From the NCBI GenBank assembly GCA_014859205.1, contig JACUUR010000003.1, positions 1 to 49,804 on the forward strand: a stretch of 49,804 bases of DNA, given 5' to 3'. Below the pieces are notes generated by a model, which ran no database searches, was not told the DNA's origin, and worked only from the letters and a program-made list of their open reading frames with translations. Both the position numbers and the translations under genes were made by a program. Positions 1 to 49,804 of the stretch are shown here, in pieces (within the stretch, counting starts at the first letter, position 1; every line of letters begins with the position of its first letter). This stretch comes from Dehalococcoidia bacterium (GTDB lineage: Bacteria > Chloroflexota > Dehalococcoidia > GIF9 > AB-539-J10).

Positions 1-55
1 AACCCCCGACCTCTGCGATGCGAACGCAGCGCTCTCCCAGCTGAGCTATATCCCC
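1..55 (-). tRNA. tRNA-Ala (anticodon CGC), 3' part cut off by window edge
   Basis: Reverse complement GGGGATATAGCTCAGCTGGGAGAGCGCTGCGTTCGCATCGCAGAGGTCGGGGGTT: acceptor 5' strand, D-arm GCTC/GAGC, anticodon stem CTGCG/CGCAG with loop TTCGCAT. Confidence 0.9.
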
Positions 56-104
56 GTACACAATTCTAGCAATGCCGCAAGCTGCGGGTCAAGTTGACCG
101 CGCC

Positions 105-133
105 TTGCCCCTGCACTGCATCACTGCTATACT
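105..133 (+). promoter_or_regulatory. Candidate sigma70-type promoter of gatB (TTGCCC-17-TATACT)
   Basis: Hexamers at 105-110 and 128-133; the -10 ends 11 nt before the gatB ATG (145). Confidence 0.5.
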
Positions 134-144
134 GAACGTCAGCT

Positions 145-1581
145 ATGACCTATGAGACCATCATCGGCCTGGAGGTCCATGCCCAGCTACTGACCAAGAG
201 CAAGATGTTCTGCGCCTGCAGCGCCGACTATGCCAGTGCCCCTCCCAACACCTTTGTCTGCCCCATCTGTCTGGGGATGCCCGGCACCCTCCCCACAATC
301 AACGAGAGGGCAGTTGAGTACACCGTGATGACTGCACTGGCGCTGAACTGCAGCATCCCTGAGACGACCCGGTTTGACAGGAAGAACTATTTCTACCCCG
401 ACCTGATGAAAGGGTACCAGATTTCCCAGCGGGACCTCCCGATCGGCAGGCAGGGCTGGCTGGCCATCGAGAGCGGTGGAGGCAGGAAGAGGATCAACAT
501 CAGCGATGTTCATCTGGAGGAAGATGTTGCCAAGCTGCTGCACCGGGCGAACTGCAGTCTGATAGACGTCAACCGCTCCGGGGTGCCGTTGATGGAGATC
601 GTCAGTGAGCCCGATCTGAGGTCGCCCGACGAGGCCCGGGACTACCTCATCGAGCTGCGCCACATCCTGCGTTACCTGGGCGTGTCCACGGGCAATATGG
701 AGGAGGGGAGTTTCAGGTGTGATGCCAACATAAGCATGCGGCCGACGAATGGCGGCAAGCCGCTGCCCAAGGCCGAAGTAAAGAACATGAACAGCTTCAG
801 GTCGGTGTTTGAGGCGCTGGAGTATGAATCGCGCCGGCAAAGGGAGGTGCTTCGGGCAGGTGGAGAGCTGGTGCAGGAAACCAGGGGCTGGATCGAGGAG
901 AAAGGCACAACGGTGACCCAGAGGGTTAAGGAGGGTGCCGATGACTATCGGTATTTCCCGGAACCGGACCTGCCGCCTCTGGCGCTGGACCCGGCCTGGA
1001 TAGCAGAGATAAGGTCGAGACTTCCTGAATTGCCCGCAGCCAGGAAAGACCGGTTCGTATCGCAGTACGGCCTCTCTCTGTATGATGCCGGGATATTGAC
1101 CGACTCCAGGGCCATGGCCGACTACTTCGAGAATTGCCTCAAGGTTATGGACCCTGGCAGGGCGAAGACCGTAAGCAACTGGCTGCTGGGTGAGTTCAGT
1201 CGCCTGTTGAACGCTACCAATACCGGGGTGGAAAATGCTAGAATAAGCACGCAGCATCTGGCCGAGATGCTGGACCTGATAGATAGCGGCGCGATAAGCG
1301 GGCCCACTGCCAAGGCGGTGTTCGAGGAGATGTTCCGCACTGGCAAGAGGGCCGGCCAGATCACCAGCGAGAAGGGGCTAGCCCAGATCAGCGATGCGGG
1401 GGAGATGCGGGAGGTAATAAGGCAGGTGCTAGCCGACAATCAGGGCGCTGTGGCGGACTATGCAGCAGGGAAGGAGCAGGCCCTGACGTTCATGATAGGA
1501 CAGGTGATGAGGGCAACCAGAGGCAGGGCCAATCCGGGCCTGGCGAGGGAGCTTATCATACAGGAGTTAGGAGGTAAATGA
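145..1581 (+). CDS. gatB: Asp-tRNA(Asn)/Glu-tRNA(Gln) amidotransferase subunit B
   Basis: Full-length ORF with GatB N-terminus (YETIIGLEVHAQL...) and C-terminal tail domain. Confidence 0.96.
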   Translation: MTYETIIGLEVHAQLLTKSKMFCACSADYASAPPNTFVCPICLGMPGTLPTINERAVEYTVMTALALNCSIPETTRFDRKNYFYPDLMKGYQISQRDLPIGRQGWLAIESGGGRKRINISDVHLEEDVAKLLHRANCSLIDVNRSGVPLMEIVSEPDLRSPDEARDYLIELRHILRYLGVSTGNMEEGSFRCDANISMRPTNGGKPLPKAEVKNMNSFRSVFEALEYESRRQREVLRAGGELVQETRGWIEEKGTTVTQRVKEGADDYRYFPEPDLPPLALDPAWIAEIRSRLPELPAARKDRFVSQYGLSLYDAGILTDSRAMADYFENCLKVMDPGRAKTVSNWLLGEFSRLLNATNTGVENARISTQHLAEMLDLIDSGAISGPTAKAVFEEMFRTGKRAGQITSEKGLAQISDAGEMREVIRQVLADNQGAVADYAAGKEQALTFMIGQVMRATRGRANPGLARELIIQELGGK

Positions 1582-1582
1582 A

Positions 1583-1801
1583 TTGCCTACGAGTTTTTTC
1601 GTCGCCCAGATACTGATAGCACTGGCACTGATTGCCACCATATTGTGGCAGCTACGTGGTGGCGGCATAGGCGGTATCTTCGGGCAGGCCGACTCAGTGT
1701 ATCGAACCCGGAGGGGCATTGAGAGCACCCTCTTCAAGCTGACCATAATCCTGGCTGCAGTGCTGGTTGTGTTCGCGATTCTGGCTGCTGCTCAATTCTA
1801 G
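1583..1801 (+). CDS. secG: Preprotein translocase subunit SecG (TTG start)
   Basis: 72 aa, two TM segments and the GGGIGGIFG motif of SecG; starts immediately after gatB. Confidence 0.85.
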   Translation: MPTSFFVAQILIALALIATILWQLRGGGIGGIFGQADSVYRTRRGIESTLFKLTIILAAVLVVFAILAAAQF

Positions 1802-1810
1802 TATCAATAG

Positions 1811-2650
1811 ATGGGTCCTCCGATAACCCTGACCACCGATTTTGGCTATGACGATGCCTACGTTGGCGCGATGAAGGGCGCTATCCTGAGTGTCAACCCC
1901 GAAGCCAGCATCATAGACATCAGCCACTCCATCGAGCCGCAGAATGTACTCCAGGCCGGGTTCATACTGAGCGCTGCCTATCGCTCCTTCCCCAGGCAGA
2001 CCATCCATGTGGCTGTGGTAGACCCCGGGGTGGGCAGCGAGCGCCGGGGAGTCATACTCAAGACGTCCAACGCACTCTTCGTGGCCCCTGACAACGGCAT
2101 CCTGAGCTACATTGTCGATGACCTGTCTCCACTTGAGGGTCGTCCGCGCATGCGGGGGGCGGGTGAACTCAAGGAGATAGTGTTCAAGACAGGCGTGGAG
2201 GTGGTGTCCATCACCGACCCTCGCTTCTGGCGACATCCGGTGAGCCCGACGTTTCACGGCAGAGACGTTTTTGGTCCGGTGGCAGCCGGCCTTTCACTGG
2301 GCATCTCCCTGTATGAATTCGGGGAGAAGGTCAACTCTTTGCACGTACTCCCGCTGCCGAAGCCGTCCCTTGATGCCGAGGGTGTTCTGGTGGGGCAGGT
2401 CCTGCACATCGACCGTTTCGGCAACCTGATTACCAATATCAGAAGCTGTGACCTGCCCGGAAAGGAAGTCGTGATCGAGATAGCCGGGTACTGTATTCAG
2501 GGTATCAGCACCTACTACGCCCAGAAGGAGGGGACAATGGCCATTGTAGGCAGCAGCGGCTATATCGAGGTCTCCCTGCGAGGGGGCAGCGCCTGCGACT
2601 TCCTGGGCGCCATAGCGGGCGACGAGGTGAAGGTGACGTCGGCCGCATAG
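1811..2650 (+). CDS. SAM hydroxide adenosyltransferase (DUF62 family)
   Basis: ITLTTDFGYDDAYVGAMKGAIL N-terminus, VDPGVGSERR, APDNGIL motifs. Confidence 0.9.
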   Translation: MGPPITLTTDFGYDDAYVGAMKGAILSVNPEASIIDISHSIEPQNVLQAGFILSAAYRSFPRQTIHVAVVDPGVGSERRGVILKTSNALFVAPDNGILSYIVDDLSPLEGRPRMRGAGELKEIVFKTGVEVVSITDPRFWRHPVSPTFHGRDVFGPVAAGLSLGISLYEFGEKVNSLHVLPLPKPSLDAEGVLVGQVLHIDRFGNLITNIRSCDLPGKEVVIEIAGYCIQGISTYYAQKEGTMAIVGSSGYIEVSLRGGSACDFLGAIAGDEVKVTSAA

Positions 2651-2666
2651 TGGGCGAACGTCTACC

Positions 2667-3500
2667 ATGTCCATCCGCATAGTCACTCTGAGCGAGAATA
2701 CAGCCGGGAGGGTCAACCTGCTGGCCGAGTGGGGACTCTCGATTCTGGTCGAGGTGGACGGGTGCAGGATTCTATTCGACACCGGGCTGACCTGCTCAGC
2801 AGCATACAATGCCATCGCCCTGGGAGTAGACCTGTCGCAGCTCGACCGGATAGTCCTGAGCCATGGTCACCTGGACCATACCGGCGGGCTGCTGCGCATC
2901 CTCAATATGATCAAGGGCGAGGTAGAGGTGATCGCCCACCCGGATATCTGGGCACTGAAGTATTCAAAGCCCCCTCAGGGATCCGAGCACTATATAGGCA
3001 CGCCTTTCCGCCGGGAAGCGGCCGAGACGCTCGGTGCCGATTTCAAGCTGACCAGCGAACCCGTGTGGCTCAGCCAGAACACCGTCACCAGCGGTGAGAT
3101 AGCCATGACTACCGAATACGAGGACACCGGCTCGATGTTTTATGTCAAGGAGCAGGGTAAACTGAGGCCCGACCCACTGCTGGACGACCAGGCGCTGTTC
3201 GTTAAGTCCGACAAGGGCCTGATCATAATCCTGGGCTGTGCGCATCGGGGAGTGGTTAGCACCATAAGGCATGCCCAGAAGCTAACGGGGTTAGAGCAGA
3301 TCTATGCAGTTGTAGGCGGCACTCATCTGATCGGGGCTTCACCAGAGCGACTGGATTCAACGATTGCCGCATTAAAGGGTGCCGGCGTGAGGATGCTGGG
3401 GGTATCTCACTGCACAGGCCTGCCCGCATCCGTCATCCTGGCCCGGGAGTTCGGTCAGGCTTTTTTCTTCAACAATGCCGGTACCCTGGTCAACCTCTAA
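2667..3500 (+). CDS. MBL-fold metallohydrolase
   Basis: LSHGHLDHTGGL metal-binding motif (HxHxDH) and overall MBL layout. Confidence 0.85.
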   Translation: MSIRIVTLSENTAGRVNLLAEWGLSILVEVDGCRILFDTGLTCSAAYNAIALGVDLSQLDRIVLSHGHLDHTGGLLRILNMIKGEVEVIAHPDIWALKYSKPPQGSEHYIGTPFRREAAETLGADFKLTSEPVWLSQNTVTSGEIAMTTEYEDTGSMFYVKEQGKLRPDPLLDDQALFVKSDKGLIIILGCAHRGVVSTIRHAQKLTGLEQIYAVVGGTHLIGASPERLDSTIAALKGAGVRMLGVSHCTGLPASVILAREFGQAFFFNNAGTLVNL

Positions 3501-3701
3501 GAGTTGCTCCGATGTCAGCGCCGGCAGGCCCTCCGATTGACAGCGACCGTTCATGTATCGGTCGTCTTCTGCCCCACACCAGGCTGGCTGGATTCGTCGG
3601 TCGCGGCCGATTATGATGAGCCCTGTGGTCACTCGAACAGCGCAAGACTCGCCTCGTTCGTGAACGTCAGTGCGAATATGCCGAACTATATACTTGCGGA
3701 C

Positions 3702-3751
3702 TTGACAGAGATAAAGTGCAACGTTACCATATATGCGGATATTCGCATATA
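3702..3751 (+). promoter_or_regulatory. Promoter TTGACA-17-TACCAT with ArsR-type palindromic operator TATATGCGgATATtCGCATATA
   Basis: TTGACA 3702-3707, TACCAT 3725-3730, 22-bp imperfect palindrome 3730-3751 just upstream of the ArsR gene. Confidence 0.7.
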
Positions 3752-3777
3752 AGGATGCAGCGGTTCATCAGCCGACA

Positions 3778-4146
3778 ATGAAAGATCTGGTGAAGGCCTT
3801 CAAGGCCCTGTCCGACGAGACCAGGATCAGAATCCTGAAGGTCTTGCTAGAGCGGGAGTGCTGCGTTTGTGAAATCATGCAGGCGCTTGACATCTCCCAG
3901 TCTCGTACGTCACGCAATCTAAGCGTACTTGAGAACGCCGGATTCGTGAGGTCCAGAAGGAATGGCCTGTGGAAGGTCTACTCGATCAATCAACAAGAGA
4001 TGGGCAATCATGCCAACCGGCTGACTGAATGGCTGCGGGGCGCCGCCATTGACGAGCAGGTCGTACGGCAGGACAGAGAGAGGTTGAGTCATGCGGTGCG
4101 GGTGGGACCGAAAGCGGTGCCCGGGCGACGAAATCCCAAGCATTGA
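3778..4146 (+). CDS. arsR: ArsR/SmtB family metalloregulator
   Basis: KALSDETRIRILKVLLERECCVCEIMQALDISQSRTSRNLSVLENAGFVRSRRNGLWKVY: wHTH with ECCVCE, like the ELCVCD As(III) site of ArsR. ATG at 3778 preferred over the longer ORF at 3733. Confidence 0.92.
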   Translation: MKDLVKAFKALSDETRIRILKVLLERECCVCEIMQALDISQSRTSRNLSVLENAGFVRSRRNGLWKVYSINQQEMGNHANRLTEWLRGAAIDEQVVRQDRERLSHAVRVGPKAVPGRRNPKH

Positions 4147-4159
4147 TTGAGAGTTCAGA

Positions 4160-5266
4160 ATGGGCATTGCGGTCGGAATTCTCAGGGGCGGGCTGGCCGA
4201 GTTGGCCGAGTACTTGCTGGCCCACTTCGTGACCTGTCTGATTCCAGCCTTCTTCATAGCCGGAGGCATTAGCACCTTTCTCTCGCAGGCAGCAATCCTG
4301 AAGTACTTCGGCCACGGGGCCAATAGATGGCTCTCATATGGCGTAGCCTCGGTGTCCGGTACTGTCCTCAGCGTGTGTTCCTGCACGGTGCTGCCGCTCT
4401 TTGCCGGCATATACCGTGTAGGCGCCGGGCTTGGTCCGGCAGTCGCCTTCCTCTATTCCGGACCGGCTATAAACGTGCTGGCGATAGTGTGGACCGCGAG
4501 GATTCTGGGCTTCGACCTGGGAGTTGCCCGGGCAGTCGGTGCGGTGGTCTTTGCTGTGGTGATCGGAATGGTCATGGCCAGGGTGTTCTGCAAAGAGGAG
4601 AGAGAACAGGCGAATGCAGACCTGGCCATCGCTGCAGCAACCGGCGGCATCAAGGGATGGCAGTCGGCGATTCTTCTGTTTAGTCTGATAGGGATCCTCG
4701 TCTCGCTGGCCTGGGGGATCAGGATAGTACCGGAGAAGAACATAGAGACGTGGGCGCTTATTACAGGAGTGGACGTTGCGGTGAACCCCGTCGCGTCCTC
4801 GTTCGCCGGGCTGTTCCTGGTGGCGCTTGCCGTTCTGCTTAAACACTGGCTCACACGTGAGGACATCATGGAGTGGCTCAGAGCAACCTGGTCCTTCTTC
4901 AAACTCGTCGTGCCCTGGCTGCTGGGAGGAATCTTTGTCGCGGGGATGATAGGGGTGGTGCTGCCCAGTGAATGGGTAGTGCGCATTGTGGGCGGAAACA
5001 GCCTGCCCTCGAATTTCATCGCTTCGTTTACCGGCATGCTGTTTTACTTCGCCACGTTGACTGAGGTTCCCATCCTCAGGACGTTCATGGATGCGGGGAT
5101 GGGCAAGGGCCCCGCCCTGGCACTGCTGCTGGCAGGGCCGGCACTGAGCCTCCCCAGCATACTGGTGCTGCGGCGCGTCATGGGAACCAGAAAGACGGTT
5201 GTCTACGCAGGTCTGTCCGTGGTCATGGCCACGACTACCGGATTCATATTCGGGCTTTTGAGATAA
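4160..5266 (+). CDS. Permease, DUF318/UPF0718 family (ArsP-like)
   Basis: Multi-TM; CSCTVLPLFAGIYRVGAGLGPAVAFLYSGPAINVLAI is the family signature. Confidence 0.85.
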   Translation: MGIAVGILRGGLAELAEYLLAHFVTCLIPAFFIAGGISTFLSQAAILKYFGHGANRWLSYGVASVSGTVLSVCSCTVLPLFAGIYRVGAGLGPAVAFLYSGPAINVLAIVWTARILGFDLGVARAVGAVVFAVVIGMVMARVFCKEEREQANADLAIAAATGGIKGWQSAILLFSLIGILVSLAWGIRIVPEKNIETWALITGVDVAVNPVASSFAGLFLVALAVLLKHWLTREDIMEWLRATWSFFKLVVPWLLGGIFVAGMIGVVLPSEWVVRIVGGNSLPSNFIASFTGMLFYFATLTEVPILRTFMDAGMGKGPALALLLAGPALSLPSILVLRRVMGTRKTVVYAGLSVVMATTTGFIFGLLR

Positions 5267-5282
5267 TCGAAGGAGGTGCAAT

Positions 5283-5528
5283 GTGAAGATCGAGATTTGC
5301 GGACCGGGTTGTGCCAAGTGTCACGCCACCGTGGACAATGTGCGCAGGGTGGTTCAAGAACTGGGACTGGAGGACACGGTGGAACTGGAGGAAATCAAGG
5401 ACATAGTGACCATCAGCAAGAAAGGAGTGTTTCTGACCCCTGCGGTTGTCATCGATGGTGTGAAGGTCTCCGAGGGCAGGATCGCCAGGGATGAGGAGAT
5501 CAAGAAGTGGCTTGAGGAGAGAAGATAA
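5283..5528 (+). CDS. Small thioredoxin-like redox-active disulfide protein
   Basis: 81 aa, MKIEICGPGCAKCHATVDNVRRV... with CAKC; family commonly follows DUF318 permeases. Confidence 0.85.
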   Translation: MKIEICGPGCAKCHATVDNVRRVVQELGLEDTVELEEIKDIVTISKKGVFLTPAVVIDGVKVSEGRIARDEEIKKWLEERR

Positions 5529-5530
5529 GA

Positions 5531-5797
5531 ATGGTAGAGACGAAACCATGTTGTAATGCTGCCGCGGCAAGGATGGTAGGCAGGCTGGTTCTGCCGGACG
5601 GGTCTGAGGTAGGCATCCGGAACCTGGAGGGCATCCTCAAGGAGGTCGCCGAACTGAAGTTGACCGACGACGGTTCCATCAGGCGGGAATTGCTGAAAAA
5701 GGTGAAGATCTATAACTATGTAGCACCCGGTGCAGAGACAGATTACTCCGATGCATTGTTCAGTGAATATGAGAAGCTAGCTGAGAGGGACAGGTGA
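5531..5797 (+). CDS. Conserved hypothetical protein with N-terminal Cys-Cys pair
   Basis: 88 aa ORF, starts just after the thioredoxin-like stop; MVETKPCCNAAA... Confidence 0.65.
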   Translation: MVETKPCCNAAAARMVGRLVLPDGSEVGIRNLEGILKEVAELKLTDDGSIRRELLKKVKIYNYVAPGAETDYSDALFSEYEKLAERDR

Positions 5798-6018
5798 GCT
5801 TATCCACACAGGAGCTTGAACACAGACTGAGGACAGCTGAGGACAGGTTCACCCTCTCGAAGCTGAGGGAGGAGATCGACGCTCTCATGCAGAGTCCTGA
5901 GTTCCAGCAGCTTTCCCAGAGAGACAAGAACCGCGTTGAGGACTTGCTGGTGGAACTGCTGGCCAAGGAGGAGCAGTACAAGGGGTGTGATCCCTTCAGG
6001 GCCATCCTGGGACAGTGA
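5794..6018 (+). CDS. Small hypothetical protein (GTG start)
   Basis: 74 aa ORF overlapping the stop of the previous ORF by 4 nt (GTGA), suggesting translational coupling. Confidence 0.6.
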   Translation: MSLSTQELEHRLRTAEDRFTLSKLREEIDALMQSPEFQQLSQRDKNRVEDLLVELLAKEEQYKGCDPFRAILGQ

Positions 6019-6084
6019 AGGCCGCAAGGCACTAAGCTTGCGGAAGGTGAAAGCCGGGAAACCAGAACATAAGGAGGCGCAACA

Positions 6085-6531
6085 ATGGCAGAAGCGAAAC
6101 ACGCCGAAGAAGGGATGAGGACACACGAGAACGTGATATTCTCGTGCTACGGTGGCTTCTCGAACACAGGCATAACCAGCGCGCTGGCCTGCCTCGAGGC
6201 CGTAAAGGAATTGGGTCTGGAAAAGGCGGCAATAGGGTGTCTGGCGGCGCTACCCCTGGGGATCAAGCCTGTGATAGGTAAGGCGGCGGCGGCCCAGCGG
6301 ATCGTCACAGTGGACGGCTGTCCCTCTGAGTGCGCCCGGAAAACGGTCGAGCAGGCCAACCTCTCGCTTACCACGAGCATCGTGCTGACAAGGGATATAG
6401 ACATGAAGAAGAAGCCGCTGCATGAGGACATCGGCCAGGGTGTCAGGGGAGTTATGGAGTACATTTCGGACGACGAAGTGAAGAGGGCAAAAGAACTGAT
6501 AATAAAGGCCATATCGGATGGTGCCAACTAG
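6085..6531 (+). CDS. Putative zinc-binding protein, DGC domain
   Basis: VTVDGCPSECARK carries the DGC motif; good SD (AAGGAGG) upstream. Confidence 0.85.
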   Translation: MAEAKHAEEGMRTHENVIFSCYGGFSNTGITSALACLEAVKELGLEKAAIGCLAALPLGIKPVIGKAAAAQRIVTVDGCPSECARKTVEQANLSLTTSIVLTRDIDMKKKPLHEDIGQGVRGVMEYISDDEVKRAKELIIKAISDGAN

Positions 6532-6628
6532 CGGTGATCGATGGGCGCTAGACTACAGTGTCGCCCATGAAAGGCGCGATGGTATCTGTTTCGCCCCCCG
6601 GAGTCAGTTCAGTGGTAAGGAAACGACT

Positions 6629-7465
6629 ATGCTAAAGGTGAAACCGGCGGATGGCTATCCTCCCGAGGAGGGTCGCTATGTGAGGGGTAACGATTATTCC
6701 CCCGTAGCAGTCTGCGTAATCCTGGACACCTTTGACTTCAAGATACCGCCCGAACTGAACGGGCTTGTGATGGCAGGAGCGGACACCGGTGCCGCCCTCT
6801 CAGGCATGCTGCAGACAGAGAACATAGGCATGGAGAAGATGATCTGCAATATCGCGGCTAATCCGAATATTCGCTACATCGTGCTGTGTGGAAGGGAGTC
6901 AGCCGGGCATCTCCCGGGGCAATCGCTGATGGCGCTCAAGCTCAACGGTGTCGATCAGGGAAGGCGTATCATTGGCACCGAAGCTCCAACGCCACATCTC
7001 CACAATATTCCTGCGCAGTTGATAGACAGGTTCCGGAGTCAGATCATAGACATCGTCGACCTGCTATGTCAGCCTGGCGAAAGCGACACCGGACTCCCGG
7101 GACTAGATCCTAAGATGATAGAAAAGGCAGTCTGGAGCTGCTATCAGGAAGAGCCGGTACGATTTCTACAGTATAGCCTCTATGACTTGGGGGCATACCC
7201 GGAGCCGCCGATACTCCATAAGCTGGCATCAAAGCTGGACCAGCCCCAGCAGGACATTATGCAGCCGGGCAAATCGAATCTGAACATGGGGCTCATGCTC
7301 AATAAATTCCTGCCCAGGACGAACTGCAAAGAGTGTGGACGGCGAACCTGCCTGGCTTTTGCCATCGACCTGGGCAAGGGTAAGGCCCAGCTTCAGGAAT
7401 GCCCTGTGCTGGATCAGCCCGAGTTTAAGGCTGACAGGGAGGCTTTGACCAAGGTCCTAGATTAA
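6629..7465 (+). CDS. MtrA-like corrinoid-binding domain fused to C-terminal CFeSP-like [4Fe-4S] domain
   Basis: NIGMEKMICNIAANPNIRYIVLCGRESAGHLPGQSLMALKLNGVD...RRIIGTEAPTPHLHNIP resembles tetrahydromethanopterin S-methyltransferase subunit A; C-term NKFLPRTNCKECGRRTCLAFAIDLGKGKAQLQECP is CX2CX4CX16C. ATG 6629 with SD preferred over ORF start 6518. Confidence 0.85.
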   Translation: MLKVKPADGYPPEEGRYVRGNDYSPVAVCVILDTFDFKIPPELNGLVMAGADTGAALSGMLQTENIGMEKMICNIAANPNIRYIVLCGRESAGHLPGQSLMALKLNGVDQGRRIIGTEAPTPHLHNIPAQLIDRFRSQIIDIVDLLCQPGESDTGLPGLDPKMIEKAVWSCYQEEPVRFLQYSLYDLGAYPEPPILHKLASKLDQPQQDIMQPGKSNLNMGLMLNKFLPRTNCKECGRRTCLAFAIDLGKGKAQLQECPVLDQPEFKADREALTKVLD

Positions 7466-7505
7466 GCTACGATGACACCTTTGAATTGGGACTGCGTTTG
7501 GACAG

Positions 7506-7538
7506 CCAGTTGCGTCAACTGGTTCCCGGTGACGCAAC
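7506..7538. other. Alternative inverted repeats in the intergenic leader of the ACR3 gene
   Basis: CCAGTTG-cgt-CAACTGG (7506-7522) overlaps GTTGCGTCA-12nt-TGACGCAAC (7509-7538). Confidence 0.7.
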
Positions 7539-7577
7539 GGGTTCAACATGGGCCCCGATCATGCAGAGGGGGCAAAG

Positions 7578-8630
7578 ATGGCTGAGAAAGAACGAAAGCT
7601 CGGTATCTGGGGAAAGTTCCTGACCTTATGGGTAGCGCTGTGTATCGTTGCCGGGGTCGGACTGGGATATCTGTTCCCGGGGCTCTCGGAGTTGCTGGCC
7701 CGACTGGAGGTGCGGGGCATCTCCATACCTATCGCCATATTGCTGTTTGCCATGATCTACCCGATCATGGTGCAGATATGCTGGGAGGAGATCCGAAATG
7801 CATTTCGTTCACCCAAACCGATCGGCCTTACCCTGTTTGCCAATTGGGCCGTCAAGCCTTTCACCATGGCTCTGTTCGCCTGGCTATTCCTGAGCGTGAT
7901 CTTCGGCCGCTACCTTACACCTGAGCAGGTCGAGCAGTACCGCGCCGGAACGATACTGCTCGGCGTCGCCCCGTGTACGGCGATGGTGCTGGTCTGGAGC
8001 TACCTGGCCAGGGGCAACATGGGGCATACGCTGGTGATGACCGCCATAAACTCGCTGAGCATGGTCGTGCTGTACGCGCCTCTGGCCGCTCTGCTCCTGG
8101 GCATCTCTGGCGTGACGGTTCCCTGGGATACCATAGCCCTTTCTGTGGCGTTCTACATCGTGACTCCACTTGTAGCCGGCTTTCTAACGCGCAGGTGGGC
8201 GATCCGACGGAAAGGGCTGGAGTGGTGCGAGTGCACCCTGGAGCCCAACCTGGGGAAGGTCTCTATAATCGCGCTGCTGGTAACACTGGTTGTCCTGTTC
8301 ATGTACCAGGGCCACATCATCGTGGAGCTACCAGCCGTGGTGGGCATGATTACCGTGGCTATACTGGTGAACATTCTGGTGGTCTTCGGCATTACCTATC
8401 TGGCGGCCCGTGTCATGAAACTCAGATACGCCGACGCAATTCCGGCCGCCATCATCGCGGGCAGCAACCACTTCGAGGTGGCGATCGCCGTGGCTACGAC
8501 CCTGTTTGGAGTGGCCTCGGGAGCAGCCCTGGCTACAGTGGTAGGCGTGTTAACTGAGGTGCCAATAATGCTTTCTCTGGTGGCGATTTCGCTGTTGACC
8601 AGAAAGACCTTTCCTAAGCATCTGCGCTAG
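7578..8630 (+). CDS. ACR3-family arsenite efflux transporter
   Basis: LGIWGKFLTLWVALCIVAGVGLGY, GVAPCTAMVLVWSYLARG, AAIIAGSNHFEVAIAVA: ACR3 signatures. SD before ATG 7578. Confidence 0.93.
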   Translation: MAEKERKLGIWGKFLTLWVALCIVAGVGLGYLFPGLSELLARLEVRGISIPIAILLFAMIYPIMVQICWEEIRNAFRSPKPIGLTLFANWAVKPFTMALFAWLFLSVIFGRYLTPEQVEQYRAGTILLGVAPCTAMVLVWSYLARGNMGHTLVMTAINSLSMVVLYAPLAALLLGISGVTVPWDTIALSVAFYIVTPLVAGFLTRRWAIRRKGLEWCECTLEPNLGKVSIIALLVTLVVLFMYQGHIIVELPAVVGMITVAILVNILVVFGITYLAARVMKLRYADAIPAAIIAGSNHFEVAIAVATTLFGVASGAALATVVGVLTEVPIMLSLVAISLLTRKTFPKHLR

Positions 8631-8686
8631 GATCGGATCGCTGCTTACTATACCGGAGAGGATTGCCTGCGGAGTGTACGGATTCT

Positions 8687-8715
8687 TTGCCTGATCATGA
8701 CGTGAGTGCTAGAAT
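8687..8715 (+). promoter_or_regulatory. Candidate promoter TTGCCT-17-TAGAAT for the Ig-like gene cluster
   Basis: Hexamers at 8687-8692 and 8710-8715, about 54 nt before ATG 8769. Confidence 0.45.
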
Positions 8716-8768
8716 ATTGTGTCGGGCAGGTACGGTGGGTCGGCGACCGGCAAGACTCTGCAGGAGAT

Positions 8769-9440
8769 ATGGTGATGAAGAGAATATTTAGCGTAGCGGT
8801 GATCATTGGGGCAGCGGCCATACTGCTACTCGCCTCAGCGTGCACGGGCTCCCCGTTTCCGACTATCAGTAGCCTGACATCAGACGCAACCTGGACGGCT
8901 CCCGGCGATAGTCTGCGGGTTAGTTGTGTAGCCTCGGTGTCCGGCGGCGGCGAACTGAGTTACTCGTGGTCGGCCAGCCGCGGTACGGTAACCGGCTCCG
9001 GCCCCGTGGTTGATTGGACCGCTCCCCAGCAGGTTGGCATGTACGACATCACCGTTGTGGTTACCAGTGCTCAAGGCAGAACAGAGACGCAGTCGCTGAG
9101 CCTGATAGTATCCAATGGCCCTCCGCCGAGTATTCAGGGCCTGGTCGTAACCGCCAGAGACCACACGTACCTGCGGACAACTGCTGCCGGGTACCAAGCC
9201 GCGAGGACATACGAGTACGATATTGAGTGCATGGCTTCGGCCACACAGGGCGAGATTACCTACGAGTGGTCCCATGATGGAGGCGAGATCGACGGAGACG
9301 GCTCAGCCGTTATCTGGACAGCTCCGGATAGGGACGGCCGGGTCACAGTCACCGTCAAGGTCTTCGATGGTGAAGGTAACTGGGCAAGTAAGAGCCTGGT
9401 CTTTCAGGTGGTAGACTGCGAGGCATGTGTGGTCTGGTGA
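8769..9440 (+). CDS. Lipoprotein with two Ig/PKD-like domains (paralog 1)
   Basis: Signal peptide with lipobox-like LASAC; repeated ...YEWSHDGGEIDGDGSAVIWTAP... domains. ORF starts at 8706, ATG 8769/8775 preferred. Confidence 0.75.
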   Translation: MVMKRIFSVAVIIGAAAILLLASACTGSPFPTISSLTSDATWTAPGDSLRVSCVASVSGGGELSYSWSASRGTVTGSGPVVDWTAPQQVGMYDITVVVTSAQGRTETQSLSLIVSNGPPPSIQGLVVTARDHTYLRTTAAGYQAARTYEYDIECMASATQGEITYEWSHDGGEIDGDGSAVIWTAPDRDGRVTVTVKVFDGEGNWASKSLVFQVVDCEACVVW

Positions 9441-9520
9441 TATGGAGAGAAGAGTGACGGTGTACGCTCGGGATGCATGATCAAGACGGTAATGAGGGTG
9501 GATCTGCAGTAGGTGGAAGC

Positions 9521-10474
9521 ATGAAGACAAAGACTCATCTGATCATCGCGGCGATGGTAGCTCTGGCGGTGACTATGCTCATATTGTCCTGCACTGAGGA
9601 GGCTGACCAGCCGCTCGACCCCGATCCACCCGTGATCCAAAGTCTGGAGGCCGAATCGACCAGTGTTTTCCACTCCGAGAGCATACAGATTACGTGCACT
9701 GTTTCAGCCCCCGACGGCGCTGAACTAACCTATGAATGGTGGGCCAGTGGAGGTGAGGTAGACGGACAGGGAGCCACGGTCGTCTGGACGGCTCCGGACT
9801 CGGAAGGCTCCTATGATGTCGGTGTGATAGTGACCGATGGGCATGGTGGTGGCGCCATGCAGCACGTGACCATAGAGGTGATGGCCAACAGGCCGCCTGT
9901 AATCAGCAGCATGACGGCCAGTGCGGACTGGGCTTTTCCCGGTGGGGGCGTGACGATTACCTGCCACGCTGAGGACCCGGACGGTCATGCCATAACCTAC
10001 GAGTGGTCGGCGAGCGCAGGGCATATCGAAGGGACGGGGCGAGAGGTGACGTGGACCGCGCCCGACCCATTGGGCGAATACAGCGTAACCGTTGTGGTGA
10101 GCGACGAGTACGGAGGCCTGGACACGAGGACACTCCAGATCAGCGTAATGCCGGAGCAGCCACCGATCATTGAAGCTCTACTTGTCACAGCCAACCACCG
10201 CTGGCTGAGAACACGCTCCTTTGGATATCAGGTTGGGTACGCTCAAGAGTACAGCATCGAGTGTGTTGCCTCCCATCCCGAGGGCTCTGAGCTACACTAC
10301 GAATGGACATGCAACGGTGGCGAGATAGTGGAGACCTCAGAGGACGGTGCCACGGTCACCTGGGTGGCTCCCAACACATCGGTGTACGTTACGGTCACGG
10401 TTACGGTGTCCGATATCGGCGGCAATACTGCCACTAGAAGCGTAGATTTGGAGGTGATCCCCTGCTGGACCTGA
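9521..10474 (+). CDS. Lipoprotein with three Ig/PKD-like domains (paralog 2)
   Basis: Signal peptide ending LILSC; three tandem 80-100 aa domains of pattern PPVI..(T)C..D/E..YEW..G..G..VTWTAP..VTVVVSD. Confidence 0.78.
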   Translation: MKTKTHLIIAAMVALAVTMLILSCTEEADQPLDPDPPVIQSLEAESTSVFHSESIQITCTVSAPDGAELTYEWWASGGEVDGQGATVVWTAPDSEGSYDVGVIVTDGHGGGAMQHVTIEVMANRPPVISSMTASADWAFPGGGVTITCHAEDPDGHAITYEWSASAGHIEGTGREVTWTAPDPLGEYSVTVVVSDEYGGLDTRTLQISVMPEQPPIIEALLVTANHRWLRTRSFGYQVGYAQEYSIECVASHPEGSELHYEWTCNGGEIVETSEDGATVTWVAPNTSVYVTVTVTVSDIGGNTATRSVDLEVIPCWT

Positions 10475-10486
10475 TAGAGGATAAGC

Positions 10487-10503
10487 AGCCCTGGTTCAGG
10501 GCT
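10487..10503. repeat. Hairpin AGCCCTG-gtt-CAGGGCT, copy A
   Basis: Perfect 7-bp arms, 3-nt loop; identical copy at 11512-11528. Confidence 0.7.
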
Positions 10504-10548
10504 GAGTCTTCGCGGGAGCCGGCGTGGCTATTGATCTGAGGTGAGATC

Positions 10549-11499
10549 ATGCACAGGAAGAAGCTGATAGTCGTCGCGGTGATCATGGCGATAGCCGTGC
10601 CTCTCTCGATTGTGGCAGTGCTGGCGGCTGCCAGCCCTCCTCCGGTCATTGAGAGCCTGGAGGCTGACCCCGAGAGGGTTTTTCCTTCGGGGAGCACGCA
10701 GATTGTGTGTACGGTGTCAGGCCCTGATGGTGCTTCACTAAGCTATGAATGGTGGGCAAGCGAGGGCGAAATAGACGGAGACGGTGCGATGGTTACCTGG
10801 ACGGCGCCCGGTGTTGAGAAGATCTGCCACATCAGTGTCACAGTCAGCGATGGACGCGGCCGCCAGGATACCGACACCCTAGTCATCGTCGCGAAACACA
10901 ATCAGCCGCCGGTAGTTCACAGCCTGACTGCCGAGCCGAACTGGACTACTCCCTCGGGCAGCCTCCGGTTGATATGCGATGCTGAAGACCCTGATGGTCA
11001 TACCCTCAGTTACCAGTGGTCGGCAGAGGCCGGGCATTTCGAGGGCACGGGAGCTGAGGTTACCTGGCTGGCTCCCGAACAGACAGGCATATATGAGATC
11101 ACAGTTGTCGTGAGCGATGATTACGGCGGCTCGGCGGCGGACGCGCTATATGTCAGCGTAATGCGGGGTCAGCCACCAGTCGTCGAAGCTCTGCTTGTCA
11201 CAGCGACACATAAGTACCTAAGGCCATCGGCCTCCTCCGAGAGGTATGAGGTGGGCGAAGGGAAGACGTTTGCCATCGAATGCATCGCTTCACATCCAGA
11301 TGGTGTCCAGCTAGCGTATGAGTGGGAGTACGATGCCGGTGAGATAACAGGTGCCTCGGAGGATGAGTCTTCGATCACGTGGACCGCCCCGAGTCGGGGC
11401 GTGACAGCCACAGTCACAGTGACAACATCCGATCCCTCAGGCAACATGGCTCGCAGGAGCGTGAGCCTGGAGGTGGTGTCCTGTTCGAGATTCGGCTGA
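10549..11499 (+). CDS. Exported protein with three Ig/PKD-like domains (paralog 3)
   Basis: Signal peptide; same three-domain architecture as 9521-10474. Confidence 0.78.
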   Translation: MHRKKLIVVAVIMAIAVPLSIVAVLAAASPPPVIESLEADPERVFPSGSTQIVCTVSGPDGASLSYEWWASEGEIDGDGAMVTWTAPGVEKICHISVTVSDGRGRQDTDTLVIVAKHNQPPVVHSLTAEPNWTTPSGSLRLICDAEDPDGHTLSYQWSAEAGHFEGTGAEVTWLAPEQTGIYEITVVVSDDYGGSAADALYVSVMRGQPPVVEALLVTATHKYLRPSASSERYEVGEGKTFAIECIASHPDGVQLAYEWEYDAGEITGASEDESSITWTAPSRGVTATVTVTTSDPSGNMARRSVSLEVVSCSRFG

Positions 11500-11511
11500 T
11501 AGAAGACAGAC

Positions 11512-11528
11512 AGCCCTGGTTCAGGGCT
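11512..11528. repeat. Hairpin AGCCCTG-gtt-CAGGGCT, copy B
   Basis: Identical to 10487-10503 and at the same position downstream of a paralogous stop codon. Confidence 0.7.
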
Positions 11529-11584
11529 CAATCCTCCGGAAAGCGACCTTCCTTATGCAGGATGCTCCGTCTCGACACAGGAGT

Positions 11585-11614
11585 TTGCACAGAGAGCACA
11601 TTCTAGGTTAGTAT
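11585..11614 (+). promoter_or_regulatory. Candidate promoter TTGCAC-18-TAGTAT abutting a start codon
   Basis: -10 at 11609-11614, 6 nt before ATG 11621; no SD visible. Confidence 0.4.
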
Positions 11615-11620
11615 CTATCG

Positions 11621-12103
11621 ATGAGCAACTGGTTCGTCGGATCGCTCAGAGAGGCCTTCCGGGACCGACACAGGAAGTATGTGACCGTATCGCTGCTGGT
11701 GGCGGGGATAACGTTGATAGTGATCGGGCAGCAGGCGGCAGGGCGGGGTCCCGCGATGCCGCAGGAGCCCCCAGACATCGAAGCCGTGCTGGTTACCAAG
11801 GACCGTCACGGACACTGTTATCTCAGAACGGACGAGTCGGGCTATAAGGTCGGCAGGGGCCAGAAATACGACATCGAGTGTGTCGTCTCAGACACAGGCT
11901 TCGAGTTGTTCTATGAATGGTTATGCGAGGACGGCGAGATTGCTGCTCAGGATGGATCCATGATAACCTGGGTCGCCCCTAATACATCCACGCACGTTAC
12001 GGTGACGGTCACAGTCTCTGATGCAGCCGGCCATGCAGTCAGCGAAGACATAGCGATCAACGTAGTCTCTTGCTCGGTCTGTACGTTTGGCAGATGCCCA
12101 TAG
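11621..12103 (+). CDS. Membrane-anchored protein with one Ig/PKD-like domain (paralog 4)
   Basis: N-terminal anchor FRDRHRKYVTVSLLVAGITLIVIG plus the C-terminal module of paralogs 1-3; ends ...SCSVCTFGRCP. Confidence 0.7.
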   Translation: MSNWFVGSLREAFRDRHRKYVTVSLLVAGITLIVIGQQAAGRGPAMPQEPPDIEAVLVTKDRHGHCYLRTDESGYKVGRGQKYDIECVVSDTGFELFYEWLCEDGEIAAQDGSMITWVAPNTSTHVTVTVTVSDAAGHAVSEDIAINVVSCSVCTFGRCP

Positions 12104-12216
12104 ATAGATGGAAGACATAGCTGAGAGAATACCGCTCCTCGTGGGCACTTGCGTTGCGGGTGCATCACCAGGAGAGAACCCCAGAAAGGGGGAGCTTTCT
12201 CAGGCGAGACTTGTCA

Positions 12217-13410
12217 ATGCATAAGAGGTTGATCGGCTTTCTCGGGAACACATTTCGGGACCGTTTCAAGAGATATCTCATCACATCTCTTATAATCGTG
12301 GGGGTCGTTTTAGCGGTCACAGGCAATGGTTCGCCCGCGCCCATTGACGGTGAGGGTTTCGAGGTCCATTTCTTCTATGTCACCGGCTGCCCTGGCTGTG
12401 ACGCGCAGAAACCGTTTAACACTCAGTTGGCTGCTCGGTACCCTATGATCGCTATTATCGAGCATAATGCCATTGACGAGGCCCCCCTGTTGCGACAGAT
12501 GCTTGACGATCGTGGGATCGATGAATCGCCACCGGTCCCGGTAACAATCTTCGACAACCAGGTCTTCATGGGCTGGGTTTCGGAGGAAACAACCGGTGCG
12601 GAGATTGAGGATGCCCTACGGCAATGCCTGGACGGGGAGTGTCCACCGCCGACGGGCAGGGATCCCGAGGAAGGAATCGACATTCCGATCTTCGGGCGAA
12701 TCATATTCGCCGATTACTCGCTGGCGGCACTCGCCGTGATCCTGGGTATTGTAGACGGTTTCAATCCCTGTGCCCTCTGGGTACTTCTCTATCTTATATC
12801 ACTGGTAGCAACGCTGAGAGATAAGAAGAGAATCTGGCTGATCGTCGGCTCGTTTGTGCTGGCTTCCGGCGTCATATACTTCCTGTTGATGACGGCGTGG
12901 CTCAACGTCTTCCTGCTTATCGGCTTTGTCCGCCCGGTGATGGTCGTCATCGGCCTGGTGGCCCTGGGTGGAGGAATACTGCAGATTAAGGAGTCAATCC
13001 AGTCAAAGGGAGAAATCGTCTGTGAGGTCACCAGCCAGGAGTCGCAGCAGAAGACAATGGCCAAAATGCAGCGAATAGTATCCAGGCCGGTCACCATCGC
13101 CACCATACTGGGGATTATCGCTCTGGCCTTCACGGTGAACTCCATCGAGTTCGTCTGTTCAGCGGCGATTCCGGCCGTCTTCACCCAGGTGCTGGCCTTG
13201 AGCAATCTCACCACTGTCCAATACTACGGCTACATCCTGCTATACGTGTTCTTCTTCATCCTTGACAATCTGATCATCTTCGGCGGGGCTGCATTCGCCA
13301 TGACATCCAGCATGGGAGTCAAGTATGCGAAGTATGCCCGGCCGATCGGGGCCGTCATACTGATATTGCTGGGCGTCCTGCTCCTCTTCTTCCCGGGCTG
13401 GCTGCGTTAG
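12217..13410 (+). CDS. Thioredoxin/glutaredoxin-like domain fused to DsbD/CcdA-like membrane domain
   Basis: VHFFYVTGCPGCDAQKPF (CPGC) followed by six or more TM helices with FNPCALW and FVCSAAIPA motifs. ATG 12217 preferred over 12154. Confidence 0.8.
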   Translation: MHKRLIGFLGNTFRDRFKRYLITSLIIVGVVLAVTGNGSPAPIDGEGFEVHFFYVTGCPGCDAQKPFNTQLAARYPMIAIIEHNAIDEAPLLRQMLDDRGIDESPPVPVTIFDNQVFMGWVSEETTGAEIEDALRQCLDGECPPPTGRDPEEGIDIPIFGRIIFADYSLAALAVILGIVDGFNPCALWVLLYLISLVATLRDKKRIWLIVGSFVLASGVIYFLLMTAWLNVFLLIGFVRPVMVVIGLVALGGGILQIKESIQSKGEIVCEVTSQESQQKTMAKMQRIVSRPVTIATILGIIALAFTVNSIEFVCSAAIPAVFTQVLALSNLTTVQYYGYILLYVFFFILDNLIIFGGAAFAMTSSMGVKYAKYARPIGAVILILLGVLLLFFPGWLR

Positions 13411-14189
13411 AACGCACCGATCATCCTCAGGCCTGTATAGACCATGAAGGCGATCAGTATGTATCTGAGGCGTCTAGCGGGCAGAGCATGAGCAGCCCTC
13501 ACGCCGAGCTGCGCCATAGGTATGCTGGTAACTACCAGCGACAATCCTACGGGCAGTAGATTGACGTAGCCAAGCGAATAGGGGAGAAGGCCGGCAACCC
13601 CCCACCCGTTTACTACATAACCGACTACACCCCCGAGTCCCGCGAATATTATGGACGCTACCGATGTCCCCACCGCAATGTGCATGGGAAACCGCAACGC
13701 CAGCACCAGCACAGGTACCTTCAGTACCCCCCCACCAAGCCCGGTCAGTCCAGTCACCACTCCTATTGGAAAACCCAGGGCCGCTACGAGGCCAGGCTTC
13801 TCTACCGGCTCGCGGCCTTCGTTTACCAATCTGGGCAGCAGGCCCAGCCCCATCCAGAGCGCAATGGCCAGGACCAGCCCTCCGAAACCTGTCTTAAGCG
13901 TATCGGCGGGAAGGCGGGCTGCCAGATCAGCCCCTACCAGGGCTCCCACCAAACCACAGCCCCCCATAATCAGGGCCGTCTTCCAACGTATCGCGCCTCT
14001 CTTATGGTGTCCCCACGCCCCGCTTATGGCCGTGGGCAGGATCATCAGCAAGCTTGTGCCGAAGGCTATTCTAATGGCGACATCTGGCGACACTCCCATG
14101 TCCTGGATCACCCAGTAGCTGGCCGGAACCATGATAATGCCGCCGCCAATACCCAGCAGTCCGCTGGCGAAGCCAGCACCCGCCCCCAC
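13407..14189 (-). CDS. Sulfite exporter TauE/SafE (TSUP) family permease
   Basis: GAGAGFASGLLGIGGGIIMVP and GLTGLGGGVLKVPVLV repeats. In-frame extension upstream (...TIPHILILLGV) is open, so the true start may lie near 14220. Confidence 0.85.
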   Translation of the reverse strand: MGAGAGFASGLLGIGGGIIMVPASYWVIQDMGVSPDVAIRIAFGTSLLMILPTAISGAWGHHKRGAIRWKTALIMGGCGLVGALVGADLAARLPADTLKTGFGGLVLAIALWMGLGLLPRLVNEGREPVEKPGLVAALGFPIGVVTGLTGLGGGVLKVPVLVLALRFPMHIAVGTSVASIIFAGLGGVVGYVVNGWGVAGLLPYSLGYVNLLPVGLSLVVTSIPMAQLGVRAAHALPARRLRYILIAFMVYTGLRMIGAF

Positions 14190-14218
14190 CCCCAGCAGTA
14201 TCAGAATGTGAGGGATCG

Positions 14219-14683
14219 TCAGTTGCGTCTCCTCCCTTTTCTGCTCTCAAGCCAGCCAACTCTGACCGGCGTTCTGTCATCGGATCCGGGCAGATATGGC
14301 TTGATGTCCAGCAGAGGAGTGCCGTCTATCGCGTCCAGGCCCTTCACCCTCAGGATATGCCTGTCCCTTGATAGCAGTTCCGCAACGGTCAACCCCAGCG
14401 GACAGGGTCTTCGAGGCGATCGAGTAGCAAAGACGCCGTGCAGACGATCCTCCCCCGGTGGTTTCACGAGCAGCTTGTAGTCCTGTAGCTTATGAAACCA
14501 GAATATGACCACGATGTGGGAGAACCCCTCGACGTCCTGCAGCCCCGCTTCGTACTCCTCAAACACCTCAATCTCACAGATAACACCGCTGTCGTCGTTC
14601 TGAATAGGCACCTGCCCGACCTCCCTGTAGGGAGAATGGATTATGCCTATGGGCCTTAACTCCAGCGTATCCGTATATGTCAT
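14219..14683 (-). CDS. trmO: tRNA methyltransferase TrmO / TsaA-like protein
   Basis: LRPIGIIHSPY...FSHIVVIFWFHK...GVFATRSPRRPCPLGLT. Confidence 0.85.
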   Translation of the reverse strand: MTYTDTLELRPIGIIHSPYREVGQVPIQNDDSGVICEIEVFEEYEAGLQDVEGFSHIVVIFWFHKLQDYKLLVKPPGEDRLHGVFATRSPRRPCPLGLTVAELLSRDRHILRVKGLDAIDGTPLLDIKPYLPGSDDRTPVRVGWLESRKGRRRN

Positions 14684-14770
14684 ATCCTAAGACTCCGGGC
14701 GGGTTGTCTGCCGCTCAGTCTGGCCCTTCTGGCCGGTTGCCTCGAATCTCAACCGTTGCCGCGGTCTTCC

Positions 14771-15370
14771 TCAGCTCCGCCCTCTCAACAAGCAGTATAT
14801 GGCCTCAACCTGCCTCTTTGTCTCTTCAAGTGAACCGTCATTATCTATGACGAAATCAGCGCGCCTGCTCTTATAATCGATGGGCAACTGGGCCTTGATC
14901 CTCCTGGAAGCATCCTCTAGACTCATAGCCTTCTTCTCCAGTCGCCGCAGCTGTGTCTGCTCACTTGCGGCAACAACGATCACACTGTCCACGGAGATCG
15001 GGCAGGACACTTCATAGAATAGCGGGATATCCTTGATCACCAGGGCGTCGCTATCACGTTCCCTGATCTCCGCCGTGATCCGCTCGTCCTGCTCAAATAC
15101 TTCGGGATGGACTATTTCATTCAGTCTTGCCAGCTTGTCATGATCGCAGAATACGATGTCGGCCAGCCTCTGCCGGTTGATGGTCAGGTCCTCATTCAGG
15201 ACATCCCGTCCGAAGAACTCTACTATCTTCTCCCAGGCTCTGGAGTGCGGGCGGGTTACCTCGCGGGCTAGTTCGTCGAAGTCAACTACATACGCTCCCA
15301 GTTCTCTGAAGAAGCCTGCAACCGTGCTCTTACCAGTGCCTACGCTGCCCGTCAAAACCACGATGATCAT
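14771..15370 (-). CDS. coaE: Dephospho-CoA kinase
   Basis: MIIVVLTGSVGTGKSTVAGFFRELGAYVVDFDELAREV; P-loop. ATG 15370 used rather than ORF start 15457. Confidence 0.92.
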   Translation of the reverse strand: MIIVVLTGSVGTGKSTVAGFFRELGAYVVDFDELAREVTRPHSRAWEKIVEFFGRDVLNEDLTINRQRLADIVFCDHDKLARLNEIVHPEVFEQDERITAEIRERDSDALVIKDIPLFYEVSCPISVDSVIVVAASEQTQLRRLEKKAMSLEDASRRIKAQLPIDYKSRRADFVIDNDGSLEETKRQVEAIYCLLRGRS

Positions 15371-15466
15371 CGTTTTGCCTGTTCTGCCTCCGTAGTCAGC
15401 GGCTGATTCAACAATTGCTGTGATGTCGCTCCATTCAGGCGACCCCAAACGCCACATAGCCGCAAT

Positions 15467-15958
15467 TTAGCCCACAGTCTTGCGCAGCAAGGCCACAGCT
15501 TGAGCCGCCATTCCCTCACTTCTGCCGATGAACCCTAGCCCGTTGCTGGTTGTGGCCTTGATGGTAACCTGTGTGGACTCTATACATAGAGCCTTACTTA
15601 TACTCCTCCGCATGTCGGGAATGAATGATGAAAGCTTGGGGCTCTCAGCCATGATGGTGACATCTATGTTGACTATGGCCAGTCCACTGGTCTTCAACAG
15701 TTCACGGGTTTTGCCCAGCAAGACCAGACTTGATACGTCCCGGTATTCTTGATGGTCGGCAGGAAACAGCGTACCGATGTCGCCCAGATCGGCAGCCCCG
15801 CAAAGGGCATCTATGACGGCATGAACCGCCACATCAGCATCGCTCCACCCGGACAGCCCTGTGTGATGCGGGACATCAACCCCGCCCAGGATCAGCCTGC
15901 GGCCGGAGACCAGTGGATGGCTATCGTAGCCAATTCCGACCCTCACATCCGCGTCCAT
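15467..15958 (-). CDS. ispF: 2-C-methyl-D-erythritol 2,4-cyclodiphosphate synthase
   Basis: RVGIGYDSHPL...LGGVDVPHHTGLSGWSDADVAVHAVIDALCGAADLGDIGTLFP. Confidence 0.96.
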   Translation of the reverse strand: MDADVRVGIGYDSHPLVSGRRLILGGVDVPHHTGLSGWSDADVAVHAVIDALCGAADLGDIGTLFPADHQEYRDVSSLVLLGKTRELLKTSGLAIVNIDVTIMAESPKLSSFIPDMRRSISKALCIESTQVTIKATTSNGLGFIGRSEGMAAQAVALLRKTVG

Positions 15959-16063
15959 GTCATATCTCAGGAGTCAGGTGCTCCTCGATACTGGTAGCAT
16001 ACTACCATCTGCGATACGGCGTCCACTGTAGATGTCCAGACCCTGAAAGGCGAACCCGGAAGA

Positions 16064-16744
16064 TCACATATCCCTGGCAATTATACGTGCCAGGGCCAGA
16101 TCCTCAACCGTGGTTACCTTTATGTTCCTGTAATCGCCCGCATACACAAGCACCCCGTGCCCCAATAGCTCCACAGCGGCAGCATCATCGGTGACCTCGC
16201 GCGCCAGGCTCTGATAAGCCCTGGTGATGATGTCACAGCTGAATATCTGCGGGGTCTGCGCCGCCCACAGTGAGTCACGTGGCAGCGTTTGGCGCACCAG
16301 TCGTTCATCGCCTGCCAGCTTGATCGTATCTTTGACAGGAACCGCAGCTATGGCGGCCCCGGTTTCCTCGACCGCGCGCAGGCCCTCCTCAATCAAGATA
16401 GTAGTCAGGAAAGGCCGCGCTGCATCGTGGACCATAACCAGGTCGCAGTCATCTACTAGTTCCAGGCCCAGTTGCACGGAATCCTGCCTGCGCTCACCAC
16501 CTGAACATAAGGTAACCTTGGACCAGTGTCTCTCCTCCTTCAGCCTGCACCCCCGAGGCAGATCGTCATCATTCATCACCAGGACTACCTGTCGCACTAA
16601 GTCGCAACTCTGGCAGGTATCAACCGACCAGGCCAAAAGGGGTCTGCCCCTCAGAGAGGCAAAGAGTTTGTTCTTACTACCCATGCGACGGCTAACGCCG
16701 GCAGCAACTATGACTGCGGCCAGTCCCCGGAACCCTTTGTTCAA
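16064..16744 (-). CDS. ispD: 2-C-methyl-D-erythritol 4-phosphate cytidylyltransferase
   Basis: AVIVAAGVSRRMG, VMVHDAARPF, LWAAQTPQIF motifs. Confidence 0.95.
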   Translation of the reverse strand: MNKGFRGLAAVIVAAGVSRRMGSKNKLFASLRGRPLLAWSVDTCQSCDLVRQVVLVMNDDDLPRGCRLKEERHWSKVTLCSGGERRQDSVQLGLELVDDCDLVMVHDAARPFLTTILIEEGLRAVEETGAAIAAVPVKDTIKLAGDERLVRQTLPRDSLWAAQTPQIFSCDIITRAYQSLAREVTDDAAAVELLGHGVLVYAGDYRNIKVTTVEDLALARIIARDM

Positions 16745-16819
16745 TTGTCCGCACTCCCCCGTCCGAAATCAGAGATCAGACATCAAGAATCAAAATGAGA
16801 AAGCCAAGATGTCAGGACC

Positions 16820-18265
16820 CTACCGTATATCCGTGTCCTCAAACTCCACAGCCTTGAGCCTGCCTTCTCTTGTAAGCCCCCGTCTCAAGGCGTCGTACAC
16901 CGAGCCAACCTCGATTAGCCGGATGCCCTCTGAGCCGATCGACCGTTTGACCTCACTGGAGACACCCGGCGGCAGTACAGGTGTCAGACAGCACCTGAAC
17001 CCCAGTCTGGTCGCCTCAGAAATCCTTCTCTCCAGCTGCGATACCCCTCTGAGCTCTCCATTGAGTCCTATCTCACCGAGAGCGACCAGGCCGGTGAGTG
17101 GTCTCGCATCCCTAAGGCTGGAGGCAATGGCACAGGCGATGCCCAGGTCAACCGCCGGCTCGTTCACCCTGAGACCACCCGTAACGTTAACTATCACATC
17201 CTGGTTGAAGAGCTTCAGCCCTGCCCGCTTGGTCAGCACAGCGATTATGAGCAGCAGTCTGTTCAGATCAACGCCATTGGCAACACGCCTGGGCGGGCCG
17301 AAGCTGTTGGTAGTAGTCAGAGACTGGATCTCCGCCAGCAGTGGGCGGTTCCCCTGAAGAGTGGGGACCACCACCGAGCCAATAGCTGCATCCTTATGTG
17401 TGGACAAAAAGACCTGAGACGGATTGGCCACCTCAATGAGGCCCCTGTCGCTCATCTCGAATATCCCCACCTCGTTGGTGGAACCGAAACGGTTCTTGGC
17501 GCTGCGGAGCACCCTGTAACTACTCGATGACTCACCCTCGAAGTAGAATACCGCATCAACAATGTGCTCCAGGGTGCCCGGCCCTGCGATGGCGCCCTCT
17601 TTGGTTACGTGGCCTGTTATCAGCAGCGGAACATTGCCCTGCTTGGCCCACCTCTGTAATCTCCAGGTGCACTCACGGACCTGAGAAATGCTGCCAGGCA
17701 TGCCTGCCACATCCTCCAGATACATGGTCTGAATTGAATCGATGATCGCGAGCCCAGGAGAAAGCTTCTCGAGTGATTCCAGAACGCCAGCCAGGTTGGG
17801 TTCAGAGAGGAAGTATATCCCCTTACCCTCTATGCCGAGACGTTCGCTTCTGAGCTTGACCTGGCTGATGGACTCCTCACCGGAAACATAGGCCACGGCT
17901 CTGCCCGCTTCAGCGACCGTGGCTGAGATCTGGAGCAGCAGCGTCGACTTTCCTATTCCCGGCTCGCCCCCCACAAGAACCAGTGAGCCCGGCACCAAGC
18001 CACCTCCCAGTACTCGATTGACTTCAGAGAAGCCGAGCTCAAAGCGAGGGAACTCAATTGCTGGTGCCTGCGAGAGTTCCTGAGGGGTGCTTAGTGTGCG
18101 GGACAGATCTGCACGAGTTCGGGCCGGTGAGACCCTGGTCTCAACAAAGCTATTCCATGACTGGCAATCAGGGCAATGACCCAGCCATTTGGGGCTCTCC
18201 TTGCCGCACTGCTGACAGATGAAGACGTTCTTCGGGCTGGATCTGCCTGGACTGTTAGGTCTCAA
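16820..18265 (-). CDS. radA: DNA repair protein RadA
   Basis: N-term zinc finger FICQQCGKESPKWLGHCPDC, Walker A GGEPGIGKSTLLLQ, KNRFGSTNEVGIFEM, Lon-like C-terminus. Confidence 0.96.
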   Translation of the reverse strand: MRPNSPGRSSPKNVFICQQCGKESPKWLGHCPDCQSWNSFVETRVSPARTRADLSRTLSTPQELSQAPAIEFPRFELGFSEVNRVLGGGLVPGSLVLVGGEPGIGKSTLLLQISATVAEAGRAVAYVSGEESISQVKLRSERLGIEGKGIYFLSEPNLAGVLESLEKLSPGLAIIDSIQTMYLEDVAGMPGSISQVRECTWRLQRWAKQGNVPLLITGHVTKEGAIAGPGTLEHIVDAVFYFEGESSSSYRVLRSAKNRFGSTNEVGIFEMSDRGLIEVANPSQVFLSTHKDAAIGSVVVPTLQGNRPLLAEIQSLTTTNSFGPPRRVANGVDLNRLLLIIAVLTKRAGLKLFNQDVIVNVTGGLRVNEPAVDLGIACAIASSLRDARPLTGLVALGEIGLNGELRGVSQLERRISEATRLGFRCCLTPVLPPGVSSEVKRSIGSEGIRLIEVGSVYDALRRGLTREGRLKAVEFEDTDIR

Positions 18266-18283
18266 ATGTACCGACGGGGATAC

Positions 18284-18505
18284 CTAGTACTCGATAACTG
18301 CTAGCTTCTCCCCGGTCCTGACTGTCTGCCCCGCGGAAATCGCTACCTCCACAACTGAGGCCTCTACCGGAGACAGTATGGGGTTCTCCATCTTCATGGC
18401 CTCTATGATGCAGATCACGCCACCTTCGACAACCCTATTGCCGGCAGATACCTCAACACGGACTATTCTGCCGGGCAGCGGGGCCTCGATCACTTCCTCA
18501 GTCAT
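18284..18505 (-). CDS. Biotin/lipoyl attachment domain protein (biotin carboxyl carrier-like)
   Basis: 73 aa, biotinylation motif IEAMKMEN; start overlaps the clpC stop (ATGA). Confidence 0.85.
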   Translation of the reverse strand: MTEEVIEAPLPGRIVRVEVSAGNRVVEGGVICIIEAMKMENPILSPVEASVVEVAISAGQTVRTGEKLAVIEY

Positions 18506-20967
18506 GCTTGAGCGGCTTCCTTGACGAGTGGTCTCATTACGATGCTGTCCTCAACCCGATCCGCAACCACTGTGTCGCCGGGCAAGAACTCACCACGCAA
18601 CAAGGCCTCCGAGAGTTGATCCTCGATCATTGTCTGGATGGTGCGGCGCAACGGGCGGGCTCCGAAGACGGGGTCGTAACCCTTGTCGGCTATGAAGTCC
18701 TTAGCTTCGGGAGTTACCTCCAGAGTGACATTCTTCTCTTCCAGCGAAGCCACAACCTGGTTCAGCATCAGGTCAACGATCTGGCAGATGTGCTCTTTGC
18801 TTAGAGCGTGAAACACGACCGTGGCGTCTATCCGGTTGAGGAACTCGGGCCGGAAGAGCCTCTTCATCTCCCCGAGCACCTTTTCCTTCATCTTCTCATA
18901 TTCAACGTGCTGTTTCCCGTCGCCCTCAAGATGAGCGGCGAAACCGAGGCTCATATCTCGCTTGATAAGCTCCGCACCGACATTGCTGGTCATAACTATG
19001 ATGCTATTGCGAAAATCAACCCTGCGCCCCTTGGCATCAGTGAGATGACCGTCATCGAAAATCTGGAGCAGTATGTTGAACACGTCGGGATGAGCCTTCT
19101 CGATCTCGTCCAGAAGGATGGCGGAGTAGGACTTTCGTCTTACCGTCTCCGTCAACTGGCCGCCTTCCTCGTATCCGATATAACCGGGCGGCGCTCCAAT
19201 CAAGCGGGCTACGGTATGCCGTTCCATGAACTCGGACATATCGAGCCTGACCAGTGCGTCCTCCCCACCAAACATGAACTCGGACAATGCCCGCACCAAC
19301 TCAGTCTTGCCCACCCCGGTGGGGCCGAGGAAGATGAACACGCCAATGGGCCGTCTGGGGTCCTTGAGCCCGGCCCGGGCCCTCCTCACCGCTTTGGCCA
19401 CGGTGTCTATAGCCTCATCCTGGCCGATTATCCGCCGGTGCAGGCACTCCTCCATCTGCAGTAGACGGCTGGTCTCGTCTGCGGTCAACCTGACCACCGG
19501 TATGCCCGTCCACATGCTAACCACCTCAGCAATATCCTCCGAGGTGACCGAGGGCCGCCCCTGCTCCTGCCGGACCTGCCATTCTTTCTCCATGACCTCG
19601 ATCTTCTCAGTTAGCTGAAGCTCGCGGTCGCGCAGTTCGCCCGAATACTCGTACTGCTGGCCGGCCATTGCCGATTCTTTCTCCTTGCGCACGCTTTCCA
19701 GGGCGCGCCTTGCCTCAGCGAGGCCAATGGGCGCGCTACCCCGCTTGATGCGCACCCGGGAGCTAGCTTCATCGATCAGATCGATGGCCTTATCAGGCAA
19801 AAAGCGATCGGCTATATATCTGGTCGCCAGTGGAGCTGCTGTCTGCAGAGCCTCATCACTTATGTCCAGTTGATGGAACTCTTCATACCTGTGTTTGATG
19901 CCGCGCAATATATCCAGGGTCTCTTCAACGGAAGGTTCGGCCACCAGAACAGGTTGGAACCGGCGTTCCAGGGCCGGGTCTCTCTCAACGTACTTCCGGT
20001 AGTCATCCAGAGTAGTGGCACCGATGCACTGTATCTCGCCGCGCGACAAGGAGGGCTTGAGAAGGTTCGAGGCATCCACCGCACCTTCGGCCGCTCCGGC
20101 GCCGACAATAGTCTGCATTTCATCGATGAACAGGATGCAATTGCCTGCGGCCTTCTCTTCGTCGATGACCCGCTTCAGCCTTTCTTCGAATTCACCGCGG
20201 TATTTCGTTCCAGCCACCAGGGCGCCTATATCCAACGCCACTATTCTCTTGCCCTGCAGCACCTCGGGAACCTCTCCGGCCACTATGCGCTGGGCTAATC
20301 CTTCGATTATGGCCGTCTTACCCACGCCCGCCTCACCTATAAGCGCCGGATTGTTCTTGGTGCGACGACTTAGTATCTGGATTATCCGCTCTATCTCCTT
20401 GTGCCGCCCGACAATCGGATCAAGCTTATCCGCCCGCGCCAGTGCAGTTAAGTCAGTACCCAGTTGGTCCAGGGTCGGCGTACGTGAGGTGGCCCGGCCC
20501 GTGGTCCGAGACCGCACGGACTCCTGTCTGGCAACCCTGCTAACCTCATCACGCGCTCGCTCCAAGGTAATGCCGAAGCTCTCAAGAACACTGGAAGCCA
20601 CCCCTTCGCTCTCCCGCAGCAAGCCCAGCAGCAGGTGCTCCACGCCTATGTAGCTAGAGCTAAGACGTCGTGCCTCATCCACGGCGAACTCAATGGCTCT
20701 CTTGGCCCGGGGAGCAAGGTCGACGTCTCCACTGGTAGCCCTACGTTCTCCCTTCCCTATGACAAACTCAACCGCCGCCTGGATCTTACTCGTCGAAATG
20801 CCGAGATTGCTGAGGACTTTGGCCGCGACTCCGGACTCCTCACCGGCTATCCCCAGCAGCATGTGCTCGGTGTCGATGTAACTGTGACCCAAGCGCTGCG
20901 CCTCTCCCTGGGCCCGGGTCAGCACCCTGCGGGCACCCTCAGAAAACCTCTCAAATCCCGTGCTCAT
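18502..20967 (-). CDS. clpC: ATP-dependent Clp protease ATP-binding subunit ClpC
   Basis: Double Clp N-domain, two AAA modules ([29 protein letters not shown]), 821 aa. Confidence 0.95.
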
Positions 20968-21102
20968 GTCTATGCTACCAGCAATACTGACCTAGAGTAT
21001 AGAACATACCCCACTTCCAGTCAACAGCCGACCCGCTTGAACAATGCGACAAAATGGTAATATACTTATGATACCACAGAAACAGGGCAAAGGTTAACGG
21101 AT

Positions 21103-21651
21103 ATGCGGGTCACCGGAGGCAAAGCAAGGGGAGCTCGGTTGAGAACCCTCCCCAGGCGCTCCCTCAGACCCACGACGAGCGTGGCAAAGCGCGCCATATT
21201 CTCGCTGTTAGAGAACAGCGCCGCGGGTTGGAGCAGGGTCCTCGATCTGTACGCCGGCAGCGGCGCCCTGGGGATCGAAGCCCTGAGCCGCGGTGCGGAA
21301 TGGGTCGACTTCGTCGACCAGAGAAAGAGTTGCTGCGACATCATCCGGGCCAACCTCAGAAACACGGGTGAGTTCCAGCGAGCGCATGTCTACTGCTGTA
21401 GTGTGACGAAGGCGCTGTCCTTCCTCGACAGCAGCTATGATATCATTTTCGTGGACCCGCCTTATTCTGACCTGTCTCTAGACGACCTGTTGAGCAATAT
21501 AGCCAAGTCCGGGTTGCCCGGCGCAAACTCTGCGGTTGTAGTTTGCCACGCACACCGGACAACACTGAAGCCCGTGTATGATGGTCTTCATCTGGTGAAG
21601 GAGCGCCGCTACGGCGACACCTGCATCTCTATCTACCACAAGGAGGTTTAA
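21103..21651 (+). CDS. rsmD: 16S rRNA (guanine(966)-N(2))-methyltransferase
   Basis: RVTGGKARGARL...LDLYAGSGALGIEALSRGA...IIFVDPPY. Confidence 0.92.
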   Translation: MRVTGGKARGARLRTLPRRSLRPTTSVAKRAIFSLLENSAAGWSRVLDLYAGSGALGIEALSRGAEWVDFVDQRKSCCDIIRANLRNTGEFQRAHVYCCSVTKALSFLDSSYDIIFVDPPYSDLSLDDLLSNIAKSGLPGANSAVVVCHAHRTTLKPVYDGLHLVKERRYGDTCISIYHKEV

Positions 21652-21653
21652 TT

Positions 21654-22166
21654 ATGGTCATAGCAGTTTACCCGGGCACCTTTGATCCGCCGACCTTCGG
21701 ACACATGGACATAATAGTGAGGGCAGCGAGCCTCGTCGATGAACTGACTGTGGGCATCTATGAGAACCCGGGCAAGCAGCCGCTGTTCAGTCTGGAGGAG
21801 AGGGTCAGTCTGGTGCAAGAGGCGATAGCCGGCTTGTCCAACGTTCAGGTGAGGGCCTTTAAGGGGTTGACCGTGGACTTCATACATGAGATGGGCGGCA
21901 GGGTCATGATACGAGGCTTGAGAGCAAATTCCGACTTCGAGCGTGAGTTCGAAATGGCGCTGATGAACAGAAAGCTAGCCCCCGATATCGAGTTGCTCTG
22001 CTTAATGACCAGTTCTCAGTACCAGTTTCTCAGTTCCACGCTGATCAAGGAGGTGGCTAAGTTGGGGGGCTGTCTCGAGGGCATGGTCCCCAACCACGTC
22101 GCCGCGGCCCTGAGAGACAAATTCCCGGTGCACGGCGAGCTTGCCATCGGCAAGGGCAAAATGTAA
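21654..22166 (+). CDS. coaD: Phosphopantetheine adenylyltransferase
   Basis: AVYPGTFDPPTFGHMDII...RGLRANSDFEREFEMALMNR. Confidence 0.96.
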   Translation: MVIAVYPGTFDPPTFGHMDIIVRAASLVDELTVGIYENPGKQPLFSLEERVSLVQEAIAGLSNVQVRAFKGLTVDFIHEMGGRVMIRGLRANSDFEREFEMALMNRKLAPDIELLCLMTSSQYQFLSSTLIKEVAKLGGCLEGMVPNHVAAALRDKFPVHGELAIGKGKM

Positions 22167-22201
22167 AATTGGCATCTAAACGCTAAGGAGGTAACGCAAA
22201 C

Positions 22202-22468
22202 ATGGCGTACAAGATCACTGACGAGTGCATTAGCTGTGGAGCCTGTGAGCCGGAATGCAAGAATGAGGCAATAACGGAGGGGGAGGAGATCTACATTATT
22301 GACCCGGCTAAATGCACTGAGTGTGTTGGGTGGTTCGAAACACAGAAGTGTGCTGAGGTCTGCCCGGTGGACTGCTGCGTGCCTGACCCTGATCATAAGG
22401 AAACCCGTGAGCAGGCCCTGGAGAAATGGCGCAAGCTACATCCCGGCCAGACCCCAGCCACCAGCTAG
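22202..22468 (+). CDS. 4Fe-4S ferredoxin (YfhL-like)
   Basis: YKITDECISCGACEPECKNEAI...CTECVGWFETQKCAEVCPVDCC; SD AAGGAGG. Confidence 0.92.
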   Translation: MAYKITDECISCGACEPECKNEAITEGEEIYIIDPAKCTECVGWFETQKCAEVCPVDCCVPDPDHKETREQALEKWRKLHPGQTPATS

Positions 22469-22608
22469 CACAAGCGTGGAGGTCTCGCTGGGGGTCGGCC
22501 GACCCTCGTAGTCTACCCTCCGCGACCCGTGTGCCAGGGCTGACTTGGCCGCCTATGGTAGTGGGTGCGTCTGCCCGCCGTCTTGGCCAGAGCGCTGGAC
22601 GAACACTG

Positions 22609-23601
22609 CTAGTGAAGAACCAACTGCTTGATGTAGGTGGGGAGATTCCTGGCGTGGGTCAGGAATGCCATCTCGCTGTAGGATCGTATAGAAACGTAAC
22701 AACTGCCACATCGGTTGGTTCGTGAGAACCCCTCTATCATCTGCTTCTGACTGGCAAACTTGTCCCGGTGCAGCGAGCATGGAACGAGGCTTCCGTCAGG
22801 CATCACCACAAGGAACCTTACGCCTGCCCTGCAGTTAGGCATGTATCCCTGTTCGAAGAACCTCAAAGTGTCACGGAGAGTCCGCTCCGGGTTGGCCAGG
22901 TTAATGCCCTGCTTCTTCAACATCCTGAGTTCGTCAACGGCCTGTCGTAGAGTTGATAAGTCCTCTCCGCCGTTGAGGCAGTAGTCGCCATTCCCGGTTC
23001 GCAAGGGAGTGTAGGCACTGTAGGATATGTCAACACCCCACTCCGATGCCCTTCTTGCCAGGGGCAATATCTCTGCCAGATTGGCCTTGGTGATAGCCGT
23101 GTTCAGGATGATATCCCGAAATCCAAGCTTGGCCAGTCCGGGCAGCCTTTCCTCCAATCGCTTATACAGCCCTGGGTGTCGTCGAAACTCGTCATGCCGT
23201 TCGTCAGGAAAGTCAAGCGATACAGAGAACTGAGTCACTCCAGCCTGGCGCAAACGCAGATAAATCCTTTCATCAAGCAGCACTCCATTCGTGACCAGGA
23301 TGATGTATACCGTTCCCGCCTTTCTGATAGCCCTGACAATGTCCACTATGTCCTTACGCAGAAGTGGCTCGCCACCCGAGACCTGCGCCGCCAGAGGTCT
23401 CAAGTCACGCGTGATCTGCCCGTATTGCTCCGGCGTGACCTGCTCCTCGTCCTTCACCGGACCTCCCAGATCACAGTGATGACAGTTGCAGTTACAGGAG
23501 AGCGTGACCTCATAAGAAGCCACTATAGGGCGATCAGTCATATAGTTGTGTATTCCGTTCTTGATAAGCCTGACCGCCTGAATTGTGGAGATATGTGCCA
23601 T
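22609..23601 (-). CDS. Radical SAM protein (MoaA/SPASM-like)
   Basis: EVTLSCNCNCHHCDLGG carries CX3CX2C; C-terminal Cys cluster NCRAGVRFLVVMPDGSLVPCSLH...NRCGSCYVS. Confidence 0.88.
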   Translation of the reverse strand: MAHISTIQAVRLIKNGIHNYMTDRPIVASYEVTLSCNCNCHHCDLGGPVKDEEQVTPEQYGQITRDLRPLAAQVSGGEPLLRKDIVDIVRAIRKAGTVYIILVTNGVLLDERIYLRLRQAGVTQFSVSLDFPDERHDEFRRHPGLYKRLEERLPGLAKLGFRDIILNTAITKANLAEILPLARRASEWGVDISYSAYTPLRTGNGDYCLNGGEDLSTLRQAVDELRMLKKQGINLANPERTLRDTLRFFEQGYMPNCRAGVRFLVVMPDGSLVPCSLHRDKFASQKQMIEGFSRTNRCGSCYVSIRSYSEMAFLTHARNLPTYIKQLVLH

Positions 23602-23615
23602 TCTACACCGATAAT

Positions 23616-24581
23616 CTAATCTGGCTGCTTGAAGCCGACAACCACACAGTGGTTAACCCCCGACGGGTATGCCAACATCATCTTGTCCATACCCCTACCC
23701 AGGGGCGAGCCGGAGTTGAGTAAGGGCTTCGACCGTTCATAGATGTTGAGGTACTTCAGCAGCATCGTGAGCAATATGGACACGCTCACAAACCCTTTGT
23801 AGGACGCGGGCTCAACATCCCTGAATCCGGCATTCCGCAGGATGCCGGCAAGAGTTCTGGTACTGAACTGGTTTACGTGAAGCCTCTTTATGTCCCACCA
23901 TCTCCTCCCCAGGATCCTGGCCGGGACTGCTTCTATGTCTGGCGTTGACACTACCACCATGCCGCCGGGCCTGAGTATGCCGTTAACTCTCTCCAGAACC
24001 GCGAGCGGATGCGACAGATGTTCGAGAGTCTGCCACAGTGTAACTACGTCGAAACGGTCCTCCGGAAACTCCAGTGCCTCGAAGGGCTTCACCTCTACGT
24101 CCAGGGCGAATTCCTCTCTGGCATACGCTGCCGCGTCGTGTGACAGTTCCACTCCCTTCACCGTATAACCGGCCGTTGAGGCCATGAACAGGAAGAACCC
24201 CTGGGCGCAACCTATGTCCAGAAGGCGTTCACCCTGGACGTACCTCTGAATCAGACGCACCTGGGATTCAGCCGTCTTGAGATAGCTGTTCTTGACGGTG
24301 GATGCGTGGTTGTTCCCGGCATTCGCGTAGTACTCATTCGTCCTGCAGACTTGCTCTATAGGATTCATGTAGACGAGGCCGCAGTTGTTACACCTGACGT
24401 GCCTGCCCCATTCCTTGCCGGGCACCAGATACCCTTCTTCAAACTCATCTGGATCATGCTTGTCCATACGGTAGTCATACAGCCCGTTGAGACCGCAGGG
24501 CTTCAAGTTGGACTCGAAGAGCACTCCGAAGTCATCCCGACCACAGCCGGGGCAATTGCGGTATTCAAAGAACGAATCCAT
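23616..24581 (-). CDS. Class I SAM-dependent methyltransferase with N-terminal zinc-ribbon-like cysteines
   Basis: NCPGCGRDDF...RCNNCGLVYMNP; LLDIGCAQGFFL, VVTLWQTLEHLSHP, LRPGGMVVVSTPD. ATG 24581 avoids overlap with proC. Confidence 0.85.
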   Translation of the reverse strand: MDSFFEYRNCPGCGRDDFGVLFESNLKPCGLNGLYDYRMDKHDPDEFEEGYLVPGKEWGRHVRCNNCGLVYMNPIEQVCRTNEYYANAGNNHASTVKNSYLKTAESQVRLIQRYVQGERLLDIGCAQGFFLFMASTAGYTVKGVELSHDAAAYAREEFALDVEVKPFEALEFPEDRFDVVTLWQTLEHLSHPLAVLERVNGILRPGGMVVVSTPDIEAVPARILGRRWWDIKRLHVNQFSTRTLAGILRNAGFRDVEPASYKGFVSVSILLTMLLKYLNIYERSKPLLNSGSPLGRGMDKMMLAYPSGVNHCVVVGFKQPD

Positions 24582-24594
24582 GTCTACGTGATCC

Positions 24595-25386
24595 TCAAAG
24601 GCGCTGAGCCTTGCTATGGGCAGCTGCCACCGCCTCATAGAGGAGAGCACGGAATGCACCTTTCTCCAACTGGAATAGGGCCTCGGTGGTAGTTCCACCC
24701 GGGGATGTAACCATATTCTTCAGGACAGCGGGGTGTTTGCCCATCATCTCAACTGAAGAGGTGGACCCCAGTATGGTCTGCGTCACCACTTGCTGAGACA
24801 AGTCTCGGGGCAGACCGACGTGTACACCGGCATCGATGAATGCCTCGATAAACAGAAAGACGTAAGCCGCACCGCTCCCACCCAGAGCGGTAGCCATATC
24901 AAGGTACTTCTCCTCGGTGACATAGATCTCCTTACCGACGGCACCCAGTACAGTCCGGGCTAACTCCTTCTGCCTCTCGTTGGTGTCGGCGGTTGCCGTC
25001 CAGACCGTGATCCCCTGGCCTATCTGCGCAGGCATATTGGGCGCAGCGCGAACAACCGAGAGGTGGTTGAAATCCTGGCATAACTTCGCCAGAGTACCAC
25101 CGGCCAATATTGACACCACCAGTTGTTCGGGCGAGGGAGCTTTAAGGTCCTGCACCACCCGGGCCAGATTCTGAGGCTTAACAGCCAGAACAATCAGGTC
25201 GGCACCTTTGGCAGCCTGCCTGTTATCATCCAGGGTCTCAATCCCGTATTCGTTAGTAAGCAGCTCGCGTCGCGTCTGACTGATATCGCTAACCACCATA
25301 TCCTGCGGGGTCGCCACCCCCTTGGCCAGAATGCCACGGATAATCGCCTCCCCCATGGCCCCACCGCCGATGAATGATATCCTCAT
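24595..25386 (-). CDS. proC: Pyrroline-5-carboxylate reductase
   Basis: ISFIGGGAMGEAIIRGIL, VVRAAPNMPAQIGQGI, ALGGSGAAYVFLFIEA, TSPGGTTTEAL. Confidence 0.94.
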   Translation of the reverse strand: MRISFIGGGAMGEAIIRGILAKGVATPQDMVVSDISQTRRELLTNEYGIETLDDNRQAAKGADLIVLAVKPQNLARVVQDLKAPSPEQLVVSILAGGTLAKLCQDFNHLSVVRAAPNMPAQIGQGITVWTATADTNERQKELARTVLGAVGKEIYVTEEKYLDMATALGGSGAAYVFLFIEAFIDAGVHVGLPRDLSQQVVTQTILGSTSSVEMMGKHPAVLKNMVTSPGGTTTEALFQLEKGAFRALLYEAVAAAHSKAQRL

Positions 25387-25412
25387 TGTCTCCTCCTTGC
25401 TTCTCGCAGATT

Positions 25413-27875
25413 CTATGACGCCGACGGGGTCTGCGTCACTACAATATTGACTACGCGCTTAGGGACATAGATCACCTTGTCGATCCTCTTGCCGTCGATA
25501 TGGGCCTTCACGCGCTCGCTTCCTAGAGCCAGCTCCTTAGCCTCGTGTTCACTGATGGAAGCAGGTACAACCACCTTATCCCGCAGCTTGCCGTTAACCT
25601 GAATAGCCAGGGTGATCTCCTCGTCGCTGGCCAGTTCTTCGTCATGCTCAGGCCAGCGCTGGTTGTGAATGCTGTAGGGGTGTCCTGTTCTCGTCCACAA
25701 CTCCTCCGCAAGATGCGGGGCAGCGGGCGCCATCAGCAACAGAAAACTCGTGACGACGTCACTCCATAGAGAGTCGGCTACAATACCTCTTTCCTTGACC
25801 TTCGAGAGGTGGTTAGTGCACTCCATAAGACTGGCTAGCATGGTGTTAAAGCGGAAGTCCTCGAGATCCGCCGTAACCTTCTTGATCGTCTTGTGGAGCA
25901 GGTGAAGAAGCTCTTTCTCGGCTGCAGGGTCTACGCCACGGACGGCGTAATCCGTTGTAACCAGACTCCACACCCGATTCAGCCAGCGGCTGATGCCCAC
26001 AATGCCCCTGTCGCTCCACTCTCCTCCCAGTTCCCACGGGCCGATGAACATCAGATATCCTCGAACGGCATCAGCTCCCAACTCAGCCACGTATTTGTCG
26101 GGGGCAACTACGTTGCCTCTGGACTTGCTCATCTTATCGCTCTGGTAGATTATCGTTCCCTGGTTATAGAGGCGGGTAAACGGCTCATCAAATTCCAGCA
26201 GGCCCACGTCCCTCAGCGCCTTGGTGAAGAAACGAGCGTACAGGAGATGCATGACCGCATGCTCAGCACCACCGGTATAGGAGTCGACAGGCAGCCAGGA
26301 CTTCATCTTAGCCGTATCGAAAGGAGCATTCATAGTGTCCGGACTGGTATACCTCAAGAAATACCATGATGAGCACACAAAAGAGTCCATGGTGTCAGTT
26401 TCTCTTCGTGCTGACCCACCACAGACCGGACAGGCGGTGTTGACGAATGACTGGCAATGCTCGAGTGGAGATTCGCCCGTCGGTCTGAACTCGGCATCGT
26501 CAGGTAGCAGCACGGGCAAATCCTTCTCGGGCACAGCGACTATGCCACACCTATGGCAGTGCACCACCGGTATGGGAGTCCCCCAGTACCTCTGCCTGGA
26601 GATAAGCCAATCACGAAGGTGATAGGTAACCATCCGCTTGCCCAAGGCTTTGTCCTCCAGCAGGTCGCAGACAGCCTCGAACCCCTGCTCGCTGGACAAG
26701 CCGGTGAATTGCCCTGAGTTGACCATGGTCCCCGGTCCGGCATATGCCTCCAATGGCTCCTCGCCCGACCAATCAGCAGAAGCAATGACCACACGTACGG
26801 GCAGGTGGAACTTCCTAGCAAACTCAAGGTCTCGTTCATCATGGGCAGGCACGCCCATTATCGCTCCCGTCCCGTAGGTAGGCAGCACATAATCGGCTAT
26901 CCAGACGGGCACGCGTTCGCCGCTGAGGGGATTGACGGCGTAGCTTCCCAAGAACACCCCCGTCTTCTGCCTGCCCGATGCCACCCGTTCATACTCGCTC
27001 TGCCTCCGGCACCAGTCTACATATTCCTCTACCTCAGCTTTGTGTTCACTGGCAGTCAGGCTCTCAACCAAGGGATGCTCGGGTGCCAGCAGAAAGAAGG
27101 TCACCCCAAAGACGGTGTCGGGGCGCGTGGTGAACACCTTCATCTCCTGCTGCCCTCCGCCTTCGTGCTCGAGCCTGAAGGATATCTCAGCACCCTCGCT
27201 CCTTCCCACCCAGTTCTTCTGCATCGCCTTTATGCGTTCCGGCCACTCAACACCGCTATAGTTGAGGAGTTCCTCCGCGTACCTCGTAATCCTGAAGAAC
27301 CATTGCTCGAGCTCCTTCTTGGTCACCGGTGTGTCGCATCTCTCACAGAGTCCATCGCCCACCACCTGTTCATTGGCCAACACCGTCTGACATCGAGAGC
27401 ACCAGTTGACGGGCGCCTTCACTCTGTAGGCCAGACCTGCCTGATGGAGCTTGAGGAAGAACCACTGCGTCCACCTGTAGTATTCCGGCAGGCAGGTAAT
27501 CACCTCCCTGCTCCAGTCGTATACAGCGCCGATGCTCTTCAACTGCCGGCGCATGTTCTCTATGTTCCGCATCGTCCACACGCAGGGGTGGATGCCACGG
27601 CTGATTGCCGCGTTCTCAGCCGGCAACCCGAAGGCATCAAAGCCCATGGGGTGCAGCACATTGTAGCCCCGCATACGTTTGAATCTGGCATAGACATCAG
27701 AGGGGGCCATGGCATACCAGTGACCGATGTGAAGATCGCCCGACGTATAGGGGAACATGGTCAAGGCGTAGAACTTGGGGCGGCGATCGTCGTCCTTAGC
27801 CTCGTACAGACGATCAGCCGCCCATTGTTCCTGCCACTTTCGATCGATCTCGTGGGGAGTGTATTCCCGGGCCAT
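25413..27875 (-). CDS. leuS: Leucyl-tRNA synthetase
   Basis: FPYTSGDLHIGHWYA (HIGH), KMSKSRGNV (KMSKS), 820 aa. Confidence 0.96.
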   Translation of the reverse strand: MAREYTPHEIDRKWQEQWAADRLYEAKDDDRRPKFYALTMFPYTSGDLHIGHWYAMAPSDVYARFKRMRGYNVLHPMGFDAFGLPAENAAISRGIHPCVWTMRNIENMRRQLKSIGAVYDWSREVITCLPEYYRWTQWFFLKLHQAGLAYRVKAPVNWCSRCQTVLANEQVVGDGLCERCDTPVTKKELEQWFFRITRYAEELLNYSGVEWPERIKAMQKNWVGRSEGAEISFRLEHEGGGQQEMKVFTTRPDTVFGVTFFLLAPEHPLVESLTASEHKAEVEEYVDWCRRQSEYERVASGRQKTGVFLGSYAVNPLSGERVPVWIADYVLPTYGTGAIMGVPAHDERDLEFARKFHLPVRVVIASADWSGEEPLEAYAGPGTMVNSGQFTGLSSEQGFEAVCDLLEDKALGKRMVTYHLRDWLISRQRYWGTPIPVVHCHRCGIVAVPEKDLPVLLPDDAEFRPTGESPLEHCQSFVNTACPVCGGSARRETDTMDSFVCSSWYFLRYTSPDTMNAPFDTAKMKSWLPVDSYTGGAEHAVMHLLYARFFTKALRDVGLLEFDEPFTRLYNQGTIIYQSDKMSKSRGNVVAPDKYVAELGADAVRGYLMFIGPWELGGEWSDRGIVGISRWLNRVWSLVTTDYAVRGVDPAAEKELLHLLHKTIKKVTADLEDFRFNTMLASLMECTNHLSKVKERGIVADSLWSDVVTSFLLLMAPAAPHLAEELWTRTGHPYSIHNQRWPEHDEELASDEEITLAIQVNGKLRDKVVVPASISEHEAKELALGSERVKAHIDGKRIDKVIYVPKRVVNIVVTQTPSAS

Positions 27876-28139
27876 GGTAGCTAGAGTTTACCCCAATTGG
27901 AGACAGATTGAAAGTAGTTCCCCGATGCAGACACGGCAACTGGACAGAAAATCCCCCCAAAATCCAGTCCTCTCAGTCCTGACACAGGCTGTCGCCCACC
28001 CTGCATCATTATGGTCAACTGACAGGTTCGGGCCCATGCCAGAGCCGAACGCCGGAGCAGGCGTTCTTGATGGAAACCCAGCAAGCGACGCAGATATGAC
28101 CGCGTGGCCTCCACGATGCAGTACCGTGGCCGTGTAAGG

Positions 28140-28283
28140 TCAGGCTTTTTCGATCCTGAAAACCTTGGTGGAACAGTTTGGACAGACACCTCTGGTCGCA
28201 GGTCTGCGATTCTTGAGCATAACCCGGCTCGGGTTTCTTATCTCCACCTTCTTCCTGCACTTCATGCAATACGCTGTCGCCAT
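28140..28283 (-). CDS. 47-aa zinc-ribbon protein (DUF5679-like), absent from supplied ORF track
   Basis: Translation MATAYCMKCRKKVEIRNPSRVMLKNRRPATRGVCPNCSTKVFRIEKA; two CxxC pairs; SD AAAGGAGGG upstream. Confidence 0.8.
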   Translation of the reverse strand: MATAYCMKCRKKVEIRNPSRVMLKNRRPATRGVCPNCSTKVFRIEKA

Positions 28284-28447
28284 GGTACCCTCCTTTCAGG
28301 TTTTGCCTGTATGTCTATATTGTTACCGTAAGAGCAAAGCTTTGTCAATACTTTCGGGGCAGCCGAGGCCCTGAGTCTCTACTCTGAGCACACAACAGAA
28401 TAAGAAGGCGACCTCGAGGTACCACGCCCTGCCTATGCAGCCCTGGA

Positions 28448-29920
28448 TTACGCCTCCAAGCCGGAAAAAGCGGATAGCAGCTGCGCTGCCCTCTCCAACC
28501 GCTGCATGCATTTCTCTTTGCCTAACACCATCATGGTCTGGAACAGAGGAGGCGCCGCGGTACGGCCGGTAAGGGCCACCCTGAGCAGACCAAAGAGCTT
28601 GCCCGTGCTTATGCCTAGCTCGGTCGCTAGGGGACGCAGAGTACCCTCGAGCGTCTCAGCATCCCACATCTGGATTTGCAGCAGCCTCGCCATGCCTGCT
28701 GCGACAGCCTCGGCGGCCTCCGGAGCCTCCAGCTTTCCTGCCAGCAGCAGTCTTGGATCGTACTGCAGTTCGCCCTCGAAGAAGAAGCGAGTGAGTTCAG
28801 GCACTTCACCCAGAGTCCTGGCTCTCTCCTGAACCAGCGACAGCACACTGCCTACGAACCCGCGATCCAACGGCCGCTCCACTGACTCCGGCAGATCTCT
28901 GTCCAGGAACGGGATGGCCTGTTGCACGAATTCATCCAGCGTCAGTTGGCGGAGGTAGACTCCGTTCATCCAGTCCAGTTTGTCCCTGTTGAAGATAGCC
29001 GCTGTTTTGCCAACCCTCTGCAGGGAGAAGTGCTTGATCAAGTCGTCGATGGACAGCAGTTCGGTGCGGTCATCGAGGGACCAGCCCAGGAGGGCTAGGA
29101 AGTTGACCATTGCCGAGGGGAGGTATCCCTGCTTCTGGTATTCGGTTATGGCGGTGGCACCGTGTCTTTTGGAGAGCCTGGCACGGTCGGGCCCCAAGAT
29201 TATGGGCAAATGAGCAAACTGGGGAGGCGTCCAGTTCAGAGCCCCGTAAAGTAACACGTGGCGAGGAACGCTCGACAGCCACTCGTCAGCTCTGAGCACA
29301 TGGGAGACGGCCATCAGGTGGTCATCGACTACATTTGCTAGGTGATACGTGGGATAACCGTCCGACTTGAGCAGTATGAAGTCATCCAGCGTATCGTGCT
29401 TGAAGGTCACCGCCCCGTGGATCAAGTCGTTAAAGGTGGTTTCGCCCTCAACAGGAGTCCTGAAGCGGACCACTGGGTTCGCACCGGTCGATTCCAGTTG
29501 GGCCCGCTCCTGCTCAGTCAGGTGCCGGCACTGGCGATCATACTTGGGCGGCTCTCTGCGTTCTGCCTGTTCCCGGCGCATGGTCTCTAGTCGCTGTGGA
29601 GGGCAGTAGCATAAGTAGACATGCCCCTTCTCAAGCAGGCCTCTGGTAATGTCACGGTATATGGCCAGTCGCTGCGACTGAAAGTAAGGCCCCTCATCCC
29701 AATCCAACCCCAGCCACCGCAGGCTATCCAGTATGGCCTCCTCTGTACCCTCCACCTTGCGGGCCCTGTCGGTATCTTCGATGCGCAAGATAAACTTGCC
29801 GCCATGATGCCGGGCAAAGAGCCAGTTGAACAGGGCAGTCCTGATGTTACCCAGATGCGGATATCCGGTGGGGCTGGGGGCAAAGCGTACTCGAACCGGC
29901 GTTTCTGACACAGATTTCAT
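28448..29920 (-). CDS. gltX: Glutamyl-tRNA synthetase
   Basis: VRVRFAPSPTGYPHLGNIRTALFNWLFAR, LSKRHGATAI. Confidence 0.95.
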   Translation of the reverse strand: MKSVSETPVRVRFAPSPTGYPHLGNIRTALFNWLFARHHGGKFILRIEDTDRARKVEGTEEAILDSLRWLGLDWDEGPYFQSQRLAIYRDITRGLLEKGHVYLCYCPPQRLETMRREQAERREPPKYDRQCRHLTEQERAQLESTGANPVVRFRTPVEGETTFNDLIHGAVTFKHDTLDDFILLKSDGYPTYHLANVVDDHLMAVSHVLRADEWLSSVPRHVLLYGALNWTPPQFAHLPIILGPDRARLSKRHGATAITEYQKQGYLPSAMVNFLALLGWSLDDRTELLSIDDLIKHFSLQRVGKTAAIFNRDKLDWMNGVYLRQLTLDEFVQQAIPFLDRDLPESVERPLDRGFVGSVLSLVQERARTLGEVPELTRFFFEGELQYDPRLLLAGKLEAPEAAEAVAAGMARLLQIQMWDAETLEGTLRPLATELGISTGKLFGLLRVALTGRTAAPPLFQTMMVLGKEKCMQRLERAAQLLSAFSGLEA

Positions 29921-30024
29921 CACGCTGTGCGCTGAGTGAATCGGCCGTGCTGGACCGGTCAGCATGACAGCATCGACGTCTCGGGTGCTCAGTATGCTTG
30001 CACCAGCCGAGGTCGTCCCGAGCC

Positions 30025-30285
30025 CTACTTGGACAGCGTGCGATGCAGCTTCTTGAGCCTGTCCAGATGTCTCCTCAGCCTCTGGGCGAGCTCCTCAACC
30101 TGATTCAGCGCCTGCTGGGTATCTTCCATCTCCGTGGTTATCTTGAACAGGATCTCCGTCTGTCGCCCGCTCAGCCCGGCTTCGAAATCAGCCAACTCCT
30201 CCATACCGCCCTCGGTCACCAGCTTCGATAAGAGACTGTCTTCCCTCTGCGCCTGATCTCTAGCCAGTTCCTCATAGGACTTCAT
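30025..30285 (-). CDS. Hypothetical coiled-coil protein
   Basis: 86 aa ORF with heptad-like sequence; SD (GGAGACTG) upstream. Confidence 0.55.
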
Positions 30286-30477
30286 GCCGTCAGTCTCCTT
30301 TCTTCCCTGCCAGGATACCCAATCTTAGCACGCCGTGAAGGCTCAAACAAGACTGCTTATCGCCACGTTGACTTCGCGTGGGCAGACACAACGGCACTGC
30401 TATCATCCGACCGAGCAGGATTTCACTGTTTCATGTATATTAGACCATGCCGTCAGGTGAACGTGGTGAGTAGATAC

Positions 30478-32502
30478 ATGTCAGGGTTCAAGATAGTTTC
30501 CGATTTCCATCTCACTGGTGACCAGCCGCAGGCTGTCGATCGGCTGGTTGACGGTCTGAGCAGAGGCTATCGGGACCAGACACTGCTTGGAGTCACCGGC
30601 AGCGGCAAGACCTTCACAATGGCCAACATAATCGCTAGAGCGGACAGGCCCGCCCTGATCATCTGTCACAACAAGACCCTGGCCGCTCAGCTAGCAACCG
30701 AGTTCAAGGAGTTCCTCCCTGAGAATGCGGTGGAGTATTTTGTCAGCTATTATGACTACTATCAGCCCGAGGCCTACATCCCGAGCACCGACCTCTATAT
30801 TGAGAAAGAGACCGAGATTAACGAGGAGATCGACAAGCTGCGTCATGCGGCCACCATGTCACTTCTCACCCGCAGGGACATCGTCATCGTGGCTTCTGTC
30901 TCCTGCATCTACAGCCTGGGTGCTCCTGAGGAATACCGAAGTTTTGTCCTCACCATAGAAAAGAACAAGCAGTACCGACGAGACAAACTCGCCCGCCACC
31001 TGGTGGATATGCAGTACGAGAGAAACGACCATGACTTCACCAGGGGCAGGTTCCGGATCCGAGGCGACACTCTGGAGATCCAGCCGGCCTACGAGGAGAC
31101 TGCCCTCAGGGTGGACTTCTGGGGACACGAGGTTGAACGCATTGTACAGATCGACCCTCTGACCGGCGAGTTGCTGGCTGACCGCGAGCGAGTCGATATC
31201 TACCCTGCCAAGCACTTTGTTACCTCTCAGGAGAAACTGCTGGCGGCGATTGAGGACATCAAGGTAGAGCTTCAAGAACGACTGGCCGAGCTAAGGGGCC
31301 AGGCAAAGCTACTGGAAGCCCAGAGGCTCGAGGCACGGACCAACTACGACCTTGAGATGCTCAAAGAAGTTGGTTACTGCGCCGGGGTGGAGAACTACTC
31401 CCGGCATCTTCAGCGCAGGGCACCGGGGAGCCAGCCCTGGACCCTGCTTGATTACTTCCCTGATGATTTCCTGTTGTTCATCGATGAATCCCATATGACC
31501 CTGCCGCAGATAAGGGGGATGTACCACGGCGATACTGCCCGCAAGCAGACACTGATCAACTACGGCTTCAGGCTGCCTTCGGCACTCGACAACCGTCCTC
31601 TCAGCTTTGACGAGTTTGACAGGCATATCAACCAGATCATCTACGTGTCCGCTACGCCCAAGCCCTATGAATATGAGCGCAGCCAACAGGTAGTCGAGCA
31701 GTTAGTGCGCCCTACCGGGCTGCTCGAGCCTACCGTGGAGGTCAAGCCGGTAGAAGGACAGATCGATGACCTGATCTACCAGATAAAGAGCAGGGTAGCC
31801 AAGGGGGAGCGCTGTCTGGTAACCACCCTGACCAAGCGTATGGCGGAGGAACTGAGTGACTACCTGAAGGAGATGGAGATCAGGACACATCACCTGCATG
31901 CGGAGGTGGACACCCTGGAACGGGTAGAGATACTGCGAGACCTGCGCCTGGGAGTCTATGATGTTGTAGTAGGCATCAATCTCCTTCGCGAAGGATTGGA
32001 CCTGCCCGAGGTTAGCCTGGTGGCCATACTAGATGCCGACAAAGAGGGCTACCTCAGGTCCGAGGAGGCGCTCCTCCAGAATATGGGGCGCGCGGCCAGA
32101 CATCTCAACGCCCATGTCATAATGTATGCCGACACCGTTACCCGGTCGATGCAGAAGGCCATAGAGGAAGTCGGCCGGCGTCGCCGCATCCAGGAGGCCT
32201 ACAACAGGGAGCATGGCGTGACTCCCCGGGGCATCAAGAAAGCGATCAGGGACATAACAGAGCGAGTTCAAGCCGTAGCGGAGACGAGGGCCAAATACAT
32301 GGACACCCCCGTTTCAAGAGAGGAGATAGCCGGGCTTATCAGGCAACTGGAGTCCCAGATGAAGACCGCAGCCAAGAATCTCGAGTTCGAGAAGGCCGCC
32401 ATGATCCGTGACCGGATCATCGAGTTAAGGAAGGATGAGGAACTGGTGTCACCGATAACGATGCGGCAGGAACAGGCCAACTATGCGAAGCAAAGCCGAT
32501 AG
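30478..32502 (+). CDS. uvrB: Excinuclease ABC subunit B
   Basis: [52 protein letters not shown]-terminal UVR motif. Confidence 0.97.
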
Positions 32503-33589
32503 CCCTCGGTCGATGTCGATTGGTGCGATTGCCAGGGCGCAAAGTCCGAATATTGCACCTCCCGGCAAGAGGCACTGTTACTTGAGAGGAGTGGGTATCT
32601 TCCTGTTTGTGTCGGTCTTGATGGCCGGCCTGACAGGCTGTCCTCCCGGTCCCATCGAGATCCGCGACTGGCATGAGCTCCACGCGGTCAGGGATGATCT
32701 GGAGGAAGACTACGTTCTGGTGAACGACCTGGATGCCGCCACGCCTGGTTACGCGGAGTTGGCCGGCCCGTCGGCCAACGGAGGGAGAGGCTGGGAGCCG
32801 ATTGGAACAACTGATGCGGGCTTTACCGGCAGCTTCAACGGGCAGGGCTATGAGATAAGGGACCTACATATCAACCGCCCTGACGAGGATTACGTGGGCC
32901 TGTTCTCCCGCATCTCCTGGATACGACATATAGAGAATTTCGGGGTCATCGAGAACGTCGGTGTGATTGATGCAGACGTGACCGGCAAGGCCAAGGTGGG
33001 CGCCCTGGTGGGGCATAACGGGGGCATTGTCAGAAACTCTTATTCAGGCGGCACAGTGACCGGCAGCGAGCGTGTCGGCGGCCTGGTGGGTTGGAACCAG
33101 CACACCTTAAGGAACTCCTACTCCAGTTGTACGGTCACGGGCGACAGTGCTGTCGGCGGCCTGGTCGGCGATAACTGGACCCGCAGCACCATCAGCGATT
33201 CGTATGCTACCGGCAGCGTATCCGGCTCTTCGAAGGTCGGTGGACTAGTGGGCTGGAACTACCACGCGTATGTGCACCGATCCTATTCTACCGGCGCGTT
33301 AAGCGGCGAAGACCGTGTTGGAGGTCTGATAGGAGGCAGGATGGAGGGCATCGTGAGCGATTCGTTCTGGAATGCCGAGTCCTCCGGCATGGCAATCAGC
33401 GACGGGGGGGCGGGCAAGACCACGGCCGATATGCGTAGCATGGCGACTTTCGTAGATACGACAACGACAGGACTGGACGAGCCCTGGAGAATGACGTCAG
33501 TGTCTCCAGGCGAGACCGACCCTGCCTACGCGTGGAATATCGTTGACGGACAGACTTATCCCTTCCTGAGCTGGCAGGAGGTGGGTTGA
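32483..33589 (+). CDS. Lipoprotein with GLUG-motif repeats (start uncertain: 32483 or 32513)
   Basis: Lipobox LTGC; repeated VGGLVGWN...SYSTG...V/SG units. Confidence 0.8.
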
Positions 33590-33681
33590 CGCCACTGCTG
33601 ACAATGCCGCCTGCCATACTGAGCTTTGAGCCAGACTGTGGATCAGGCCTTACCAACCCGGCTACGCCTGACCATGCTTGC

Positions 33682-33710
33682 TTGACAACACGGGCGGGCA
33701 GGCATACCAT
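33682..33710 (+). promoter_or_regulatory. Candidate promoter TTGACA-17-TACCAT
   Basis: Same -35, spacing and -10 as the arsR promoter; 37 nt before ATG 33748. Confidence 0.6.
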
Positions 33711-33747
33711 GAGATAGGATTAACATAGATGCATGAGGAGGTGAAGC

Positions 33748-34089
33748 ATGTACAGAGTGGCCAATACGAGAATATGTCGTTTCATCGCAACGATTAGCGC
33801 ATTCCTGATCATAGTAGCGTTGATTGCAGGTATGGCAGGCTGTGATCGCGGCGAGTATGTCCTCAGCATCTCGAGTACCGTGGGCGGCACGGTGACCAGC
33901 CCGGGCGAAGGCAACCTGGCATACCCCAGCGGCGCGACAGTCATCCTGATGGCGCAGGCAGATCCAGGCTACCGATTTGTTAGATGGACGGGCGATGTGC
34001 GCTCAATAAAGGATGCTGAATCCGCCTCAACCATGATCGCCGTCAGGGGTAACTACTCGATCACGGCCAACTTCGAGTGGGCCCCGTAG
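33748..34089 (+). CDS. Lipoprotein with InlB B-repeat-like domain
   Basis: Lipobox MAGC; LSISSTVGGTVTSPGEGNLAYPSGATVILMAQADPGYRFVRWTGD...NYSITANFE. Confidence 0.75.
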   Translation: MYRVANTRICRFIATISAFLIIVALIAGMAGCDRGEYVLSISSTVGGTVTSPGEGNLAYPSGATVILMAQADPGYRFVRWTGDVRSIKDAESASTMIAVRGNYSITANFEWAP

Positions 34090-34101
34090 CAGATTAGGTG
34101 G

Positions 34102-34122
34102 CGCACGCTGTCCCCGCGTGCG
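34102..34122. terminator. Possible terminator hairpin CGCACGC-tgtcccc-GCGTGCG
   Basis: Perfect 7-bp arms just after the stop of the InlB-like lipoprotein; only weakly T-rich downstream. Confidence 0.4.
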
Positions 34123-34319
34123 GCGGATTTCTGATCACTTTATGTCAACCGGCATTCGGGCCTTGACGTCCTGACATTTCGCGCGATAGGGGATCGACTG
34201 TCACCAGGACCGTGTAAGCACCCGGAAAATGACTGGACATTTCCGTTATGACCCTCTTCTTTTCTTCATCCCAATAAAGTAAAATAGATGTTCTAAGGGC
34301 GGCGCGTCCAGGGAGACAT

Positions 34320-35840
34320 ATGACGAAGATCAGAGCAACAGCGGACGACATAACGCAAGTTGAGGCGGACGCTATCGTGGTCAACCTTTTTGAGGGAGTG
34401 GACCAGCCGGCCGGGGCCACTGCCGCTGTGGACAGGGCCCTGGACGGGGCTGTTAGCTCGTTGATCAGGCGCGGTGAGATCAAGGGCAAGTTCGGCGAGG
34501 TGGGCATCGTTCATTCGTTTGGCCAACCCCCGCTGATCAGCGCAGGGATTGTGGCGATAGCCGGATTGGGCAAACCTGAGGCCTTCGATGCGGATAGGAT
34601 CCGCGGGGTGAGCGCCGAGTTCTGTCGAGCACTGCGCAAGTTGAACTGCCGCAGGATAGCTACGATACTCCATGGTGCCGGCACAGGCGGCATTGAGCCT
34701 GAATCGTGTGCTCAGGCCATCACGGAGGGAGCGCTGCTGGGGCTCTATGCCTTCACCAAGTACAAGAAGCCAGAACACGAGGACATTGCGGAGATACTGC
34801 TGGTGGCAAGGGAGGAAGGCCTGGTGCCGCTTCTGGACGCAGCTATCGACAGGGGAAGGGTGGCCGCCGAAGCCACCAACCTGGCCCGTGATATGGTCAA
34901 TGAGCCTGCCAACTATATGACGCCCGGCCGGATGGCTGAGACCGCCGAAGCCCTAGCCGCCGAACACGGCCTGCAATGCAAGGTATTGGACCGAGAGGAC
35001 ATGGAGGCGATGGGCATGGGGGCACTGTCAGGGGTAGCCAGAGGCAGCAACCAGCCTCCAAAGCTGATCACACTAAGCTATAAGACCGACGCAAGTTCAA
35101 ACAGCGGCCTCGGTTTCCTGGGCAAGGGCATTACCTTCGACTCGGGAGGCATCTCGATCAAGCCCTCCGACGGAATGGGTGAGATGAAGAGCGACATGGC
35201 GGGCGCTGCCGCCGTGATCGCAGCGCTGGTCGCCATTGCCCGCCTCAAGCCGCAGATCAACGTCACGGCAGTTACCCCCGTTGCCGAGAACCTGCCCAGC
35301 GGCTCCGCTCTCAGACCCGGGGACGTGCTCAGGGCCATGAACGGTAAGACCATAGAGGTGATAAGCACAGATGCAGAAGGAAGGCTCATTCTGGCCGATG
35401 CCCTGTGCTATGCCCGGAAGCTCGGCCTGTCCCCCCTGGTAGACGTAGCCACCCTGACCGGAGCCTGCCGGATTGCGCTGGGCACCCGCTATGCCGGCCT
35501 GTTTGCCAACGACCAGGACCTGGCGAGTAGAATCCTCAACGCGGCGCAAAGAACCGGCGAGGGAATCTGGCGAATGCCCCTGCCCGATGAATACAGGGAG
35601 CAGATCAAGAGCGACATCGCCGACATCAAGAACACAGGTGAGAGGCCGGGCGCCGCCATCACCGCAGCTCTCTTTCTGTCAGAGTTTGTTGAGGATACGC
35701 CCTGGGCGCATATGGATATCGCCGGTCCTGCCTACGGCAACAAGGAGAGCGGCTATCTGCTGAAAGGAGCGACAGGATTCGGAGTGAGAACGCTGCTCGA
35801 GCTGGCCCTGCAAGAGGCGAAGAGCCAGGAGGTGACATGA
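34320..35840 (+). CDS. pepA: Leucyl (cytosol) aminopeptidase
   Basis: LGKGITFDSGGISIKPSDGMGEMKSDMAGAAAV, NTDAEGRL-type motif STDAEGRLILADAL. Confidence 0.95.
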   Translation: MTKIRATADDITQVEADAIVVNLFEGVDQPAGATAAVDRALDGAVSSLIRRGEIKGKFGEVGIVHSFGQPPLISAGIVAIAGLGKPEAFDADRIRGVSAEFCRALRKLNCRRIATILHGAGTGGIEPESCAQAITEGALLGLYAFTKYKKPEHEDIAEILLVAREEGLVPLLDAAIDRGRVAAEATNLARDMVNEPANYMTPGRMAETAEALAAEHGLQCKVLDREDMEAMGMGALSGVARGSNQPPKLITLSYKTDASSNSGLGFLGKGITFDSGGISIKPSDGMGEMKSDMAGAAAVIAALVAIARLKPQINVTAVTPVAENLPSGSALRPGDVLRAMNGKTIEVISTDAEGRLILADALCYARKLGLSPLVDVATLTGACRIALGTRYAGLFANDQDLASRILNAAQRTGEGIWRMPLPDEYREQIKSDIADIKNTGERPGAAITAALFLSEFVEDTPWAHMDIAGPAYGNKESGYLLKGATGFGVRTLLELALQEAKSQEVT

Positions 35841-36484
35841 AGATTAAGTGGTTAGGACACGCCTGTTTCTTGATTACAGCGAAAGATGGCCTGCGGATAA
35901 TGACCGACCCCTATGCCGTCGGTGGAGGGATCAAGTATGCTCCTGTGACCGAAGCCGCCGATATCGTTACGGTAAGCCATGACCACGGCGACCATAGCAA
36001 CGCTTCAGCTGTGCAGGGGAAACCCGAGGTGGTCAAGGGCAGCGGCGCCAGAGTAGCCCGAGGCATTCAACTCAGGGCCATCGCCACATACCATGATCAG
36101 TCTCAGGGCAAGCAGAGAGGACCCAACACGGTGTTCTGTTTCGAGGTAGATGGCATAAGGCTCTGTCATCTTGGCGACCTGGGACATCAACTAGACCCAG
36201 GGCAGGTCAAGGAGATCGGTGCCGTCGACATCCTGTTTGTTCCTGTGGGCGGTTTCTACACCATTGATGCCGCCATCGCCAACCGGACAGTTGATCAACT
36301 GAACCCCAGAGCAGTAATACCGATGCATTTCCGAACAGCCAGATGTGACTATCCCATCGCGGATGTCGAGGACTTCCTCAAGGGCAAGGCAGACGTGACC
36401 AGGCTTGAGGGCAGTGAAGCTGAGTTCGAACCAGACAGTCTGCCGGCCCCTACTCGAGTAGTGGTGCTGCAGCCGGCTCTGTGA
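35837..36484 (+). CDS. MBL-fold metal-dependent hydrolase (UPF0173-like)
   Basis: IKWLGHACFLI, VTVSHDHGDHSN; starts within the pepA stop (ATGA). Confidence 0.85.
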   Translation: MKIKWLGHACFLITAKDGLRIMTDPYAVGGGIKYAPVTEAADIVTVSHDHGDHSNASAVQGKPEVVKGSGARVARGIQLRAIATYHDQSQGKQRGPNTVFCFEVDGIRLCHLGDLGHQLDPGQVKEIGAVDILFVPVGGFYTIDAAIANRTVDQLNPRAVIPMHFRTARCDYPIADVEDFLKGKADVTRLEGSEAEFEPDSLPAPTRVVVLQPAL

Positions 36485-36506
36485 TTGCGGAGATACCCCC
36501 ACTGAT

Positions 36507-37247
36507 ATGAAGACGCTGATTGTGAAGGACTCGGACTTCGTGTTCACACCTCCGCCGCAGCTTGCCTGGGCAAGGCGGGTTCTGATCAAGCCTTGTGCCG
36601 GTTATGCGCTGCCATACCCCGTTACCACGAGCTCCAAGCTACTGAACACGATCATCCGGGGCATCAGGAAGGTCAGTAATGCCGATATCCTGATTGCCGA
36701 TGGCACACCCAGTGGGGAATCGATATACCCGATATACCAGGCTCTGGGCTACAGCTTCCGGCATGTGCTTATGCTCGACATCAGGGATTCCATTTTCATC
36801 GAGGTGCAGAACCCTTTGATCCAGTTCTACGCTGTGGAAAGCTTCTGGGTGCCTAACGTGGTCCTGCGCAGCGACTTCCTGATCAGCGTCACCCCCTTCA
36901 AGGTCTCCCACAACTCGGGACACTTCAGTGTGGCAAACCTGCTGAGTCTACTGCCGGTCAGTAAATACCATCTGGGCCGAGCAAGTGGTTGGGGAGCCCT
37001 CTATGAGTTGGGCGTCGAGAAGGTGCTTGCCGACCTCTACTTCACCCTGCCTTTCGATCTGGGTATCATAGAAGCCAGTCAGAAGTTCTGCTACAGTGAT
37101 GACCCCACACAAGGAGAAGCGGAGGACTACGGGAAGATCCTGGCGGGCGAACCGCAGGAGGTTGATCTTCAGGCCTCGGAGATAGCAGGAGTTGACTGCG
37201 AGCACCTGAGACTCATCACTGAGGGCAGAGATCAACTCGAAGACTAG
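36507..37247 (+). CDS. DUF362-like domain protein
   Basis: RRVLIKPCAGYALPYPVTTSSKLLNTIIRGIRKVSNADILIADGTPSGE. Confidence 0.6.
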   Translation: MKTLIVKDSDFVFTPPPQLAWARRVLIKPCAGYALPYPVTTSSKLLNTIIRGIRKVSNADILIADGTPSGESIYPIYQALGYSFRHVLMLDIRDSIFIEVQNPLIQFYAVESFWVPNVVLRSDFLISVTPFKVSHNSGHFSVANLLSLLPVSKYHLGRASGWGALYELGVEKVLADLYFTLPFDLGIIEASQKFCYSDDPTQGEAEDYGKILAGEPQEVDLQASEIAGVDCEHLRLITEGRDQLED

Positions 37248-37253
37248 CCTGTC

Positions 37254-37565
37254 TCAGTGTCTTATGCTGAAGTCGGCGAACTGCCGCGAATAGTCAGCCC
37301 ACTCGGTCTCAACGCGTTCAACATGGGCTCCCGACGGGCCCACCTTCAGTCGCTCGACCAAGCTAGTTAGCCGCGGCCTCTCTCCCTCAGCCTGAACCTC
37401 CACGGCATCGCCGCCGGGCAGGTTGCGCACATATCCGGTTAGACCCAGTTCCCTCGCTGTATTGCGAACGAAGTGTCTGAAGAAGACACCCTGCACCCGT
37501 CCGTAGACGGTGGCCGAGAGATGGGCCTTGTCAGCCAGTTCCTGGTTCGGCATGGATGGGTTCAT
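37254..37565 (-). CDS. acyP: Acylphosphatase
   Basis: VYGRVQGVFFRHFVRNTARELGLTGYVRNLPGGDAVEVQAEG. Confidence 0.93.
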   Translation of the reverse strand: MNPSMPNQELADKAHLSATVYGRVQGVFFRHFVRNTARELGLTGYVRNLPGGDAVEVQAEGERPRLTSLVERLKVGPSGAHVERVETEWADYSRQFADFSIRH

Positions 37566-37621
37566 TCTCCTCTATCCTGACATTCAGTGTCGACGCCTTG
37601 CCGCTAGCGTTCTCCTTCCTG

Positions 37622-38545
37622 TTAGCGAAAGGCACCCAAGGCACGGGCGTTGTCCAGCCGACTCAAGCCTGCTGCGCGGGCCAGTGACAAAGCTTCAGCC
37701 AATTCGGCATATGACACCCGACGCTCCAGGCCTGGAACCTCAAACGCCCTATGGCAGGGATGGTACTGAGCCATGACATTGACATACGTGTCGCGAGAGA
37801 TGTTCCTGCTGATGTAGTCCACTATTCCCCGTGTTCCCGCCAGGCCCTGAGGCAACACCAGGTGACGCACCAGAAGCCCCCGTCGAGCCACGCCCTGTTC
37901 ATCCATCTCCAGGTCGCCCACCTGCCGGTGCATCTCCTTCACAGCTGCCCGGTTGTAATGAGGATAGCCCTTGCAGCCCGACAGTCTGCCAGCAATCTCA
38001 TCATCGTCATACTTCATGTCCGGCATATAGATGTCGATGATGCCGTCAAGTATTCTTAAGGTCTCCACCGAGTCGTAGCCACCGCTGTTGTACACCAGAG
38101 GGAGATGCAGGCCCGACCCGGCGGCTAGCTCCAATGCCTCCAGTACCTGTGGAACTACGTGGCTCGGAGACACCAGGTTGATATTGTGACAACCGCTGCT
38201 CTGCAGCGAGAGCATCACCTCAGCAAGCTGTTCCCTGCTCACATCCGACCCTTCTCCTAGATGGCTGGTACAGTAGTTCTGACAGAACAGACAGTTCAGA
38301 TTGCAGTTAGCGAAGAAAATGGTGCCCGAACCACCACTACCCACCAGGGGGCGCTCCTCGCCGAAGTGGGCTCCGTAGCTGGACAAGACCGCCTGCCGCG
38401 ATGTTCGACATCGGCCTGCATCGCCGGCCAGGCGGTTGACGCCACAGCCATGGGGACATACCTGGCAGCTCTCAAGCAGTTGCAGAGCCGCAACCACCCG
38501 CTGCCTCAATTCGCCGCTGCGGTGAAGCTCCAGGTAAGCTGTCAA
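37622..38545 (-). CDS. Radical SAM protein, pyruvate-formate-lyase-activating-enzyme-like
   Basis: FFANCNLNCLFCQNY (CX3CX2C); N-term CQVCPHGCGVNRLAGDAGRC. Confidence 0.88.
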   Translation of the reverse strand: MTAYLELHRSGELRQRVVAALQLLESCQVCPHGCGVNRLAGDAGRCRTSRQAVLSSYGAHFGEERPLVGSGGSGTIFFANCNLNCLFCQNYCTSHLGEGSDVSREQLAEVMLSLQSSGCHNINLVSPSHVVPQVLEALELAAGSGLHLPLVYNSGGYDSVETLRILDGIIDIYMPDMKYDDDEIAGRLSGCKGYPHYNRAAVKEMHRQVGDLEMDEQGVARRGLLVRHLVLPQGLAGTRGIVDYISRNISRDTYVNVMAQYHPCHRAFEVPGLERRVSYAELAEALSLARAAGLSRLDNARALGAFR

Positions 38546-38551
38546 TTCCGC

Positions 38552-38701
38552 CTATTCCTCGTACTCCTCAGCAGGCTTCCTCTTCTTCTTTATCACCTCA
38601 GTCACCGGCTGCGGGACAAGCTCCGAAATCGGCTTACCCTTCTGCGTTCCCTTCTTTGGTTTCTTGGCTTCTCTCTTTCGATAGTCTCCTCGTCTAGCCA
38701 T
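38552..38701 (-). CDS. 49-aa highly basic small protein, absent from supplied ORF track
   Basis: MARRGDYRKREAKKPKKGTQKGKPISELVPQPVTEVIKKKRKPAEEYEE; SD GGAG upstream; fills the gap between rnc and the radical SAM gene. Confidence 0.6.
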   Translation of the reverse strand: MARRGDYRKREAKKPKKGTQKGKPISELVPQPVTEVIKKKRKPAEEYEE

Positions 38702-39392
38702 GGTTACTCCTCAGCCTTTCCCAGGCCGCCCTGGCTGCCTGGCTTTCAGCGCCTTTCTTACTCATTGCTGTCCCCCTGCCCAGGGGCTCTCCCTCAACCA
38801 CAATCTCCACGGTAAACTGCTTGCTGTGGTCAGGGCCGGTAGCTTCAACCAGACGGTAGACCGGTGTTGCCCTTTTCTGCCCCTGGATGAACTCCTGCAC
38901 CAGAGCCTTGTAGTTGAGGATGGTCCTCCCCGCCTTTATCCCTACCAGCTCTGGCTTGAGCTGCCTCAGGATGAACTGCCGGGTCCTGGTCAGTCCCTGG
39001 TCCAGGTACAGAGCACCGATGAACGCTTCCAGGGCGTTCGCCAGATTGCTCGCCTTAGTCCTCCCTCCGTTAGCATCCTCGCCCTGGCCTAGCAGAAGCC
39101 AATCGCCAAACCCCAGGGCAGAGGCAAGTTCCGCCAGGGTATCCCGGCAGACCAGAGAGGCACGGATCTCAGTCAGTCTTCCCTCAGCTAGATCCGGAAA
39201 ATCCCTGTACAACCTCTCCGTTACAACGAAGTTAAGAACGGCGTCGCCCAGAAACTCAAGGCGCTCGTTGCTGAGCACCGCCAGGCCGCGGTTTTCGTTC
39301 AGATAGGACGGATGCACGAAAGCTTGCTCCAGCAGGCGTTCGTGGCAGAAGGATACCCCTATCCTTCTCTGGCAGTCATCCCAGTCAACCAT
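38694..39392 (-). CDS. rnc: Ribonuclease III
   Basis: NERLEFLGDAVLNFVVTERLYRDFPDLAEGRLTEIRASLV; dsRBD at C-term. ATG 39392 or 39416. Confidence 0.95.
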   Translation of the reverse strand: MVDWDDCQRRIGVSFCHERLLEQAFVHPSYLNENRGLAVLSNERLEFLGDAVLNFVVTERLYRDFPDLAEGRLTEIRASLVCRDTLAELASALGFGDWLLLGQGEDANGGRTKASNLANALEAFIGALYLDQGLTRTRQFILRQLKPELVGIKAGRTILNYKALVQEFIQGQKRATPVYRLVEATGPDHSKQFTVEIVVEGEPLGRGTAMSKKGAESQAARAAWERLRSNHG

Positions 39393-39654
39393 GGTCGAGG
39401 TCAAGTATACCAACAACGGCTAGCTGGCTCAACCCATCTCCATCGTACGGATTCCTAGCCCTGCAAGCAGACATCTACCTCCAACTCCTGACATGCGGGC
39501 ACAAGTGGCGAACGCACCTCTTGATCTGGATTGAACAGATCGCGTCAACTTGGAGTGTCGCCGGCAACCCGGTAGTGATGAACGCCTCTTCTTACGAACG
39601 TATCTGCACCTGAATCACAGGTGCTGTTAGGCACCTAACACTTCGCTCCCGTTC

Positions 39655-39684
39655 TTGGGCGCTCCTTCACTCTGATGTTATAAT
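39655..39684 (+). promoter_or_regulatory. Candidate promoter TTGGGC-18-TATAAT of pcrA
   Basis: Consensus -10 at 39679-39684, 15 nt before ATG 39700; no SD. Confidence 0.5.
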
Positions 39685-39699
39685 GGCCACGAACCCCTC

Positions 39700-41901
39700 A
39701 TGGATATTCTAGCCACCCTCAGTCCCCCACAAAGAGAAGCCGTTGAAGCCGTCGAAGGCCCAGTGCTCATTCTGGCCGGACCGGGCAGCGGCAAGACCCG
39801 GGTGATCACCCATCGGGTCGCCTATCTTGTCAAGGTCTGCGGCGTGAGTCCTTACCGCATCATGGCCGTGACCTTCACCAACAAAGCCGCCCGGGAGATG
39901 AGAGAGAGATTGGAGCAGCTTCTTGGACAGGGCGCCGAGTCTCTGACTTTGGGCACCTTCCATGCTATATGCGCGCGGATTCTCCGTCGAGAGGGGAAGG
40001 CCATAGGGCTCGAGTCAAGATTTGCCATCTACGACGAAGATGACCAGTTAAGCTTGGTCAAACAGACCCTAGAGGAACTGAATATCGATCCCAAGCGGTA
40101 TGCTCCCAGGGCCGTACGATCGGCCATAGGAGCCGCCAAGAGCCGGCTCATCGGCCCTGATAGATACGCTCAGATGATAGGCAGCTACTTTGAAGAGATA
40201 GTACACAGGGTCTACCAGCGCTATCAAGATTTGCTGGGCCAGAGTCAGGCGGTGGATTTCGATGACTTGCTGATGAAGACCGTGCAGCTATTCCAGGACC
40301 ATGCTCAGGTCCTGAACCGTTACCAATCACGGTATGTCCACGTCATGGTCGACGAATTCCAGGACACGAACATAGTCCAGTACATGTTGGTGAAGCAGCT
40401 ATCGGGCAAATACCGGAACCTCTGTGTGGTGGGCGATCCCGACCAATCGATCTACTCCTGGAGATTCGCCGATTTGCGCAACATACTGAGCTTCGAGAAG
40501 GACTATCCCGAAGCTAAAGTGGTCTTGCTGGAGCAGAATTACCGCTCCACCAAGACCATCCTGGAGGCAGCCTCAGATGTCATTTCGGCGAACGTGCAGC
40601 GCAAGCAGAAGAAACTGTGGACGGGGAATGAAGACGGAGCCTCGGTAACCGTAATCGAGAACTACAGTGCTGAAGAAGAGGCTCAATCTGTGGTCACCGA
40701 GATCGAGAGGCTCAACATGCTAGAGCAGATACCGCTCAAGGATTGTGCCGTCATGTACAGGGTCAATGCTCAATCACGAGCTCTGGAGGAAGCTCTCCTG
40801 AGATATGGTGTTCCTTACAGACTGGTCGGTGGCACCCGTTTCTACCAGCGGAAAGAGGTCAAGGACATAATCGCCTACCTCAAGCTCATCTACAATCCCC
40901 AGGACAATGTGAGCCTGACACGGATACTGAATGTTCCCAGCAGAGGCATCGGGCCCCGCACACTGGGTCAGCTTCAATCCTGGATAAGGACCCATGACAC
41001 GTCTCTCCTCGAAGCCTTGAGACATATGAGTCGTGATGACCCCGCCGCAAAAGCCAGGGAATCGCTGCCACCGCGCATACTGCAGGCACTGGCCGGATTT
41101 GATGCTCTCTTACAGGGACTCATTGTCCAGGGCAGCAAACTGAGTCCCTCCGGCCTGGTGGACGAGATCCTGCTGCAAACCGGATACCGACAGTATATTC
41201 TGGACAAGGAGGGCGGAGACGAGAAATGGGAGAACATAATGGAGTTGCGCAGTGTTGCCGGGGAATATGACGAACTGGACCCTGATGAGGCTCTGGGCAC
41301 CTTTCTGGAAAAAGTGAGCCTGGTTGCAGACATCGACGAACTGGACGGAACGACCGACGCCGTGACTCTGATCACGCTGCATCAGGCTAAGGGGCTGGAG
41401 TTCCCCGTGGTCTTCATTGTCGGCCTTGAGGAGGGAATCCTGCCCCACAGACGGGCGTTCGAGGACCATGCTGAGATGGAAGAAGAGCGCCGTCTCTGCT
41501 ACGTGGGAATGACGCGAGCCGGGAAGCGTCTCTACCTCCTCCGCAGTTACCGTCGCAGCCTGTTCGGCGGGAGCACTGCCAATCCACCCTCTCGCTTCCT
41601 CGAGGACATATCACCCCATCTGATAGGCCCGGGAGGACGATACGCGGACAGCACGACCCCTCCACCCGAGCCTCGCCTTGTTCGAGAACCCCGGCCGCGA
41701 TTTCACCAAACAGATACCCTGAACCTCAAGGTCGGCGACCACGTCCACCACACCAAATTCGGCTGCGGAATAGTGATGAACTGCAGCCCCACCAGGGACG
41801 ATCAGGAGTTGACCGTAGTCTTCGAAGGGGCGGGGGTTAAGAAACTGCTGGCCAGCCTGGCACCACTGGAGAAGCTCGACAGAGACCCCAACCCTTCCTG
41901 A
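39700..41901 (+). CDS. pcrA: ATP-dependent DNA helicase PcrA/UvrD
   Basis: ILAGPGSGKTRVITHRV, VDEFQDTN, VVGDPDQSIYSWR, TLHQAKGLEFPVVFIVGLEEGILPH. Confidence 0.96.
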   Translation: MDILATLSPPQREAVEAVEGPVLILAGPGSGKTRVITHRVAYLVKVCGVSPYRIMAVTFTNKAAREMRERLEQLLGQGAESLTLGTFHAICARILRREGKAIGLESRFAIYDEDDQLSLVKQTLEELNIDPKRYAPRAVRSAIGAAKSRLIGPDRYAQMIGSYFEEIVHRVYQRYQDLLGQSQAVDFDDLLMKTVQLFQDHAQVLNRYQSRYVHVMVDEFQDTNIVQYMLVKQLSGKYRNLCVVGDPDQSIYSWRFADLRNILSFEKDYPEAKVVLLEQNYRSTKTILEAASDVISANVQRKQKKLWTGNEDGASVTVIENYSAEEEAQSVVTEIERLNMLEQIPLKDCAVMYRVNAQSRALEEALLRYGVPYRLVGGTRFYQRKEVKDIIAYLKLIYNPQDNVSLTRILNVPSRGIGPRTLGQLQSWIRTHDTSLLEALRHMSRDDPAAKARESLPPRILQALAGFDALLQGLIVQGSKLSPSGLVDEILLQTGYRQYILDKEGGDEKWENIMELRSVAGEYDELDPDEALGTFLEKVSLVADIDELDGTTDAVTLITLHQAKGLEFPVVFIVGLEEGILPHRRAFEDHAEMEEERRLCYVGMTRAGKRLYLLRSYRRSLFGGSTANPPSRFLEDISPHLIGPGGRYADSTTPPPEPRLVREPRPRFHQTDTLNLKVGDHVHHTKFGCGIVMNCSPTRDDQELTVVFEGAGVKKLLASLAPLEKLDRDPNPS

Positions 41902-41908
41902 GAGGCTG

Positions 41909-41937
41909 TTGACAGGATACACGGAACCGTGTAGAAT
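41909..41937 (+). promoter_or_regulatory. Promoter TTGACA-17-TAGAAT of mutL
   Basis: Perfect -35 at 41909-41914, -10 at 41932-41937, 9 nt before ATG 41947. Confidence 0.65.
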
Positions 41938-41946
41938 GTAGCATAC

Positions 41947-43623
41947 ATGGCTATCAAGATTCTAGCGAGTGAGGTGGCCTCCAAGATTGCCGCCGGCGAG
42001 GTTATCGAGAGGCCGGCGTCGGTGATCAAGGAACTGATTGAGAACTGCCTCGACGCTGCAGCCACCCAGATTGCGGTTGAGGCCCAGGGCGGCGGCGTGG
42101 AGTTGATCAAGGTGAGCGATAATGGGACGGGCATAGCTTCCTCCGAGCTGGAGCTCGCCTTCCACAGGTACGCCACTAGCAAGATAGGCGACCTTGAGGA
42201 CCTGGAGAGAATTTCCAGCCTGGGCTTCCGTGGTGAGGCCCTGCCCAGCATCGCGGCTGTCGCAGACGTCGAAGTCCTCACAAAAACGCCGTCACATCCC
42301 ACCGCTGATTACATATGCCTGAGAAACGGCGAGGTGGTGCGCAGAGAAACCCGGGCCAGAGCTCAGGGCACAACTGTCACAGTCAACCGCCTGTTTCGCC
42401 ACTTCCCGGCACGGCTGAAGTTTCTCAAGTCCACCAGCACAGAGAACGGCCACATCGCCAATCTAGTGAGCCAGTATGCCCTGGCTTTCCCCGAGGTTAG
42501 GTTCAGCTTGACTCTCGATGGGCGCGGGAGCATTGGCTCCCCGGGAGACGGAGACCTGCGTCAGGCGGTAAGCGCTATATATGGGCCGGAGCTAGCCCAG
42601 GTTATGCTCAAGATAGAACACAGGGACGGCCTGGCCAAAGTCAGCGGCCTGATAGGACCGCCTGCCTCAGCGCGCTCCTCTCGCAACTGGCTCAGCTTCT
42701 TCGTTAATCGCAGGTGGGTGCGCAGCGCCTTGCTGATCCGGGCGACCACTGAAGCCTATCGCGGCTTACTACCCGACGGCAAGCACCCTGTCGTTGTGAT
42801 CAATGTGTGGCTGCCGCCCCAGGAACTGGATGTCAATATCCACCCCGCCAAGGCCGAGGTCAAGTTCTGTCACGAACAGGCTGTGTTTGGCGAAGTGAGA
42901 AAAGCGATAGAGCAGGCATTGGCCAGGACACCCATACCTGCCAGCCCCAAGGCGGTGCCCTTCTGGCCCGGCTACGGCCAGTGGCAGAGCCCGCGCATGA
43001 TAATGGACAATGAGCCCGTCTTCGCCGTTGCCCAACTGCCTACCATGGAGTTGCCTGTTCTGCGGATACTGGGGCAGATGGCCGGCACCTATATCATCGC
43101 CGAGGGTCCTGACGGTCTCTATCTCATCGACCAGCACGCCGCCCATGAGCGCATACTCTATGACCGGATACTGGGCCAGCTGTCGCGGAGGGAAGTCGAG
43201 GTCCAGGGACTACTGGAGCCCATAACTATGGAACTCAGCCCAAGAGAGGAAGAGACTCTGAGAAGTATCATGGAATCTCTGGTTGAATTCGGCTTCTCCA
43301 TTGAGCCCTTCGGGAACAGGAGCTATCTGATACGCGCCATCCCGGCTCTCATGGCAGCGGCGGACATCGTCGACACCGTGACCATACTGCTGGACACCCT
43401 TTCCGGCAAGGGCGGGCGTGATAGCTGGGAGGAGAAGATAGCTCAATCCCTGGCCTGTCATGGCTCTATCAGGGCCGGCCAGCAGCTGAGTAGTGAGGAG
43501 ATGAGCGAGTTAGTGAAGCAACTGGAACAGACCGGGCAACCACGTGCCTGTCCCCACGGCAGGTCCACCATGATTCACCTGAGTTCGCATCGACTAGAAA
43601 AGGAGTTCGGTAGGATAGGCTAG
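41947..43623 (+). CDS. mutL: DNA mismatch repair protein MutL
   Basis: IAAGEVIERPASVIKELIENCLDA, DNGTGI, SLGFRGEALPSIAAV. Confidence 0.96.
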   Translation: MAIKILASEVASKIAAGEVIERPASVIKELIENCLDAAATQIAVEAQGGGVELIKVSDNGTGIASSELELAFHRYATSKIGDLEDLERISSLGFRGEALPSIAAVADVEVLTKTPSHPTADYICLRNGEVVRRETRARAQGTTVTVNRLFRHFPARLKFLKSTSTENGHIANLVSQYALAFPEVRFSLTLDGRGSIGSPGDGDLRQAVSAIYGPELAQVMLKIEHRDGLAKVSGLIGPPASARSSRNWLSFFVNRRWVRSALLIRATTEAYRGLLPDGKHPVVVINVWLPPQELDVNIHPAKAEVKFCHEQAVFGEVRKAIEQALARTPIPASPKAVPFWPGYGQWQSPRMIMDNEPVFAVAQLPTMELPVLRILGQMAGTYIIAEGPDGLYLIDQHAAHERILYDRILGQLSRREVEVQGLLEPITMELSPREEETLRSIMESLVEFGFSIEPFGNRSYLIRAIPALMAAADIVDTVTILLDTLSGKGGRDSWEEKIAQSLACHGSIRAGQQLSSEEMSELVKQLEQTGQPRACPHGRSTMIHLSSHRLEKEFGRIG

Positions 43624-43868
43624 CCCTAACTGCGGCCGTCAGGTAAGCTGGAGTGTCTACAGGCAGGCCTCTGCTCTTGGCTGTAAGTCGACAGGCGTCG
43701 CCATGTATGGATATTCACTGCAGCCGATAATCGTAGTCGCTTCAGGCTGGTCGTTTTGTCGAGGTTTGCCGGGCCGTGCTACAATTGTCTCACCGAGGCA
43801 TTCGTATGTATCGGTGCGGATGTAGCGGCGGAGGACAGCAGATCATAGTCTAGACAGGAGAGATTCCC

Positions 43869-44846
43869 ATGGATCAGTCTCACGCGCAGGATATTGCCGG
43901 CAGAATCATCGACAACATTCAGAAGGTCATCATAGGCAAGGCACAGGCGGTAGAGCTGGCAGTCATTGCACTGCTCAGTCAGGGGCACATCTTGATAGAG
44001 GACGTGCCTGGAGTGGGCAAGACCATGCTGGCCAAGAGCCTGGCGCGGTCGACAGACTGCGTCTTCAGGCGTATACAGCTAACGCCGGACATGCTTCCCA
44101 GCGACATCACGGGCGTGTCGATATTCAACCAACAGAGCCGTGAATTCGAGTTCCGTCCGGGGCCCATCCTGGGACAGATCGTACTGGCGGACGAGATCAA
44201 CCGTGCCACTCCCAAGACCCAGTCCGCCCTTCTGGAGGCGATGGAGGAGCGACAGGTCACGGTGGACGGTACAACGCATAAGATTGCCGCCCCTTTCATG
44301 CTCATGGCAACTGAGAACCCCATCGAGCATGAGGGCATTTTCCCACTGCCGGAGGCACAGCTCGACCGCTTCATGATCCGCATACAACTGGGCTATCCCT
44401 CGTTTGCTGACGAGATGTCCATAATAGATAGTCAGCGCCTGCAGCATCCCATCGACGGCCTCGGTGCCGTGGCCAGCGCAGATGAAGTCAGCGAAGCACA
44501 GTCAGCCATACGGGAGGTCTTCGTTCACGACCAGGTTAAGCGGTACATAGTCTCGCTGGTCCACGCCACACGGGCTCACGACGATGCCGCGTTGGGCGCC
44601 TCACCCCGGGCAGGGCTGGCTTTGTTCCGCTCATGCCAGGCGCTGGCGCTACTGCGGGGGCGAGACTATGTCCTGCCAGACGATGTCAAGGAGTTGGCCG
44701 TGCCGGTGATGGGGCACCGGGTGATCGTCACTCCGTCAGCCCGCATGAAGCGTGTGGAGACACACCGCATCATTGAAGATGTAATCGAGCAGGTAGCGGT
44801 GCCCGGTGGTCGCGCTACGGGCTGGGTTGACACGACCCGCGACTAA
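43869..44846 (+). CDS. MoxR-family AAA ATPase
   Basis: [54 protein letters not shown]. Confidence 0.95.
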
Positions 44847-44947
44847 CAACACAACGACCTGGACAGCCAGAGTCGCCCGGAGGCGGCACGGGGGATTCGC
44901 TCTGCGCCTTACATCTATGAGGGCTGGATACCGCCAGAAAGATCGGC

Positions 44948-44980
44948 CGCAGATTCTGCCTATCTTAACCAGAATCTGCG
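44948..44980. terminator. Strong inverted repeat at convergent gene junction (possible terminator)
   Basis: CGCAGATTCTG-11nt-CAGAATCTGCG, perfect 11-bp arms; the stop of the transglutaminase-like gene lies in the loop; no clear T-tract. Confidence 0.5.
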
Positions 44981-47533
44981 CGGCAGAAGACCCTGGAAGG
45001 CGCGGACCAGCAACCGGTTGCGCACGCGCGGCCACGCCTCTGTGATACGCGACCTATCGGCACCCGTCACTTTATACCTACCGTAGCAGGCACGGACATA
45101 CGTGTCCACTACCGTTTCCAGTTCTGACGACACATCCGGCAGCGTAGACGCCAGTCTCCGACCATATTCGTAAGGCGTGGAGTTCGCCTGCGGAGGCAGC
45201 CCGCTCAGTACACCAAGGTTGCCAATTCTTGCATAGGCCACACGCGGCTCTGCAACAGGTCCCAGCAGACGTCTCCACAGCAGCCAGACGATCACTACCA
45301 TAAGACCCAAGCCCAGCGACACGCCCAGCGGCCGTGCATACCACGGAGCGGCCACCCCGATAATCTCTCCATCCGCCGGAGGTTTTTCACTGCGTTCACT
45401 GTCACCGGGAGAAGGGCCGATCCCTTCGTCGATATCCCCAGGCGGAGGGGGAGCAGGCCATCCACGGGCAACGAGCGGGTAAGCGGGCGTGGGTTCAAAA
45501 GGTATCCAACCATACCCCGGGAAAAACACCTCGCTCCAGCTGTGGCTGTCTCGCACAATAAACTTCGTCGGCCCGGCCTGCCATTCGTCAGCCGGAAGCG
45601 TTATCGTCTCGTCAGGCGGCAGTGGATCCATAACCTCTCCAGGCCCATATCCCACCGCCATGCGGGCCGGCACTCCGGACACGCGGAGCAGAACGGTCAT
45701 GGCCGAGGCGAAGTACTGGCAATATCCTTTGTCAAGCTCAAACAGGAAGTAATCGACGCCGCACGCGCCGGGGGGCGGTGCCTCAATCTCCAGCGAATAG
45801 TCAAGAGTGCGCAGATAATCGCGAACGGCTACGGCCTTCTCGTACGGGTTATCGATCCCTCCTGTCAGTTCCTGCGCCAGTTCCATGACTCGAGGTGACA
45901 GAGCATCCGGAAGCTGCAGGTACCTGTCCAGGACCCAACCAGCATAGTCGGTACCCGCAGCACGCAAATCACCTGCAGTCGCTGTCGGCACAAGCACAGC
46001 AGCACGATATGAACTGCCTGCCGCCACCGTGTCTGTACTACGCACCGAAACCACGTCCAAGGGGACAGCCATACGCCGCTCGACGGTTACCCCTTCAACT
46101 CCTTCGCTGCCGTAGCTCCAGGAAACCACCCACATGTCCTCAGGCAGCACGGACCTGATCTCAGATTCGGTTAGCGGTCGGGCAGGGGCACCGCTCAGTT
46201 CCTGTAGCAGCAGAACAGACCGCTGCAGGTCCAGCGGGAGATCTCCGAATTCGAGGGATGACCTCAGTCCGCCCTCCGAAACTGACAGCTGATAACGAGC
46301 GGGCTCCAGCACATCCAGTCGGTAGCCAAGTGACATATTCACGGGATGGCCGCTCAAGTACAGAGGTTCTCCCGCTGCCAGGGAAACAAGACCCCTCACA
46401 GTCACCTCTACCGCCTGTAGCTTCCGAAACTCATCTGCTACTCCCTGCTCTGGCACCCAGTCTGCGGACACCAGACGGGTATCGCTGGTTGACCATCCAT
46501 CGCCACTGTAGAAGTCGTAGCTTCTGGCCCGCAGGTACAGTGCTAAGGGCGCTTCAACGATTAGAACAGGCTCTTCTCTCAGTGTTATGCCCCCTCCAAA
46601 GGGCTGAGCGTCGCCGAAGTAGTGTGCCGAGTCCGTCTTCCTCACCTGCACTCCCACCAGAACCCTCGCCAATTCGTCGCCCATGGCTCTCACCGGGTAG
46701 TTGATCCTCTGCCATGCTGCAGCGACGGGGTCAATCCTGACCGCCTGCAGAGGCAGCAAGGAGGTCACCAAAAGGACGGCCAATGCAAACCAGAGCCCAT
46801 CGGGCAGGCGGATCCCTGACTCATCCCGTAGATGCTGTATGCCGCTGTCCCTCCAGCCGTGTTGTCGCTCCAGAGTGAACATGCGCGCAATCAGAAGCAG
46901 GGCCATGAACAGGTACGGATACAGGTGAATCAACTGTTCCCTAGCAGGAAGGGTCGTCAGGCTGGCCACCAGGATGATTCCTCCGGGAAGCACGGCTCCC
47001 CATGTGTTATGCTTACGGAACAGAAACCATGCCGATACGAAGCCCACCAGCCACGAGGTCAACAGGAGAAAGAGGCTAAAGGGCAGCGTGTCGGCGCTGG
47101 TGCCGCCGCCAGCAAAAGCCTGCCACCATGCGACCAGACGGGCACCAACCTCCGCGAACCGGTCGAGGGTGCTCGCCTCTTCGGCCAGACCGGTAAGCCG
47201 ATAGAAGCTAACGAAGAGACCAACAAGCAAGCCGCCAAACGCTAATCGCCATGGTCCAAACCGCAGCTTGGCGAGAATAAGGCCTAGCAGCACACCGTAG
47301 AGTGCCGCACTGTACAATCCCGGTGTCGGTACCCACTGCGCACTGTCCATCGCCCAAACCGCCAGCAATACACAGAGCAGCAAGAGCAGGAACGTCATCC
47401 AGCCCTCGCTAGGGCCCCTCACAACCTGCCACAGCAAAGCCTTAGCACGCTCAGCAGCGCGCTCTGCGCCGGTCTTAACCCGCGTCAGTGCACGATGCGC
47501 GGCCCTGCTCAACGTTCCTATCTCCGTCTTCAT
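44960..47533 (-). CDS. Transglutaminase-like domain membrane protein (TgpA/DUF3488-like)
   Basis: N-terminal multi-TM region, DKGYCQYFASAMTVLLRVSGVPARMAVGY...DSHSWSEVFFPGYGWIPFEPTPAYP. Confidence 0.92.
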   Translation of the reverse strand: MKTEIGTLSRAAHRALTRVKTGAERAAERAKALLWQVVRGPSEGWMTFLLLLLCVLLAVWAMDSAQWVPTPGLYSAALYGVLLGLILAKLRFGPWRLAFGGLLVGLFVSFYRLTGLAEEASTLDRFAEVGARLVAWWQAFAGGGTSADTLPFSLFLLLTSWLVGFVSAWFLFRKHNTWGAVLPGGIILVASLTTLPAREQLIHLYPYLFMALLLIARMFTLERQHGWRDSGIQHLRDESGIRLPDGLWFALAVLLVTSLLPLQAVRIDPVAAAWQRINYPVRAMGDELARVLVGVQVRKTDSAHYFGDAQPFGGGITLREEPVLIVEAPLALYLRARSYDFYSGDGWSTSDTRLVSADWVPEQGVADEFRKLQAVEVTVRGLVSLAAGEPLYLSGHPVNMSLGYRLDVLEPARYQLSVSEGGLRSSLEFGDLPLDLQRSVLLLQELSGAPARPLTESEIRSVLPEDMWVVSWSYGSEGVEGVTVERRMAVPLDVVSVRSTDTVAAGSSYRAAVLVPTATAGDLRAAGTDYAGWVLDRYLQLPDALSPRVMELAQELTGGIDNPYEKAVAVRDYLRTLDYSLEIEAPPPGACGVDYFLFELDKGYCQYFASAMTVLLRVSGVPARMAVGYGPGEVMDPLPPDETITLPADEWQAGPTKFIVRDSHSWSEVFFPGYGWIPFEPTPAYPLVARGWPAPPPPGDIDEGIGPSPGDSERSEKPPADGEIIGVAAPWYARPLGVSLGLGLMVVIVWLLWRRLLGPVAEPRVAYARIGNLGVLSGLPPQANSTPYEYGRRLASTLPDVSSELETVVDTYVRACYGRYKVTGADRSRITEAWPRVRNRLLVRAFQGLLPRRFWLR

Positions 47534-47545
47534 CTTTCCACTCTA

Positions 47546-48841
47546 CTATGTGCCAGCAGTCGACATCAGTTCGCGCACTCCCGGTTGCTCAGAGAGGGGC
47601 AGCTCATGCGCACGCACAGGGTGGGACAGCGCCAGGGGAAGCAAGTCTCCTTTGCGGATCACATAGGCCGGAATCCCTGCGCTTACAAGCTCCGTCACCA
47701 CCTGAGAACGGGACCGGTCTCCTCCGAAGCTGGCGGGATCGACCAGCACCACTACGATGTTGAGGCCGCGGAAGGCCAGGTTTAGCAGTAGGGACACCCA
47801 CTCGGTGTCGGTGGAAGAGGTTACCACAAGTACCGAAGCGAACCTGCCGAATCTGGTCGCGTTCAGCGAAAGGACGTCGCTCAAGGAAACGTCGCCCTCG
47901 GTCCGGGAGCGGGCCAGTGTCTCCGACACTCTGGACATCTGCTGTGTGCCGCTCCCCAGGGGCAGAATGTAATCTTGATCGCCGTAGGCAATCAGCCCGG
48001 TCGAACGCTCCTCGGCAAGAGCAAGGTTTGCCAGCGATGCAGCGGCGGCAACAGCATACTCATCCGTCTTCTCCATGCCAGCGCTCTCCTGAACCTCCTG
48101 CTCCAGGTCCAGAACAATCCACACCTCGCCGTATCCCCCTGAGTCGAACTCCTTGGACATAAGTTGACCACGCCTGGCGGTGGACGGCCAGTGAATGCGA
48201 TTCAAGCTATCCCCGGGGCTGTACTCGCGAACAGTACCCGCATGAGAACTGCGAGTCTCGGGGCGATGGACCACCCTTTCATTGCCAGAGAGGCCGGCCA
48301 CCGGAAGGCCGAAATAGGGCAACTCCACAATAGGCGGGTAGACCACTGCCTTGATGACATCACCCTCTGTTTTCTGTGCGTGGAATAGTCCCAGAGGGTC
48401 GCTGCCACGTGCCACCAGCGGCCCGATGGTATAGACGCCCCGGGCGCAGCAAAATCTCTCCGCCTTCCACGCTTCCCAGCCGCGGGGAGGCAATTCGGCA
48501 GCTCCTCCACGCACATCGCCAGGCATATCGCTGACCTGCACGATTTCGATCCAGCCGGAAGGCAAGGGAGATTCATTGCATACATAGATGGACCCCTCAA
48601 GCGTGTCACCCACCTGCGCCACCGTCGCTTGCTCTTCCACCCACATACGCAGGCGGGACAGATTGACGCGGGTCCAAGCATAACCCACCACCAAGACCAG
48701 AGCCAGGAAATAGCTCAGACGATACAGGACACTATCCCCGCTGGCCAGAGCAAGTAGAAGCACGAAGGCAAGCAGCACTATCATACCCCTACCGCGTGGC
48801 GTGGTCTGGGCGTACAGGCGAGACAACCTTGCCTTGATCAT
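47546..48841 (-). CDS. DUF58 domain-containing protein
   Basis: VREYSPGDSLNRIHWPSTARRGQLMSKEFDSGG...VWIVLDLE. ATG 48841 used rather than ORF start 49003. Confidence 0.9.
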   Translation of the reverse strand: MIKARLSRLYAQTTPRGRGMIVLLAFVLLLALASGDSVLYRLSYFLALVLVVGYAWTRVNLSRLRMWVEEQATVAQVGDTLEGSIYVCNESPLPSGWIEIVQVSDMPGDVRGGAAELPPRGWEAWKAERFCCARGVYTIGPLVARGSDPLGLFHAQKTEGDVIKAVVYPPIVELPYFGLPVAGLSGNERVVHRPETRSSHAGTVREYSPGDSLNRIHWPSTARRGQLMSKEFDSGGYGEVWIVLDLEQEVQESAGMEKTDEYAVAAAASLANLALAEERSTGLIAYGDQDYILPLGSGTQQMSRVSETLARSRTEGDVSLSDVLSLNATRFGRFASVLVVTSSTDTEWVSLLLNLAFRGLNIVVVLVDPASFGGDRSRSQVVTELVSAGIPAYVIRKGDLLPLALSHPVRAHELPLSEQPGVRELMSTAGT

Positions 48842-49267
48842 GTGTCTACACCCGTATACTGAGCCTCTAAGTCCGAGCGATCTCCGACCAGGGCGCCAAA
48901 GCGTACTCTTTGTAGTATAACGCACGACATCGCAAAAGGTTGCATTAGCCCAACTCGCCTGGCATAGAGAACCTTGCCCGCTATATAGATCGCAGTCAGC
49001 CACTCACATTGTAGCCTCTGCCCTTACGGGAGGCAAACGACGTCAGCGGCTTCATTGAAAGGTCGAATCAGTGTAGGCCGTCTGTTCCCAACTTAACCCC
49101 GCCGGATAGTGTGAGGCCTTGCGTATGCAATGCACGTGTCGGTCCTCGCAGCAGGTACTGGGGATTATGTCAATCGGTGTATCTGCCCTGTTGCCAACCC
49201 ATGCGTAGCAGGACTAGAATACTCACGGACGCAGACATGGGAGCAGGTGGCAGTCTCTGATCAACAA

Positions 49268-49753
49268 ATGAGCGGTACGTTAGTCCTGGGCATCGGCAAT
49301 CGACTGGGCGGCGATGACGCCGCCGGGCCCTATCTAGTGGACAGGCTAAACCGGAGGCGGCAGAGGGCCAGACGGCCGGGCTCAGCTGAAATAGCTGCTA
49401 TAGACGCCGGCACTTCTCCCGAGAGCTATACCTCCCTGATCCGCCGGCACCAGCCCGATCTGCTGATACTGGTGGACGCCGCAGATATGGGACTGCCGCC
49501 GGGTTCTCTGCGCAGAATAAGGCCGGACGCTATCTCGATTGCATCCTTCTCCACACACCGTATGCCTCTGTCCGTGCTCATATCCTATACCAAGGAGCTC
49601 TGCCCGGAAGTGGTGCTCATCGGAGTGCAGCCTGAACAGACGAACGTAGGCACAGGCATGTCGGAGACGGTACACGAGAACGTGAGAGCACTGGCAGAGG
49701 CCATCCTCAAAGGGCGCACAGATGAGATCCCGTTGCTGGAACGGGGGACCTAG
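49268..49753 (+). CDS. Hydrogenase maturation protease (HycI-like)
   Basis: LVLGIGNRLGGDDAAGPYLVDRL...IDAGTSPESYT...LILVDAADMG...STHRMPLSVLI...VLIGVQPEQTNVGTGMSETV. ATG 49268 preferred. Confidence 0.88.
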   Translation: MSGTLVLGIGNRLGGDDAAGPYLVDRLNRRRQRARRPGSAEIAAIDAGTSPESYTSLIRRHQPDLLILVDAADMGLPPGSLRRIRPDAISIASFSTHRMPLSVLISYTKELCPEVVLIGVQPEQTNVGTGMSETVHENVRALAEAILKGRTDEIPLLERGT

Positions 49754-49804
49754 CTCTGATCAGCAGTATCTACTGAAGCCTGCACGCCGGGCTTCTTTCT
49801 CTTC

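Follow-up and report, generated by a model that had tools for sequence, protein, structure and literature searches.

The window analyzed here is a 49,804-nucleotide stretch (positions 1 to 49,804 of contig JACUUR010000003.1) from a Dehalococcoidia bacterium. It carries an ars island in which eight colinear genes, all on the + strand, were confirmed by open reading frames together with Pfam and NCBIfam profiles (Table 1). All eight were found where the initial annotation had placed them, but the span it gave ends too early, as the island runs past 8630 into PKD-repeat proteins and a thioredoxin-like membrane protein.

Table 1. Features of the ars island (positions within the window)
Feature	Position	Strand	Basis
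Sigma-70-like promoter (TTGACA-17-TACCAT), putative function	3702..3730	+	Consensus scan match, 10/12 matches
Palindrome CCATATATGCGGAT/ATTCGCATATAAGG, putative ArsR operator, overlapping the -10 region	3727..3754	.	Inverted repeat
arsR, As(III)-type repressor, ECCVCE motif	3778..4146	+	NF033788 over cut-off; CxC motif
ArsP_1 (DUF318) permease	4160..5266	+	PF03773, 1.6e-74
ArsE/MTH895-type small thioredoxin, CAKC	5283..5528	+	TIGR00412, 77.1 bits (cut-off 62)
p88, 88-aa protein	5531..5797	+	Also in sister ars islands L052, L054, L177, L179
p74, 74-aa protein	5794..6018	+	Also in ars islands L004, L006, L179
DGC-domain protein	6085..6531	+	PF08859, 1.9e-16
MtrA-FeS, corrinoid/[4Fe-4S] fusion, 278 aa	6629..7465	+	PF04208, 3.2e-36; PF04060, 6.2e-12
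MtrA corrinoid domain of MtrA-FeS	6635..7066	+	PF04208; Glu64, His94 kept
CFeSP-type [4Fe-4S] domain of MtrA-FeS	7310..7408	+	PF04060; Cys 233, 236, 241, 258
ACR3 arsenite efflux permease	7578..8630	+	TIGR00832, 357.7 bits (cut-off 282.8)
PKD-repeat proteins, four in tandem	8706-9440, 9473-10474, 10549-11499, 11621-12103	+	Family recurs in ars islands
Thioredoxin-like + DsbD/CcdA-like membrane protein, tentative	12154..13410	+	hhalign

Comparison with relatives places the start of MtrA-FeS at the ATG at 6629 rather than at the ORF opening at 6518, and that of ACR3 probably at the ATG at 7578 rather than at 7548; the arsR ORF has a further possible opening at 3733. Neither p88 nor p74 matched any family in the Pfam and NCBIfam profile searches. 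The DGC-domain gene is also present in six other ars islands (L007, L043, L045, L046, L178, and L179), and the PKD-repeat family in L051, L054, and L177-L181 (with PKD domains identified by Pfam on the L051 homolog). Several of the four PKD-repeat proteins bear C-terminal Cys motifs. The last protein of the island has no Pfam match and aligns by hhalign with the island thioredoxins (E=3e-5) and with DsbD (E=0.0095); its CcdA-like identity is tentative.

By gene content the island is a predicted ars operon of the ACR3 type, combining an ArsR that carries the CxC As(III) motif (common to the ArsR proteins of relatives) with an ACR3 that scores over its equivalog cut-off. Membership in these families predicts sensing and export of As(III). 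The palindrome upstream of arsR has no second copy anywhere in the window (zero expected in shuffles), and palindromes occur at a similar place upstream of arsR in L052, L179, L045, and L137. The permease encoded at 4160-5266 belongs to the ArsP_1 fold family by its PF03773 match. It scores too low for the named efflux equivalogs of NCBIfam (NF033936/NF040736, both below cut-off), so that MAs(III) is no more than a candidate substrate of this ArsP-type protein.

The key member of the island is MtrA-FeS, in which the initial annotation had recognized an MtrA-like corrinoid domain and a CFeSP-type Fe-S domain, an assignment that the sequence, the conserved ligands, and the modeled fold all bear out. 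The protein scores 125 bits against PF04208 (Pfam cut-off 25), and its Glu64 (codon at 6818) and His94 (codon at 6908) correspond to Glu54 and His84 of MtrA, which are, respectively, the H-bond residue and the Co ligand (PMC4915002). Both are kept in every MtrA-FeS row of the alignment. The Fe-S motif, C-x2-C-x4-C-x16-C, is exact, its Cys ligands are invariant in alignment A1, and the domain is 44-50% identical over ~55 residues to the N-domains of CFeSP (4c1n/4djd/2ycl). The predicted structure reached a pLDDT of 90.8 when the input alignment had 55 rows (48 with 14 rows), and a Foldseek search with this model returned the MtrA structure 5l8x (E=4e-17) and the cobalamin complex 5laa (E=4e-16). 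Judged by these families, the protein would bind a corrinoid and reduce its cobalt. Two further cysteines, Cys73 and Cys171, are conserved across the ars clade, whereas canonical MtrA of methanogens lacks them.

MtrA-FeS resembles several known systems without coinciding with any of them. With MtrA of the methanogen methyl-H4MPT:CoM methyltransferase (PF04208; 5laa, 5l8x) it shares the corrinoid-domain fold (TM-score to the target 0.89-0.92, 34% identity), the Co-ligand His, and the H-bond Glu. However, it forms a separate clade, lacks the membrane anchor, has an Fe-S domain fused to it, and keeps ars genes as neighbors, with no mtrB-H genes alongside. A methanogenesis-type Mtr complex was rejected, given a score under the TIGR01111 mtrA equivalog cut-off (124 bits vs. 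249) and a single mtrA in the genome. The large subunit of CFeSP (AcsC/CdhE) likewise has an N-terminal [4Fe-4S] domain, which serves reductive activation of the corrinoid, but the corrinoid domain of MtrA-FeS is of the MtrA family and not PF03599 (the CFeSP/HgcA family, for which Pfam gave no match in MtrA-FeS), and the island has no AcsD partner. The organoarsenical genes arsM, arsP, and arsI share with MtrA-FeS an island setting and, likely, substrates; ArsM is SAM-dependent and ArsI is an O2-dependent dioxygenase, whereas MtrA-FeS has neither fold. We found no prior description of MtrA or Mtr with ars genes, or of a DGC domain with arsenic, in the open-access literature searched.

The initial annotation had proposed a gene-neighborhood survey, and when this was run the MtrA type was seen to recur beside arsR, ArsP, and ACR3 genes in Chloroflexota, Deltaproteobacteria, and Bathyarchaeota. 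The annotation had named a lack of such recurrence as grounds for refuting its proposal, and the proposal therefore survives this check. The MtrA-FeS proteins of Chloroflexota and Deltaproteobacteria form one clade of 16 sequences (support 100/99). ACR3/ArsP genes adjoin MtrA-FeS at 15/16 clade loci (the exception lies at a contig end), and in 10 of those 15 ACR3 is the next gene, at a distance within 100 bp. Two deep, non-orthologous ACR3 types accompany MtrA-FeS, and the pairing is therefore not a single inherited block. Presence varies even within the genus: four ars islands (L177, L178, L180, and L181) have no MtrA-FeS gene, and in L179 a truncated relic of it occupies the corresponding place ahead of acr3. 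This optional occurrence would suit a gene unrelated to arsenic, its presence in ars islands being due to chance or to linked transfer. We regard such hitchhiking as very improbable indeed, considering that the association holds at 15/16 loci spanning several families, two bacterial phyla, two ACR3 types, and differing gene orders. A plasmid search returned only distant MtrA homologs (35-40% identity), and no ars genes adjoined the single one inspected, in which the domain is fused to DUF4346. Given a clade that recurs beside ars genes, its variable presence within a genus, and the two ACR3 types, MtrA-FeS is a dedicated yet optional component of anaerobic ars islands.

The absence of ArsM and ArsC from the window, as first reported, stands for the window itself but does not extend to the genome. 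A second ars island of the same genome encodes an ArsM over the NCBIfam cut-off and an ArsC-like LMWP protein, and the notion that MtrA-FeS replaces these enzymes is thus rejected as stated. Replacement of ArsM in particular is unlikely, because ArsM is present in 14/15 MtrA-FeS genomes tested; methylation is therefore already covered. Nor is MtrA-FeS essential for arsenic resistance, since same-genus islands that lack it are otherwise complete and ArsM occurs in 8/10 such genomes. The same inventory bears on a redox role without methyl transfer, in which a Co(I)/Fe-S protein would replace ArsC by reducing As(V) or methylarsenate to trivalent species that can be exported. That the window has no ArsC and that the islands carry several thiol-redox genes would fit such a role. 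However, it appears quite improbable given the ArsC-like protein of the second island, the LMWP genes that several relatives carry within the island or close to it (G032:C20, G177:C83, G330:C43), and the fact that a corrinoid would be an unusual reductant for these substrates.

We infer that the methyl partner of MtrA-FeS is an arsenical and that the reaction runs toward demethylation. Our preferred reading, to which we assign a probability of roughly 40%, is O2-independent, corrinoid-based methyl removal from arsenicals, encoded by a strict anaerobe in an ars island under arsenite control. The broader proposition, that MtrA-FeS is an O2-independent, corrinoid-dependent enzyme of an undescribed class that makes or breaks C-As bonds, which would make it a candidate for the role of ArsI in anaerobes, falls just short of an even chance. 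In the proposed scheme, As(III) would bind ArsR and release the promoter. MtrA-FeS would hold its corrinoid base-off/His-on via His94, with the fused [4Fe-4S] domain supplying low-potential electrons that maintain cobalt as Co(I). A methylarsenical would give up its methyl group to Co(I); the inorganic As(III) that results would be exported by ACR3, and excess methylarsenite would exit via the ArsP-type permease. Methyl-cobalt would then deliver its methyl group to the Wood-Ljungdahl methyl pool of the cell. CFeSP-family proteins over cut-off are found in 14/15 MtrA-FeS genomes, and a methyl sink or source is therefore on offer. The islands yielded no gene for a partner methyltransferase, and hence the corrinoid may come into direct contact with a small molecule.

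It should be noted that pentavalent methylarsenicals are the best fit for methyl-cation transfer to Co(I), which counts against this explanation; in contrast to that preference, DMAs(III) was the substrate of the demethylation reported for a methanogen (PMC10579292).

The reverse direction is also conceivable, with MtrA-FeS methylating As(III) in the manner of HgcAB, drawing the methyl group from the Wood-Ljungdahl pool, and the ArsP-type permease exporting the product. HgcA (corrinoid) and HgcB (a 2[4Fe-4S] ferredoxin) constitute a known metal methylator of anaerobes, a corrinoid and Fe-S pair like that of MtrA-FeS, whose genes often adjoin arsR, acr3, or arsM (PMC7438021). The island does contain an ArsP-type gene, and in the bathyarchaeal ars island L007 the MtrA domain has a separate fusion, to an N-terminal 2[4Fe-4S] ferredoxin. 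However, HgcA has a PF03599-type corrinoid domain (not homologous to that of MtrA-FeS) as well as membrane helices, and HgcB is a separate ferredoxin. The usual immediate neighbor of MtrA-FeS is ACR3 and not the ArsP-type gene, and a second methylator would be redundant where ArsM is already encoded. We thus consider arsenic methylation by MtrA-FeS unlikely; from the company the gene keeps, demethylation that feeds As(III) to ACR3 is the more likely direction.

MtrA-FeS might instead be a stress isoform rather than an arsenic enzyme, protecting or replacing an arsenic-inhibited corrinoid methyl carrier of C1 metabolism. Its Fe-S domain is of the same type as that in the hosts' CFeSP-family proteins, and any arsenic-binding site in it is putative. 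This seems rather improbable for a protein that is encoded in ars islands rather than in Wood-Ljungdahl clusters, has no partner methyltransferase adjoining it, and carries clade-specific cysteines.

Methylated arsenic in flooded soils damages rice, methylarsenite serves as a microbial weapon under anoxia, and the mechanism of DMAs demethylation is described as unclear (PMC11653729, PMC10579292). ArsI, the only C-As demethylase named in the cited literature, is an O2-using dioxygenase (PMC10579292). MtrA-FeS may be an undescribed oxygen-free route for methyl transfer off (or onto) arsenic, and the recurrence of such corrinoid/Fe-S proteins in the ars islands of bacterial as well as archaeal anaerobes provides a concrete gene for testing. 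If the proposal is true, this would be, after HgcAB, the second case in which genes for metal(loid) resistance are tied to the chemistry of corrinoids.

All eight genes that the initial annotation assigned to the window's ars region are present as described. The ArsR carries the ECCVCE motif, ACR3 scores above the curated TIGR00832 cut-off, and the small thioredoxin scores above that for MTH895/ArsE. The permease belongs to the ArsP_1 family, with a score under the cut-off of the named efflux equivalogs. The palindrome upstream of arsR is the only site of its kind within the window, and palindromes occupy comparable positions in some relatives. Coordinates are collected in the table.

Features of the window's ars region and of the loci compared with it (L-numbers)
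Feature	Locus	Positions	Strand	Remarks
MtrA-FeS gene	window	6629-7465	+	start at ATG 6629, by comparison with relatives
Promoter-like site	window			5' of arsR
Palindrome	window	3727-3754		5' of arsR
ORF resembling SAM hydroxide adenosyltransferase (DUF62) family	window	1811-2650		upstream of ars island; resemblance judged by eye
Four tandem PKD-repeat proteins	window	8706-12103		several with C-terminal Cys motifs (e.g., CxxC, CxC)
Second ars island of the window's genome	L073 (G000:C52)	1-5989
Decayed, truncated MtrA remnant	L179	5671-5868	-	~65 codons, directly 5' of acr3
Standalone Fe-S protein	L052	11699-12238
Standalone Fe-S protein	L054	11438-11980
Standalone Fe-S protein	L177	9504-10103
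Standalone Fe-S protein	L178	8384-8923
Standalone Fe-S protein	L179	8071-8610
Stand-alone archaeal MtrA homolog (example)	L164	7719-8183

The fusion protein, MtrA-FeS, matches PF04208 (MtrA) and PF04060 (FeS). A phmmer search of the PDB returned MtrA and the CFeSP gamma N-domain as separate hits. Its AlphaFold2 model (55 family members as input) has a mean pLDDT of 90.8. At E<0.001, Foldseek matched the model to MtrA structures only (5l8x, the cobalamin complex 5laa, and Mtr complex entries), with a TM-score to target of ~0.9 for 5l8x and 5laa; matches to the CFeSP N-terminal [4Fe-4S] domains 4c1n, 4djd, and 2ycl fell short of that limit, with probability 1.00 (44-50% identity, rmsd 1.2-2.3, ~55 residues). 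In MtrA, His84 is the lower cobalt ligand and Glu54 belongs to its hydrogen-bond network (PMC4915002). The equivalents, His94 and Glu64, are present in every MtrA-FeS row, and because they are kept within an MtrA fold, corrinoid binding is a well-supported prediction from the family. Cys73 and Cys171, kept in the ars clade and not in canonical methanogen MtrA, are candidate arsenic ligands.

MtrA-FeS is the sole MtrA encoded in the window's genome. An MtrA domain occurs in 28 of 393 sampled genomes of its class (FeS type in 12 of the 28), and some MtrA in 21/345 and 81/349 genomes of the phyla of the deltaproteobacterial and bathyarchaeal relatives, respectively. A tree built from 69 MtrA domains groups the MtrA-FeS proteins in a single clade (16 rows, support 100/99) and puts canonical methanogen MtrA in a separate clade of its own. 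The expectation that such fusions recur beside ars genes was borne out: ACR3 or ArsP genes lie in the locus for 15 of the 16 rows, the remaining one (L005) starting at a contig end. ACR3 follows immediately, ≤100 bp away, in the window, L004, L043, L044, L046, L047, L049, L050, L054, and L137. A wider clade of 32 rows adds further ars-island members, from Bathyarchaeota and others, that lack the CFeSP-type domain; in L007 an N-terminal 2[4Fe-4S] ferredoxin takes its place. Label clustering on the tree exceeds all shuffles, near-copies adding to it. A search of 5.39 million open-access papers turned up no account of ars operons that contain MtrA-type proteins, and as far as that literature goes the arrangement is undescribed.

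Separately, distant bacterial MtrA proteins (L136, L140, L141, L148, L129), some fused to PterinBD-DUF4346, adjoin ArsR-family regulators, several of which lack the CxC arsenic motif. In the phylum of the bathyarchaeal relative, stand-alone MtrA homologs of ~155-160 aa are encoded in many archaeal genomes; the single locus inspected had no ars genes nearby.

MtrA-FeS is an optional part of these islands. Within the genus, five genomes (L177-L181) have no intact MtrA gene and retain the ars island, with ArsR, ArsP, and ACR3 in 5/5 and differing subsets of ArsE, p88, p74, DGC, ArsM, CcdA, and PKD proteins. In L179 the MtrA remnant occupies the slot of the window's full-length gene, the rest of the island being intact. 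A standalone protein of ~180 aa, combining a unique N-terminal region with the same CFeSP-type domain, occurs in islands with and without MtrA (L052, L054, L177-L180, and L051, where a contig end cuts the copy). The PKD family, possibly extracytoplasmic metal(loid)-binding proteins, likewise recurs in sister-genome islands whether MtrA is present or absent (L051, L054, L177-L181). In their tree, the ACR3 proteins split into two deep types. Because MtrA-FeS is paired with both, and the window's ACR3 groups among those of relatives without MtrA, the association was assembled more than once. Of the arguments for a functional link that do not rest on biochemistry, this is the strongest.

Among 15 MtrA-FeS genomes tested, 14 encode ACR3, 14 ArsM above cut-off (strict E limit), and 14 CFeSP-family proteins above cut-off; same-genus genomes without MtrA-FeS have ArsM in 8/10 and ACR3 in 5/10. 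The window genome's second island encodes an ArsP-type permease, ArsM, thioredoxin, DsbD, an HgcB-like ferredoxin protein, an ArsC-like LMWP protein, and NifS. Given its ArsM and ArsC-like protein, the organism can, independently of MtrA-FeS, probably methylate arsenic via SAM and perhaps also reduce arsenate.

The pairing of a corrinoid domain with an Fe-S domain for reductive activation is indicative of Co(I)/methyl-Co(III) chemistry. The ars islands yielded no methyltransferase partner. The main rival reading is that MtrA-FeS would methylate arsenic in the manner of HgcAB, the corrinoid/ferredoxin mercury methylation system, whose genes likewise adjoin ars genes (PMC7438021). We favor demethylation of methylarsenicals, because ArsM is present, ACR3 adjoins, and the oxygen needed by the demethylase ArsI is absent. 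One caution concerns the substrate: pentavalent methyl species would suit heterolytic transfer to Co(I), since As(III) remains afterward. The demethylation reported for Methanomassiliicoccus acts on DMAs(III) (PMC10579292), and via Co(I) that substrate would need a different electron path. Under demethylation, MtrA-FeS would convert methylarsenicals to As(III), and the methyl group taken from the arsenical would enter the Wood-Ljungdahl pool.
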